Below, piece by piece: positions 1 to 51,199 of a stretch of 51,199 nt of DNA (position 1 is the stretch's first letter; every line of letters begins with the position of its first letter). A program made the position numbers and the translations under genes. The notes below the pieces were generated by a model, which searched no databases, was not told the DNA's origin, and saw only the letters and a list, made by a program, of their open reading frames with translations. The stretch is from a virus: the IMG/VR virus record IMGVR_UViG_3300045612_000261, positions 1 to 51,199 of that record; one strand, 5' to 3'.

Positions 1-870
1 TCACAACAAATGGCTGAATTGATTAATCGTTTAAAGCAAGTTGAAGACGCACCTGCACAACGACAAGTAACAGCTGAAAATGTTTCCTCTATTGGCCATA
101 TGGCTAGGCAACTGGGCACACTTGGGGATGCCATACCCACGTCTGTACAAAGGATTGCTGGGAACACTTGGGATAAAGTGCAAGGTGTTGCTGATAAATT
201 TAAAAATCGTCAAACTGGGCAAGTTGCATCAAGCGATGAGTTAGCAGCACTACCTAAACAAGCTACCAATACTCCTAATTCAAGTAAGCCAGCTACACCA
301 GCTACACCAGCTACACCAGCGCCACCAGCGCCACCAGCTACCTCAGCTACACCAGCTACACCAGCTACATCAGCTACCTCAGCTACACCAGCTACACCAG
401 CTACACCAGCTACACCAGCTACACCAGCTACATCAGGTAAAAAACCTATATCTCCTGCAGCAGCAGCAATCGGAGGGGCCGCAGTGGGTGGAGCAGCAGG
501 CCTCGGTGTAGGCTTACTACCCAATCAAAATCCACCTAAGCCAACGCCTACGCCAACGCCTACGCCAGGACCTACGCCAACACCTGCGCCTGACGGAGGA
601 CAGGTATCACCTACGCCAACACCTACGCCAGGACCTACGCCAGGACCTGCGCCTGACGGAGAAGCGCAACAACCTTCCAGTCCTTTAACTGATAAGGAAA
701 TAGAGGAATTAGAATCTATTGCGAAAGAATTTAGAAATAGTGATGACCCTACTGTATTAAGTCTTTTATCGTACTATAATGGAATTAAAGGATCTTTGTC
801 TGCGCCAAAAGGACAAGTAAAAGAAAGCCTTTCAAGAATAAAATATCTAGCACACTATAAAAATTTTTAA
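1..870 (+). CDS. Pro/Ala/Thr-rich protein, 5' end probably outside window
   Basis: The reading frame is already open at base 1. The first ATG is at 10 and has no ribosome binding site in view, so the gene probably starts upstream. About 90 residues of ordinary sequence are followed by a low-complexity stretch of PAT/SAT triplets, a short Ala/Gly-rich hydrophobic segment (roughly residues 150-170, glycine-zipper-like, possibly membrane-inserting), a second spacer of PTP/GPT units ending in PAPDG, and a compact charged C-terminal segment of about 70 residues. The order globular part, flexible linker, hydrophobic segment, linker, globular part suits a virion or membrane-associated protein, but I do not recognise the family. 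It ends convergently with the zincin-like gene, the two stop codons overlapping. Confidence 0.75.
   Translation, partial: SQQMAELINRLKQVEDAPAQRQVTAENVSSIGHMARQLGTLGDAIPTSVQRIAGNTWDKVQGVADKFKNRQTGQVASSDELAALPKQATNTPNSSKPATPATPATPAPPAPPATSATPATPATSATSATPATPATPATPATPATSGKKPISPAAAAIGGAAVGGAAGLGVGLLPNQNPPKPTPTPTPTPGPTPTPAPDGGQVSPTPTPTPGPTPGPAPDGEAQQPSSPLTDKEIEELESIAKEFRNSDDPTVLSLLSYYNGIKGSLSAPKGQVKESLSRIKYLAHYKNF
288..435 (+). repeat. 9-bp coding tandem repeat (ACCAGCTAC type)
   Basis: About fifteen imperfect copies of a 9-bp unit encode Pro-Ala-Thr, Ser-Ala-Thr or Pro-Ala-Pro triplets. The unit is in phase with the reading frame, so changes in copy number lengthen or shorten the linker without a frameshift. 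A second repeat with CCTACGCCA-type units (Pro-Thr) follows at about 538-660. Confidence 0.85.
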
Positions 871-1187
871 TGCCAGCCTCCTTGAAAACAATGCCTTACT
901 TCATGTCCTAATTCATGCATAGTAGGATTTCTTTTAGTGTAAATATTGCAATTATTACCCGTCCAAAAAGCACAGGCTTCGCTAGGTCCCCAATTGCGAC
1001 TAGCAAAATTTTTTAATCTTTTTCGCCCTTCTTCATGACATACTTTGGCAATATCATCAACTGGAATCCAAGTCATTGTAACAATTTGATGCATATTAGC
1101 GTTAGTACTAAAAGGTGTATTAGGATCATCCCAATTAGCCAAGACATTGGTTGTTAAAAACGCAGTAATGAGAGCAAATGTTTTCAT
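867..1187 (-). CDS. Small secreted zincin-like protein (HExxH)
   Basis: A 106-residue protein with a clear signal peptide: MK, then a hydrophobic core, with a likely signal peptidase I site after VLA near residue 17. The mature part has four cysteines, enough for two disulfides, and near the C-terminus the sequence MHELGHEVRHC, an HExxH zinc-peptidase signature with another histidine four residues later. This suggests a tiny exported metallopeptidase or zinc-binding protein acting in the periplasm or outside the cell. A role in lysis, superinfection exclusion or cleavage of a surface protein is inference. It is transcribed away from the replication genes, from a near-consensus promoter whose -10 overlaps that of the divergent dsbA-like gene. 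No good ribosome binding site is visible. Confidence 0.75.
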   Translation of the reverse strand: MKTFALITAFLTTNVLANWDDPNTPFSTNANMHQIVTMTWIPVDDIAKVCHEEGRKRLKNFASRNWGPSEACAFWTGNNCNIYTKRNPTMHELGHEVRHCFQGGWH

Positions 1188-1194
1188 AAAAGTA

Positions 1195-1223
1195 TTGACT
1201 TAAATTAATAATACTTGTATTAT
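1195..1223 (+). promoter_or_regulatory. Sigma70-type early promoter for the dsbA/gp43 block
   Basis: TTGACT at 1195-1200, a 17-bp spacer and TATTAT at 1218-1223. Expected start is near 1230, about 17 nt before the ATG at 1247, with AAGAGGA as ribosome binding site. The -10 box overlaps the -10 of the opposite promoter. Confidence 0.75.
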
Positions 1224-1247
1224 ACTTCCACTTAAGAGGACTGTCAA
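1219..1247 (-). promoter_or_regulatory. Consensus sigma70 promoter for the secreted zincin gene
   Basis: Read on the minus strand: TTGACA (1247-1242), exactly 17 bp, then TATAAT (1224-1219). Both hexamers match the consensus perfectly. Transcription would run left from about 1212 into the gene starting at 1187. Confidence 0.75.
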
Positions 1248-1504
1248 TGACTACTAGGATATATGGACCAGAAGAAAAAGCAAAATTGGAAAAATTGATT
1301 AACGAAGGCAGTACTGTTCTTCGTGAAATTACAGATCTACAAGAAGGACTAAAGGACACTGTAAAAGCCGTAGCCGAGGAATTGAATATAAAAACCAGTA
1401 TTATCAATCGTGCTATCAAAATTGCACATAAAGGCGATTGGAGCAGTTATGATAATGATTGGAAAGAAGTAGAAGCAATTTTAGATATTACCAAAAAAAT
1501 CTAA
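1247..1504 (+). CDS. dsbA: DsbA-like dsDNA-binding protein
   Basis: An 85-residue charged, mainly helical protein. Its size, charge pattern and central segment (VAEELNIKTSIINRAIKIA) resemble T4 DsbA and the proteins called DsbA in marine T4-like phages. T4 DsbA binds double-stranded DNA and is linked to late transcription. The start is an ATG after AAGAGGA. The stop overlaps the ATG of the next gene (TAATG), so the two are probably translationally coupled. The assignment rests on size, composition and remembered resemblance. A small unrelated helical DNA-binding protein is the alternative. Confidence 0.55.
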   Translation: MTTRIYGPEEKAKLEKLINEGSTVLREITDLQEGLKDTVKAVAEELNIKTSIINRAIKIAHKGDWSSYDNDWKEVEAILDITKKI

Positions 1505-1719
1505 TGATCGTAATATTTGAATGGTTATGCACGGCCATTTTATTAGTAGGGGTAGCTTTGACCAGTTTCAATATATTCCCGTTAAATCTTTGGGTGTTAT
1601 TTATAGGAAACTTGGGTTGGGTAGGACTTGGAATAATATGGCGCAAATGGAGTTTAATAGTGATGCAGACAGTTATTACTCTAATTTATATTGTAGGCAT
1701 AATTAATTTATATGTATAA
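1504..1719 (+). CDS. Small integral membrane protein
   Basis: 71 residues, almost entirely hydrophobic, with two or three predicted membrane spans separated by short polar turns, including WRKW near residue 48. I chose ATG 1504, which overlaps the previous stop, over an upstream in-frame start at 1459 that would lie inside dsbA. It looks like a small membrane protein I remember upstream of polymerase genes in marine T4-like phages, but its function is unknown to me. It would be co-transcribed with the dsbA-like gene and with gp43. Confidence 0.7.
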   Translation: MIVIFEWLCTAILLVGVALTSFNIFPLNLWVLFIGNLGWVGLGIIWRKWSLIVMQTVITLIYIVGIINLYV

Positions 1720-1724
1720 GGCCT

Positions 1725-1772
1725 AGTGAGCCATAAGTCACTGACTTGGTATTTGTGAGCCTAAAGTCACAA
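1725..1772 (+). promoter_or_regulatory. Tandem hairpins, candidate gp43 autogenous translational operator
   Basis: Hairpin 1 (1725-1742) has stem AGTGA/TCACT and the 8-nt loop GCCATAAG. Hairpin 2 (1753-1772) has stem TTGTGA/TCACAA and the 8-nt loop GCCTAAAG. The second abuts the GGGGGG ribosome binding site (1773-1778) of the polymerase gene at 1786. T4 gp43 represses its own translation by binding a hairpin with a short stem and an 8-nt loop at the same place. The two copies differ at two loop positions and share GCC(A/T)(T/A)AAG. Confidence 0.65.
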
Positions 1773-1785
1773 GGGGGGAATATTA

Positions 1786-4455
1786 ATGTATGTAGACGCC
1801 TATTTTGATAGGGAAAATGATATTGTCAAGGTTGTAGAGCGTGATCGCAAAGGTCAACGTATTTTTAAAGAATATCCTGCCAAATTTGTATTTTACTATG
1901 ACGATGCCAAAGGAAAATATGTCAGTATATATGGAACTCCAGTTAGTAGAACTGTTTGTAAAACACAAAAGGATTTTCATAAAGAACTTAAAATAAACTC
2001 AAATAAAAAAATCTATGAAGCAGATATAAATCAAATATTTGTATGTTTAAGTGAGCAATATCTTAATGCTGATGCTCCAAAGTTACACATAGCATTTTTT
2101 GATATTGAAGTGGACTTTAATCCAGAACGTGGATATGCTAGTCCAGATGATGCTTTTATGCCCATCACTGCTATAAGTGTACATTTACAGTGGCTTGATA
2201 CGTTAGTGACATTAGCAGTTCCACCTAAAAGCCTAAATATTAAAGAGGCAGAACAGTTAGTTAAAGACTTTCCTAATACACATCTCTTTGACAATGAAGC
2301 TGATATGTTAGATACTTTTTTAAGCCTAATAGAAGATGCTGATGTAATCACAGGATGGAATAGTGAAGGCTATGATATTCCCTATACTGTAAATCGTGTT
2401 ATCAAAGTATTAAGTAAAGATGATACACGTAGATTCTGTTTATGGAATCATTATCCTAAACGCAAAGAGTATGAAAAATTTGGCAAAAAAGCTGTCACCT
2501 ATGACCTTGTAGGTCGTGTACATTTAGATAGTTTAGAGTTATATCGTAGATATACTTATGAAGAAAGACATACTTATAGATTAGATGCTATAGGAGAAAT
2601 AGAGATAGGCGAATCTAAAACAGTCTACGAAGGTTCCTTAGATCAATTATATAATAATGACTTTACTAAGTTTATTGAATATAATCGTCAAGACTGTTCT
2701 CTGCTTAATAAATTAGATAATAAGTTAAAATTTATAGATCTTGCTAATACATTAGCACATGAAAATACAGTACTACTACAAACTACAATGGGTGCTGTGG
2801 CTGTGACAGAACAAGCAATTATTAACGAAGCACATCGTAGAGGACTCATAGTTCCAAATCGTACTAAAAAATCTGAACGTGATGATGGCAGTGCTGCTGG
2901 AGCATATGTAGCGCATCCTAAAGAAGGTATACATGATTGGATAGGCAGTGTGGATATAAACAGTCTATATCCTAGTGCGATTCGTGCTCTTAATATGGGT
3001 CCTGAAACTGTAGTAGGACAATTACGTCAAACTATGACAGATAATTATATTAATGAACAAATGGGTAAAGGAAAAACTTTTGCTGGTAGTTGGGAAGGTC
3101 GTTTTAGTAGTTTAGAATATGAAGCAGTTATTAATCGAGAGATTGGCACTGAAATTATTATTGATTGGGAAGACGGAACTAATAATATGGTCAGTGCTGC
3201 AGAAGCATATAAATTAATCTTTGATAGTAATCAACCATGGATGCTTAGTGCTAATGGTACTATCTTTACTTATGAAAAAGAAGGAGTCATTCCAGGCTTA
3301 TTAGAACGTTGGAACAAAGAGCGCAAAGAAATGCAGGCCAAACTAAAGGAGGCTATAAATGCTGGAAATAACATCGAGGAAGAATACTGGGATAAAAGGC
3401 AGTTGGTTAAAAAGATTAACCTTAATAGTTTGTATGGCGCTATTCTTAATCCTGGGTGTAGATTTTTTGATAAACGTATTGGGCAAAGTACTACCCTTAG
3501 TGGCAGACAAATTACCAAACACATGGCTGCTAAAATAAATGAAATAATTACAGGTGATTATAACCACGTTGGTCGTAGTATAATTTATGGTGATACTGAT
3601 AGTGCTTATTTTAGTGCCTATCGTGCACTAAAAAAAGAAATAGATAAAGGAATAATCCCTTGGACTAAAGAAACTGTAGTACAACTTTATGATAGTGTAG
3701 CTGAAGAAGTAAACAAGTCATTTCCTAACTTTATGATGGAGGCTTTTCATTGTCCAAAAAGTAGAGGCAGTGTCATAAGAGCGGGCAGAGAACTTGTAGC
3801 CAGTAAGGGACTATTTATTACAAAAAAACGTTATGCTGTACTGTACTATGACAAAGAGAATAAAAGACAAGATGTAGAAGATAAGCAAGGTAAAATCAAA
3901 GCTATGGGACTTGATCTCAAACGTAGTGACACTCCAGAATTTATACAGAACTTTTTAAGTGAAATATTAGAAATGGTACTTACTGGTAAAGAAGAAAAAA
4001 TAATTTTAGACTATATTAGTAAGTTTAGGTTAGATTTTAAAAATAGACCAGGATGGGAAAAAGGTAGTCCACGTCGTGCTAATAATATTACTGAATATGA
4101 TGCAAAAGAACGTAAACAAGGAAAAACTAATATGCCAGGTCATGTAAGAGCAAGTATCAATTGGAATACTTTAAAAAAAATTAACAATGACAAATATAGT
4201 ATGAATATAACAGACGGAGCTAAGGTAGTGGTATGCAAATTAAGAAATAATCCATTGTCCTATACTAGTGTAGCTTATCCAGTGGACGAGCTTAGACTCC
4301 CACAATGGTTTAAAGATTTACCTTTTGATCATGAAGCAATGGAAGATACCATAATAGATAATAAATTAGAAAACTTAATAGGTGTACTTAATTGGAAATT
4401 AAGTAACACAAAAGAAATGAGTACCTTTAACAAGTTTTTTAAATTTAGTACTTGA
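1786..4455 (+). CDS. 43: DNA polymerase, family B (T4 gp43)
   Basis: The replicative DNA polymerase with 3'-5' proofreading. At 889 residues it is essentially full length (T4 gp43 is 898). The exonuclease motifs are visible: Exo I FFDIEVDF (D106, E108), Exo II ITGWNSEGYDIPY and Exo III YNRQDCSLL. Polymerase motif A (DINSLYPSAIR, about residue 389), motif B (KKINLNSLYGA, about 541) and motif C (YGDTDS, about 600) all follow in order with their catalytic aspartates. It works with the clamp gp45 encoded directly downstream. The strong GGGGGG ribosome binding site is flanked by two candidate repressor hairpins. The stop codon overlaps the -35 box of the gp45 promoter. Confidence 0.98.
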   Translation: MYVDAYFDRENDIVKVVERDRKGQRIFKEYPAKFVFYYDDAKGKYVSIYGTPVSRTVCKTQKDFHKELKINSNKKIYEADINQIFVCLSEQYLNADAPKLHIAFFDIEVDFNPERGYASPDDAFMPITAISVHLQWLDTLVTLAVPPKSLNIKEAEQLVKDFPNTHLFDNEADMLDTFLSLIEDADVITGWNSEGYDIPYTVNRVIKVLSKDDTRRFCLWNHYPKRKEYEKFGKKAVTYDLVGRVHLDSLELYRRYTYEERHTYRLDAIGEIEIGESKTVYEGSLDQLYNNDFTKFIEYNRQDCSLLNKLDNKLKFIDLANTLAHENTVLLQTTMGAVAVTEQAIINEAHRRGLIVPNRTKKSERDDGSAAGAYVAHPKEGIHDWIGSVDINSLYPSAIRALNMGPETVVGQLRQTMTDNYINEQMGKGKTFAGSWEGRFSSLEYEAVINREIGTEIIIDWEDGTNNMVSAAEAYKLIFDSNQPWMLSANGTIFTYEKEGVIPGLLERWNKERKEMQAKLKEAINAGNNIEEEYWDKRQLVKKINLNSLYGAILNPGCRFFDKRIGQSTTLSGRQITKHMAAKINEIITGDYNHVGRSIIYGDTDSAYFSAYRALKKEIDKGIIPWTKETVVQLYDSVAEEVNKSFPNFMMEAFHCPKSRGSVIRAGRELVASKGLFITKKRYAVLYYDKENKRQDVEDKQGKIKAMGLDLKRSDTPEFIQNFLSEILEMVLTGKEEKIILDYISKFRLDFKNRPGWEKGSPRRANNITEYDAKERKQGKTNMPGHVRASINWNTLKKINNDKYSMNITDGAKVVVCKLRNNPLSYTSVAYPVDELRLPQWFKDLPFDHEAMEDTIIDNKLENLIGVLNWKLSNTKEMSTFNKFFKFST

Positions 4456-4480
4456 CTTTTACCTTATTTCTAAATATACT
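4452..4480 (+). promoter_or_regulatory. Sigma70-type promoter for gp45-dpdA
   Basis: TTGACT at 4452-4457, a 17-bp spacer and TATACT at 4475-4480. The -35 overlaps the gp43 stop codon. It would give a roughly 10-nt leader ending in AAGGAG before the ATG at 4498. The hexamers and spacing are identical to the promoter at 18782. Confidence 0.8.
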
Positions 4481-4497
4481 AAAACAAGGAGAAAATT

Positions 4498-5232
4498 ATG
4501 ATTAGAGATATTTTAACTGATATTGTAACACACACATCAATATTAGGCTTTCCTTTCGCTAAAGTTGTTAGCGATAAGAAAACAACAGTAGTTGAAAGCA
4601 TGGATGAAAATCGTTCAGTAATTGTAAGAGCACAGACACATAATCCAGTTCACGAATTTAAAGGAACTTTTGGATTGCCTAATTTAAACATTTTGAACCT
4701 TTTACTTAAAAACCCAGAATATAAGGAAAATCCAAATATTGAAATTATTATTGAAAAAAGAAACAATAAAGATATTCCTGTGAGTATTTTTTTCGAAAAT
4801 GTAGATCGTGATTTTAATAATACCTATACTCTAATTAGTCAGGAAGTAATAAGTGCTAAATTGGCAGAATACGAATTTGCTGAGCCTAACTGGGATATTG
4901 AATTCAATCCCAGTATAATCAGTATACAAAGACTAAAACTACAATCACAGATCCATACTGAAGAAGAATTTTTTAAATCTAAAGTAGAAAAGAAAAATCT
5001 TATAGTTAGTTTTGGTGGAATCGCTAGCACCCATATAGGTAGTTTTGTTTTTCAATCTAATATTGAAGGCAAGTTAACAAATATTTTTAACTGGCCTTTA
5101 CAGGCTGTTATTAACATTTTAAATTTAGATGGGGATAAAACTATGAAAATTAGCGATAGTGGGCTTATGATGATCACTGTAGATAGTGGACTTACAGTTT
5201 ATGATTATATTATCCCAGCAGTAACCAAATAA
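4498..5232 (+). CDS. 45: Sliding clamp, DNA polymerase accessory protein (gp45)
   Basis: A 244-residue protein (T4 gp45 is 228) with the clamp-like alternation of strands and short helices. In T4 the trimeric clamp tethers gp43 to the template and also activates late transcription together with gp33 and gp55. The position directly after gp43, the length, and the N-terminal part resembling gp45 proteins of marine T4-like phages support the call. It has a separate promoter and an AAGGAG site, consistent with a need for more clamp than polymerase. The stop lies one base before the dpdA-like gene, so the two are co-transcribed. Confidence 0.85.
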   Translation: MIRDILTDIVTHTSILGFPFAKVVSDKKTTVVESMDENRSVIVRAQTHNPVHEFKGTFGLPNLNILNLLLKNPEYKENPNIEIIIEKRNNKDIPVSIFFENVDRDFNNTYTLISQEVISAKLAEYEFAEPNWDIEFNPSIISIQRLKLQSQIHTEEEFFKSKVEKKNLIVSFGGIASTHIGSFVFQSNIEGKLTNIFNWPLQAVINILNLDGDKTMKISDSGLMMITVDSGLTVYDYIIPAVTK

Positions 5233-5233
5233 T

Positions 5234-6775
5234 ATGAATACTGACTTAACCAGTACTCAATTAGATTATGCCAAGTTTTTACCTGCTACCAGTTCCTTTT
5301 ATGCAACATTTATAGGTAAACAACGTTATACACACTATGTAGATCCTAATCGTATTCCTAAAAGCTTTATTAATGATATGGAAAGTTTAAACTTTCTTGA
5401 CCCCATTAAAGGTCAATTTTATTATAAATGGTGTTTATACAGTGCAGGACATGCCAATTTAGATTTATCTAAAATATGCTGGCGTGAAGATATGTTCCGT
5501 AATCGTAATCGTACAAATAGTTGGGTGCTTGGTGACAGCGGTGGATTCCAAATTGGTAAGGGTCGTTGGGAGGGAGATTGGAAGAATATTAATTGTCCTA
5601 AAGCTGCAAAAAAAAGACGTCAAGTATTAGAGTGGATGGATACTCTAATGGACTATGGAATGATCTTAGATATTCCAAGTTGGACTAAGAATAAAGAAAA
5701 AACAGGTATTAGTTGTATTGAAGAGGCAATAGCAGGTACACATATTAATAACGAATACTTTATACGTAATCGCAGTGGCAAATGTAAATTTCTTAATGTA
5801 CTTCAAGGTGAAGATCACGGGGAAGCCGATCAGTGGTATAATCAGATGAAAAAATATAGTGACCCCAAACAATATCCCAATGAACATTTTAATGGCTGGG
5901 GTATGGGTGGTCAAAATATGTGCGAAATAGAACTAATATTAAAGAGACTTGTGGAATTAAGATTTGATAATTTATTAGAACCAAAAGTACATGATTGGAT
6001 GCACTTCTTAGGTACTAGTAAATTGGAATGGGCTTTACTATTAACTGATATTCAAAGAGCAATACGCAAGTATCATAATCCAAACTTTACAATTAGTTAT
6101 GATTGTGCTAGTCCTTTCCTTGGAACTGCTAATGGTCAAATTTATTATCAAACTGAAACAATAGATCGTAAAAAATGGACCTATCGTATGGCAGCAGGTC
6201 TTGACGATAAAAAATATAAAAATGATTCGCGTCTATATAAGAATGCAGTTATAAATGACAATAAATTACCTTGTTTTGATAATAGTCCAATAATGGATAA
6301 TATCAAAGTAAATGATATCTGTATATATGGACCTAATGATCTTAACAAATTTGGTAAAAGCAACAAAACTAGCTGGGATAGTTTTAGCTATGGTATAATG
6401 ATGGGGCATAATGTTTATAGACATCTTTATAGTGTACAAGAAGCAAATCGTCAATATGATAATAATCTTTGTCCAGATATGCTAGTATATGAAAAGGATC
6501 GACAAGTTTATGTTAAGGATATAATTAATGCTATTTTTGAAACTTCAGATAAAGATAAAGCTATTAATATAATTAACAATGAAGCAGTACCTCTTAATAG
6601 AATCAGAGGAACAAGAGGAACAAGCGGTCAGGGAGCTTTTAGTTCAATTCCTAATTTTAAAAAATTCTTTTCCCCAAAAACTATTCAAATTGAATTTTTA
6701 GAAAATGAATTTGATCAAAATGCTTATGATGTTTTAGAATCATTTGAAATAGAAGTTGAAAATGACATTGCCTGA
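5234..6775 (+). CDS. dpdA: DpdA-like DNA 7-deazaguanine transglycosylase (TGT family)
   Basis: A 513-residue member of the tRNA-guanine transglycosylase superfamily. The base-pocket motif LGDSGGFQ is at residues 99-106. A segment SYDCASPFLGTANG places D290 where TGT has its nucleophile (FDCV-P in TGT). MGGQNM near 222 resembles the GG substrate loop. I see no CxCx2C zinc site of the tRNA enzymes. Phage proteins of this shape are known as DpdA and exchange guanine in DNA for 7-deazaguanine bases. FolE, QueD and QueE genes lie a few kb downstream, which supports a DNA-modifying role over a tRNA role. It is co-transcribed with gp45. Which 7-deazaguanine is inserted cannot be read from the protein. 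Confidence 0.85.
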   Translation: MNTDLTSTQLDYAKFLPATSSFYATFIGKQRYTHYVDPNRIPKSFINDMESLNFLDPIKGQFYYKWCLYSAGHANLDLSKICWREDMFRNRNRTNSWVLGDSGGFQIGKGRWEGDWKNINCPKAAKKRRQVLEWMDTLMDYGMILDIPSWTKNKEKTGISCIEEAIAGTHINNEYFIRNRSGKCKFLNVLQGEDHGEADQWYNQMKKYSDPKQYPNEHFNGWGMGGQNMCEIELILKRLVELRFDNLLEPKVHDWMHFLGTSKLEWALLLTDIQRAIRKYHNPNFTISYDCASPFLGTANGQIYYQTETIDRKKWTYRMAAGLDDKKYKNDSRLYKNAVINDNKLPCFDNSPIMDNIKVNDICIYGPNDLNKFGKSNKTSWDSFSYGIMMGHNVYRHLYSVQEANRQYDNNLCPDMLVYEKDRQVYVKDIINAIFETSDKDKAINIINNEAVPLNRIRGTRGTSGQGAFSSIPNFKKFFSPKTIQIEFLENEFDQNAYDVLESFEIEVENDIA

Positions 6776-7007
6776 CGAACGCTATCGTGCTCTAGTACAA
6801 ACTAAAGAACTGTTACTTAATTTGTGTAACCCAAAAAAAACTCCACGAGTACCAAGAGTTATACGTGAACATGCCATGTCTGTATTACGGCATTACCCTA
6901 ACGATTGTGATTTAGAAAAGTTAAGTATTGATATGCCAAAATATTTTGCTAAGGAAATAGAACCTGTTACACGTATGTTTATGAAATATGAAAACAAAAA
7001 TGCGTAG
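6762..7007 (+). CDS. Small conserved protein, BPSL0761-like
   Basis: 81 residues starting at ATG 6762 within the last codons of the transglycosylase gene; an upstream TTG at 6756 is less likely. The pattern LPDERYRALVQTKELLLNL, then KKTPRVPRVIREHA, then LRHYPND matches what I remember of a small bacterial family named after BPSL0761, of unknown function. The overlap with dpdA suggests coupled translation and perhaps a partner role in DNA modification. That role is inference. Confidence 0.65.
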   Translation: MTLPDERYRALVQTKELLLNLCNPKKTPRVPRVIREHAMSVLRHYPNDCDLEKLSIDMPKYFAKEIEPVTRMFMKYENKNA

Positions 7008-7887
7008 CCTAATTATTGGTATGGGTATAGGTAAACTATATAAAAATGTTTTAGAAAGTATAGGACATGAAGTTATTACTGTGGATACTAACCCATCTCA
7101 GCACGCTGATTATACAAACTTAAGCCAAGCATTATCAAAAAATTACAAGTTTGATACAACTCATATTTGTACACCTAACTTTACACATGAACCAATAGCA
7201 TTAGAAGTGGTAAATCATACCCGTATTTTGTTTATTGAAAAACCAGGACTGTCTAACAGTGATGCTTGGGATAAGCTAGTTGAAGATAATTCTAATACAC
7301 GTATTGTTATGGTTAAGAATAATCAATATAGAGATAACATAGAAGAAATAAAACAAATTGCTAGTGCCAGTGTAATAGTTGATATAAATTGGATTAATGA
7401 AGATCGCGTGCCAAGTCCAGGTAGTTGGTTCACTAACCGTGAACTTGCATGGGGCGGCGTAAGTCGTGATCTTATGCCCCACTTATTAAGTATTTGGTGC
7501 ATTTTAGATCCATTATATTATAATGCGGATAGAACCCGTAAAGAAGTAAAACAACGTTGGAGTTTAAAAGACCTTACTAGTACCAGTTATGGAACTGCTT
7601 ACCCTGATGGTGTATATGATGTAGATGATTATTGTAGACTTGGCTTCCTCGGTGCTGAAACTATGTGGACTTTAACAGCAGATTGGCGTAGTTTAACACC
7701 TGCTGATATAGGGATTTATTTCCAATTATATACAGGACATAAGCATTCTATTCCATTAGGACTATGCCCAGAAAGCGCTTATAAAACAATGATTATAACA
7801 GCCTTAAAAAACATTGATAACCAAGAGTTTTGGGATAATCAATACTTTATGGACAGTTGGATACATAGTAAAATAGAGAAATTATGA
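7000..7887 (+). CDS. Gfo/Idh/MocA-like NAD(P)-dependent oxidoreductase
   Basis: A 295-residue Rossmann-fold dehydrogenase-like protein. The N-terminus reads LIIGMGIGKLYKNVLESIGHEVITVDTN, a dinucleotide-binding unit. THICTPNFTHEPIALE and FIEKPGLSN follow; the latter is the EKP motif typical of Gfo/Idh/MocA enzymes, whose lysine is catalytic. The C-terminal half should be the substrate-binding domain. ATG 7000 puts the first beta strand at the start; ATG 6988 is the alternative. It overlaps the genes on both sides. Its substrate is unknown. A sugar, cyclitol or nucleotide-sugar is typical of the family, and placement next to an alcohol dehydrogenase and dpdA suggests one short pathway. Confidence 0.75.
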   Translation: MRSLIIGMGIGKLYKNVLESIGHEVITVDTNPSQHADYTNLSQALSKNYKFDTTHICTPNFTHEPIALEVVNHTRILFIEKPGLSNSDAWDKLVEDNSNTRIVMVKNNQYRDNIEEIKQIASASVIVDINWINEDRVPSPGSWFTNRELAWGGVSRDLMPHLLSIWCILDPLYYNADRTRKEVKQRWSLKDLTSTSYGTAYPDGVYDVDDYCRLGFLGAETMWTLTADWRSLTPADIGIYFQLYTGHKHSIPLGLCPESAYKTMIITALKNIDNQEFWDNQYFMDSWIHSKIEKL

Positions 7888-8762
7888 ATAAACTATTAGC
7901 AACAACAGGGAATGGAGTATTTTTTGAAACAAGTATAGCACTTGATCCCGTTCCAATTAATGGTATTCGTGTACGTAGCATTATGACAGGAATATGTCGT
8001 AGTGATATAGATATGATGAATGGCTATTTTAATTCATTGCCATTAGGCATGCAGGGACATGAAGGGTTAGGCGAAGTTGTAGAAGTTGGCAAATTAGTCT
8101 ATGATGTGTTTGTAGGTGATCTTGTGGCCACAAGAGGCGAGCCTGCTTATGCTGATTTTTACAATGTTAGATTTGGTGAATATGTAAAGGTTCCAGAAGC
8201 ACATCCACGCTACATAATTGAACCTGTAGCCTGTGGAGTAAACAGTGTAAACCAATATTATTACCATCTCAAACGTAAAGAAGGTGGAAGATTACTAATT
8301 AATGGTACTGGCTTTTTAAGTTATGTAGCATATATTACACTTAAGATCAGTAATTTTAATTTTGATATTGATGTAATAGGTAATCATCATCATGACTTGT
8401 TTGGATCAGATCATAAAAACACTTATGATGGTGAATATGATGTAATTATGGATTTTAAAGGTAATGATCTTTATGCTATAGCCACTAATGGTATTTTAGT
8501 CAATGCTGTTAGTAAGGTCACAACAAAACAAATTGAAGATCATTTACTTTGGAATTGTGTCACCACTATTCGTCCAAGTCCCCGTAGTAAAACATTCTTC
8601 CAAAGTATGGAATATGCTGTTAAATGGATAAAAGAAGGTCGCTTAAATGTTGACAGATTTTGGACCCAATCCTATAATAGGAACACAGAGTGGCAACAGG
8701 CTTTTCAAGATGGTGCCAACAGACCAACAAATTACGGCAGAGGTTATATTGTATGGCCATAG
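7884..8762 (+). CDS. Zinc-type (MDR) alcohol dehydrogenase-like protein
   Basis: A 292-residue medium-chain dehydrogenase/reductase with a GroES-like N-terminus: MTGICRSDIDMMNGYF, then MQGHEGLGEVVEVG (the GHE motif) and VGDLVATRG. The usual structural-zinc cysteine cluster is not evident, and the cofactor domain is shorter than in typical enzymes of 340-350 residues. C(19-40 region), H and E of the catalytic zinc site appear to be present. It overlaps the upstream oxidoreductase by four bases (ATGA) and the downstream gene by ten. The substrate is unknown. A role in making a modified nucleobase or a sugar is inference from neighbours only. Confidence 0.75.
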   Translation: MNKLLATTGNGVFFETSIALDPVPINGIRVRSIMTGICRSDIDMMNGYFNSLPLGMQGHEGLGEVVEVGKLVYDVFVGDLVATRGEPAYADFYNVRFGEYVKVPEAHPRYIIEPVACGVNSVNQYYYHLKRKEGGRLLINGTGFLSYVAYITLKISNFNFDIDVIGNHHHDLFGSDHKNTYDGEYDVIMDFKGNDLYAIATNGILVNAVSKVTTKQIEDHLLWNCVTTIRPSPRSKTFFQSMEYAVKWIKEGRLNVDRFWTQSYNRNTEWQQAFQDGANRPTNYGRGYIVWP

Positions 8763-9256
8763 GAACAGAAGGCAGGCAACAAGTAGATTATTTTATTGGC
8801 ATTGAAGTTGAAAATACTCCAATGAAAGGTGTACGTACACTATTTGTAGTTGGTGTCAAACCTGTAGATGAGATTATTAGCAAAGTAAATAACCTCGACC
8901 ACATTTATTTAGGAACAAGTCAAAGTTTTAAACCATCCACTCTAGAAGATTGGCAGAGTTGGAGCACTATGATTAATAAATTATTGGACATTGGTTATTG
9001 GGTAACTCTCGACTTTGATGTTAAATATGCTAATGAAATTAACGAGATGGGGTTTACAGAAAACAATAAATTTATTCCTATGATTAGTGTTAAAATTCCC
9101 CATATTAAATTATATAACTATAATGCAGTATTAAAAATTGATGATAATACTTGGGGAGAGACTAATCCAGGAGTATGGTGTCATTATTTACATGATCTAA
9201 TGAAACGTAATACATATACAGATTGGCGAGAATACGAAGGGGATACGCCAGTATGA
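8753..9256 (+). CDS. Conserved hypothetical protein of the modification block
   Basis: 167 residues starting at ATG 8753 inside the end of the dehydrogenase gene. A longer in-frame start at 8690 would lie deep in that gene. The sequence alternates strands and helices: DYFIGIEVENTPMKG, then a run of hydrophobic beta-like segments, then a tryptophan-rich C-terminus (WCHYLHDLMKR...DWREYEG). I do not recognise a catalytic motif. It lies between the dehydrogenase pair and queD and is probably co-transcribed with them. A 24-codon open frame (9253-9327) overlaps its stop, but nothing else supports it. Confidence 0.65.
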   Translation: MAIGTEGRQQVDYFIGIEVENTPMKGVRTLFVVGVKPVDEIISKVNNLDHIYLGTSQSFKPSTLEDWQSWSTMINKLLDIGYWVTLDFDVKYANEINEMGFTENNKFIPMISVKIPHIKLYNYNAVLKIDDNTWGETNPGVWCHYLHDLMKRNTYTDWREYEGDTPV

Positions 9257-9311
9257 ATCCTACATTGATAAAAGATACGCAGAAGTATAGGATTAGTTCA
9301 ATCAAACACTC

Positions 9312-9339
9312 TTGTGGTAATCTTTAAACCCTATATAAT
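9312..9339 (+). promoter_or_regulatory. Candidate sigma70 promoter upstream of queD
   Basis: TATAAT at 9334-9339 preceded by TTGTGG at 9312-9317 with a 16-bp spacer. The -10 is perfect and the -35 weak. It lies in the 150-bp gap 9257-9406, which also holds a small TGCTA/TAGCA hairpin near 9356-9370. I looked for a preQ1 riboswitch fold here and found none. Confidence 0.45.
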
Positions 9340-9406
9340 GCAATTTGCCAACTATTGCTAGTAATAGCATTACTTTTAATAAACTTTTTAAAATAGAGTA
9401 ATTCAA

Positions 9407-9784
9407 ATGATTATCAAACAAGATATAAGACCTCGTGTTAGTACATTTATTAGGGTAAGGACAGAGTTTGAAGGATATCACCATTACCCATGTGCTGGTG
9501 ATATTGATCCTCGTATTGCATTCCTTGAAAATAAACATAGACACGTATTTAAGGTAGAGATAAAGATAAGCGTCAATCATTCAGATAGAGAACTTGAATT
9601 CTTTTTAGTAAAATGGGCCCTACAAGATTTCATTAAATCTGGTGACCAAGATAATAAAAGCTGTGAAATGATTGCTAGAGATATTTTAGAAAAACATCTT
9701 AGACCCAAGTATGGTGAAAGATACTATGAGGTAGTAGTATCTGAAGATGGTGAATCTGATGGAGTAGTTAATTACTATCCTTAA
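9407..9784 (+). CDS. queD: QueD-like 6-carboxytetrahydropterin synthase
   Basis: 125 residues, the usual QueD length. F21 to H26 with C29 (FEGYHHYPC) corresponds to the N-terminal His and catalytic Cys region. HRHVFKVEI at 44-52 corresponds to the HGHSFxVxV zinc motif. LEFFLVK matches the aspartate/glutamate FxxLK segment, and EVVVSEDGES matches the C-terminal catalytic Glu strand. QueD converts 7,8-dihydroneopterin triphosphate to 6-carboxytetrahydropterin. FolE (upstream step) and QueE (downstream step) are encoded within 4.5 kb. The Cys-to-HxH spacing is longer than in E. coli QueD, so a pterin synthase of the wider PTPS family is possible. Confidence 0.75.
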   Translation: MIIKQDIRPRVSTFIRVRTEFEGYHHYPCAGDIDPRIAFLENKHRHVFKVEIKISVNHSDRELEFFLVKWALQDFIKSGDQDNKSCEMIARDILEKHLRPKYGERYYEVVVSEDGESDGVVNYYP

Positions 9785-9811
9785 TTTTATTTTATTTATA
9801 TAGGTAAAGAT

Positions 9812-10054
9812 ATGACTGCAGAATGGCTTAAAAAATATTTAGTTATGAAACCCGAAGTAAGTAAGATTTTCGATGATCTTGACTCTTACTTGGAATGGTG
9901 CAAATGGGAAATGCAACCTTTTAATCAAGAGGATTTGTATCGTAAAAATAGTCCTGTATATAGCACATACTTAGCTAGTAAAAAACCTAAACGTCAAAAT
10001 AACGTTAAAACTCGACCAGAAAGAAAACGTAATGAGCAAAATATTTCTAATTGA
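9812..10054 (+). CDS. Conserved hypothetical protein
   Basis: 80 residues, with an acidic and aromatic N-terminal half (IFDDLDSYLEWCKWEMQPFNQEDLYRK) and a very basic tail rich in Lys, Arg and Asn. The tail could bind nucleic acid. The segment F-D-D-L-x-x-Y resembles a small family I remember from marine T4-like phages, without known function. It overlaps the glycosyltransferase start by 23 bases and is probably translated in the same message. Confidence 0.6.
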   Translation: MTAEWLKKYLVMKPEVSKIFDDLDSYLEWCKWEMQPFNQEDLYRKNSPVYSTYLASKKPKRQNNVKTRPERKRNEQNISN

Positions 10055-11135
10055 TTTGGAAAGTGTTTCTACTAGATATACTATAGAGTGGAAATGGAGT
10101 CTACCTAAACAACTAAGGAGCCAAGGATATGATGTTGAAGTTATTGATGGTCCGGAGGATATTCCTCGATCTACTACTCCTGGCGCCTTTCTTAATTTTG
10201 GCGGCACTAATATCTACAAGTCTCACCAAGTTGCTACAATTAGCAGATTGTTTTGCGAGGGACGCATCACATCTAGCGACCATTTTATTTTTACTGATGC
10301 TTGGCACCCGGGCATTATTAACTTAAAATATATGAGTGAACTGCTAGATATACCTGTAAAAACACATGGACTTTGGCATTCCGGATCTTATGACCCTCAA
10401 GATTTTTTAGGGCGTCTTATAGGCAATGCTCCTTGGGTTAGACACGCTGAAAAATCATTCTTTCATGCTTTTGATTTTAATTATTTTGCAACAAACTTTC
10501 ATATTGAAATGTTCTTAAAAAATCTTCTCAACGATAATTTGGAAATAGAAAACCCTTGGTTTGAAGAAGATTTAGCAGATGCTATAGAAGGAAAACTACC
10601 AAACATCGTTCGCACAGGCTGGCCTATGGAATATATGGACGCAGTATTAACTCCATATAAAGGGATTCACAAACGTGACTTAATCCTTTTTCCACATCGT
10701 ATAGCGCAAGAGAAACAAGTTGAGATATTTAAAGATCTTGCTACTCATTTACCACAATATGAATTTGTTGTATGTCAAGAACAAAATCTTACCAAACACC
10801 AATATCATACATTATTAGGTGAAGCTAAAATGATATTTAGTGCTAGTTTACAGGAAACATTAGGTATAAGTTGTTATGAAGGTGTTATACTGAATGCCAT
10901 CCCCTTTGTTCCAGATCGCTTGAGTTATACAGAAATGTATTTTGACGATTTTAAATATCCGTCTGAGTGTACAGAAGACTGGGAACGTTATAGAACACAT
11001 CGTCAAAAATTATGTTATGCAATTATTCAACATATGGATAAGTACTCTGCGAGATTAAAATTATTAGAACAACAAAAGGAACAATTAAGTGAACGATATT
11101 TCTCAGCCAAACCATTATTCAACAACCTTAGCTAG
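10032..11135 (+). CDS. GT-B fold glycosyltransferase
   Basis: A 367-residue protein with two Rossmann-like halves. The C-terminal domain starts near DLILFPHRIAQEKQVEIFKDL and contains SASLQETLGISCYEGVILNAIPFVPD, with E-x7-E (ETLGISCYE), the signature of retaining GT4-type enzymes that contact the nucleotide-sugar. The N-terminal acceptor domain includes NFGGTNIYKSHQV and a W/H-rich segment (THGLWHSGSYDP). Phage glycosyltransferases decorate DNA bases, virions or host glycans. Its place between queD and folE makes a modified DNA base a reasonable acceptor, but the sequence does not prove it. Confidence 0.72.
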   Translation: MSKIFLIDLESVSTRYTIEWKWSLPKQLRSQGYDVEVIDGPEDIPRSTTPGAFLNFGGTNIYKSHQVATISRLFCEGRITSSDHFIFTDAWHPGIINLKYMSELLDIPVKTHGLWHSGSYDPQDFLGRLIGNAPWVRHAEKSFFHAFDFNYFATNFHIEMFLKNLLNDNLEIENPWFEEDLADAIEGKLPNIVRTGWPMEYMDAVLTPYKGIHKRDLILFPHRIAQEKQVEIFKDLATHLPQYEFVVCQEQNLTKHQYHTLLGEAKMIFSASLQETLGISCYEGVILNAIPFVPDRLSYTEMYFDDFKYPSECTEDWERYRTHRQKLCYAIIQHMDKYSARLKLLEQQKEQLSERYFSAKPLFNNLS

Positions 11136-11535
11136 TCCCTCGGTCAATACTACAACATTAACTATAAGTTCTAGTTACGACTATTCATTGAATAATATGA
11201 ATAACCAACCGCCCACATTGACCACTGACCAAATTCAATTAATTGATTTAAACAAAATTTATGAGCTTGACAATTTTCAAATCCAACCATTACTATCTAC
11301 TACTGGTCAGTTATCGCATATAACTCCTCTTCAAACAAACTTTCAAACAAACTTTAATCTAGACCCAAGCGGTTATACATTTAATAATAAGGAGTTTGTT
11401 AATACGTGGCCTTCTTGGAATAAAATCAAGGATATGACCATCAAGTACCCTGCTCTTAAGAAGGCATTAGAAAACTTGTCAACTATATACACTATGGTGA
11501 AGGATGATTATGATAATCCAACTCCTAAAAAATAA
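11089..11535 (+). CDS. Conserved phage protein, Asn/Thr/Ser-rich N-terminus
   Basis: 148 residues from a GTG at 11089 preceded by AAAGGA. The first 90 residues are low complexity, rich in T, S, N, Q and P. The last 55 (FVNTWPSWNKIKDMTIKYPALKKALENL...MVKDDYDNP) look like a conserved helical domain that I remember as the C-terminus of small proteins in marine T4-like phages. Function unknown. It overlaps the end of the glycosyltransferase and the start of the cupin gene. Confidence 0.65.
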   Translation: MNDISQPNHYSTTLASPSVNTTTLTISSSYDYSLNNMNNQPPTLTTDQIQLIDLNKIYELDNFQIQPLLSTTGQLSHITPLQTNFQTNFNLDPSGYTFNNKEFVNTWPSWNKIKDMTIKYPALKKALENLSTIYTMVKDDYDNPTPKK

Positions 11536-11998
11536 GTTCTTAAACTTACTTGATGCTGTAGGACGTAAGCGTATTATACTAGATAGAGTGAGTAAGGATC
11601 CATATTTAGAACGCTACTATATATTTCTTAAAGATCGTAAGTGGTTTCCATTTAATTTATTCATACACAAGTTTCTTAAGAGTGATCCAGATGATTTACA
11701 CGATCATCCTTGGCCCTACGCTACTCTAATTCTTAAAGGTGGATATTGGGAGTGGATACCTTTGTTTGATGAAGAAGGAAAAAAAATTAATGAAGTAAGA
11801 TATTGGCGTGGTGCAGGACACTTTCGTATCAGTAAAGCCTCCAGTTATCATCGTATTGAATTAGATCCCTATGTAGTTTGTTGGACCCTATTTATGCCAG
11901 GCCCACAGCATAAAGAATGGGGATTTTTAGTACATAACAAATGGATATCTAATGAACAATATCTACAACAACGCAAACTACAAAATACATTATCATAA
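11510..11998 (+). CDS. Cupin-like protein
   Basis: 162 residues. DDLHDHPWPYATLILKGGYWEW followed by RGAGHFRISKASSYHRIEL and FMPGPQHKEWGFL has the spacing of a double-stranded beta-helix, with metal ligands probably H67, H69 and a later His. ATG 11510 has an AGG element six bases upstream; ATG 11504 is the alternative. Cupins of this type occur in marine T4-like phages without a defined role. Sugar isomerase, dioxygenase and simple ligand-binding functions are all possible. Confidence 0.7.
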   Translation: MIIQLLKNKFLNLLDAVGRKRIILDRVSKDPYLERYYIFLKDRKWFPFNLFIHKFLKSDPDDLHDHPWPYATLILKGGYWEWIPLFDEEGKKINEVRYWRGAGHFRISKASSYHRIELDPYVVCWTLFMPGPQHKEWGFLVHNKWISNEQYLQQRKLQNTLS

Positions 11999-12042
11999 TT
12001 ACTAATTTACTAAAGTAATATAAAAAATAAGTAGTATCTAGC

Positions 12043-12057
12043 GATAACAATGTTATC
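12043..12057 (+). other. Small perfect hairpin in a leader
   Basis: GATAAC-AAT-GTTATC, a 6-bp stem with a 3-nt loop, 18 nt before the ATG at 12075 and followed by AAAAAGG. It has no terminal T-run long enough to call a terminator. A leader or attenuator structure is possible. Confidence 0.4.
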
Positions 12058-12074
12058 CTTAAAAAGGTTAAAAA

Positions 12075-12266
12075 ATGAGTGACAGAGAACAAAAAATAAA
12101 ACGAATGAAAGAATTAATCGAACCTATTGACAAAACTGTTTTAATGTGCGATAATACTAATTATTTGGCTTATGTTGGCTAGTTGTATGATGGTAATGCT
12201 AAGGAAATTTATGACAACTACTTAGATATAGCTAATCGTAAAAAAATGTTTAGAGAATACTTGTGA
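12075..12266 (+). pseudogene. Small phage gene interrupted by an in-frame TAG
   Basis: ATG 12075 opens a 63-codon frame (SDREQKIKRMKELIEPIDK...) with a TAG at 12180-12182. The same frame continues for 27 sense codons (ending NRKKMFREYL) to a TGA at 12264 that overlaps the GTG start of the HIT gene, the junction style of real genes here. In the stop region the +1 frame reads MLASCMMV, which looks more coding-like than the in-frame residues, so a pair of compensating frameshifts is one explanation. Read-through, sequencing error or true decay are the others. Confidence 0.5.
12127..12155 (+). promoter_or_regulatory. Candidate sigma70 promoter for HIT-folE-queE
   Basis: TTGACA at 12127-12132, a 17-bp spacer and GATAAT at 12150-12155, inside the interrupted small gene. 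It would start a transcript about 100 nt before the HIT gene. Because it lies in coding-like DNA the match could be chance. Confidence 0.5.
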
Positions 12267-12664
12267 CTGATTTAGAAAAGGCACTCCATGAAAAAACAGC
12301 ACCGTGGACAGAAATCGAATATAGAACCCTCCAATTTTGGGTATTTAGAGATGCGTACCCCGTTACCCAAGGGCATTTGCTATTTGTGCCTACCAGCAGA
12401 ACATCGGACGCTCTATTTGAATGCTACAAAGGAGCATACAAATTCGGATATGATGGTGTCCAAAATGGCAACTGGGAAGGATTTAACATTGGTCAAAACA
12501 TTGGGGAGGTTGCTGGTCAAACAGTAACGTATCCTCACGTACATATGATACCACGTCGTAAAGGAGATATGCTAGATCCTAGAGGTGGTGTAAGACATGT
12601 TATCCCAGAAAAGGGTAACTATAAAAAAGTCAAAGAGCAGTCTATAATAAAAAGTGTAAACTGA
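12263..12664 (+). CDS. HIT-family protein
   Basis: 133 residues starting with GTG 12263. QFWVFRDAYPVTQGHLLFVPTSR is the typical HIT beta sheet with the G-H-L-L-x-x-P segment, NIGQNIGEVAGQTV precedes the active site, and YPHVHMIPRRKGD is the histidine-triad loop. The first His of HxHxH is a Tyr here, while the middle (nucleophilic) and last His are kept. HIT proteins hydrolyse dinucleoside polyphosphates or nucleoside phosphoramidates. In a folE/queE neighbourhood a nucleotide-salvage role is plausible. The GGVRHVIPEKGNYK tail resembles phage and bacterial diadenosine-tetraphosphatase-like proteins. Confidence 0.82.
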   Translation: MTDLEKALHEKTAPWTEIEYRTLQFWVFRDAYPVTQGHLLFVPTSRTSDALFECYKGAYKFGYDGVQNGNWEGFNIGQNIGEVAGQTVTYPHVHMIPRRKGDMLDPRGGVRHVIPEKGNYKKVKEQSIIKSVN

Positions 12665-12666
12665 TC

Positions 12667-13437
12667 ATGGAAACTATATTAATGAATAAAAAACTGATAA
12701 ATGATACGCCATATTATACTAGTCATGAAGGTGCATCGTTATATAAGAATAAAACTTTAAGTCAGGTACTAAGAAAAAAAATGCAGGATGATGGCAAAAG
12801 ATTTTTTGCTGGAGATAATATTAATGAATATATTGTTGAATCTGATAAGGAACTTCTTATAGAAGAAGCAACCAAAGCATTTGAAAATGTATTAGATGTT
12901 TTACTAATTGATCGTCAAAATGATCCAAATAGTAAAGGCACAGCACGCCGTCTTGCCAAAATGTATTTTAACGAAATAATGGCAGGTAGATATGATTCAA
13001 GACCAGATGTTACAAGTTTTCCTAATGAAGGTGATGATTCCTACAAGGGTATGCTGGTAGTGCGTAGTGAATTACGTAGTATGTGTAGTCATCATCATCA
13101 ACCTGTAAATGGAGTAGCATATATTGGAATTATTCCTAATGGTCGTGTTATAGGCCTAAGTAAGTATACTCGTATAGCACAATGGTGTGCCCGTAGAGGA
13201 ACACTACAGGAAGAACTATGCAATCTTATTGCCCGTGAAATTGAAAAGGCTACAGGTAGTCCAAATGTGGGTGTTTATATACAGGCCACACATGGATGCT
13301 GTGAAAATAGAGGTGTTATGGCACATAGTAGTCTTACACAAACCACAGTACTAAAAGGTGCTTTTAACACAGACATGGGAACTAAAAAAGAATTTTTCGA
13401 TAATATTAAACTTCAACAGGACTTTGCCCCAAGATGA
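12667..13437 (+). CDS. folE: GTP cyclohydrolase I (FolE)
   Basis: A 256-residue enzyme, slightly longer than E. coli FolE (222). RSMCSHHHQPVNGVAYIGIIPNGRVIGLSKYTRI carries the zinc ligands (Cys and His of the CxHH motif) and the GLSK substrate segment. VGVYIQATHGCCENRGV supplies the second zinc Cys and the catalytic loop. It converts GTP to dihydroneopterin triphosphate, the first step to 7-deazaguanines and to folates. With the queD- and queE-like genes it forms the early part of the queuosine/7-deazaguanine pathway. ATG 12682 is an alternative start. The stop overlaps the next ATG. Confidence 0.93.
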   Translation: METILMNKKLINDTPYYTSHEGASLYKNKTLSQVLRKKMQDDGKRFFAGDNINEYIVESDKELLIEEATKAFENVLDVLLIDRQNDPNSKGTARRLAKMYFNEIMAGRYDSRPDVTSFPNEGDDSYKGMLVVRSELRSMCSHHHQPVNGVAYIGIIPNGRVIGLSKYTRIAQWCARRGTLQEELCNLIAREIEKATGSPNVGVYIQATHGCCENRGVMAHSSLTQTTVLKGAFNTDMGTKKEFFDNIKLQQDFAPR

Positions 13438-13661
13438 GACAAGAACTTTTATTAGCGTTACAACAATATTTTAATAGTCATATTAATAAACATCGTATGA
13501 ATGTCGAAGTAATGTTAAACAATCCTATGGCTATACATGAACATACAGATATTATGGCGGCACTAGAAAAGGAAATTCATACTATGTCAGAATTTAAGGA
13601 TAAATTAGAAGTACTTGAAGCATACTTTAAAGAAAAGGAGTTTTACCATGACACAAAATGA
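13434..13661 (+). CDS. Conserved small helical protein
   Basis: 75 residues, predicted to be a helical pair: HINKHRMNVEVMLNNPMAIHEHTDIMAALEKEIHTMSEFKDKLEVLEAYF. The segment N-V-E-V-x-L-x-N-P-x-x-I-x-E-H-x-D-I resembles a small family I remember from marine T4-like phages. Function unknown. It is coupled to folE by an ATGA overlap and overlaps the next small gene. Confidence 0.65.
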   Translation: MRQELLLALQQYFNSHINKHRMNVEVMLNNPMAIHEHTDIMAALEKEIHTMSEFKDKLEVLEAYFKEKEFYHDTK

Positions 13662-13800
13662 AAAACCTAAAGGTACTTGTGGCTGCGGACGTAGTCCGAC
13701 TGGAAATTGTATTGGTTGGCACAATCTTACTGAAGCACAATACCAAGCTAAACTTGCTGAACATAATGCTAAACAGAATAGTCAACAGCCACAAAAATGA
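13648..13800 (+). CDS. Cys-rich small protein, CDGSH-like zinc or iron-sulfur motif
   Basis: 50 residues from ATG 13648 with AAAAGGAG seven bases upstream. The core CGCGRSPTGNCIGWH has the order C-x-C-x2-S-x4-C-x-G-x-H, one residue shorter than the CDGSH iron-sulfur motif (C-x-C-x2-S-x3-P-x-C-D-G-S-H). It may bind a 2Fe-2S cluster or zinc. The frame continues after the TGA at 13798 for 23 more sense codons to a TGA at 13870 that overlaps the queE start. It immediately precedes the radical-SAM gene queE, so a redox link is conceivable but not shown. Confidence 0.65.
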   Translation: MTQNEKPKGTCGCGRSPTGNCIGWHNLTEAQYQAKLAEHNAKQNSQQPQK

Positions 13801-13868
13801 GATGGCTTAAACACAAAAGATTTTGGTGAACGTGTTAGTAAAATTGCCACCTTAGAAGTTATGAAATC

Positions 13869-14714
13869 ATGAGCAAACTTAAAATAAGTGAATTATTTTA
13901 TAGTATACAAGGTGAAGGTAGGTTTATGGGTGTGCCCAGTGTGTTTTTACGCACATTTGGCTGCAACTTTACCTGTGATGGATTTGGTATGCCACGTGGG
14001 GAACGTAGCACAGAACGTGACCAAGCAGCAGATCGTATCATTGAGTTTAAAACTTATAAGGACTTGCCCCTTGTACATACTGGCTGTGACAGTTATGCCA
14101 GTTGGGATCCAAGGTTTAAAGACTTTAGTCCTATATTAGACACTGCAAGCATAGCACAAAACATTATGGACTTACTGCCCTTTAAACGATGGACCAGAGA
14201 ACATCTTGTTATTACTGGTGGTGAACCTTTGTTAGGTTGGCAACGTAGTTATCCTGACCTATTAGAACATGCGTTAATGCAGCCTTTGAAACAACTAACT
14301 TTTGAAACAAATGGTACTCAAAAACTTACATCTGATTTTAAAAAGTATTTAGGCGAATGGGCTAACAGTGATGACAGAGAAATTACATTCAGTGTCAGTG
14401 CTAAACTACCCAGCAGCGGTGAGAAGTGGGAAGAGGCTATATTACCTGAAGTGGTATATGAGTACGCACAGGTTGGCCATGTGTACTTAAAGTTTGTTGT
14501 AGCCACTGAGGAAGACGCCAAGGATGCCCTAACAGCAAGCCTACAATATAGAAAAGCTGGCTTTAACGGTGATATCTATTTGATGCCTGTAGGTGGTGTA
14601 GAAAGTGTATATACTATGAACAATCGTAAAGTAGCTGAACTTGCTATGCAGTGTGGTGTACGCTATAGTGATCGGCTACAAGTGCCTTTGTTTAAAAATG
14701 AATGGGGAACCTGA
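13869..14714 (+). CDS. queE: QueE, 7-carboxy-7-deazaguanine synthase (radical SAM), phage-type
   Basis: 281 residues. SELFYSIQGEGRFMGVPSVFLRTFGCNFTC is the QueE N-terminus. LVITGGEPLLGWQ is the GGEP SAM-binding motif, and FETNGTQKL is the following strand. The radical-SAM cysteines are C32 and C36, but the usual third cysteine two residues later is absent. The matching CDxxxxxWD segment appears at C73 (GCDSYASWD) after an insertion of about 35 residues. The enzyme makes 7-carboxy-7-deazaguanine from the QueD product. No QueC follows, so the phage pathway as seen here stops at the carboxy base. Confidence 0.9.
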   Translation: MSKLKISELFYSIQGEGRFMGVPSVFLRTFGCNFTCDGFGMPRGERSTERDQAADRIIEFKTYKDLPLVHTGCDSYASWDPRFKDFSPILDTASIAQNIMDLLPFKRWTREHLVITGGEPLLGWQRSYPDLLEHALMQPLKQLTFETNGTQKLTSDFKKYLGEWANSDDREITFSVSAKLPSSGEKWEEAILPEVVYEYAQVGHVYLKFVVATEEDAKDALTASLQYRKAGFNGDIYLMPVGGVESVYTMNNRKVAELAMQCGVRYSDRLQVPLFKNEWGT

Positions 14715-15400
14715 TGAAAAAAACATTGTTGGATATATATTTAAATGATCTTACTCTACACAGTGACAAGTATTTGTCATATTTTTCAGTTTATGAACAT
14801 TTTTTTGAAAAGTATAGAAATAAAGAATTAACTTTTGTAGAAGTTGGTGTACAAGGTGGTGGTAGTTTGGAAATGTGGTATAAGTATTTTGGTGATAAAT
14901 CACGTATTATAGGCATTGATGTAGACGATCATGTTATAAATCATAAAAGTGAAGGCACTAATATTATTATTGGTAATCAAGGTGATGAAGGATTTTGGAA
15001 AGCTATACTTCCAACTATTGGTAATATTGATATATTCTTAGATGATGGCAGTCATCAGGTTGGTCATCAAATTTTAACTTTTATCAAAGTATGGCCATAT
15101 ATTAAAAATGGTGGTATTTATATGTGTGAGGATACACATACCAGTTATTTTTTAGATTGGGGTAATGGATTATTAGCAGGTAACACATATTTAGAATTCG
15201 TCAAAAAACTTACTGATGTTATTAATAAAGATCATTGGCAGGGTTTTATCACAGTAGAAAGTGACTTTTTAAGAAAAAACTTTGCAGATATTGCAAGTAT
15301 AACTTTTAATAACAGTATTGTTACTATTATTAAAGGACAACCTAAATGGATTAGACCTAATCCTTATCCTGGACATCAAGTTGTAGAGCTACCTGAATAA
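14714..15400 (+). CDS. Class I SAM-dependent methyltransferase (CmcI/macrocin-type)
   Basis: 228 residues from ATG 14714, which overlaps the queE stop (TGATG); an earlier in-frame ATG at 14702 is less likely. TFVEVGVQGGGSLEMWYKYFGDKSRIIGIDVD is motif I with the acidic ribose ligand. DIFLDDGSHQVGHQ resembles the metal-binding DDGSHxxxH of sugar O-methyltransferases and CmcI-type enzymes, and IKNGGIYMCEDTH follows. This suggests O-methylation of a sugar. Given the glycosyltransferase nearby, a glycan is a likely substrate. Confidence 0.8.
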   Translation: MKKTLLDIYLNDLTLHSDKYLSYFSVYEHFFEKYRNKELTFVEVGVQGGGSLEMWYKYFGDKSRIIGIDVDDHVINHKSEGTNIIIGNQGDEGFWKAILPTIGNIDIFLDDGSHQVGHQILTFIKVWPYIKNGGIYMCEDTHTSYFLDWGNGLLAGNTYLEFVKKLTDVINKDHWQGFITVESDFLRKNFADIASITFNNSIVTIIKGQPKWIRPNPYPGHQVVELPE

Positions 15401-15946
15401 ATGAATATACTTGTTTTAGGATGTGGTAAAAAGGAAAGACCTGGGAATCCTAGTGATAATATTGTTACTATAGATATAAATGAAAATGTAGGAGCTGATT
15501 ATATACATAATTTAGATGTTTATCCTTGGCCAGTTGAAGAAAATTATTTTGATATTATATGGTTAGATAATGTTTTAGAACATTTAGACAATATTATTAA
15601 AGCTATGCAGGAGATACATAGGGTAGCTAAGCCAAATGCTCATGTTACTATTATTGTTCCATACTTTAGAAGTATATGGGCTAGTTTAGATCCTACTCAT
15701 AGACACTTTTTCACTGTTGATACTTTAAGCTATTTTATTGATGGACATGTATATAATGAAAAATATGCTTATAGTAATGTAAAGTTTAAACTATTGAATA
15801 GAGAATTTAACAAGTACATAGATAAAAGTTGGTTTAGACGTTTGGTATTACCTTGGGCTAATAAGAATGCAAATTTTTATGAAACTAACTTTAGTCATTT
15901 ATACCCTATGGAAGACATAACTTACGAATTAGAAGTATTAAAATGA
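15401..15946 (+). CDS. SAM-dependent methyltransferase (Methyltransf_11 type)
   Basis: 181 residues: NILVLGCGKKERPGN (motif I), IVTIDINEN (acidic end of beta 2), YFDIIWLDNVLEHLDN (motif post-I with EH) and IHRVAKPNAHVTIIVPYF (motif III). The compact fold is typical of small-molecule or sugar methyltransferases. It starts directly after the previous stop and overlaps the next gene by four bases. Substrate unknown. It forms a pair with the upstream enzyme at the 3' end of the modification block. Confidence 0.8.
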   Translation: MNILVLGCGKKERPGNPSDNIVTIDINENVGADYIHNLDVYPWPVEENYFDIIWLDNVLEHLDNIIKAMQEIHRVAKPNAHVTIIVPYFRSIWASLDPTHRHFFTVDTLSYFIDGHVYNEKYAYSNVKFKLLNREFNKYIDKSWFRRLVLPWANKNANFYETNFSHLYPMEDITYELEVLK

Positions 15947-16392
15947 AAAAAATATTAAGAAAATTATTTGGCATTGATGAAATGGAACGTACCATTGCTG
16001 AAACGAAAGAAAGAATAGCTGAAGCTGAAAAAGTTAAAGCAGAGGCAGAAGCTGCTGCTCAAAAAGCCTTGAAAGAAGCAGATGAATCCAAACTTACAGC
16101 TAAAGAACGTGCAACACTTCGTAATGAACCTTGGATTAGTGTATTAGACACTCATGTAAATAAGGATAATATTAGGAATGGCTTTTTTGAACTTGACTGG
16201 AACATGCATTTTATAGTACAATTACGTGATGCTGGGTATGGTACTGAAAATGATAAGGAAGAAGAAATAGTTGATCGCTGGTTTAGAGATATTGTACGTA
16301 ATATTTTAGCTGAAGAAGGACAGGATATTACCAGAGGCGCAGGGTTTATTAACGTAATCAAGCTTAAAGAAAATAAATCAGAGGTAAAATGA
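15943..16392 (+). CDS. Conserved phage protein with N-terminal coiled coil
   Basis: 149 residues. Residues 15-60 are a Glu/Lys/Ala-rich coiled coil. The C-terminal 90 (EPWISVLDTHVNKDNIRNGFFELDWN...VDRWFRDIVRNIL) look like a conserved domain I remember next to the 5' exonuclease gene in marine T4-like phages. Function unknown. It overlaps both neighbours by ATGA junctions. Confidence 0.7.
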   Translation: MKKILRKLFGIDEMERTIAETKERIAEAEKVKAEAEAAAQKALKEADESKLTAKERATLRNEPWISVLDTHVNKDNIRNGFFELDWNMHFIVQLRDAGYGTENDKEEEIVDRWFRDIVRNILAEEGQDITRGAGFINVIKLKENKSEVK

Positions 16393-17366
16393 CCTACATT
16401 TTAATTGATACTGCTAATACTTTCTTCCGTAGTCGCCATGTAATTAATGGCAGTGCTGATATAAAATTAGGTATGGCATTTCATATAACTTTAAATAGTA
16501 TTAAAAAAGCTTGGCAAGACTTTAATGGAACTCATCTTGTGTTTTGTTTAGAGGGCCGTAGTTGGCGTAAAGACTATTATGAACCTTACAAACGTAATCG
16601 TGCTGAGGCACGTGCTGCCGCTACAGAACGTGAACAAGAAGAAGATCGCATCTTTTGGGAAGCTTTTGACACTTTTAAGGAATTTTTAATTGAAAAAACC
16701 AATTGTACAGTTCTTCAACATCCCAATCTTGAGGCTGACGATCTTCTTGCTGGTTTTATTCAAACTCATAATAATAGTGATCATGTCATCATAAGCACTG
16801 ACAGTGATTTTTATCAACTTATTGCTCATAATGTACGTCAATATAATGGTGTAAGTGAACAAACTATAACTATTGATGGTATTTTTGATAAAAAGGGTAA
16901 ACGTGTAGTAGATAAAAAGACCAATACAGAAAAAATAACTCCAAATCCAGAGTGGATATTATTTGAAAAGTGTATGCGTGGTGATCCTACTGACAACGTG
17001 TTTAGTGCTTATCCTAAAGTACGTAAGAATAAACTAGAAGAAGCATTTAAAGATCGTAAAAAACAGGGCTATGCTTGGAATAATCTTATGCTACAACGAT
17101 GGATAGATCATAATGGAGTAGAGCAACGTGTGCTGGATTGCTACAATCGCAATCGTAGATTGATTGACTTGAATTATCAACCTGAGGATGTTAAAAATAT
17201 TATTGTTGATACTATTCGTAAAAGTAGCCAGCCAAAAAATATTACCCAAGTTGGTATTAGACTGTTAAAATTTTGTGATTTATATGATTTGAAAAAAATT
17301 AGCGATAACATTCAACTGTATAGCGAACCTTTTCAAGCCAAGTATCCAGAACCTATGGAGGCATGA
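16389..17366 (+). CDS. rnh: RNase H / 5'-3' exonuclease (T4 Rnh-like, FEN family)
   Basis: 325 residues (T4 Rnh is 305). YILIDTANTFFRSR gives the first acidic residue. FCLEGRSWRKDYYEPYKRNR is the arch region with basic residues, NLEADDLLAGFI and ISTDSDFYQLI carry the central metal-binding acids, and RGDPTDNV the last acidic pair. In T4 this enzyme removes Okazaki RNA primers together with gp32 and gp45. It fits the replication role of the nearby genes. The start overlaps the previous stop and its TGA overlaps the next ATG. Confidence 0.88.
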   Translation: MTYILIDTANTFFRSRHVINGSADIKLGMAFHITLNSIKKAWQDFNGTHLVFCLEGRSWRKDYYEPYKRNRAEARAAATEREQEEDRIFWEAFDTFKEFLIEKTNCTVLQHPNLEADDLLAGFIQTHNNSDHVIISTDSDFYQLIAHNVRQYNGVSEQTITIDGIFDKKGKRVVDKKTNTEKITPNPEWILFEKCMRGDPTDNVFSAYPKVRKNKLEEAFKDRKKQGYAWNNLMLQRWIDHNGVEQRVLDCYNRNRRLIDLNYQPEDVKNIIVDTIRKSSQPKNITQVGIRLLKFCDLYDLKKISDNIQLYSEPFQAKYPEPMEA

Positions 17367-17839
17367 TGACGGATATTTATGCAAAACCCGTAGTAGACGG
17401 TGTATTATGGATTGTAGAACAAGATGGTATTAGAGTAGGAACCTTACATAGGAAAGACAAGAATCATTATATGTTCAGTACTAAACATGGTGAACTTTTC
17501 TTTAATAAAAAAAGTGATTTAGTAAAACAATTCGGTAAAGAATTTTTTCTAAAAGATATTGAAACAACTGTAAGTAAAATAGATATTTATGATTGTCATG
17601 GCTATCCTACTAAGTGGAAACCACATAAAAGCTTGTATAATATAAGAAAGCGTCTACCTCTGTTTACTAAAAGCAATCAAAGTAAAAGTTTATTTTGCGC
17701 AGGATATTATGTAATTAAATTTCCTAAAAATTGGATTAGAAGCTTTTGCCCTAAGCTTATTACAGTAGAACGATATCCTTATACTGGGCCTTTTAAAACG
17801 GAAGAGGAAGCAAAGGAAGCATTAATTAATGCAAAATGA
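17363..17839 (+). CDS. Conserved hypothetical phage protein
   Basis: 158 residues with basic, aromatic beta-rich segments: DGVLWIVEQDGIRVGTLHRKD, then DCHGYPTKWKPHKSLYNIRKRLPLFTKS, CAGYYVIKFPKNW and FCPKLITVERYPYTGPFKTEEEAK. The middle and C-terminal parts resemble a family I recall downstream of rnh in marine T4-like phages. No catalytic motif seen. Two adjacent ATGs (17363 and 17366) could serve as start. Confidence 0.7.
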   Translation: MMTDIYAKPVVDGVLWIVEQDGIRVGTLHRKDKNHYMFSTKHGELFFNKKSDLVKQFGKEFFLKDIETTVSKIDIYDCHGYPTKWKPHKSLYNIRKRLPLFTKSNQSKSLFCAGYYVIKFPKNWIRSFCPKLITVERYPYTGPFKTEEEAKEALINAK

Positions 17840-18068
17840 AATTAATACGTATCCAATACAACAATTTATTGAACTTGTTAAACATGCTGAGATAAGTCAG
17901 AAAAAAGTAATCATGCTTGAAATAAAAGTAGCAAGAAATTTGGCATTAACTTTGGGTGAAGTTACTGCAAAATTATATCAAGATTATGATAATTTAATAA
18001 AAACTATGCAAAATTCTAACTATAATGATATAGTTGAAATACGTATGGATGGTGGAGGATTTAAATAA
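17829..18068 (+). CDS. Conserved hypothetical phage protein
   Basis: 79 residues, largely helical with a short C-terminal strand (DIVEIRMDGGGFK). It starts at ATG 17829 inside the previous gene with AAGGAAG about ten bases upstream. The pattern FIELVKxAE...RNLALTLGEV is one I associate with a small family of marine T4-like phages of unknown function. It closes the rnh operon. Confidence 0.65.
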   Translation: MQNEINTYPIQQFIELVKHAEISQKKVIMLEIKVARNLALTLGEVTAKLYQDYDNLIKTMQNSNYNDIVEIRMDGGGFK

Positions 18069-18073
18069 TCTAT

Positions 18074-18106
18074 AATAAATAAATATGTATATTCTTGGAT
18101 ACATAT
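18074..18106 (+). promoter_or_regulatory. Late promoter-like box plus start-adjacent hairpin
   Basis: AATAAATA at 18074-18081 fits the NATAAATA late-promoter form. It is followed by an 8-bp perfect hairpin, ATATGTAT (18083-18090), an 8-nt loop and ATACATAT (18099-18106), which ends directly at the ATG at 18107. No ribosome binding site is present outside the hairpin. Confidence 0.45.
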
Positions 18107-18388
18107 ATGTCAAGACCTAAGCCAAAAGTATTATTAGAACAAACTAATAAGAAAAATTTTAAAACTAATCAAATTCTTGAAGCTGAGGCTATTTGGGCAG
18201 TATTTTATAAGGATAAACCATTTAATTTAAAAAGTTTCAGCAGTATAGTAAGTTATCCTGGACCAAAATACAAAAAAGTAGCATTTAGTAATCCTGGACA
18301 CGCTATTAATCTTGCCAAAAAATTAAACTTTGATTTTAATTGTAAAGATTTCACCGTTATGGTTTTAAATAGTGGTCGTACTCTATAA
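18107..18388 (+). CDS. Conserved hypothetical phage protein
   Basis: 93 residues, basic: RPKPKVLLEQTNKKNFKTNQILEAEAIWAVFYKDKPFNLKS, then YPGPKYKKVAFSNPGHAINLAKKLN and a C-terminal strand FTVMVLN. I chose ATG 18107 over TTG 18095. It resembles a small basic family I recall from marine T4-like phages. Its charge suggests nucleic-acid binding, but nothing proves it. No Shine-Dalgarno is visible and the start abuts a hairpin. Confidence 0.65.
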   Translation: MSRPKPKVLLEQTNKKNFKTNQILEAEAIWAVFYKDKPFNLKSFSSIVSYPGPKYKKVAFSNPGHAINLAKKLNFDFNCKDFTVMVLNSGRTL

Positions 18389-18390
18389 AA

Positions 18391-18789
18391 ATGAATAGTT
18401 TTACCTATACCAAAATCTTTCTTAAAACGCAAGAAAAAAGTCTTGACGAGGCTAATATCAAATTATACCATAGACAATGGTTCAAAAACACCCGTAACAA
18501 AACAGTAGGTGGATTAAGACTAACTGACAATGGCTACGCATTTTTGATTTCAGAAATGAAATTGGCAGAATACGAAATTCCATTTACAGAAGAAATTGAA
18601 CTCAATCCGCAGTTGATTATATTTTTTGATCAATTTTTGGACTGTCCCTATTACTTAACAAGACATAGTCTCACCGTTTTCAGTGAGAAGAAGGCATTTG
18701 AGCTACACTTCTTTGCAGACGATTTACGCAAATTTGGCCTAACTAAGGCACTCAAAAAACAACGGAAAGAAGCTAATTTGCTTGACTAG
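18391..18789 (+). CDS. Conserved hypothetical phage protein
   Basis: 132 residues with mixed alpha and beta pattern. A central part GGLRLTDNGYAFLISEMKLAEYEIPF could be a winged-helix-like unit, followed by hydrophobic FFDQFLDCPYYLTRHSLTVFSEKKAFELHFFADDLRKFG. I recognise a similar small protein in marine T4-like phages but not its role. It starts three bases after the previous stop. Its stop lies within the promoter of the moxR-like gene. Confidence 0.65.
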   Translation: MNSFTYTKIFLKTQEKSLDEANIKLYHRQWFKNTRNKTVGGLRLTDNGYAFLISEMKLAEYEIPFTEEIELNPQLIIFFDQFLDCPYYLTRHSLTVFSEKKAFELHFFADDLRKFGLTKALKKQRKEANLLD

Positions 18790-18810
18790 ACTAGTTACCT
18801 GTCATATACT
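18782..18810 (+). promoter_or_regulatory. Sigma70-type promoter for the MoxR-vWA pair
   Basis: TTGACT at 18782-18787, 17 bp, TATACT at 18805-18810: the same hexamers and spacing as the gp45 promoter. The leader of about 30 nt ends with AAGGAG before ATG 18845. Confidence 0.8.
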
Positions 18811-18844
18811 ACAGGTATTACTTGAACTTGAACAAGGAGTCAAA

Positions 18845-19936
18845 ATGTCAGAGATTCTAAGCCGTACCGTAGGCCCGCGTGGAGCTAAAAAAGCAATCCT
18901 TAAAAGCTTTTCTAAACAACGCCCTTTGTTTTTGTGGGGTCCCCCAGGTATTGGCAAGTCGGATATTGTTAAGCAAATTGGAGAAGAGATAGGTGCTCAC
19001 GTTATAGATGTTCGACTTTCACTTTGGGAACCTACTGACATCAAAGGTATTCCCTACTTTGACTCCAATGAGAATAAAATGGTTTGGGCTCCTCCTATTG
19101 AATTGCCTGATGAAGAAATAGCCACTAAGTATGAGAAGATCATTCTGTTTATGGATGAAATGAATAGTGCTCCTCCTGCTGTACAAGCTGCGGCTTATCA
19201 ACTTGTACTCAATCGCCGTGTAGGTACTTATGTACTTCCAAAAAACGTAGTATTAGTGGCTGCTGGTAACCGAGAAGGTGACAAGGGTGTAACTTATCGT
19301 ATGCCTGCTCCGTTGTCTAATCGTTTTATACATTTAGAGATGAAGGTAGATTGGGAGGACTATAGTTTTTGGGCTACAGAAAACCGTATCCATAAGGATG
19401 TAGTTGGTTACTTGACCTTCTCAAAAAAAGATCTCTACGACTTCGATCCAAAGAGTGCAAGCCGTTCGTTTGCTACTCCACGTAGTTGGACCTTTGTCAG
19501 CGAGTTACTTGAGGATGATGACTGTGAGGATAACACCTTAACTGACCTTATCTCAGGTGCAGTAGGTGAAGGTTTGGCTATAAAGTTTATGGCACATCGT
19601 AAAGTAGCCAGCATGATGCCTGACCCAACTGACATCCTTAGCGGTAAGGTTAAGAAGATGGAGTCTAAAGAGATCAGTGCTATGTACAGTTTGGCAGTAA
19701 GCCTATGCTATGAACTTAAGGATTCCTCAGACAAGAAATCTAAAAATTGGATCAAGCAGGTCAATAACTTCTTCAGATTCATTATGGAAAACTTTGAAAC
19801 CGAATTGGTTATTATGAGCACTAAACTTGCTCTTACCCAATATCAACTTCCATTGGATCCAGATGAGATTGATTGTTTTGATGAGTTCCATGCAAAATTT
19901 GGTAAGTATATTAACGCTGCAACTGAGCGTAAATAA
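18845..19936 (+). CDS. MoxR-family AAA+ ATPase
   Basis: 363 residues. PLFLWGPPGIGKSDIVKQIGEEIG is Walker A, IILFMDEMNSAPPAVQAAAYQL Walker B with the MoxR-type continuation, and VLVAAGNREGDKGVTYRMPAPLSNRFIHLEM contains sensor 1 and the arginine finger. MoxR ATPases act as chaperones or activators with von Willebrand factor A partners, and such a partner is the next gene. I chose ATG 18845 (AAGGAG at -8) over a TTG start at 18782, which overlaps the promoter. GC content is visibly higher than in the surrounding genes. Related pairs occur in other marine T4-like phages as far as I recall. Confidence 0.88.
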   Translation: MSEILSRTVGPRGAKKAILKSFSKQRPLFLWGPPGIGKSDIVKQIGEEIGAHVIDVRLSLWEPTDIKGIPYFDSNENKMVWAPPIELPDEEIATKYEKIILFMDEMNSAPPAVQAAAYQLVLNRRVGTYVLPKNVVLVAAGNREGDKGVTYRMPAPLSNRFIHLEMKVDWEDYSFWATENRIHKDVVGYLTFSKKDLYDFDPKSASRSFATPRSWTFVSELLEDDDCEDNTLTDLISGAVGEGLAIKFMAHRKVASMMPDPTDILSGKVKKMESKEISAMYSLAVSLCYELKDSSDKKSKNWIKQVNNFFRFIMENFETELVIMSTKLALTQYQLPLDPDEIDCFDEFHAKFGKYINAATERK

Positions 19937-19942
19937 ATTGAT

Positions 19943-19958
19943 AGGGGCACAGACCCCT
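19943..19958 (+). other. GC-rich hairpin between moxR and vWA genes
   Basis: AGGGG-CACAGA-CCCCT, a 5-bp stem with 6-nt loop and no T-run behind it. It may protect or attenuate the message between the two partner genes. Confidence 0.4.
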
Positions 19959-19991
19959 GTTATAACATATTTACTTTGCTAAGGAAATATT

Positions 19992-21182
19992 ATGCAACAT
20001 GGTATGGATTCAGTAATTGATAAGATTATTATTGCCCGTGTTGGTTTACTATTACGTCATCCGTTTTTTGGTAACATGGCTACCCGTTTGAAAATTATTG
20101 ATGCATCAAATTGGTGTCAAACTGCGGCCACTGATGGTCGTGCTCTGTACTATAATCGAGAGTTTTTTGAAAGTCTTACTACTAAAAATGTAGAGTTCGT
20201 AGTTGCTCATGAGATTCTCCATAACGTGTTTGATCACATGGGACGTTGTGAAAGCCGTAATTCTCAAGTATATAATATTGCAGCAGACTATTGTGTAAAT
20301 GGTCAATTAATCCGTGACAAAATTGGCGACCAACCTCCTAAGATCCAAATCTTCCATGATCCTACTCATTATGGTAAGAGTGCGGAACAAATCTATGATG
20401 AACTCATGGAAAAGTATGATGAGGAACAATTGAAGGCTCTTGGTAAATTATTGGATGAGCATATTGATTGGGGTGAAAAAGGTGAAGGTGAAGGTAAAGG
20501 TGATCGTCCACATTATACTAAAGATGAACTCAAACAGATTCGTGATGAAATCCGTGAGGCTACTATGCAGGCTGCCAACGCAGCAGGTTCAGGCAATACT
20601 CCCGCTAGTGTGGCTAGATTAATTAAAGACCTTACTGAATCAAAGATCAATTGGAGACAAATGTTACGTCAACAGATCCAAAGTTTAGTAAAGAATGATT
20701 ACAGTTTTCAACGTCCTAATCGTAAGAGTTGGCATACTGGTGCTATACTTCCTGGTCTTAAAAACGATGAAACCATTGATATTTGTGTTGGTATGGATAT
20801 GAGTGGTAGTGTTACTAATAATATGGCCAAAGACTTCCTCAGCGAGATCAAAGGAATTATGGATGAGTACAAGGACTTCAAGATCAAAGTATGGTGTTTT
20901 GATACTAAAGTGTACAATGAAGCAGACTTTGATAGTTACAATGATGACATTATGAGCTATGAACTAAAAGGCGGAGGAGGTACTGACTTTGAGATTAATT
21001 ATAGCTATATGAGGGAAATGGATATTAATCCTAAGAAGTTCATTATGTTTACTGATGGATATCCTCATGGATCATGGGGTGACGAAGTATATTGCGATAC
21101 CTTGTTTATTTTACACGGTACCACTAGCATTGTTCCACCGTTTGGTACGTATGCTTATTATGAAGAAGAGGCACGTGGTTAG
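19992..21182 (+). CDS. Zincin-like domain plus vWA domain protein (DUF2201-type), MoxR partner
   Basis: 396 residues. The N-terminal half has VEFVVAHEILHNVFDHMGR with HExxH and a further H, as in the putative metallopeptidase domain of DUF2201 proteins. A Gly/Glu-rich linker follows near 160-175. The C-terminal half is a vWA-like domain with the MIDAS start DICVGMDMSGSVTNN (DxSxS), the threonine-like GGGGTDFE and FIMFTDGYPHG. In bacteria such proteins pair with MoxR ATPases. The phage pair could remodel a virion or host complex. Preceded by AAGGAAAT. Confidence 0.85.
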   Translation: MQHGMDSVIDKIIIARVGLLLRHPFFGNMATRLKIIDASNWCQTAATDGRALYYNREFFESLTTKNVEFVVAHEILHNVFDHMGRCESRNSQVYNIAADYCVNGQLIRDKIGDQPPKIQIFHDPTHYGKSAEQIYDELMEKYDEEQLKALGKLLDEHIDWGEKGEGEGKGDRPHYTKDELKQIRDEIREATMQAANAAGSGNTPASVARLIKDLTESKINWRQMLRQQIQSLVKNDYSFQRPNRKSWHTGAILPGLKNDETIDICVGMDMSGSVTNNMAKDFLSEIKGIMDEYKDFKIKVWCFDTKVYNEADFDSYNDDIMSYELKGGGGTDFEINYSYMREMDINPKKFIMFTDGYPHGSWGDEVYCDTLFILHGTTSIVPPFGTYAYYEEEARG

Positions 21183-21451
21183 TGGCTCTTAAGTATGGCA
21201 AGCCAAATCCTTTAAACTTATTAGAGTTACGTCGAGTACGGTTTCCAGCTAGGCATTTTCATTATACCCTTGTAAACACTAATCGCAGTATAGGTGTTAA
21301 CGATTGGATATATCAAAATCTAAATGGTAGATATTATGTTGGTCAAACAATTATATTAGACAGTACTAACACGATTTCATACGCCACTAAAATTGGGTTT
21401 GAAGAAGAAAAAGAATTAAGCTTTTTTTTACTTAGTTATTCAGATTTATAG
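21182..21451 (+). CDS. Hypothetical protein
   Basis: 89 residues from a GTG at 21182 that overlaps the last base of the vWA stop. Basic N-terminal half (LLELRRVRFPARHF) and a beta-like remainder (NDWIYQNLNGRYYVGQTI). The WI-x2-NLNGRYY segment looks like a small fold common in phage proteins, but I cannot assign it. Translation probably depends on the upstream gene. Confidence 0.6.
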   Translation: MALKYGKPNPLNLLELRRVRFPARHFHYTLVNTNRSIGVNDWIYQNLNGRYYVGQTIILDSTNTISYATKIGFEEEKELSFFLLSYSDL

Positions 21452-21501
21452 ATTGTATTCCTTATCTAAGATATATAATACTACTTAATAAAGGAGACAA
21501 C

Positions 21502-21732
21502 ATGGCCCCAACAACTAAAACAATTCCAGAAAAAAATGTAACACCAGCACCTGAAGTATCTCAAGATGACTTAAATATTAATGATCTTAATGCATTAAGA
21601 CAAATTATTGAAGTCACTAATAGTCGTGGTTCATTCAAAGCTAGTGAAATGGAGGCAGTTGGTAAAGTTTATAACAAGTTAGCACGATTTTTAGATTCAT
21701 CGTCTGCAACCAAAGGACAAGAAAATGAATGA
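21502..21732 (+). CDS. Conserved small phage protein
   Basis: 76 residues with a disordered N-terminus and the helical segment LNINDLNALRQIIEVTNSRGSFKASEMEAVGKVYNKLARFLD, a pattern I remember as highly conserved in marine T4-like phages with unknown function. AAAGGAG precedes the ATG. The 50-bp gap before it contains TATAAT at 21474-21479, but no acceptable -35. Confidence 0.7.
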   Translation: MAPTTKTIPEKNVTPAPEVSQDDLNINDLNALRQIIEVTNSRGSFKASEMEAVGKVYNKLARFLDSSSATKGQENE

Positions 21733-22321
21733 CCTTAAACACGTAGGAAGATTTTCATCCAATGGAAGAAAATGTTTGGTAGCATATAGAACACTTCCTG
21801 GAGAGTCAGATCATTGTTTAGTTATTCAAACTGAGTCCTTAGATGACAGCTATCATGATGCACTGATTAATTTGGTTGAGTCAACGGCAGCTCAAAATAG
21901 TCATGAGTTCGCAGAAATATTAGCAAGAAGTACATTCCCTGATGGCAGTGTAATGTTAGCGACCTTACACAAAAGTGGTAAACTAATTAAAATGCCTACA
22001 GATCAAATCGAAATGATTCCTAATTTTCAAACACGTATTAAGTTAGACGAACTGAATTATATAATTGCTCAACAATTAGGAGTAAGTGTAAACGATTTGG
22101 CTTTAACAGACCCTAAAAAAATAAGACCACAAGAATCAGAAGTTGAAGTTAGAGAGGTAGCTACAGTAAATGAAATGCCTGCTACGTCTGTTGAATTCGA
22201 TGATAACTTAACTGTAGACCAAAAAGCCACCAAATTAAGAGGACAAGCAGATAAACTTAGTAAAGAAGCTGCTAGGCTTAGAAGATTAGCTGAAGATCTA
22301 GTACCTATGAAAAAAAAATGA
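21725..22321 (+). CDS. Conserved phage protein with C-terminal coiled coil
   Basis: 198 residues. The N-terminal 125 read HVGRFSSNGRKCLVAYRTLPGESDHCLVIQTESLDDSYHDALINLVES, an alpha/beta domain I recall from marine T4-like phages upstream of thyX-like genes. The C-terminal 45 form a Lys/Ala/Leu coiled coil (TKLRGQADKLSKEAARLRRLAEDL). Function unknown; the coiled coil suggests oligomerisation. It overlaps both neighbours. Confidence 0.68.
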   Translation: MNDLKHVGRFSSNGRKCLVAYRTLPGESDHCLVIQTESLDDSYHDALINLVESTAAQNSHEFAEILARSTFPDGSVMLATLHKSGKLIKMPTDQIEMIPNFQTRIKLDELNYIIAQQLGVSVNDLALTDPKKIRPQESEVEVREVATVNEMPATSVEFDDNLTVDQKATKLRGQADKLSKEAARLRRLAEDLVPMKKK

Positions 22322-22635
22322 CGGTTAAAAAATTGAATCAAGAAGTAATTGAAAGTTGGCCAGAAATATTTGAAGAAATAAACCTCAAAGTTGTACCAAT
22401 TCAATATCTTTGCAGTGTGCAAGTAAAATTTAAGGACAATAGAATTTGGACTATAGATGTAGGACCAAAACTTAGAGATGAAGTTTATCAAACAATTGAA
22501 GAAAACATACAAGAGTTGATTAAAAATTATAAAAGCCATATTGAAAGTATTGATTTTAAATTAGATACTGATAAAATTAAACATGATATTACTAGAGAAA
22601 CAAATAAATTTTTACGTAAACAAAGGCTCACATGA
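22318..22635 (+). CDS. Conserved hypothetical phage protein
   Basis: 105 residues: ESWPEIFEEINLKVVPIQYLCSVQVKFKDNRIWTIDVG, then helical IEENIQELIKNYKSHIESIDFKLDTDKIKHDITRETNKFLRKQ. The pattern W-P-E-x-x-x-x-I-x-x-x-V-x-P-x-x-Y-L and D-F-x-L-D-T-x-x-x-K-x-D-I is one I recall from marine T4-like phages. Role unknown. It is coupled to thyX by an ATGA overlap. Confidence 0.68.
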   Translation: MTVKKLNQEVIESWPEIFEEINLKVVPIQYLCSVQVKFKDNRIWTIDVGPKLRDEVYQTIEENIQELIKNYKSHIESIDFKLDTDKIKHDITRETNKFLRKQRLT

Positions 22636-23312
22636 ATGTTAAACTTGTCTCCTACTCTCAACCCACTTCAGAATTTAGATCTCACGGTATCGAGAATGCG
22701 CAGGACCTTATTGCTTTCTGCGCCCGTGTCTCCAATCCAAGCAATCAACTCAACACGGAAACAAGCGAACGACTCATCAGATACTTGGTTAAGCACCAAC
22801 ACTGGAGTCCACTCGAAATGGTTAGCGTCTGCGTCGAAATCACAACCACAAGAGACATCGCCCGTCAAATACTTAGACACAGAAGTTTTAGTTTCCAAGA
22901 GTTCAGCCAGCGATATGCTGACCCTACTAAGGATCTCTTGTTCGTACTTAGAGAAGCCCGCTTGCAGGACACCAAAAATAGACAAAACAGTATTGAACTC
23001 GATACTACCATTGAACATAGTGTACTCAGAGAACAGTGGATTGAACAACAAGAAGAAGTCATTAAGGCCGCTAGAAAAGCTTACACTTGGGCTATCAATA
23101 ACGGCATAGCTAAAGAACAGGCTCGTGCTGTATTGCCTGAAGGCATTATGGAAAGTAAATTATATATGAATGGAACCTTACGTAGTTGGATACACTATAT
23201 TGAACTACGCAGTGCAAATGGTACGCAACTTGAACATCAAAATATAGCTAAAATTTGTGCTCAAGTAATTTCTGATATATTTCCATTAGTGACCAAATTT
23301 TCTTCCAATTAA
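22632..23312 (+). CDS. thyX: Flavin-dependent thymidylate synthase (ThyX)
   Basis: 226 residues. The signature RHRSFSFQEFSQRY (RHRx7-8SxRY) is intact, with HWSPLEMVSVCVEITTTRDIARQIL before it and PEGIMESKLYMNGTLRSWIHYIELRS after it, carrying FAD and dUMP ligands. The enzyme makes dTMP from dUMP with methylenetetrahydrofolate and NADPH, supplying the AT-rich phage genome. The first 300 bases are clearly richer in G and C, with codons such as CTC, GCG and CGC, than the last third and the neighbours, a sign of recombination or recent transfer. It ends convergently with the next gene, overlapping by 27 bases. Confidence 0.95.
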   Translation: MNVKLVSYSQPTSEFRSHGIENAQDLIAFCARVSNPSNQLNTETSERLIRYLVKHQHWSPLEMVSVCVEITTTRDIARQILRHRSFSFQEFSQRYADPTKDLLFVLREARLQDTKNRQNSIELDTTIEHSVLREQWIEQQEEVIKAARKAYTWAINNGIAKEQARAVLPEGIMESKLYMNGTLRSWIHYIELRSANGTQLEHQNIAKICAQVISDIFPLVTKFSSN

Positions 23313-23834
23313 CATATACCTACTAAAAGTTTTATCAGGGTAACTGAAAAAACGCTCACCCTCATAAAAGTTTATCATTTTATATTTTTGCTTCAATTGG
23401 TCTATACTAAAACAATAATCATGTTCTTCACTGTCATCATGAATTTGATCTGTACTCTGAATTACTATTAATTGATCATGTATTTTTTCAAACCATTTTT
23501 TATCTAATATATGCTCAGCACTTGTGTTTATAATAACATTGAACTCATTTAAATCAATATCATTAGCATCTGCTGTGATTGCCTTAAACATCCAATTATT
23601 ACATACCCAAGTATTATTAATTAAGTCTGCTATATTTTCTACTTTGGGGTCAATATCAAACGATCTTATTTTTTGTATATTATTACCTCTTATAAATAGT
23701 AAAAAACTGATAAGCCCATACCATCCACCAAGTATAGCAACATAAGCTGGATTTGGCAATAGTTTTTCTAACTCCTCACATAGCCAAATTTTACTCTTAA
23801 TTTGCCCGTGACTAAACGCAGTGTAGTCAATCAT
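23286..23834 (-). CDS. SAM methyltransferase-like protein
   Basis: 182 residues with a Rossmann core: YVAILGGWYGLISFLLFIRG (glycine loop variant GGWYG), IRSFDIDPKV (acidic beta 2), NVIINTSAEHI (post-I). A Trp replaces the second Gly region of the canonical loop, so cofactor binding is not certain. Similar proteins in marine phages are usually labelled methyltransferases. Its start overlaps the stop of the nucleotidyltransferase-cupin gene, and its 3' end lies inside thyX on the opposite strand. Confidence 0.65.
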   Translation of the reverse strand: MIDYTAFSHGQIKSKIWLCEELEKLLPNPAYVAILGGWYGLISFLLFIRGNNIQKIRSFDIDPKVENIADLINNTWVCNNWMFKAITADANDIDLNEFNVIINTSAEHILDKKWFEKIHDQLIVIQSTDQIHDDSEEHDYCFSIDQLKQKYKMINFYEGERFFSYPDKTFSRYMLIGRKFGH

Positions 23835-24595
23835 TGTTTACGTTCAATATCTTCTTCAATACATTCTCTTCCATATTGGATTTCAACAATTTTGATAGGA
23901 ATGTCTCCTTCATTAACTAATTGATGCCACTCTTCATAATCAATAAATATGCTGTCAAATTGTTTATAAGGTCCCATACGTATAATTTCATTATTAATAT
24001 TAAGCGTATTTATATACCCCTCACCCTCCATAAAAAACCAAAATTCTTTGCGATCAAAGTGACGTTGAAGGCTTAATTTACTATGTGGATCACACACTAA
24101 CTCTTTGACTTTAGTTTTAGGACCATTTTCATAAACTACTTTGTAATATCCCCAAGTTTTATCTGTTCGTGGGGCTGCCCAATTTTGCAATATCCAACTG
24201 CTAGAATTTAGTTTATTATTACCTCCTACTCCAAATTGGAATTCTAAATACGGATCATTCAAACGCATTTCAGGAATGTTATCCCTAGTTCTATCTCCAC
24301 CATTAGCAAAAATAATGTAAGCACTTGGAAACATCTGTCTAACTTTTACAATAGCATCACAACTGCTATCATCGTCATCATTAAAGTCTAATGTATAATA
24401 AACATCTTTAAGATTACGTATAATCTCTACTCGTTCATTATATGGTAAAAAAGGTCTACCTTTTTTACGGTTTAACCAAGCGTCACTATTAACACCAACT
24501 ATTAATTTGTCCCCTAATTTTTTGGCTGCATTAAAATATGCTATATGTCCGCTATGTAGTGGATCATAGCCTCCCGTACAAAGTACAATTTTCAT
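23831..24595 (-). CDS. Nucleotidyltransferase-cupin fusion
   Basis: 254 residues in two parts. Residues 1-135 are a cytidylyltransferase/RfaE2-like domain with TGGYDPLHSGHIAYF (HxGH variant, H14 and H17), a sugar- or glycerol-phosphate loop WLNRKKGRPFLP and NERVEIIRNL. Residues 145-254 are a cupin with HSKLSLQRHFDRKEFWFFMEGEGYI and EWHQLVNEGDIPIKIVEIQYG, as in type II mannose-6-phosphate isomerase. The combination suggests activation and isomerisation of a sugar phosphate for glycan synthesis. Ribosome site AAGGAAG lies about 11 bases upstream. This order of domains is unusual to me. Confidence 0.82.
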   Translation of the reverse strand: MKIVLCTGGYDPLHSGHIAYFNAAKKLGDKLIVGVNSDAWLNRKKGRPFLPYNERVEIIRNLKDVYYTLDFNDDDDSSCDAIVKVRQMFPSAYIIFANGGDRTRDNIPEMRLNDPYLEFQFGVGGNNKLNSSSWILQNWAAPRTDKTWGYYKVVYENGPKTKVKELVCDPHSKLSLQRHFDRKEFWFFMEGEGYINTLNINNEIIRMGPYKQFDSIFIDYEEWHQLVNEGDIPIKIVEIQYGRECIEEDIERKQ

Positions 24596-24646
24596 TTTTA
24601 ATAATTCTTCCTTTGGTTAAAACACACATTATTAATATTAATTTAG

Positions 24647-25099
24647 TCACAATGATGCATCCTCCATTCCCGCAGTGCGTAACTTAATTACATTACTTAA
24701 TTGCCACTGCTTAATGTCTAATGCCTTTGTGATTCCTAACCATTTATTACGTAAGAGGGCAAATTCGTTTATAATTTTTTCCATATCAACTATATCATCT
24801 TCACCCTCTACGTAACGTTCACAATCTCTACTACTTAGTGCTCTTTGATAACTTTCAAGATATTTCTTAAAATGTTGACTTTTAAGCTTGCGAAACTCAA
24901 TATTTAAATACTCTAATATAGCTTCTATTTCCTGTAATTGTCCAAATCTATGTTCTACAATACCAGGCATACTTGCTGCTGCTTTTTCAATATTTCCTAT
25001 TATGCGAGCATCTTTTCGTGCGCCCTCTAATTCATCAGTATAATAATCAATAGCATCAGATAATAAGGAAATATCCTTACTAATTTTAGAGTACCACAT
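24647..25099 (-). CDS. uvsY: UvsY, recombination and repair mediator
   Basis: 150 residues (T4 UvsY 137), almost all helical, with YSKISKDISLLSDAIDYYTDELEGARKDARIIGNIEKAAASMPGIVEHRFGQLQEIEAILEYLN, matching the conserved N-terminal half of UvsY. UvsY forms a hexamer that loads UvsX on gp32-coated single-stranded DNA, and uvsX and gp32 lie just upstream in the same direction. I chose ATG 25099. A TTG at 25105 that overlaps the previous stop is possible. Confidence 0.85.
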   Translation of the reverse strand: MWYSKISKDISLLSDAIDYYTDELEGARKDARIIGNIEKAAASMPGIVEHRFGQLQEIEAILEYLNIEFRKLKSQHFKKYLESYQRALSSRDCERYVEGEDDIVDMEKIINEFALLRNKWLGITKALDIKQWQLSNVIKLRTAGMEDASL

Positions 25100-25101
25100 A
25101 A

Positions 25102-25341
25102 TCAATAATAGTCTTCTTCGTCATCATCTTCTTCATAATCTTCTTCGTCATCGTCTTTTAAATAATATTCAATAGCTGCATCAAGATCTGGATCTACGCC
25201 TAAAGCACCTTGTATTACTTTATCCTTAATACCAAAGTCTGCTAATAAATCTAGAAAAGATTCAGCTGCAATACTGACGTCTTCTTTACGCAAATATTCC
25301 TTAAAAAATAACCAAACTTCCCCAATTTGTGTATCATTCAT
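25102..25341 (-). CDS. Small acidic protein between uvsX and uvsY
   Basis: 79 residues. A helical body (EVWLFFKEYLRKEDVSIAAESFLDLLADFGI) is followed by an extremely acidic tail of about 16 Asp, Glu and Tyr residues. Small proteins with this placement are common in marine T4-like phages, role unknown. The acidic tail could mimic DNA or bind a basic partner such as UvsY; that is speculation. It overlaps the uvsX end by eight bases. Confidence 0.7.
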   Translation of the reverse strand: MNDTQIGEVWLFFKEYLRKEDVSIAAESFLDLLADFGIKDKVIQGALGVDPDLDAAIEYYLKDDDEEDYEEDDDEEDYY

Positions 25342-26392
25342 GTTTTATAGCTTCCTCTAAAATGACTTCATCTTTGATTTTGATATTTGGAAAATCTTCC
25401 ATTATCATATCTAATTTATCATTTTTCCATTCTTTTCTGTAATATAGATATTCTTGACCCTTACTATTAATAAACTTGAGTCTATTACCTTGTTGAGTTA
25501 AAATACCCTTAGATTCAAACAAATCTACTAATCCACTATAAGGATCCATGCCAGTTTCATATGGAATCTTAACTTGAATATTTTCAAAAGGTTTAGCATA
25601 TCGAGTTTTCATAATCTTACAGGCACTACGAATACCTCTTACTTCACTTATCTTATTACCATCTTCATCTTCTTTTAACTTAAGTTTCTTCATTGCAACT
25701 ACAATGCTTGACGCATAGATAAAACCTTGGCCACCACTGATTTTGTCATCTGGGTCAAACATGTCTTGACTTGCATATGTATGATTAGTGGCCACAAGTC
25801 CTACATTATGACTACCAAACATATTCACGCAGTTACGAACCAGTGATGTTAAGGCCTTAGGCTTACGACCCATATCACCTTTCATATTACCTGCCTCAAA
25901 CTGATCTACATCAGTAGGAGTAAGTAACATACCCAAACTATCAATAACGAACAATACTTTAGGCTTAGTATCTTCTGGCATAGCCTTATATTCTTTCATA
26001 AACTCGCTGATAGTTTTAGCAACATCATCAATCATTGCCATATTAAGTTTAAGAAGTTTTGCTTCATCTATATTTACACCCAATGCTTCAAGCCACGATT
26101 TGTCAAGTGCGTTTTCACTGTCAATTAGTACAACGAAAATTCCCTGTTGTTGAGCATTTTTAATTAGGTTTCCACTACAGATATAACTCTTACCTGCACC
26201 ACTTTCACCAGCAAATACAGTCACTTTACCTAAGGGCACACCTTTTTTAAAATCACTACTAATTAAATAGTTTAGGGCATAATTGCCAGTACTGACCCAG
26301 TCTGTAGGATCATTAAAGCCTACCCCAAGTCCATCAATGCTCTTTGTTAATGTTTTACGAAATTTACTTAAATCGAATGCCTTTATAGTCAC
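25334..26392 (-). CDS. uvsX: UvsX, RecA-like recombinase
   Basis: 352 residues (T4 UvsX 390). Walker A GESGAGKSY at 62-70, Walker B KVLFVIDSLGML near 148-158, and the L1/L2 region around TNHTYASQDMFDPDDKISGGQGFIYASS. It catalyses strand exchange in recombination-dependent replication with UvsY and gp32. It starts with GTG 26392. Its GGGAG ribosome site is part of a small hairpin that competes with a larger one just downstream of gp32. Confidence 0.95.
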   Translation of the reverse strand: MTIKAFDLSKFRKTLTKSIDGLGVGFNDPTDWVSTGNYALNYLISSDFKKGVPLGKVTVFAGESGAGKSYICSGNLIKNAQQQGIFVVLIDSENALDKSWLEALGVNIDEAKLLKLNMAMIDDVAKTISEFMKEYKAMPEDTKPKVLFVIDSLGMLLTPTDVDQFEAGNMKGDMGRKPKALTSLVRNCVNMFGSHNVGLVATNHTYASQDMFDPDDKISGGQGFIYASSIVVAMKKLKLKEDEDGNKISEVRGIRSACKIMKTRYAKPFENIQVKIPYETGMDPYSGLVDLFESKGILTQQGNRLKFINSKGQEYLYYRKEWKNDKLDMIMEDFPNIKIKDEVILEEAIKHE

Positions 26393-26397
26393 ACTAA

Positions 26398-26433
26398 TCT
26401 CCCAATAGGAGACTCGAGCTTGGTGCTCGAGTC
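26398..26433 (-). promoter_or_regulatory. Alternative hairpins between gp32 and uvsX
   Basis: On the minus strand a 9-bp perfect stem GACTCGAGC/GCTCGAGTC with a 5-nt loop (26411-26433) follows the gp32 stop. A second stem TCTCC/GGAGA (26398-26412) encloses the uvsX ribosome site and shares two bases with the first, so both cannot be fully paired at once. There is no T-run, so it is not a standard terminator. Confidence 0.55.
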
Positions 26434-26439
26434 ATATTA

Positions 26440-27414
26440 TTATTGCTTATTACGATTACGAATTACTGATAAAATATCTTTAGCACGACTTTCTGTACTC
26501 TTTAATCCATCAGTCTTTGGAGCCGAACTTGTTGACTTTGTTACAGCTCCTGGAGATTCCATCGTATCATCATAATCCTCAATAACTGGTTCAATACTAC
26601 GATTAGTTGCAATTGGATCTCCAGTACGAGTATTTGCTCCACTTGGTTTGTAATACTGACCCCAACGATTCATATCATATGCTTCTCCATCTACACTGGC
26701 TTCAAACATTTCTTTGATAACTTTGATTTCAACTTCAGTAGGTTTTTTGGGAAGAAAATCTTTAAGATTAAACAAACCATGCTGCTTTAATTCTCCCTGT
26801 TCCTGAGCACTCAATGGACGACTACGACGACTCCACTTGCTAGTACCATAATCCGCATAACCACCTTTACTTGATTTGATAATTTTAAAGTCTACACCGT
26901 TTACTGTATCAGTTGGTAGATCTTCTATCTCTGAATCCATCAAAGCACCCTTAATAAGAGTAAAGATTTGAGGACCAATAATGAATCTGCGTATGGGATT
27001 TTCTGGTAGTTGATCTTCTTTCAAGCCATCATCCACTACAAAGCCTTGGAACAAGTAACTACGCTTTTTCCAATATTTGCGACCCATTGCTTCAAGTTTG
27101 GGATCCTTAAACCAAGGACGTATTTCATTTAAAATTGAGCACGACTCGCCGTACATTTCCATACAAGGAACTTGCACATTTACTTTTTTGTTGTCTGTGT
27201 CACCTTTGATACCAGCGAATTCAAGTTTAATAATAGCACGTTCTACCCAAAAGAAAGTATTTGATTGGTCGCCATCTGGTAGGAATCTCACTGTGCTTTC
27301 GCCGCTTTCTTTTAAATTCCAGAAGGGATAAATGCTGAGGTCTCCGCCTCCTGTTGATCCGCCTTTAAGTTCTTGCTCTTTAAGTTTTGCCCTAATTTCT
27401 GCCAAAGTTGCCAT
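26440..27414 (-). CDS. 32: Single-stranded DNA-binding protein (gp32)
   Basis: 324 residues (T4 gp32 301). The basic N-terminus with KLKEQELKGG corresponds to the cooperativity domain. The core has YPFWNLKESGESTVRFLPDG and the zinc or Cys region around VPCMEMYGESCSILNEIRPW, then KYWKKRSYLFQGFVVDD. The C-terminus is acidic and disordered (EPVIEDYDDTMESPG), the protein-interaction tail. It coats single-stranded DNA in replication and recombination, and lies directly upstream of uvsX. AGGAG is six bases before the ATG. Confidence 0.92.
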   Translation of the reverse strand: MATLAEIRAKLKEQELKGGSTGGGDLSIYPFWNLKESGESTVRFLPDGDQSNTFFWVERAIIKLEFAGIKGDTDNKKVNVQVPCMEMYGESCSILNEIRPWFKDPKLEAMGRKYWKKRSYLFQGFVVDDGLKEDQLPENPIRRFIIGPQIFTLIKGALMDSEIEDLPTDTVNGVDFKIIKSSKGGYADYGTSKWSRRSRPLSAQEQGELKQHGLFNLKDFLPKKPTEVEIKVIKEMFEASVDGEAYDMNRWGQYYKPSGANTRTGDPIATNRSIEPVIEDYDDTMESPGAVTKSTSSAPKTDGLKSTESRAKDILSVIRNRNKQ

Positions 27415-27428
27415 AGTATTTCTCCTAT

Positions 27429-27501
27429 ATTTGCCTATGTTGTTTAAATTTGCCTATATGTCTGACTACCTGTCAAACAAAAAGCATACTATAGTGTATG
27501 C
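27429..27501 (-). promoter_or_regulatory. gp32 leader: direct repeats and hairpin
   Basis: ATAGGCAAAT occurs twice on the minus strand (27448-27457 and 27429-27438, 19 bp apart) immediately before the gp32 ribosome site. Upstream lies a hairpin GCATAC-ACTATA-GTATGC (27501-27484) followed by TTTTT, and TTGACA (27476-27471) without a good -10. T4 gp32 represses its own translation through a leader pseudoknot and A/U-rich repeats, so these repeats are candidates for the same function. Confidence 0.45.
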
Positions 27502-27504
27502 GCC

Positions 27505-27546
27505 TTTATTTATTATATCAAGTAAAAAGGTAGATTAAATCTATCT
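27505..27546 (-). repeat. Intergenic repeat copy 1, with late-promoter box
   Basis: About 42 bp nearly identical to 28291-28331: it includes AATAAATA (27514-27507) and CCTTTTTACTTGAT on the minus strand, and it extends over an AGA-TAG codon pair that lines up with the AGA-TAA end of the 773-residue gene at copy 2. The remaining gap 27547-27604 holds a 15-codon open frame (DSIAVGI...) that may be a gene remnant. Confidence 0.6.
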
Positions 27547-27604
27547 AGATTCCACCATTACTATTCCTACAGCAATACTATCACCAAATCACATAATCAA
27601 TAGT

Positions 27605-28234
27605 TTAGTGCCTTCCGCTTGCTAAAACTATTTTGCAAATGTGTTCTAAACGTTCTATGTGTTCTAAAGCACGATATGGACTGGTGTCCACTGCAACCAC
27701 ACCATGTCTATCCATACCAATTATATTATATTTTATACTTCCATCAACTGAATCATATCCTATGTTTTTAACACAGGCATCGGCCAGTTCTTGCGTGATA
27801 GGAGGAATCATTGGAATAGAAGGTCCCACTCTAGTGTATCTAGAAAGTTCTGGGAACTCTGATAGCAAACTAGGTAGATTTAATTCTCTGTACAAAGCAG
27901 CTACTGTATAGGTAGGATGTAGATGTAAAATTACTCTTACATCTGTATTAATTTTAGTCTGCAATAAGAAATGCATAGGAAATTCACCACTAGGTTTTAA
28001 ATTAGAACTTATATCCGTATAGTTTTCTTCAACAGGGACCCCCATATTCTGTAAACTTTTAGATATACTAATTTTCTTAAACTGCTCTGGTTGTAGCGTT
28101 TGTTTTCTTACACCACTAGGAGTAATATAAAAATGATCTCGATCATGATGTCGAATACTAACATTCCCATCACGACTAGTGATCCAGTTACGGGCATAAG
28201 CTATGGCTAAGACTTGACAAATTGTTTCTAGCAT
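27605..28234 (-). CDS. Class II aldolase/adducin family protein
   Basis: 209 residues. TSRDGNVSIR (phosphate loop), YITPSGVRKQTL, SGEFPMHFLL (catalytic Glu) and VILHLHPTYTVA (zinc histidines) identify the family of fuculose-phosphate aldolase, ribulose-phosphate epimerase and MtnB. A third zinc His is likely in the segment MDRHGVV. The reaction could be sugar-phosphate aldol cleavage or dehydration in methionine salvage. Substrate is open. A weak promoter TTGACT-15-AATAAT lies at 28275-28249, and a late box at 28300-28293. Confidence 0.85.
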   Translation of the reverse strand: MLETICQVLAIAYARNWITSRDGNVSIRHHDRDHFYITPSGVRKQTLQPEQFKKISISKSLQNMGVPVEENYTDISSNLKPSGEFPMHFLLQTKINTDVRVILHLHPTYTVAALYRELNLPSLLSEFPELSRYTRVGPSIPMIPPITQELADACVKNIGYDSVDGSIKYNIIGMDRHGVVAVDTSPYRALEHIERLEHICKIVLASGRH

Positions 28235-28290
28235 TACAGTGATTCAAAATTATTGTATGTTTAATACTAAGTCAAACACACACTACAGAT

Positions 28291-28331
28291 TTTATTTATT
28301 ATCAAGTAAAAAGGTCAATTAAATTTATCTT
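28291..28331 (-). repeat. Intergenic repeat copy 2, with late-promoter box
   Basis: Matches 27505-27546 with a 2-bp indel and a few substitutions, includes AATAAATA (28300-28293) and overlaps the last codons of the upstream gene. Lies before the aldolase gene. Confidence 0.6.
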
Positions 28332-30646
28332 AATCCTGCTATTTTTAACATTACGTCTAAATCATTAATAGTATCTTCTCTGACGTTATTTTGACTTTGA
28401 TTTGGTTGTTGTCCTTGAGTAGGAGGCTTATAGTGAGATCTACTTGGCGGAAGTCCTTTTTTAACTCTTTCCAAATCTATTTGATCATGCGTTTTTTGTC
28501 CAGAGAGAATCGCTGTTATTTCATCAGATGTTAGTTGTGTGGCGAGTTTATTTTCATCATACCTGTTATATTTGTCACGAGTACGATCCATTTCTTTTTC
28601 ACTGGCTCCACTCATCGCCTTATCGCGCAATGCTTGCATACCATCCTTGCCATATTTTTTATTGCCTTTGGCGTGCTGACTCATTGTTTTACGTTCTTCA
28701 CTTTGCATCATCCCAGCCAGTTCTAACATACGTGCAGTGTCATTTTCTTCTTGATGCTTTTGTTTTATTTTTTCCATAATACGACTACAAGCACCTTCTA
28801 CCATACGATCAAATATTTCTGACTTTGGATGTCTTGGATTAATATGATATTTTTCTTTAAGCTCTTTACACATTTTAGTGACAAAACCATGTTCACCAAT
28901 AGTAAATGTACCATTATTCTCATTAAAAAATCCACGTACACGCTCAAATATTTCATCTACTATACGGTGCATGATTTTTCCTTCCATCATTGGTGGATTA
29001 GGAATCATTGGTCCAGGTGCTGCTCCGCCTGCTGCCATAGGATTCATAGGTGGAGTCGCTGGGGCTGCTTGAGGTGGTGGAGCTGCTGCGGCTGCTTCAG
29101 GTGGTGGAGCTGCTGCGGCTGCTTCAGGTGGTGGAGCTGCTGCGGCTTTAGGTGGTGGAGCTGCTGCGGCTTCACCTGAATCAAATCCTAGTTGACTATG
29201 AAAATCAGTACCATTCTCACGATCATGTGCTTTTAAAAATTGACTAATAATTGGTCTAGCATCCATTTCATCTAAACCTAACTCACCTAACAATTTAAAA
29301 GCCATATTTAATTTTTTTTCATCTAATACTTCAGCAATACTATCAATAGCATTAGACCCACCAGTGCCTAAGGGTACTTCATTAGAAAATAATTGTTTTA
29401 AAGTTTGCATAGCTTGACTTTGTAATTCTTTGTCACTGCTAAAAAGATCATTTTCACTAACTATTTGATTTAGATACTTTTCAAACATACTAAATTCTTT
29501 GACATCTTTCATTGCTTTCTTAGCAAGATGCTTTGCGCGACTAAACCCATCGTGATCAGCCTTGTCACCTGCATCTTTATTTTTCTTTGGAGAGTCTGGT
29601 TCAAACGGTGGTTCATCGTCATCGTCATCGTCATCTTCCTTATCTTTATTTCCTTCTAAAATATCATCAGCGCCAAGTTCTTTAACTGGTATTTGCGTTT
29701 CATCAACCAGTCTATAGATATAAGGAAATGCATCCTTAAGTTCCTCATTAAAACTACGTACAGTTAAACGATCAATCCAATCATTTAAAATATCTTCCGG
29801 TACTTCAACTTTATTGTATACACTAAAACTTTCTTTAAATTGATTATAATATTTGTTAGTCTGTAAAGCGTGTATTTCTTCTTTAATACCTGTAATACGA
29901 TTAATAACTTTTTCTTGTATATTACTCATACTTTCACTAACCACAGGGCTACGATCAACATAATTTTTAAATACTTTAAGTTTACAAAGTTCCTCGCTAA
30001 GTCCAATGACATAATTACCAATATCATCAAAAAAACTACCACCTTCACTTATATGACGAGCCATTGCTCTAGCACCATTTAAATGTTTAATAGGGTATAG
30101 AAATCTTTCTCCTATAGCATTTTCTACATATATATTCTCAATACGTTGAGTTCTTCCATTAGGAGCATTTAAATTAATTGGCTGACTATGCCTAACAATA
30201 ATTTTTGCTTCACCTATTTCTTGATAACTTGTTTTTGTAGTTCCAAATAATTTTGATTGATTCATTTTACCTTCCTTAAAGGAATGTCTTTTATCTAAGT
30301 TACTTTGACTTGGATTTTGTGCATTAAAATTTAAACCGTGTGTTTGAGCAAATTTTGGTAGTATGCTACGAATAAATCTATCCCATGATTTATTATCTAC
30401 TTGCTGAGTCCACTGTACATCTAATCCTGGACCACCATCATCATTTTCATTTAGACCTACAGTAACATTAACTAATTTAACACCATTTTCATCTACAAAA
30501 TCAAAGTTAAATTTTCTTGCATCTTTATCTTTTAAATTTACACCATCAATTGGCTTATCATCTGCTGTGCTTTTTTGTAGGCTGGGAAATCTCGTTTGCA
30601 ATTGACGACCCAAATCTATAGCAATTCGCTGAAAATTAGCGCTCAT
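28325..30646 (-). CDS. Large conserved phage protein, probably virion-associated
   Basis: 773 residues. The N-terminal 300 (HSFKEGKMNQSKLFGTTKTSYQEIG, IENIYVENAIGERFLYPIKHLNGARAMARHISEGG) match a large protein I recall next to the terminase in marine T4-like phages, usually listed as structural or hypothetical. A poly-Asp stretch lies near 340, a Pro-Ala repeat near 490-530, and a Lys/Glu-rich helical C-terminus ends DLDVMLKIAGLR. The ATG is five bases behind a late-promoter box with no ribosome site, as for several late genes here. The exact function is unknown. Confidence 0.75.
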   Translation of the reverse strand: MSANFQRIAIDLGRQLQTRFPSLQKSTADDKPIDGVNLKDKDARKFNFDFVDENGVKLVNVTVGLNENDDGGPGLDVQWTQQVDNKSWDRFIRSILPKFAQTHGLNFNAQNPSQSNLDKRHSFKEGKMNQSKLFGTTKTSYQEIGEAKIIVRHSQPINLNAPNGRTQRIENIYVENAIGERFLYPIKHLNGARAMARHISEGGSFFDDIGNYVIGLSEELCKLKVFKNYVDRSPVVSESMSNIQEKVINRITGIKEEIHALQTNKYYNQFKESFSVYNKVEVPEDILNDWIDRLTVRSFNEELKDAFPYIYRLVDETQIPVKELGADDILEGNKDKEDDDDDDDEPPFEPDSPKKNKDAGDKADHDGFSRAKHLAKKAMKDVKEFSMFEKYLNQIVSENDLFSSDKELQSQAMQTLKQLFSNEVPLGTGGSNAIDSIAEVLDEKKLNMAFKLLGELGLDEMDARPIISQFLKAHDRENGTDFHSQLGFDSGEAAAAPPPKAAAAPPPEAAAAAPPPEAAAAAPPPQAAPATPPMNPMAAGGAAPGPMIPNPPMMEGKIMHRIVDEIFERVRGFFNENNGTFTIGEHGFVTKMCKELKEKYHINPRHPKSEIFDRMVEGACSRIMEKIKQKHQEENDTARMLELAGMMQSEERKTMSQHAKGNKKYGKDGMQALRDKAMSGASEKEMDRTRDKYNRYDENKLATQLTSDEITAILSGQKTHDQIDLERVKKGLPPSRSHYKPPTQGQQPNQSQNNVREDTINDLDVMLKIAGLR
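29073..29174 (-). repeat. 24-27 bp coding tandem repeat (PPPEAAAAA)
   Basis: Four copies of a GC-rich unit: 29073-29099, 29100-29126, 29127-29150 and 29151-29174. They encode PPP-(E/K)-AAA(AA) blocks in the 773-residue protein. Units are whole codons long, so copy-number changes keep the frame. Confidence 0.85.
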
Positions 30647-30651
30647 GACAT

Positions 30652-30659
30652 TATTTATT
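30652..30659 (-). promoter_or_regulatory. Late promoter box AATAAATA
   Basis: NATAAATA box overlapping the terminase stop codon, five bases before the ATG of the 773-residue gene. No Shine-Dalgarno lies between, so a transcript from it would be almost leaderless. Confidence 0.55.
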
Positions 30660-32241
30660 AGAAACCTTGTGAAATAAATATTGGCAATGGTGCTAAAAAA
30701 TCTTCCTCATTATGTACCCCACTAAGGCTTTCAAACACTCTTGGATCCCAATCTGCCACTAGTGCACTCATTCTACACAATAATAACAAAGCACTTACTA
30801 AATCATCATGATCACCTTCTTTGGCCTTGTATGTAAAACCGTGTGCAACAAATGTTTTTAATTCACTTATCATAGCGCGACTACTTATTTTCATTTGTCC
30901 TGTTTCAATTAAATGTTTTAATCTAGAACAGGCACTAATCTTAGCTGAATGAGTGGTATTAAACCCTTTACGAAATTTACGTACATGACCTTTACGTATA
31001 GGTTCGCTTATCATAATACCAGGAAAAGTTTCTTCCCCTACATCACGTATTACTACCAATCCTGCTTCGCCTACAGTATTATTTTCTATACTCCAATAAA
31101 TATTCTTACTATTTCCATCCATTCTTTCATCAATATAGGTAAGAATATCTTTCAATATTTTAATTTGGCCTTGTATTGGCGTAGCATTATGATACCACTC
31201 ACCTACCTGTTTAAATGTAGGTAATTCAAATATTACAATAGCACTATAGTTACCACCAGTCCCCAAACAAGGATCAAGTGCTATAAGATATAACATTTCT
31301 GAATTAATTTTACTGTACCAACGTGTTTGTCCCATTCTAGTAATAGGATCCTTACCTACTAATTCACTTAATCTAATACTATTAATAAGAGTTTCATCAT
31401 ATATTAAAAATTCACAACCATATTCACGACGAAATCTTTCTTCACCAATACGTGCCTGTTCTTCTTTAGCCCAGGCTTCATCACGGTCAGGATGTTCATC
31501 CCAGCTACAGGTAAATGGAAAGAATCCGTTTGTACCAAGTTCTGTTTCATTACCAAACTCATCAAAATGATTATTTGCTTCTTTCCAAATATTAGCAAAA
31601 GTATCTTCGTCACTGTTTGGTGTGCTAGTAATAATAGCATTACCACCAGTTGCCAGTGTAGGGCTTATACTTGTCCAAAACTCATCTGCTATATTAGGTT
31701 GTACAAATGCAAATTCATCACAATATAATAAAGATATACTCATACCACGACCAGTATTATTAGTAGTTGTAGCACTAATAATACGACTACCATTATCAAA
31801 TTCTATACTACCTTTGTTATAATTAACAACTCCACTTCTAATAAAATCAGGACATAATTCATAAGCATACCTAATACGCTGCATAATTTCATATGCACCA
31901 GTATACTTATGGGCTGCTATAAGAATTGTTTGATCTGGTATAAACATTCCATACCATAGTAGATAACAAGCAGCACAAGTGGTCTTGCCCATTTGACGTG
32001 GCAACATATTTACAGTAAATCTATGATTATGGTAGGCATGCATGAGCCTTTCTTGGAAACCATAAGGCTGAAACAATAATTTACCCTTTACTGGATGTTG
32101 AATGTAATAAAAATTTTTACTAAAATGTAAATAGCCAGTTTTAGGATGACTACATAATACTAAATGCTGTATTTGATCCTCAGTGTACTTGTCCTTTTTA
32201 TGTGCTTTTTTGGTAAGTACACCATCAAGCGACTTGACCAT
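30658..32241 (-). CDS. 17: Terminase large subunit (gp17)
   Basis: 527 residues (T4 gp17 610). NMLPRQMGKTTCAA is the Walker A (81-88) in the T4 form with a Gln before the GKT, LLYCDEFAFV the Walker B (171-180), and SATTT-N coupling motif lies between. The nuclease domain has YLIALDPCLGTGGNYSA, SIENNTVGEAG and GDHDDLVSALLLLCR with the metal-binding acids. It powers headful DNA packaging and cuts concatemers. It overlaps the upstream gene by one base (TAATG). The small subunit is the third gene upstream. Confidence 0.96.
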   Translation of the reverse strand: MVKSLDGVLTKKAHKKDKYTEDQIQHLVLCSHPKTGYLHFSKNFYYIQHPVKGKLLFQPYGFQERLMHAYHNHRFTVNMLPRQMGKTTCAACYLLWYGMFIPDQTILIAAHKYTGAYEIMQRIRYAYELCPDFIRSGVVNYNKGSIEFDNGSRIISATTTNNTGRGMSISLLYCDEFAFVQPNIADEFWTSISPTLATGGNAIITSTPNSDEDTFANIWKEANNHFDEFGNETELGTNGFFPFTCSWDEHPDRDEAWAKEEQARIGEERFRREYGCEFLIYDETLINSIRLSELVGKDPITRMGQTRWYSKINSEMLYLIALDPCLGTGGNYSAIVIFELPTFKQVGEWYHNATPIQGQIKILKDILTYIDERMDGNSKNIYWSIENNTVGEAGLVVIRDVGEETFPGIMISEPIRKGHVRKFRKGFNTTHSAKISACSRLKHLIETGQMKISSRAMISELKTFVAHGFTYKAKEGDHDDLVSALLLLCRMSALVADWDPRVFESLSGVHNEEDFLAPLPIFISQGF

Positions 32242-32780
32242 TATCTAGTTTTAATTTCGTTATATAATTTTGTAAGTTTACCACGTAAATTTTCTGCTAA
32301 AGGATTACCACCACCATTTACTTTAGGTGCTTCTCTACCTTTGCTAAACATATCATCACCTGTTGATGTAACAGCATCAACGCCACTTATTTTTGGTTGT
32401 GAGGTATTAGCATATTCCTCATCCATTTCTGGATCCATGCCTAACATAGGTCTTTTACTAGGCATATCATCCATATCTAGGCTCATATCATCATCTGAAC
32501 TAGACATACCTATTAGTACACCTGCTGGCCCAACATCTGGGCCCTTGGTACCACACGGTAGATCATCGTCTCTACCTTGTAAAATGTTAAGCAGTTCACG
32601 AATACCATCAGCACCACTGGCATTCATATTTACACTAATTGTAGTCGGATGTTCGTTCATACTACCCATTGAACCCATACCCATCATACCACATTCTTCT
32701 ACAGGCTTTTCACTTTCTATTAGTATCTTGCGACCTTGATCTAAATCTACTATTTTTTTGTAAAGTTTAATAAAATCCAT
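32241..32780 (-). CDS. Conserved hypothetical phage protein
   Basis: 179 residues from ATG 32780, which has AGGGAAG six bases upstream; ATG 32810 lacks such a site. N-terminal helix MDFIKLYKKIVDLDQ, a Met/Gly-rich segment, TTISVNMNASGADGIRELLNILQG, a long acidic Met-rich linker and the C-terminal NPLAENLRGKLTKLYNEIKTR. The C-terminal R-x-LxxLYxEIKxR pattern and the SVNMxAxG pattern recur in marine T4-like phages as I recall. Possibly a head or prohead component. No firm function. Confidence 0.68.
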   Translation of the reverse strand: MDFIKLYKKIVDLDQGRKILIESEKPVEECGMMGMGSMGSMNEHPTTISVNMNASGADGIRELLNILQGRDDDLPCGTKGPDVGPAGVLIGMSSSDDDMSLDMDDMPSKRPMLGMDPEMDEEYANTSQPKISGVDAVTSTGDDMFSKGREAPKVNGGGNPLAENLRGKLTKLYNEIKTR

Positions 32781-32855
32781 GTTATCTTCCCTAAATCTTT
32801 TTGCAGTCATTTACATGCTTACCTGCATTTTTTTCCTGTGAATAGTGCATTTTGT

Positions 32856-33407
32856 TTACTTAGGCGATGATGCAGTAGGCGCAGTCTTGGCTAACAATTG
32901 ATCATTTATACCTTTATATTCTGTACCTTTATGACTTATTTTTCCTAATTCTTTAAGGAAACTCATTACTTTTTTTTCACCTACTAAATCCTGTCCATTA
33001 ACATCCTCTAAGTTAGGATTATTTAATAACGCTGAAGCTTTTGTTCCTATTCTATTTTTTCCTGCTAGAGCAAAATCTTGTTCAATTTGTTCTGCATAAG
33101 TTCTAACAATAATGTTTCCTAAGCTTAATTTAAGAGTTTCTGCTAAAAGTGCTGCTATTTCATGAGGTGCACTAGGATAGTTACAACTAATGTCAAAAAT
33201 ATTAACATGGCTGTACTTAATATTAGGAAATTCTAATGGCGTTTCTGTTATTGGTGTTCTTTTAGGAGAACTTAAACTATTACAATCATATTTTTTTAAT
33301 GCAATTTTCATTGCTTCAACTTGGTGCTTTTCTATATCACCAGCAATTTTTACCTTAAACTGGTAAACTTTTTTATTTTCTGCAAGATATTGTTTAAAAG
33401 TGGCCAT
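32856..33407 (-). CDS. Conserved hypothetical phage protein of the packaging module
   Basis: 183 residues. N-terminus FKQYLAENKKVYQFKVKIAGDIEKHQVEAMKIALKKYD suggests a ferredoxin-like alpha/beta unit; VNIFDISCNYPSAPHEIAALLAETLKLSLGNIIVRT follows. The MxxFKQYLxE start is common among T4-like virion proteins. Its place between terL and terS indicates a head or packaging role. I do not recognise the function. Confidence 0.68.
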   Translation of the reverse strand: MATFKQYLAENKKVYQFKVKIAGDIEKHQVEAMKIALKKYDCNSLSSPKRTPITETPLEFPNIKYSHVNIFDISCNYPSAPHEIAALLAETLKLSLGNIIVRTYAEQIEQDFALAGKNRIGTKASALLNNPNLEDVNGQDLVGEKKVMSFLKELGKISHKGTEYKGINDQLLAKTAPTASSPK

Positions 33408-33425
33408 AGTTATTCCATTATAATA

Positions 33426-33433
33426 TATTTATT
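33426..33433 (-). promoter_or_regulatory. Late promoter box AATAAATA
   Basis: Overlaps the stop codon of the terminase small-subunit gene, 18 bases before the ATG at 33407. Confidence 0.5.
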
Positions 33434-33905
33434 TCATATTCTTTAATTTTTCAAGCAGGCTATTTCGGTCTGTAACAATAAATCCATCTCCTTGAATATT
33501 AACGCCCTTTGTTGCTTCTGCATCTATATCTTGATCAAGTTTAGCCTTTTTAATCTGTAACTCAACCATTTTGAGTTTCTTATCTATTTTGGCTGCCTTT
33601 GCGTCAATTGCATTTTTAAGCATAGTGCCCGCCACTTCAAAAATACGTCCACTATAACGTGCTTCAACATTCATACCCAAGTCCATTAAATCATCATAGG
33701 CATTTGTTGCCCTAGTGGCTAATTCGTCAAATTCTGAATCGCTCAAATCACCTAATCCCTTAACCTGAGGCAAAGCTGTATTAATTTTATCAAATTCAGC
33801 AATATCACGCATAAAAGATTCTGGCTTTTCGTATTGCTTTTTTCCTTCTTTTATGATTTTTTTATTTTCTGGTAAGTTAAGAATTTCTTCAAGTTTTTTA
33901 GTCAT
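33429..33905 (-). CDS. 16: Terminase small subunit (gp16-like)
   Basis: 158 residues (T4 gp16 164). A long central helical hairpin, LMDLGMNVEARYSGRIFEVAGTMLKNAIDAKAAKIDKKLKMVELQIKKAKLD, matches the oligomerising helices of T4-type small terminases. The C-terminus GFIVTDRNSLLEKLK resembles the TerL-contacting tail. Small terminase regulates DNA recognition and cutting by gp17. The start is four bases behind a GATAAATA box with no ribosome site. Confidence 0.72.
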   Translation of the reverse strand: MTKKLEEILNLPENKKIIKEGKKQYEKPESFMRDIAEFDKINTALPQVKGLGDLSDSEFDELATRATNAYDDLMDLGMNVEARYSGRIFEVAGTMLKNAIDAKAAKIDKKLKMVELQIKKAKLDQDIDAEATKGVNIQGDGFIVTDRNSLLEKLKNMK

Positions 33906-33909
33906 ATAT

Positions 33910-33917
33910 TATTTATC
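33910..33917 (-). promoter_or_regulatory. Late promoter box GATAAATA
   Basis: Overlaps the gp4 stop codon and lies four bases before the ATG at 33905, suggesting a leaderless late transcript of the small terminase gene. Confidence 0.55.
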
Positions 33918-34350
33918 TTGATTTACCATTATGAAAAATATCTGTTTCGTTTAAAACCCGAAACTTAATACCGTTATTTTTACACCAGGCCGTAGCCGCA
34001 GCCCACTTAGCTTGATTTATTATATAAGCTGTAGATCTAGCACTATTACGTCCTACTTTTTCTATTAGTTGTTGATTTTGAGGTTTAATCTCAATTAATT
34101 CACTTAACATACGACCACTTTTATCCGTATATTGTATAAAAAAATCTGGCACATATACTGTTTGTTTATTATTTACTGGATTACGATATGGAATTTTTAT
34201 GGCTTCACTGGCCCAACGAAGAATATTAGAATTAGTATCACAAAAATTCATAAACGCCCATTCCCAACTACTACGATATGTTGGTGATTTCAGTCCAATA
34301 TATTTTCCAGGATATTTGAGAGTAAATTTACCTTTAGCAAATTGGCTCAT
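33913..34350 (-). CDS. 4: Head completion protein (gp4-like)
   Basis: 145 residues (T4 gp4 150). YPGKYIGLKSPTYRSSWEWAFMNFCDTNSNILRWASEAIKIPYRNPVNNKQTVYVPDFFIQYTD closely follows the T4 gp4 pattern (KYIG, YRS-WE, W-SE, IPY, Y-DF). VPDFFI...ELIEIKP reads as a PD-(D/E)xK nuclease core. It finishes the packaged head before tail joining. It overlaps the next upstream gene by four bases. Confidence 0.85.
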   Translation of the reverse strand: MSQFAKGKFTLKYPGKYIGLKSPTYRSSWEWAFMNFCDTNSNILRWASEAIKIPYRNPVNNKQTVYVPDFFIQYTDKSGRMLSELIEIKPQNQQLIEKVGRNSARSTAYIINQAKWAAATAWCKNNGIKFRVLNETDIFHNGKSR

Positions 34351-34724
34351 ATAAGAATATTTCTACTCTCAAAACTTTCATCTTTTTTTGTACTTTTGTA
34401 ACCTAATACACTTGTTTGTATTCTGTAAGCATTTAGAATTTGTGTAATAATTTTTGTTAATTGAACATCACTTAAGATGTTTAGTTTATCTAATAACTCA
34501 AAAACATTAACATTATCAAGTCTTGCCTGATTTAAAAATACTATACTTGTACTTCTTGCTACTTGTTCCTCAAATCCTCTATTTGTAAAAAATCCTATGA
34601 CAGCATCTATTAAATTACTTGGAAAACTTATTTCTTCAGTATAATAACTATTAAAAAATTGTCTTATTTCTTTAGACTCTGTTTGATTTTCTATTATTGT
34701 TGGTAAATTGGTTGGGATTATCAT
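34347..34724 (-). CDS. Conserved virion-module protein
   Basis: 125 residues, mostly helical: IRQFFNSYYTEEISFPSNLIDAVIGFFTNRGFEEQVARSTSIVFLNQARLDNVNVFELLDKLNILSDVQLTKIITQILNAYR. I remember this FF-x-R-GF, LLQA and L-x-LLD-L pattern from marine T4-like phages. Position between gp4 and a tube-like gene recalls T4 gene 53 (baseplate wedge), but the sequence does not prove it. Confidence 0.68.
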   Translation of the reverse strand: MIIPTNLPTIIENQTESKEIRQFFNSYYTEEISFPSNLIDAVIGFFTNRGFEEQVARSTSIVFLNQARLDNVNVFELLDKLNILSDVQLTKIITQILNAYRIQTSVLGYKSTKKDESFESRNILI

Positions 34725-35800
34725 ACACCACCTCCAGCTGGCTGACTTGGATTAGATTGAAATGTTGGTGATGCATTTGTTTTAGAAGGGCTAGTTAGCA
34801 GTGGAATAGTTGTATTCCGCAATCCACCTAATACACTACCAGCTGCCACTATAGCTAGACCTGTTAATTTAGGTATTAACTCCTGCTTAATTCCAGCCTT
34901 AGTAAGCCTTTTACTATTATCATAGAAGTTTTTGGCACCTATCGCTGCATTAATTAAATTACCTTTTTTAATTTGATCCAAAATAGTACCAGCCCCATCA
35001 ACTAAGCCACCTGGTCCTAAAATACTTCTGGTTCCCCCACCCAACACACTTAATGGACTTGGTAACTTATCATAATGTTCTTGACCGAATGCTTTTATTC
35101 TGCCACCACTGGTAGTACCTGAGTCATATTTCACTGCTTCAAATATAATACCCATTTGACATTCAGCTGGATTAGTTCCTGAGTCACTACTATTTACAGT
35201 ATCATGACTAAATGTTTGAATTAACGGATTAACTAAAGTATAACTAACAAATTCACGTTTATTAATTTGATACAAGATAATTTCATTGAAAAAAGGAATA
35301 GTTGAATTATTGTCAAATCCATGTGGTCCCCTAACAGTGCTCCATGCCTTATAGGTATTTTTGGCATATGCGCCTGATATTTCTGCTGTAACAGGATCAG
35401 CATAATAATATTTGTAATAACTTTGCCACATCATGTTAATAATATGTGTTCTATCATCAATAAATCTAAATGTCATAGGCGTATATTCATGCGATAATTG
35501 AACTGCTTTTTTCCTATTATACTGATTCAAAGTTTGAGTTTTAATTGTAAATTTTGGCAAATCTACAGATCGTACTAATAATCCAATTTCATTTCTATGA
35601 CGCTGCGTTAATTGTGGCAACATTACTGCACTAGGATTGATATCGAAATATACATGATATAAAAATTTAGCCTTAGGTGCTAATCTGTAATAATCATCTA
35701 CAAATGTACGAGCGGCGTGCTGCCAATCAGCCATTTGTCCTTTAGGACGTAAAAAAGCTTGTCCTATTTGATTTAGATTTGCAACATAAGGGCTGGCCAT
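34721..35800 (-). CDS. Tail-tube-like or baseplate tube protein (gp48/gp54-type)
   Basis: 359 residues. FLYHVYFDINPSAVMLP, then LLVRSVDLPKFTIKTQTLNQYNRKKAVQLSHEYTPMTFRFIDDRTHIINMMWQSYYKYYY, is the tail-tube fold signature shared by T4 gp19, gp48 and gp54. The C-terminal 110 residues are Gly/Pro/Ser-rich with a hydrophobic stretch. The length fits gp48/gp54 (320-364) better than the tube monomer, which is the next gene upstream. It starts five bases behind a perfect TATAAATA box without a ribosome site. Confidence 0.68.
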   Translation of the reverse strand: MASPYVANLNQIGQAFLRPKGQMADWQHAARTFVDDYYRLAPKAKFLYHVYFDINPSAVMLPQLTQRHRNEIGLLVRSVDLPKFTIKTQTLNQYNRKKAVQLSHEYTPMTFRFIDDRTHIINMMWQSYYKYYYADPVTAEISGAYAKNTYKAWSTVRGPHGFDNNSTIPFFNEIILYQINKREFVSYTLVNPLIQTFSHDTVNSSDSGTNPAECQMGIIFEAVKYDSGTTSGGRIKAFGQEHYDKLPSPLSVLGGGTRSILGPGGLVDGAGTILDQIKKGNLINAAIGAKNFYDNSKRLTKAGIKQELIPKLTGLAIVAAGSVLGGLRNTTIPLLTSPSKTNASPTFQSNPSQPAGGGV

Positions 35801-35805
35801 AATAG

Positions 35806-35813
35806 TATTTATA
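35806..35813 (-). promoter_or_regulatory. T4 late promoter TATAAATA
   Basis: Perfect T4 late consensus on the minus strand, five bases before the ATG at 35800. The transcript would start at or next to the start codon. Confidence 0.7.
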
Positions 35814-35851
35814 AACTAAAATAATATAGTATTATAATGTTTTAGAAAACA

Positions 35852-35877
35852 AAAAAAGGGCCCAAGAGCCCTTTTTT
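35852..35877 (-). terminator. Rho-independent terminator after gp19
   Basis: A10-bp stem AAAAAAGGGC/GCCCTTTTTT with a 6-nt loop. T-runs on both strands make it usable in either direction; the minus-strand message of gp19 is the natural target, since it lies just after that gene and before the next late promoter. Confidence 0.85.
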
Positions 35878-35890
35878 ATTTGAGTTAAGA

Positions 35891-36541
35891 TTAAACACCA
35901 GAACCAGTAGCAATACCACCATTTCCAGTAACCCTTGATCTTGTACTCTGAGTTGGTACACTGATACCAACACCTGATCCTTGAGGAATCTGAATACAAT
36001 TATCTGGTTGAATACTTATATCTATTGTTTGGGGGGTAGCTTCTGCATAACTAAGTGATTGCCAATTAGCCGAAACAATATAACAACCGTAGCACTCCCA
36101 AGTTTCTAAAACATTTGGGGCAAAGGCACCGTTACCACCTTCTGTAACCTCTATACGCATTAAGAACTTGTAATCTATACTTGCTCCTGCACTGCTCTGT
36201 TCAAAGAAATCAAACTGCTTCTGCATTTGCTCACCAACTAATTTACTTACATTACCACTTTGATCATCTCTTAAAACTACTGATATGGCTTGCCAAGTTG
36301 GCTTACCTGCATAATTAATCTTACTATTATAAGTTTCAATAACTTGGTTAGCAAACTGTACATTTGGCTTGGCCGCAGTTTGAACCTGTTTGGTTAACTC
36401 AGTTGTGGGCGTGCTTACTCCAAAATTTTCAAACATAATTCTAAAACGATATTTGAGTTTTGGCATTAACATGCCTTGACTGCTTGCGCTTGAATCACTT
36501 GCTAAGGGTACTGTAAATCTATTTAATGTTGCAATTGCCAT
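35891..36541 (-). CDS. 19: Tail tube protein (gp19)
   Basis: 216 residues (T4 gp19 163). LKYRFRIMFENFGVSTPTTELTKQVQTAAKPNVQFANQVIETYNSKINYAGKPTWQAISVVLRDDQSGNVSKLVGEQMQKQFDF is the tail tube pattern; LETWECYGCYIVSANWQSLSYAEATPQTIDISIQPDNC is its second half. It stacks in hexameric rings to form the inner tail tube. It sits directly after the sheath gene, as in T4, has a CGGAG site and a CATAAATA late box upstream, and is followed by a strong terminator. Confidence 0.93.
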   Translation of the reverse strand: MAIATLNRFTVPLASDSSASSQGMLMPKLKYRFRIMFENFGVSTPTTELTKQVQTAAKPNVQFANQVIETYNSKINYAGKPTWQAISVVLRDDQSGNVSKLVGEQMQKQFDFFEQSSAGASIDYKFLMRIEVTEGGNGAFAPNVLETWECYGCYIVSANWQSLSYAEATPQTIDISIQPDNCIQIPQGSGVGISVPTQSTRSRVTGNGGIATGSGV

Positions 36542-36562
36542 AATTATTAGCTCCGTTATTAT

Positions 36563-36570
36563 TATTTATG
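36563..36570 (-). promoter_or_regulatory. Late promoter box CATAAATA before gp19
   Basis: NATAAATA box about 20 bases before the gp19 ATG with a CGGAG site in between. It allows the abundant tube protein to be made from its own transcript. Confidence 0.55.
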
Positions 36571-36572
36571 CC

Positions 36573-39500
36573 TTATAGCGCACCAATTTCACCTGTATTC
36601 TTCAATCTTAATGGAATATAAATGAATTCTACAGCCTTAACTGGTTCAATAGCAATATCAACATATAATTCATTTCTATCAATTCTTGCTGGTGTATTAT
36701 TAGACTCATCACAAACAACAATGTAGTCATATAATGCTCTTTGACCAACAAGCTCAAGCATTAAGCTTTCTACAGCACCTTTAATCTCATCTCTTGTAAT
36801 TTTATCATTTGGCTCAAAAATGTATGGTTTAGCTAAAATATCTAATTGTCTACGTAGATATACAACTAATCTTGCTACATTAATACGATCTAAAGCACTT
36901 GCAACTTTAGCACGAGTCTTTTGACCAAAGTTGACTAAACCTACACCTGTGAAGAATGTAATTGGGTTAATCTTAACCTCATAAAGTGTATCACGCTGAC
37001 CTGTATTTAATGCAACTGTAACAAATTCTCCTTCATCATCTACAAATCCAACTGCACTTGCATTTGTAATACCGCCTCTGCGTGTACCTGCTGGAGCAAA
37101 CCAAGGAAAACTTACACTATCACTTAAAGCTATTGTTCTTAACATCATATGACTTGGAGGAACAACTACATTACGACCAAAATTGTCACTTGTTAGACCC
37201 CATGGATAAAACATAGCCATATATTCGTCGTAGCTTGCTGCACCTATTTCATTATCCTCAAAACTTAATCTAATATTATCGCCCCACTCCTTAAGACTTG
37301 AAGCATCTGGAGTTAATCTTGCAGGTGAATCGCCAACAATAAATGCTGTTAATCCACGATCATAATTAAGGTTTATTAATTCACCAATTAATTCAGGATA
37401 TCCAGGACAAGCAAGTAGATTGATTACACGCGCTTCCTCACGAATATCTGTTGAACTATTAACTACAGCCTGTAATGCGTTTACTACAACTCTACGCTGT
37501 GCTATACGTCCAAAGTTACCAACACCTTGTGGATTGTTACCACTAACAGTTACCCAACGATGTGGATAATAATTTGTCATGGCTGGATTAATTGAATTTC
37601 CAGTATTACTATCAAAAACAGTTAGTCTTTTATTAGTAGTTTCTGTATCTATATAATTGTGCACAAATTTCTTAACATTGAATCCACTTCTACGCATATT
37701 CCATAGTAACATACCTTTTGGATATAATGCAGGGTCTGGACAATCTGGATCTACATGATTAGAAAGTAATAATTCTACTATTCTACCTTGGTCTTTGTCT
37801 TCACCTCTAGTGCTCCATCTTGCATCAAAAAATGTAACTCCATCTTCTGAAGATTGATCCGTATTATCAACTAACACCCATTTTTTAGTCACAGGTCCTG
37901 ATTTGGCATTATCAAATCTATATAATTTTGGATATGCATCAATATCGCTTGTATCTATCCATAAATCATTGTCTACTAAAGGACTTGATCCATCACTTTG
38001 TGTTATAGGAGCAGTTGCTCTTACTTGAGGGCCATTAATATCAGTTGTTGGAAATCCGTCTGTAGTTCTATAACCAACCCAGCGAGTACCATTATGTACC
38101 ATTATATCAACCTCATCAACTAAACTATTGTACCATAGTGTACCATCATTGGTCAAGCTTGTTGGTGCCGTAGCACTAGCTGTATATCTTAATGGCTCCC
38201 ATAAACTACCTATTAATGTAACTGATCCTGGAACTGATAGAGCATCAGGTGCTGGATATAAGTTAGGATTCACTTCACCACCAAAAAAGCTCTCTAAGAA
38301 AGAAGGAGCCCTAAAAATAATTTCACCACCTAATTTATGATTAATCACTACTCTATTTTGTGAATCAACTTCTGCAATTATATTAAGAAAACCTGCATTA
38401 TTAATTTTTTGTGCAATTAAATCAGCATCATTGCTATTGTTTTCTAAAGATAAATCGATCTCTATCAAATTATAATCGCTCGCTGCTACCCCTGCCTCAC
38501 TTTCTCCAATTTGAATAAAGATAGTTTGAGGAAAAGTAACAATTGCGTCTATTCCAATCTTTTTACTTACTACTTTGGTAACGCCGTTAGCACGTTTTCT
38601 ATAAACCTTAATAGAAGCTGACGCATCTGAATCTTGAAACTTTAATTCAGGATCATTATATTTTGCGTACAAAGTTCCTGCAGGAATGTTTAAACCTCCG
38701 CGTTTATCTAAATTATAAATTGCATTCCTACCACTTGAATATAGAGGACACTTAACAGTTTCCCATGCATCATTGTCTGCATTATACTTACTAAATGCTA
38801 ACTCAGATCCCCCATTAACCTCTGTACTCTTGATCCATAAACTTCCTGTAGGTCTTGCTGTAGGAGTTTTGAACAAACTACTATTAACTACTGTGTGAGG
38901 ACCAATTGTCATTAAAGGTCTAAATAATTCACCAGCAGTGAAACCTAAATCCTCAAGTGCAGTACCAGTAAGTCTAATTCCACGTATACTGTGTTGTAAA
39001 AATAAAGCTAATCTACCATTCTTTGTTACACCAGCTTTTATACGTGAACTGTATGCATTTATGTTAGTTGCAATTGTAGTTGCAGTTGTTCCTGCAATAG
39101 TAAATGTATCAGTGAAAGAATTATCAACTGCTGCAACCATCAATTCCTTTGTATCAGCGCCTGAAATATCTCCTTTAGAACTTACAGCAACTGGCCAACT
39201 TTCTATCCAATCTTCGCTTCCTACTTGGACCCACTTACCTTGTTCTACAGAACCCCATGGAGCATTACCAGGACTTTTATACCATATTGTATCAGGCTCA
39301 TTATAATCTGTATCCAAGTCCATTAGTGTGACTACAGCATAGTCGCCAATAGCACCTACACTTGGCTTGGGAATATAATCGTTTTGCTCATAATCAACAA
39401 CTTTTCTTGTATCGTTAATTATTATAGGAGTACGCTTAACAAATGTCTGACCTAAACCAGTACCTTTTGGATCTCCGTTCCACTCAAAAATTCCCCATGT

Positions 39501-39929
39501 ACTCTTACTGATGTCAAGCCAATAAGTGCCATTTTTAGGAGCAGCTTGTGGAGCGGTAGATTTAGCATTGATTGATCCAAGATCAATGTCTGCACGAACA
39601 ACATATGCTCTATTGCTTACACCTAAATAACTATAGGCGGCATGTAAACCATATTCATTTTGTTCACCAGCATGAATTGGATTATTATTAGCATCTGTTT
39701 TGAAAGCTGCAATACCAAATGTCTCTGAAAGATCTCTTTGGCTTGTAATTAAATATGCTAAACCTGCGTTAGCCTTTAGTGTACCTGGCGCGATGCCAGT
39801 GTTAGCACCATTTGGTTTGTTTTCTTCTGTTGCAACTATTACAAGAGGTACTGTGCTTGGTGCTGCTGGAGTATAAAAACTTTCGTCAACAACTGTGACT
39901 ACTACGCCAGGTGAATTTAGTTGTGCCAT
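36573..39929 (-). CDS. 18: Tail sheath protein (gp18), enlarged
   Basis: 1118 residues, far longer than T4 gp18 (659). The N-terminus LNSPGVVVTVVDESFYTPAAPSTVPLVIVAT and the C-terminal domain (NVARLVVYLRRQLDILAKPYIFEPND...AIEPVKAVEFIYIPLRLKNTGEIGAL) are the conserved sheath parts. The middle contains several inserted modules of the form G-x-LW-[IYL]-[DNK]-[ST]...Y-x-x-x-x-x-W (for example near residues 135, 365, 595 and 655), which probably decorate the outer surface. The sheath contracts to drive the tube through the envelope. AGGAG precedes the ATG, and a weak late box (GCTAAATA) lies at 39966-39959. The gap 39930-40022 shows nothing else. Confidence 0.93.
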   Translation of the reverse strand: MAQLNSPGVVVTVVDESFYTPAAPSTVPLVIVATEENKPNGANTGIAPGTLKANAGLAYLITSQRDLSETFGIAAFKTDANNNPIHAGEQNEYGLHAAYSYLGVSNRAYVVRADIDLGSINAKSTAPQAAPKNGTYWLDISKSTWGIFEWNGDPKGTGLGQTFVKRTPIIINDTRKVVDYEQNDYIPKPSVGAIGDYAVVTLMDLDTDYNEPDTIWYKSPGNAPWGSVEQGKWVQVGSEDWIESWPVAVSSKGDISGADTKELMVAAVDNSFTDTFTIAGTTATTIATNINAYSSRIKAGVTKNGRLALFLQHSIRGIRLTGTALEDLGFTAGELFRPLMTIGPHTVVNSSLFKTPTARPTGSLWIKSTEVNGGSELAFSKYNADNDAWETVKCPLYSSGRNAIYNLDKRGGLNIPAGTLYAKYNDPELKFQDSDASASIKVYRKRANGVTKVVSKKIGIDAIVTFPQTIFIQIGESEAGVAASDYNLIEIDLSLENNSNDADLIAQKINNAGFLNIIAEVDSQNRVVINHKLGGEIIFRAPSFLESFFGGEVNPNLYPAPDALSVPGSVTLIGSLWEPLRYTASATAPTSLTNDGTLWYNSLVDEVDIMVHNGTRWVGYRTTDGFPTTDINGPQVRATAPITQSDGSSPLVDNDLWIDTSDIDAYPKLYRFDNAKSGPVTKKWVLVDNTDQSSEDGVTFFDARWSTRGEDKDQGRIVELLLSNHVDPDCPDPALYPKGMLLWNMRRSGFNVKKFVHNYIDTETTNKRLTVFDSNTGNSINPAMTNYYPHRWVTVSGNNPQGVGNFGRIAQRRVVVNALQAVVNSSTDIREEARVINLLACPGYPELIGELINLNYDRGLTAFIVGDSPARLTPDASSLKEWGDNIRLSFEDNEIGAASYDEYMAMFYPWGLTSDNFGRNVVVPPSHMMLRTIALSDSVSFPWFAPAGTRRGGITNASAVGFVDDEGEFVTVALNTGQRDTLYEVKINPITFFTGVGLVNFGQKTRAKVASALDRINVARLVVYLRRQLDILAKPYIFEPNDKITRDEIKGAVESLMLELVGQRALYDYIVVCDESNNTPARIDRNELYVDIAIEPVKAVEFIYIPLRLKNTGEIGAL

Positions 39930-40022
39930 TTATAGATTTCTCCTAAATCTTACTCTAGTATTTAGCATTAACTGGTAAAAATTACTAGATTGTTTAAGAA
40001 GAAAATTTGTTGCTACTTTAGT

Positions 40023-40679
40023 TTAATAAATGAAAGTTACTTTATTTTCTCCTTCAAAAGGCGTTTTATTTAAAATAGTACTTTCAATTTGATTATATAA
40101 ATTATTTAAACTATTATTATTATCAATAGTAATGTCAAATTCTGTTCCGATCCATTGCCATTCACTAGGATGTATACCTAGATCATGCATAACATTGGAT
40201 TCTTTAACATTACCTTTATTAGCTTCTAAAGCAATATCATACCAATAAGGTAATTCACCTCTCTGTACCCAAACAATAATACCATTTGACTTTCTTATAG
40301 CCTTAATTTCATTAGGAAACCTACAGTCACTTATTACTACATTATCCTCACTTTTACGTAATTTATTTTCTAAACTAGCTATCCAAATATCATCATGAAA
40401 ACCTTGTCTACATACTTCAGTGCCCCAATTTTGTAAAACCCATCGTGGTGTAATTTTTATACCTAATCTATTACTCCACCAAAAATCCACTTTCTCACGC
40501 CACTCTCTACTCTGCTTGGTACGACCTTCCAACATATCTCGGTCCCAACCAAACACTGCGGCTACAGCATCTTTAAGACTGCGAGCAAAACTGTCTCTAC
40601 GAAATTGATGAAGGTTAACAAGATAGTCAGCAATAGTATCTTTACCGCTACCAATTAAACCACATAATCCTACAATCAT
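40023..40679 (-). CDS. 1: Deoxynucleoside monophosphate kinase (T4 gene 1-like)
   Basis: 218 residues (T4 gp1 241). P-loop GLIGSGKDTIADYL at 7-20, FARSLKDAVAAVFGWDR and NWGTEVCRQGF correspond to substrate-binding segments of T4 dNMP kinase, and VISDCRFPNEIKAI to its Walker B-like strand. It phosphorylates dNMPs to dNDPs, supporting replication. It lies among late tail genes but has a sigma70-type early promoter of its own. Confidence 0.88.
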   Translation of the reverse strand: MIVGLCGLIGSGKDTIADYLVNLHQFRRDSFARSLKDAVAAVFGWDRDMLEGRTKQSREWREKVDFWWSNRLGIKITPRWVLQNWGTEVCRQGFHDDIWIASLENKLRKSEDNVVISDCRFPNEIKAIRKSNGIIVWVQRGELPYWYDIALEANKGNVKESNVMHDLGIHPSEWQWIGTEFDITIDNNNSLNNLYNQIESTILNKTPFEGENKVTFIY

Positions 40680-40697
40680 AGACTAATCCTTTATTTG

Positions 40698-40726
40698 ATA
40701 ATAATAAAATTTAACTTTTAAGTCAA
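40698..40726 (-). promoter_or_regulatory. Sigma70-type promoter of the dNMP kinase gene
   Basis: On the minus strand TTGACT (40726-40721), 17 bp, TATTAT (40703-40698). It serves an early function inside a late gene block. Confidence 0.75.
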
Positions 40727-40734
40727 GATTATTT

Positions 40735-41502
40735 TTAACCAATAACAAGAGTATATCCAGTACCACCTGCCACATAAGTATCTATCTCTTTTTCTAATTT
40801 TTCAATTTCTTCTTTTGCTGCTGTTTTAAGATCATTACCATTTAATCCACCTGCTCCACCTGGACCTGCTATGCTACTAAATTTACCACGGGCTTCACCT
40901 AACATCATTTTACAATTAGCTAATGTGTAATCTTTAAACCATTGATGTGCATAAGTGTCTTGAAGTAATATATAATCTGGTCTATGATTATATCCGTGAA
41001 TAAGAACTTGCTCACCTTCACTATATGGTCGTTGCAAAATACGCAATGTATGTGTAGTAGGGATCCATTGAAATTCAATAAAAGCACCGAACATACGACC
41101 AACTAATTTTTGATACTGAGCAAACATATCATAAGTAGCAATACCACCTAACATAGTACTATTTAAAAGATATGTATTGGTATAAGCTAAATTAAATGGT
41201 TCAAACTGTGTTCCTGAACTGCCACCTGCTGTACGACTACCTATAGTCCGTCTAAAAATACTGCGTACTTGTATTATTTCTTTGGGCAATCTATAGTCGT
41301 TTGTATCTTCTTTTAGTTCTAAAAAATAATAGGATTCTTCTACTGCATTTGGGCTCTTTTGACGATAGCGACTTAAAGCACGATCTAATGCTATTTCATA
41401 ATGATCTGGATCTAATTCTACATCTATCATGCCATCACCCAGCATTAATTTACAATATTTGTAGATTTTTTCACGTTCTTGAAGGGTACTTGTGTCTGAC
41501 AT
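40735..41502 (-). CDS. 13: Neck protein (gp13-like)
   Basis: 255 residues (T4 gp13 309). YCKLMLGDGMIDVELDPDHYEIALDRALSRYRQKSPNAVEESYYFLELKEDTNDYRLPKEIIQVRSIFRR matches the N-terminal pattern of neck proteins in marine T4-like phages. The C-terminus has a Gly-rich loop and a helical LKTAAKEEIEKLEKEID segment. Neck proteins close the packaged head for tail attachment. The neighbours on the other side of the divergent late promoter are gp14 and gp15. AGGAG lies six bases before the ATG. Confidence 0.7.
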   Translation of the reverse strand: MSDTSTLQEREKIYKYCKLMLGDGMIDVELDPDHYEIALDRALSRYRQKSPNAVEESYYFLELKEDTNDYRLPKEIIQVRSIFRRTIGSRTAGGSSGTQFEPFNLAYTNTYLLNSTMLGGIATYDMFAQYQKLVGRMFGAFIEFQWIPTTHTLRILQRPYSEGEQVLIHGYNHRPDYILLQDTYAHQWFKDYTLANCKMMLGEARGKFSSIAGPGGAGGLNGNDLKTAAKEEIEKLEKEIDTYVAGGTGYTLVIG

Positions 41503-41519
41503 ATTTTACTCCTATGCAT

Positions 41520-41542
41520 TATTTATCTGCTGCTGATAAATA
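41520..41542. promoter_or_regulatory. Back-to-back divergent late promoters for gp13 and gp14
   Basis: GATAAATA on the minus strand (41527-41520) and GATAAATA on the plus strand (41535-41542), separated by TGCTGCT, form an inverted repeat. The minus box drives gp13 with an AGGAG site; the plus box lies four bases before the gp14 ATG. Confidence 0.65.
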
Positions 41543-41546
41543 CATT

Positions 41547-42704
41547 ATGCCTCGTATAAGCCTATACCGTCCAGAACGTGGATATGATTATAAATTCATA
41601 GATAGACAGATCAGTGAAATGTTTACTATTGGTGGTACAGACTTTTACCTACACAAATATCTTGGAGTAAACACGGCTCCAGAAAATGCTACAGCTGATC
41701 AACCTCATTATGATGTGTTGAAAGAAACTAATATACAAGACCTATTGCTATTGGAGAATCGTGACCGTAAGTATGACCCTGATATTTATAGAATACGGGG
41801 TCATTACCAAGTACAAAATCTTGATTTCAATCTAAGTCAATTTGGCTTATTCATAGATAATGACACTATATTTGCTACTGTCCATATAAATGATTGGATA
41901 CGAACTGTGGGCCGTAAACCTTTAAGCGGCGATGTTTTTGAATTACCTCATCTTAAGGATGAATTTGCTCTAAATGATTACACATTAGCACTGCCACGTT
42001 ACTTTGTTATTGAGGATGTAAGTAGAGCTAGTGAAGGATATAGCCAAACTTGGTGGCCACATTTATATAGATTAAAACTTAAAAAGATTACAGATAGTCA
42101 AATCTTTGCTGACATATTAGATAAACCAGCAGGTGAAAATACAGATCAAACACTACGTCAGTTGTTAAGCACAAAAGGTCAAGAATTACAAATTAATGAA
42201 TCTATATTAGACCAAGCTGAAGCAGACGCTCCTGCCAGCGGCTATGAAACAAGACATTTTTTTACTTTGGCAATAGATCCTACTACTGGTGACCCTATTA
42301 TTGAAACTGTTGATCAAACAGATGTAGACGCAAGCAACACGGGACTAGATGCAAGTAGAATAAATGGTCGTGCTATTAGACCAGGATATTCAGGACATTT
42401 GATAGGTGATGGATTTCCTCCTAACGGTTACGAATTTGGCCATGGAATTTATTTTCCACCTAGTGCTACACTTAACGATTATTTTTTAAGGACTGATTTT
42501 TTGCCAAATAGATTATATAGATTCGATGGCACTCGTTGGGTCAGAACTGAAGATGCAGTACGTCATACATTAACTAATAATAATAATCGTACTACACATA
42601 GATTAGGATTTATCAATAACGAAAATATTAGTATTATAAATGGTGAACAGGTAATAGAAAGACAAGCTTTAAGTAAAGTTTTCAAACCTAAGGCAGATTT
42701 ATAA
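41547..42704 (+). CDS. 14: Neck protein (gp14-like)
   Basis: 385 residues from ATG 41547; longer upstream starts at 41301 and 41514 would overlap gp13. MPRISLYRPERGYDYKFIDRQISEMFTIGGTDFYLHKYLG is the start I associate with gp14 proteins of marine T4-like phages. T4 gp14 is 256 residues; the additional C-terminal 100 contain a FPPSATLNDYFLRTDFLPNRLYRFDGTRWVR module like those in the sheath and gp15. With gp13 and gp15 it joins head and tail. No ribosome site is visible and a late box is directly upstream. Confidence 0.75.
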   Translation: MPRISLYRPERGYDYKFIDRQISEMFTIGGTDFYLHKYLGVNTAPENATADQPHYDVLKETNIQDLLLLENRDRKYDPDIYRIRGHYQVQNLDFNLSQFGLFIDNDTIFATVHINDWIRTVGRKPLSGDVFELPHLKDEFALNDYTLALPRYFVIEDVSRASEGYSQTWWPHLYRLKLKKITDSQIFADILDKPAGENTDQTLRQLLSTKGQELQINESILDQAEADAPASGYETRHFFTLAIDPTTGDPIIETVDQTDVDASNTGLDASRINGRAIRPGYSGHLIGDGFPPNGYEFGHGIYFPPSATLNDYFLRTDFLPNRLYRFDGTRWVRTEDAVRHTLTNNNNRTTHRLGFINNENISIINGEQVIERQALSKVFKPKADL

Positions 42705-44335
42705 TGCAGTTTTTTTATGACGGTCAAATAAGACGTTATCTTTTACAAACTATACGGTTACTTAGTAATTTTGTAGTAAAATATAATGATGGCAGGTTAG
42801 TTCCTGTACCTGTTATATATGGCGATATGGATAGGCAAGTTGCAAATATTATAAAACAAAACAGTGAAAATAAAGTAAACGGACCTCCAAGAATCGCAGT
42901 TTACATTTCAAATCTTGAAATGGAGAAAGAAAGATTAGCTGATGCAACGTTTGTTGGAAAATTACATATACGTGAAAGAGGAATTGAAAACGGTGAATAT
43001 AATAATAGTCAGGGAGTTAATTATACTGTAGAACGTTTAATGCCAACTCCTTATAAACTTACTGTAAAGGCGGACATATGGACTGGAAGTACTGAACAAA
43101 AACTGCAAGTTTTAGAACAAATGATGATGTTATTTAACCCAAGTTTAGATATTCAAACTAATGATAATTTTGTAGATTGGACCAGTTTAAGTGTAGTATA
43201 TATGGATGATATACAATTCAGCAGTAGACAAATTCCAGTTGGACAAGATACTCCTATAGACATTGCTACTTTAACTTTAAGTATGCCTATTTGGATCAGT
43301 CCTCCAACAAAAGTTAAAAAACTTGGCATAGTAAGTCGTATTGTTATGAGTATGTTCAGCAACATAGGAGAAACTGCATTAGGATATATTGATGGATTAG
43401 CACAAGACCCTAATGAAGGGACCAAAGGATTATATGACCAAATACCAAATCCACTTGTAATAGATACTACACAATATAATTTAATAGTTCTTAGCGGATG
43501 TGCAAAAATTTTCAGTCCTACAGAAACTGGTCATACTAATGATGATATAACTTATGATAAACCTGAAACAAATAAGGCAATAAATTGGCGGGTTATTTTA
43601 GGAAAACAACCTACGGTATTTAGTCCTGGTGAAAGTAAAATATTTTTGAAACAGCCTAACGGAAACGATGTGGTCGGAACTATCGCCCTTAATCCATTAG
43701 ATGAAACTTGTCTACATATAAATTGGGATAAAGACACTTATCCAAGTAATACTGATATTATAACTACCTATAGACCAAATAGTCCAGGAACATTTGATGC
43801 TATTATTGATCCACAGACCAAAGGTCCTAACGCTGGATTACCAACACCCATTATAGGTACAAGATATCTCCTAATTAATAATATTGGTGGGGGTATTAGA
43901 GAAACTTTGATAGCAGAAAATAATAGCAATAGGATTGATACAAATACAAACTTTGACCGTGTTAAAAATATAGAAGTATATATAAATGATATTTCAGTAG
44001 ATTTTGCTCCATATAATATAGATGGACAATTAGTAATAAGACTTATAAATGATGCTGTTATAGATGATGTAATTACCTATATCCTTAATGTTAACGAAGA
44101 TGGTCCAGATGCTTGGAAAAATAATTTAGGTGATGATTTTGTTGCCAACAGTCAAGATATTATTGAATGGACTGGAACTACATGGCACGTTATATTTGAT
44201 AGTACCAAAGAAAAAAATACCATATTCTACCTAACTAACATACATAGTAATATACAATATAAATGGGACGGTATTCGTTGGAGTAAAAGTTTTGAAGGTG
44301 AGTATCGTAAAGGGAGTTGGAAATTAATACTGTAA
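42704..44335 (+). CDS. 15: Tail sheath stabilizer (gp15-like), C-terminally extended
   Basis: 543 residues, twice the size of T4 gp15 (272). The first 220 follow gp15: FFYDGQIRRYLLQTIRLLSNFVVKYNDGRLVPVPVIYGDMDRQVANII, NYTVERLMPTPYKLTVKADIWTGSTEQKLQVLEQMMMLFNPSLDIQTN and TLSMPIWISPPTKVKKLG. The rest is an extension, ending in a FYLTNIHSNIQYKWDGIRW module. gp15 caps the tail at the neck. The start overlaps the gp14 stop by one base. Confidence 0.85.
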   Translation: MQFFYDGQIRRYLLQTIRLLSNFVVKYNDGRLVPVPVIYGDMDRQVANIIKQNSENKVNGPPRIAVYISNLEMEKERLADATFVGKLHIRERGIENGEYNNSQGVNYTVERLMPTPYKLTVKADIWTGSTEQKLQVLEQMMMLFNPSLDIQTNDNFVDWTSLSVVYMDDIQFSSRQIPVGQDTPIDIATLTLSMPIWISPPTKVKKLGIVSRIVMSMFSNIGETALGYIDGLAQDPNEGTKGLYDQIPNPLVIDTTQYNLIVLSGCAKIFSPTETGHTNDDITYDKPETNKAINWRVILGKQPTVFSPGESKIFLKQPNGNDVVGTIALNPLDETCLHINWDKDTYPSNTDIITTYRPNSPGTFDAIIDPQTKGPNAGLPTPIIGTRYLLINNIGGGIRETLIAENNSNRIDTNTNFDRVKNIEVYINDISVDFAPYNIDGQLVIRLINDAVIDDVITYILNVNEDGPDAWKNNLGDDFVANSQDIIEWTGTTWHVIFDSTKEKNTIFYLTNIHSNIQYKWDGIRWSKSFEGEYRKGSWKLIL

Positions 44336-44766
44336 AAGATAACATAGTATGCAGTGGTGCGTTATTTTATTCTACTGTCACAAAAAGAATTTTATTATTA
44401 CAAAAGTCTAATGGCAAACACAGAGGCACGTGGAGCCTTGTAGGTGGTACTGTAGGAAAAGACGAAAATGCATGGCAAAGTCTTTTGCGTGAAATAAAAG
44501 AGGAAATTGGTGATCTTCCTACTATAATTAAGTCAATTCCTCTGGAAACATTTGTAAGCAACGATAAAATATTCCACTTTCATACATTTTTATGTGTTGT
44601 AAAAAATGAATTTATACCAAACTTAAGTGAAGAACATTGCGGGTATAGTTGGACCAGCATAGACCTTTCACCTAGACCATTACATCAAGGACTACGTAGT
44701 AGTTTCAGTAATAAAAATATTAGAAATAAATTACAAACCGTATTTAATGTAATGGATTTAATCTAA
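44317..44766 (+). CDS. Nudix hydrolase
   Basis: About 147-149 residues with a complete Nudix box, GGTVGKDENAWQSLLREIKEEIGDL (G-x5-E-x7-R-E-x2-E-E-x-G-x). Nudix enzymes hydrolyse nucleoside diphosphate derivatives, caps or damaged nucleotides. There is no ATG in frame: the first candidate is TTG 44317, which touches the AGGGAG site, while an ATT at 44323 has ideal six-base spacing. It overlaps the gp15 end and ends convergently with the glycosyltransferase gene. Confidence 0.85.
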   Translation: MEINTVKDNIVCSGALFYSTVTKRILLLQKSNGKHRGTWSLVGGTVGKDENAWQSLLREIKEEIGDLPTIIKSIPLETFVSNDKIFHFHTFLCVVKNEFIPNLSEEHCGYSWTSIDLSPRPLHQGLRSSFSNKNIRNKLQTVFNVMDLI

Positions 44767-45542
44767 AATCCTATATATTTTTTACGTAAGAATTCTAAAT
44801 CAAATCTCTGTTCATTTAATACATGGGGTTGTCCCATCCAAGGTTCAGTTGTGGGCCAACAAGTACGCCAATGTTTATCCCATTTAGCCGTAAGATATTC
44901 AATATTCATATCTCTTGCTTCATCCAATTTTTTCATTACTTCAGGATCATGTCTACGTGTATTGCCACCATAAAAATGATATTCTGTTTTATCACCTGCT
45001 CCATGGAAATAATTTTTATTAAGACCTAAAACTTTTTTTACTCCGGCATGCATCATACGCATGATATAATCATCATCTTCGCAATATGCTGGATACATAT
45101 TTTCATCAAATAATCCAAACTTAGCTACAGTATGATCTCTTAATAAAAATAAATCCCAACTGCCTACATTGAAATCACCTGCACTAGCATGAATAATTCC
45201 TATTTCAGGATCTGAATTTACTTTATCATATATTTCTTGTAATATTCCATTACCAAAAGCTACATCATCATTTACAATTAACCAGTATGGAGCCATTATA
45301 TAACTTTTTATAATTAAATTCCAACTTGCCGGGACACCAAGATTGCATGGCATGTGTATAACATGTACATTTTTAATATAACGCCTTTTAATTTTTGCTA
45401 ATGCATCTAAATTCTCTGTTATTTCACCTTTTCCATTATTATTAATAATTAAGAATTTATCCACAGGAAAATCTACACTAGCTAATAATCTTTCTACCCA
45501 ATGTGTTGTAAAAACTACACATGTACCTATTACTGGAATCAT
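44763..45542 (-). CDS. Family 2-like glycosyltransferase (GT-A)
   Basis: 259 residues. VIGTCVVFTTHWVERLLASVDFPVDKFLIINNNGKG, HVIHMPCNLGVPASWNLIIKSY and YWLIVNDDVAFGNGILQEI (D-D of the DxD metal site) outline a GT-A fold, and YCEDDDYIMRMMHAGVKKV the acceptor/base region. It transfers a sugar from a nucleotide donor, most likely in virion or host-surface glycan modification together with the two upstream genes. It lies four bases after the upstream gene. Confidence 0.82.
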   Translation of the reverse strand: MIPVIGTCVVFTTHWVERLLASVDFPVDKFLIINNNGKGEITENLDALAKIKRRYIKNVHVIHMPCNLGVPASWNLIIKSYIMAPYWLIVNDDVAFGNGILQEIYDKVNSDPEIGIIHASAGDFNVGSWDLFLLRDHTVAKFGLFDENMYPAYCEDDDYIMRMMHAGVKKVLGLNKNYFHGAGDKTEYHFYGGNTRRHDPEVMKKLDEARDMNIEYLTAKWDKHWRTCWPTTEPWMGQPHVLNEQRFDLEFLRKKYIGF

Positions 45543-45546
45543 TTTG

Positions 45547-46800
45547 TTATCCTGCTAAAATATAATCTTCACCTTTTTTAGTCCTATCAGTCTGATCAAT
45601 CATTATGTTTACTATATTTTTTTCAACATAATCTGGATGAACATACCAATCTTCATAATTACGCCATTCATCTGGAGCGATGTCATTTACTACTAACATA
45701 TAACCTTGTGATTTTAAGTAATTTCTTGATTCCTCTCTTAGTTCTTTTTTATTTGTATTATAATAATCATGTTCATAGGTAATAACTCTAAATTTATATG
45801 TATCAAATGGAATCTTCTTTAATATTTCAAATGTAACTTCTGGTGGATCACAATCTAATTGTAAATAATCTACAACTGGCCCCAAATTTAACTCTCTAAT
45901 AATTTTAATATAATCAACTTCTAAAGCATTTTTAATTAAAAAAGGATTTTTTCTATCATTAGTTACTTGACGTTCGTCAATATCAATGCATATACCTCTC
46001 CAATTAAACGATTTTTCTAATAGTGCTGTATTATTTCCATAAAAAGGTCTACCTGCTCCTATTTCAACAAATGTTCCATTGGTTTTACCGTTAAGCATAC
46101 TAAGAACAAACATATCCTGATATGCTTCACTATAATTTGTCTCAATATTTTCAGATCCTAAAAACTTATATCTTAGTTTATTGTATTTAGAGTTGTTATA
46201 AGTATCAAAAGGAATCTCAATATAATTACTCATAAACCTAAGGTTATTATAAACAATACGTTTATAGTCTTCCGGTAGCTGACTACTACGCATAAGGGAT
46301 TTAAAAATTATTCTACTTTCATCACAAAGTCCACAATTCCAACCACTTAATGCTTTTTGAAATAGTAAACTATCTTTTCCTAAATACGAAACATCAGTTC
46401 TCAATCCAGCATTAGCAAAGTCTGAAACATTCACTCCAATACTAGCAATCATATAAGTATCATTCCAATGCCCATCATCTTGTTTATGTTCATAAAATCT
46501 ACTAAGATGAAAATATGCTTCAGGTCTGTTTGGTTGTATAGAAATAGCATGTTGAAGTAAACCTTTAACTGTAAAATTTCTACTCCCTTGTTTTTCAAAA
46601 CATATACTAGCTCTAATAAGACATTCATATTTTAATAGATCAGTTTCAGCTCTTTCAGCAGTTCTAAGATAAAAACTTACTGCACTGGCTAATTGCCCCA
46701 TATTATCATATTCTAATGCCATATTAAAATTTAATTCTGAATCAGTTGGATTATTAATATAATCTAATAAAAACCTTTGTATTTTATTATTTTCAAGCAT
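45547..46800 (-). CDS. TPR-like protein fused to FkbM-type methyltransferase
   Basis: 417 residues. Residues 1-200 are helical repeats of TPR type (NMALEYDNMGQLASAVSFYLRTAERA, AISIQPNRPEAYFHLSRFYEHK). Residues 225-417 form a SAM methyltransferase: SEAYQDMFVLSMLNGKTNGTFVEIGAGRPFYGNNTALLEKSFNWRGICIDID, then VVDYLQLDCDPPEVTFEIL and VITYEHDYY, as in FkbM enzymes. Likely O-methylation of a sugar, with the TPR part binding a partner. It overlaps the upstream gene by eight bases. Confidence 0.8.
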   Translation of the reverse strand: MLENNKIQRFLLDYINNPTDSELNFNMALEYDNMGQLASAVSFYLRTAERAETDLLKYECLIRASICFEKQGSRNFTVKGLLQHAISIQPNRPEAYFHLSRFYEHKQDDGHWNDTYMIASIGVNVSDFANAGLRTDVSYLGKDSLLFQKALSGWNCGLCDESRIIFKSLMRSSQLPEDYKRIVYNNLRFMSNYIEIPFDTYNNSKYNKLRYKFLGSENIETNYSEAYQDMFVLSMLNGKTNGTFVEIGAGRPFYGNNTALLEKSFNWRGICIDIDERQVTNDRKNPFLIKNALEVDYIKIIRELNLGPVVDYLQLDCDPPEVTFEILKKIPFDTYKFRVITYEHDYYNTNKKELREESRNYLKSQGYMLVVNDIAPDEWRNYEDWYVHPDYVEKNIVNIMIDQTDRTKKGEDYILAG

Positions 46801-47539
46801 TATGATCTATATCCAAAATATTTAAATGCACTATATCAACATTACCTATGAAATGATAGTTATTTGTTAAAATTAGGTGCAGTATTCTCTCACTAAAAAA
46901 ATCGTAAAATCTAACCTGTTGATTCCTTCTATATATTTCTGGAAGGAAATTCCCATAATTAGAATGAAATTCAAATAATATTTGAAATAAAATTTCACAA
47001 ATACGGTCAAAAATAGTATTTTCTGCTACAAACATATGAAATGGAATGAGATACTTATAGGTGCGTAACTGATCTATCATGCCTACTGTCAACGGTATTT
47101 TACGATCTGCTGCCAATCCATATAATAATTGCCAACCTAAACTATTATGACAATAACTAAAATGCTCATAAACATTATCAACATGTTGCGCATGTCCTTT
47201 TATGGCTGTAACTATATCTTTAGCTTTAGGAACATATACCCTATTAGGCTTTAATTCAAATTCTTCGTCCCAAAATATTCTATATGTATTTGTTCCTTTA
47301 AACTTATGATGTCTATTGCGCCAAATCCAATATAAACCCGTTAAGCTTCCAAAATCATTGTTCATATGACTTATATGTTCACCATCAGCATGATCCATTA
47401 GGAAGCCTCTAGTTTGCATACTTAATATATCGCCGTAGGCATAGTTAATTGATCCACACATTAGATTGTGTTGATTTAATTGATTACGTTTAGGTTCTCT
47501 GCCTACATAACAGAGACAATACATTCCTAAGTCTTGCAT
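46793..47539 (-). CDS. DUF4422-like putative glycosyltransferase
   Basis: 248 residues. HISHMNNDFGSLTGLYWIWRN is the hallmark segment of DUF4422 proteins (N-x-x-x-x-E/S-LTGLYWIWKN), annotated as glycosyltransferases in capsule and LPS loci. Two later conserved parts (WQLLYGLAADRKIPL, IPFHMFVAENTIFDRICEILFQILFEFHSNYG) fit its middle and end. It is the first gene of a three-gene cassette behind a sigma70-type promoter. Confidence 0.78.
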   Translation of the reverse strand: MQDLGMYCLCYVGREPKRNQLNQHNLMCGSINYAYGDILSMQTRGFLMDHADGEHISHMNNDFGSLTGLYWIWRNRHHKFKGTNTYRIFWDEEFELKPNRVYVPKAKDIVTAIKGHAQHVDNVYEHFSYCHNSLGWQLLYGLAADRKIPLTVGMIDQLRTYKYLIPFHMFVAENTIFDRICEILFQILFEFHSNYGNFLPEIYRRNQQVRFYDFFSERILHLILTNNYHFIGNVDIVHLNILDIDHNA

Positions 47540-47561
47540 AGTTGTAGTTATCTATGCAAAT

Positions 47562-47589
47562 AGTATACAGGAATATTTCAAGTTGTCAA
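47562..47589 (-). promoter_or_regulatory. Sigma70-type promoter of the glycan cassette
   Basis: On the minus strand TTGACA (47589-47584), 16 bp, TATACT (47567-47562), upstream of the ATG at 47539 and directly after the fibre gene stop. Confidence 0.75.
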
Positions 47590-47591
47590 TG

Positions 47592-50500
47592 TTAAAATAT
47601 TCTAATTATACTCAATCTACTGCCTGTTGCTGTACCACCATTTATTCTAATTACACTATTCATAAACCAAATCAATGTATCATATTCAACAAACTGAATA
47701 ATATCACTGACACTACCCCGTCGAATACCATTTGTAAGGACTTGACAATATTTAACCTGATTGCTATTATTTTTCTTTATCCAAAAGTCCGCAGGAGGAA
47801 AGCCACTGCCACCATTAATATCTGTTAAACTAAAATTTAAAGTTACTTGATATGTACCACTTACTGTAAATGTAAAAATTCCACTATTATCCATAAATCC
47901 AAAACTTGAACCTATTGTGTAACTTGCGCCAGAACTCATGGCTACATCTCCAGATGGATTAATATTTTGATCTGATACTTTAATAAATCCCACAGCACTA
48001 AAACTTACTGGGTTTACCCATGTAACTCCTGTGCCTGTACTAGATAAAAGTTGCCCTTGTATCCCTACATCTCCGCCTACTTGCACAGTGCCAGTTAGAA
48101 TAGTATTATCAATAACTGGATTTATTAAGGTTTTATTTGTTAAAGTTTGTGTAGCTGCTACACTAGCAACTTGACTAGCGTCTGATAAACCTGCTTGTCC
48201 GTAAACATAGATATCATCTGCGTGAACTTGATCATTAACTCCAATCCCACCAACAACTTGTAAAGCGCCTGTTGTTTTTGTTGTACTTGCAGTGTTAGCT
48301 GTCACTAAAACTGATCCAGATGTAGCTGTAAGTGTAATTAAACTGGCATTTTTAGCATTTTCTATAGTTAAATTATCACTATTTGTTGTAATTATTGGAT
48401 TATTAGCTTGCGTAATTACATCAATATAATCTATTGCACCTGATGTATAATTAGGTCCTACTCTAAATTTAGCCTGATTCCCTTGCAATACCAAACTATA
48501 ATCTGTTAATTTAGTTTCAGTTACTCCCAAATTATTAACCCATATAGGCCCATTGACATTAATGGCTTTACCTACACCTAAACCGCCCGCAATAACTGCC
48601 GCGCCAGTTATTTTACTGCTACTTTCTGTTGAATCTGAAACATCAAATAATTGACTTGCGCTTAAAGTTGTGAATCCGCCACTTTCTCTAAGGCTTGACC
48701 CTATAGGAGTGCTTTGAATTGACCCTGAAGTTAATATTCCTGTGATATCCGTATTACCACCAATATTGATATTTTCAGTTATACCTACTCCACCAGTAAT
48801 AATTAAAGTACCTGTAGTTGTATTAGAACTTGATACATTTCCTAATAAAGATAATGTACCATCCCCTTTGAAAATAAACTGATTTACAGCGTTGTTTGTA
48901 CCTATTGAGGCATATGCTATTTGTATTTGGTTACTTGTATCTGTTCCTGTAGTGACTACTTTATTGACAAGCCATCCACCCCTATCATCATTGTCCTTAG
49001 ACCAGCTCGCTCCATCATATACTAAATTAGTAGTCCAACTATATTGATCATTTTGAGTAGTATTAAGTCTTGAATTATAAGCAGTAGTGACAGTGCTTGT
49101 TAATGTTATATTTTTATTGTTACCGGTAAGATTTAGAACAGGATCTTTAACTAATGGCGCTAAAATAATTTTATTACTAAGAATTTGGCTATTATCAATA
49201 CCTACTAATGTTGTTGTAGCGTCAGGTAATATAATTTTATGATCGGCACTACTATTAATTACACTCAATCTCGTTTCAAAATTATTATTAAAAGTACTAT
49301 CCTCAAAAGTAATTGTAGTTCCTACATTACTTGTAAATATCATAGCTCCCAACACAGTGCCAGCAGTAGTAGTTACAGCTGGACCGCCCATAGTTTCACT
49401 TAAAGTAAATGTATCTCTTCCATTAGTTGCTGTTATGTAATATACACTACCATCTATATTATATCCTGTTAAGAGTCCTGTACCACTATTTGTACCTAAT
49501 ACCTTTACTGCATCATGAATGTTAAATACAACTTTGGTGAATGTTATAGATCCACTTACTGAACCTGCAGTTGTATTGACATATGAACCACCTAATGTGT
49601 CACTTATGACAAACTCAGTAGTACCATTAGTCGAAATTATATAATATAGTGTACCTGTATTACTATATCCTATGATAGTACCAGTACCTGAATTGGATCC
49701 AGCTATATAAATCCTATCACCTATATTAAAACTATTTGCTGAACACAATATTCTACCTGCTGCACCTATAATAACACTACTCAAATCAAATGGATCACAT
49801 GTAATTACACCATTACTATTAATATCCACACCTTGTAAAATAAAACTATTATCAATAAGTGCAGGTTCCTTAAGTAAAGGTTCGCTCAGAGTCTTTAAAA
49901 TTGTTGTTTGAATACCATCTAAGGTAAGAACATTTGATAAATCTTGTGTTAAGGCTTGTGGACCACTTGGTGTAAAGGTAATACTTACTGGATCATCAGT
50001 AGTAAATGTTTCATCCCCTACGTCAACTCTTACTACCGTAACTGCTAAATTAAACCACCCTGCATTATCTGTTACAGTACTTAATGAATATATTTGAAAA
50101 AAGTTTGGATCATTTTCTTTTTCTATCTTTATATAACCTCTACGATTATCATTACCATAATCAGTAAGACTATTAATAAAACTTGATATGTCGTTACCTA
50201 ATTTATCGGTTCCACTTATGGCCAGTTGAGTAGTTGTACTCATAGGATCACCAAATGATCTCACAAATTTTATTTTTCCTAATAAAGGGACTGTATTATT
50301 TGTATTATCAAAGTCAATTATATAACGAAACTTAGTAGCATCTATACTGCTGGGAGGAATCCAACTTAAAGTTCCATTTCCATCAGTTCGTAATATATAA
50401 TTAGCTGCTCCCCCTATAGGAAATATACTTGTACCAACAACTCCTGTATCTAACCAAAGTAATTTTTTATTTGTGTCACCAAAATAAGTTTTTGGTTCAA

Positions 50501-50612
50501 TATTACTTACATGAATACTCTTTGAGATAACTGGACTGCCGTTTAGGATCAGACCATCGTCATCGGTACTTAATAAATGTTCTGGGCCTGTCTGATCTAA
50601 ATTAATTGGCAT
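47592..50612 (-). CDS. Tail fibre-like protein with C-terminal C1q-like domain
   Basis: 1006 residues, rich in Thr, Ser, Gly and Asn. The long body shows repeated beta units such as GTGTIIGYSNTGTLYYIISTNGTTEFVISDTLGG and SGTGLLTGYNIDGSVYYITATNGRDTFTLSETMGG, and TTGTLIITGGVGITENINIGG / TTGALQVVGGIGVNDQVHADD / TGAAVIAGGLGVGKAINVNG. The last 130 residues (FIKVSDQNINPSGDVAMSSG...GIFTFTVSGTYQVTLNFSL...) look like a C1q/TNF-type jelly roll. Such tips bind receptors. The adjacent upstream gene is collagen-like. AGGAG is nine bases before the ATG. Confidence 0.85.
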   Translation of the reverse strand: MPINLDQTGPEHLLSTDDDGLILNGSPVISKSIHVSNIEPKTYFGDTNKKLLWLDTGVVGTSIFPIGGAANYILRTDGNGTLSWIPPSSIDATKFRYIIDFDNTNNTVPLLGKIKFVRSFGDPMSTTTQLAISGTDKLGNDISSFINSLTDYGNDNRRGYIKIEKENDPNFFQIYSLSTVTDNAGWFNLAVTVVRVDVGDETFTTDDPVSITFTPSGPQALTQDLSNVLTLDGIQTTILKTLSEPLLKEPALIDNSFILQGVDINSNGVITCDPFDLSSVIIGAAGRILCSANSFNIGDRIYIAGSNSGTGTIIGYSNTGTLYYIISTNGTTEFVISDTLGGSYVNTTAGSVSGSITFTKVVFNIHDAVKVLGTNSGTGLLTGYNIDGSVYYITATNGRDTFTLSETMGGPAVTTTAGTVLGAMIFTSNVGTTITFEDSTFNNNFETRLSVINSSADHKIILPDATTTLVGIDNSQILSNKIILAPLVKDPVLNLTGNNKNITLTSTVTTAYNSRLNTTQNDQYSWTTNLVYDGASWSKDNDDRGGWLVNKVVTTGTDTSNQIQIAYASIGTNNAVNQFIFKGDGTLSLLGNVSSSNTTTGTLIITGGVGITENINIGGNTDITGILTSGSIQSTPIGSSLRESGGFTTLSASQLFDVSDSTESSSKITGAAVIAGGLGVGKAINVNGPIWVNNLGVTETKLTDYSLVLQGNQAKFRVGPNYTSGAIDYIDVITQANNPIITTNSDNLTIENAKNASLITLTATSGSVLVTANTASTTKTTGALQVVGGIGVNDQVHADDIYVYGQAGLSDASQVASVAATQTLTNKTLINPVIDNTILTGTVQVGGDVGIQGQLLSSTGTGVTWVNPVSFSAVGFIKVSDQNINPSGDVAMSSGASYTIGSSFGFMDNSGIFTFTVSGTYQVTLNFSLTDINGGSGFPPADFWIKKNNSNQVKYCQVLTNGIRRGSVSDIIQFVEYDTLIWFMNSVIRINGGTATGSRLSIIRIF

Positions 50613-50626
50613 ATTGAATCATCTCC

Positions 50627-51199
50627 TTACATAATTGCTACTTTACTTTGGAAGTCTGCAAAGTCAACGCTGGTTGCTACAACATTCTTAAAGTCTGTTA
50701 AACTTAGCGTTCCAATTGTTCCGTCTGTACCTTGAGAGCCTGTTGCACCTTGAGAGCCTGTTGCACCTTGTGTACCAGTTGTACCTGTAGCACCTGTTGC
50801 ACCTTGTGGTCCTGGTAAGCCCTGTAATCCTGTATTACCTATATCACCTGTAGCACCTGTTAACCCTTGGTTACCTGTATCACCTTTTGTTCCTTGAGTT
50901 CCCTGGATGCCTTGTTGTCCTGTCCATCCTTGGAAACCTTGGAAACCTTGGAAACCTTGAAAACCTTGGAAGCCTTGTACACCTTGAACGCCTTGCACAC
51001 CCTGTACGCCCTGACCACCTTGTATACCTTGTATACCTTGTACACCCTGTACGCCTTGTACGCCTTGTATGCTTTGTACACCTTGTATACCTTGTATACC
51101 TTGTACACCCTGTACGCCTTGTACGCCTTGTATGCTTTGTACACCTTGTATACCTTGACCACCTTGTATGCCTTGTACACCTTGTACGCCTTGTACACC
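50627..51199 (-). CDS. Collagen-like fibre protein, 5' end outside window
   Basis: At least 190 codons, open to the window edge on the minus strand. Nearly all are Gly-x-y triplets: GVQGVQ and GIQG units, GFQGFQ, then [19 protein letters not shown] non-collagen C-terminal segment of about 30 residues ([29 protein letters not shown]) could be the trimerisation or capping part. Two Gly-to-Ser changes (SIQG) interrupt the repeat. Probably part of the same fibre or adhesin as the C1q-tipped protein, 14 bases downstream. An internal ATG at 50998 is not likely to be the true start. Confidence 0.85.
51017..51142 (-). repeat. 63-bp tandem duplication in the collagen-like gene
   Basis: Two near-identical 63-bp units (51017-51079 and 51080-51142), each encoding 21 residues with one Gly-to-Ser interruption. 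The unit is seven Gly-x-y triplets long and so keeps the collagen phase. Confidence 0.8.

Follow-up and report, generated by a model that had tools for sequence, protein, structure and literature searches.

Predicted tandem pseudoknots at the ribosome binding site of a viral gp43-type DNA polymerase gene: a candidate translational operator

The DNA polymerases (gp43) of phages T4 and RB69 repress their own translation, and this autogenous repression is the precedent against which we compared the locus described here (PMC3014915). Autoregulation by T4 gp43 is a textbook case, yet little is known of how far it extends outside the near relatives of T4. The T4 gp43 operator is one hairpin, AGCCU-AAUAACUC-GGGCU, with no pseudoknot in evidence; no structure of a gp43-RNA complex was available at the time of review (PMC3014915). 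A second replication protein, the single-stranded DNA binding protein encoded by gene 32, is also repressed autogenously in T4 and RB69, from a pseudoknot of about 28 nt that lies 5' of the Shine-Dalgarno (SD) sequence and nucleates cooperative binding (PMC535899).

We analyzed a stretch of 51,199 bases (the window) of DNA from a large, uncultivated phage, in which the polymerase leader is the gap between an ORF ending at 1719 and the ORF at 1786-4455. The latter encodes a T4 gp43-type family B polymerase (PF00136 and PF03104; phrog_262, E 8e-198), whose best PDB match was the RB69 gp43 structure 1clq (E 5e-62). By polymerase, Sinorhizobium phage Phosso (51%) and Agrobacterium phage Atu_ph07 (47%), both giant phages, are the closest isolates, and the closest relatives overall are uncultivated IMG/VR contigs, one of them 400 kb long. 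The arrangement recalls the T4 and RB69 gp43 operators: a phage polymerase of family B has an RNA structure directly upstream of its SD, with an 8-nt hairpin loop that contains AA. The features are listed below, with PK1 and PK2 denoting the two predicted pseudoknots.

1714..1779, + strand: whole tandem element (covariance model R1, cmsearch 71.7 bits, E 5.9e-20)
1720..1722, + strand: PK1 S1 5' strand GGC, predicted partner GCC at 1730-1732 (128/128 distinct PK1 units have the complement; variants are AGU:GCU and GGU:ACC)
1723..1724, + strand: PK1 L1, CU (L1 mostly 2 nt among relatives)
1725..1729, + strand: PK1 S2 5' strand AGUGA, partner at 1738-1742 (double changes at 5/5 pairs)
1730..1737, + strand: PK1 hairpin loop GCCAUAAG (GCC as predicted S1 3' strand; AUAAG as L3, with invariant AA)
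1738..1742, + strand: PK1 S2 3' strand UCACU (RNAalifold, covariation)
1743..1747, + strand: inter-unit spacer GACUU (loop-to-loop distance 27-30 nt among relatives; 29 in 115/157 leaders)
1748..1750, + strand: PK2 S1 5' strand GGU, predicted partner GCC at 1759-1761 (complement in 117/117 distinct PK2 units)
1753..1758, + strand: PK2 S2 5' strand UUGUGA, partner at 1767-1772 (double changes at 4/5 modelled pairs)
1759..1766, + strand: PK2 hairpin loop GCCUAAAG (GCC as predicted S1 3' strand; UAAAG as L3, with invariant AA)
1767..1772, + strand: PK2 S2 3' strand UCACAA, directly 5' of the SD
1773..1778, + strand: Shine-Dalgarno run GGGGGG (usually AGGAG in relatives), followed by the AUG start codon at 1786
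1786..4455, + strand: DNA polymerase, family B, gp43-like, 889 aa (PF00136/PF03104; phrog_262; 1clq)
4498..5232, + strand: 244-aa ORF directly downstream of the polymerase (sliding-clamp-like by position only, as Phosso has an annotated clamp in a comparable location downstream of its polymerase; phrog_12062, function unknown)

A sequence-only reading had placed two hairpins in this leader, with stems of 5-6 bp and loops of 8 nt, the second of them touching the polymerase ribosome binding site. Both hairpins are present with the stem sizes, loop sizes, and loop sequences it gave, and the 3' strand of the second stem ends at 1772, immediately 5' of the SD run. The interval it had assigned, 1725-1785, does contain the hairpins, but it excludes the 5' partner GGC at 1720-1722, and GGU at 1748-1750 within it had been overlooked. 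Across both strands of the window, hairpins with the loop GCCNNAAN are these two only. Hairpin format and energy are no proof by themselves, since the window has 98 hairpins per strand with an 8-nt loop and at least five Watson-Crick pairs, a common format, and the folding energy of the leader is ordinary (z = 0.43 for 141 nt, and −1.15 and −1.32 for the units alone). Single-sequence thermodynamic folding was not significant and was rejected as evidence; the minimum-energy fold joins the two units to each other, because GUGA/UCAC is common to both. Given the common format and ordinary energy, the question of the hairpins called for a comparison across relatives.

Paired mutations have kept both hairpins intact in many more than a hundred related viruses. 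In the first set of 48 relatives, all polymerases with at least 80% identity were preceded by both hairpins, with arms that had changed yet remained complementary: the first stem occurred as AGUGA/UCACU, GGUGA/UCACC, GCGA/UCGC, GCGG/CCGC, and GCAG/CUGC, and the second as UGUGA/UCACA and UGUCU/AGACA. IMG/VR was scanned with a 17-base pattern that fixed the outer three pairs of the second stem and left two free. This yielded at least 119 stretches, and 148/148 occurrences among the matches listed, some of which came from overlapping records of the same contig, completed both free pairs. Leaders were also gathered by polymerase homology or by a pattern for the start-codon region, with hairpins not required. 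Together with the earlier loci these scans gave 241 distinct leaders, comprising 157 with a regular tandem, 56 with one scored unit, and 28 with none. Many of the 56 have a bulged first stem (e.g., GCUGG/CCGC); some of the 28 have variant or short units, and others come from a divergent clade in which the element is missing. Where collection was blind to hairpins, almost every distinct leader of the clade bore one or more units.

RNAalifold, applied to 70 diverse tandem leaders, returned exactly these two stems, with double changes at 8/8 pairs. Paired cells amounted to 94.7%, compared to 68.6% after shuffling, and covariation reached 0.783, compared to 0.278 after shuffling (0/500 shuffles attained the observed value) and at most 0.164 for slid structures. 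The count of 0 broken pairs holds by construction, as the 70 leaders were picked for having the stems; the variety of pair types does not. This comparative sequence evidence for the two predicted hairpins is decisive, and the proposal survived the refutation test set out with it, namely that relatives should preserve the stems by compensatory changes. A conserved and duplicated structured RNA directly upstream of a gp43-family polymerase, abutting or overlapping the SD, was likewise borne out. The same data bear on the possibility that these are DNA-level elements, either parts of a promoter or operators built from tandem inverted repeats. Such elements would suit a pair of inverted repeats that keep a near-constant distance and precede an early-type gene, but the arms vary with compensation around a conserved centre, whereas a DNA operator would show the opposite; there are G-U cells, the 5' partner covaries with the centre, and the element is always beside the SD. 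This explanation was already disfavoured, and we find it barely credible.

Each hairpin sits within a larger unit in which the loop begins with RCY, in almost all cases GCC, and this triplet is predicted to pair with a 5' RGY. A complement to loop bases 1-3 was found within 9 nt on the 5' side in 245/245 distinct units, whereas shuffled controls gave means of ~32/128 for PK1 and ~26/117 for PK2. Scored on the polymerase tree, SD-proximal units had 168 G-C and 26 A-U pairs and distal units 120 G-C and 2 A-U, with no mixed case. An A at the first RGY position always accompanied a U at the third loop base (194 SD-proximal and 122 distal scored units; leader L290, which has an aberrant first loop, was left out of S1 pair scoring). 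The swap from G-C to A-U took place twice among SD-proximal and twice among distal units, on both sides each time and never in an uncoordinated manner. GCU loops occur with upstream AGU or AGC, ACC loops only with GGU, and GGC only with GCC, and a further subclade is AGU/AGC:GCU throughout. Support for S1 is modest, amounting to about four independent double changes across a pairing of just 3 bp. Units measure ~23-25 nt, with an S1 of 3 bp, an L1 of mostly 1-3 nt, an S2 of 4-6 bp, an L2 of 0, and an L3 of 5-6 nt (NNAAN) with an invariant AA; both L1 and the two N positions of L3 are freely variable, and the hairpin loop is 8 nt in most units and 9 or 10 in most others. We rejected a 3' partner for the loop GCC (the next GGU or the SD), which would leave an L1 of 0 nt and also conflicts with the AGU:GCU units, which covary with their own 5' RGY. 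The assignment of the window element as tandem H-type pseudoknots is well supported by these sequence comparisons.

Since the RGY:loop pairing covaries, the units are better described as tandem H-type pseudoknots than as hairpins of the T4 format. The sequence-only reading had called them the exact format of the T4 gp43 operator, and this part of it does not stand: the T4 operator is a single hairpin, whereas here each loop GCC would pair with its upstream RGY. By inspection, the T4 gp43 leader contains no upstream RGY-type partner for its loop. The core of the gp43 operator loop (UAAC, UAAA, or CAAC across T4, RB69, RB49, and a SELEX variant) is not found in the loop GCCNNAAN of the window, although the 3' NAAN of window-type loops (UAAG, CAAA, GAAA) resembles that core in another register. 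Gene and place are alike, but loop core and fold differ, and the element is therefore set apart from the T4 operator as a variant and not a member.

Measured from the fifth 3' base of S2, the SD core of almost every relative begins at −1 to +5 nt, five leaders carry GGAG within the S2 3' strand itself, and the second unit ends 9-18 nt before the start codon, inserted-ORF leaders excepted. With a strong tandem match defined as a match to covariance model R1 with E below 1e-14, 11 contigs of 164-400 kb that have such a match contain one each, at the polymerase wherever the locus was seen. In a single-unit genome, the one non-chance weak match that was followed up was again the polymerase leader. 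The gene immediately upstream varies across relatives, and the element stays with the polymerase. Hairpin stems, proximity to the SD, the single strong copy per searched genome, and polymerase linkage are shown by the computation, as is, with good support, the pseudoknot pairing. In leaders with an apparently different downstream gene (MEEFN..., MDINEDF...), this gene proved to be a small ORF placed ahead of the polymerase. Such a Cys-rich ORF (57-63 aa, MEEFNTCTECIRPEVCTVRCEC...), with no PHROG match, lies between element and polymerase in L068, L073, L074, L084, L138, L141, and L148, as well as in L237 and L243, and the element then leads the ORF plus the polymerase. An SD beside or inside a stem could also belong to a constitutive structural leader with no dedicated ligand, which would adjust the level of translation or shield the mRNA, and the replacement of PK1 by another hairpin module in some relatives is compatible with this. 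Two units at a near-constant 29-nt spacing speak against it, and the unpaired AA and the RGY/RCY identities, conserved across strongly varying stems, argue for recognition and not mere stability. We consider a purely constitutive leader unlikely.

Compensated stems, conserved loop bases, contact with the SD, and exclusivity to the polymerase leader point to a cis-acting translational operator, which would mask the polymerase ribosome binding site and would probably be bound by the polymerase itself. This is the interpretation towards which we lean, with the repression and the identity of its agent both inferred. A polymerase that regulates itself is the most economical version, since the target is unique and the gp43 proteins of T4 and RB69 act in this way (PMC3014915). 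The argument for polymerase binding is one of analogy in gene and place, as the hairpin of the T4 operator has a different loop, lies at a different position, and is not a pseudoknot. In the proposed mechanism, the second pseudoknot, folded and most likely held by protein, would keep the 30S subunit off the polymerase SD, while the first would raise affinity or support cooperative binding, which the two-unit design suggests. The most likely ligand would be the polymerase; free enzyme, unoccupied by DNA, would bind its own leader and stop further synthesis.

Because the fold is closer to the gene 32 operator pseudoknot of T4 and RB69 (PMC535899) than to the T4 gp43 hairpin, another protein could act on the same RNA switch, such that a single-stranded DNA binding protein like T4 gp32, a RegA-like protein, or a host factor would repress the polymerase. 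The gene 32 operator precedes the gene for such a binding protein and has a single pseudoknot followed by >40 nt of unstructured RNA rich in UUAAA repeats; the window has a tandem before a polymerase, and only 9-18 nt separate such elements from the start codon. One strong copy per genome, at the polymerase only, is also a better fit to autoregulation than to a trans repressor with several targets. We assign a different repressor a minor share of the probability.

H-type pseudoknots with an A-rich L3 beside the SD are a common riboswitch format (preQ1, SAM-II), and tandem aptamers exist. The H-type fold, the A-rich third loop, SD adjacency with sequestration as in preQ1-I and SAM-II, and the paired units would all be in keeping with two mini-pseudoknot aptamers that sense a ligand, e.g., a nucleotide or modified base, and control polymerase synthesis. 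A 513-aa ORF at 5234-6775 contains LGDSGGFQ, by eye reminiscent of tRNA-guanine transglycosylase or DpdA, and had no Pfam or PHROG match. Strand order and conserved core differ from those of preQ1-I and SAM-II, however, and the roughly eight fixed positions per unit (RGY, RCY, AA) are few for a binding pocket; L1 and the NN of L3 are not fixed. Searches of Rfam 15 at gathering and relaxed thresholds gave no match to the element. A riboswitch therefore seems distinctly unlikely to us.

On the polymerase tree, the tandem label changes 6 times, compared to 36.5 when shuffled (L290, L319, and L355 were labelled "none" on this tree yet have one unit). Relatives with 54-65% identical polymerases gave no model match, and in many of them the polymerase begins where the upstream gene stops; autoregulation through the tandem element would thus not be universal. 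No model match was found in Phosso, Atu_ph07, Vibrio 2.275, SCTP-2, 121Q, PA5oct, or T4 under stricter filters, with which weak matches could be lost, and a blastn search of 50,697 phage records with the leader returned chance matches only. We did not find a description of the element in the open-access literature. In a second architecture, the SD-proximal unit is kept and another hairpin module takes the place of PK1. In this module, a conserved GCAUGUAGA comes after a hairpin, which is either GCYC/GRGC or GCCG/CGGC (L311, L318, L328, L348, L375, L395, L411-L463), and in one subclade the form of the module, GUC-N2-GCCG-GACANNAAR-CGGC, could itself be a pseudoknot (GUC:GAC).

We tentatively propose that the element may represent a new class of cis-regulatory RNA in viruses, consisting of tandem mini-pseudoknots that are widespread in a large clade of giant phages, all uncultivated, and dedicated to the replicative polymerase. 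On the two near-identical pseudoknots, two polymerases, or a polymerase and a partner, would bind cooperatively and thereby sense free polymerase. If so, gp43 autoregulation would also exist with a gp32-like RNA fold. The element is compact and highly conserved, and through its hundreds of natural variants evolution has in effect mutagenized the presumed binding site, with RGY:RCY and AA fixed and the stems free. Exact mutants (A-U for G-C) are predicted by the element, which makes self-regulation of a giant-phage polymerase through pseudoknots directly testable, and the element can serve as a sequence marker for polymerase leaders of this clade.

Several further observations concern the neighbourhood and the relatives of the polymerase. 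The ORF at the start of the window (10-870) contains low-complexity Pro-Ala-Thr repeats (TPATPATP...). Two genes 5' of the polymerase, an 85-aa ORF (1247-1504) bears a weak likeness to the T4 DsbA transcription regulator (PF11126, E 5e-4; phrog_639, E 1e-10). Adjacent oxidoreductase (GFO_IDH_MocA) and alcohol-dehydrogenase-like (ADH_N) genes lie near the polymerase at 6988-8762. Polymerases of the clade are also binned in bacterial or archaeal MAGs (L475, L476, L471, L474, and L477; Neomarinimicrobiota, Halobacteroidaceae, Rickettsiales, and others), which are probably mis-binned phage contigs, and a single-unit leader is present in L475 and L476.
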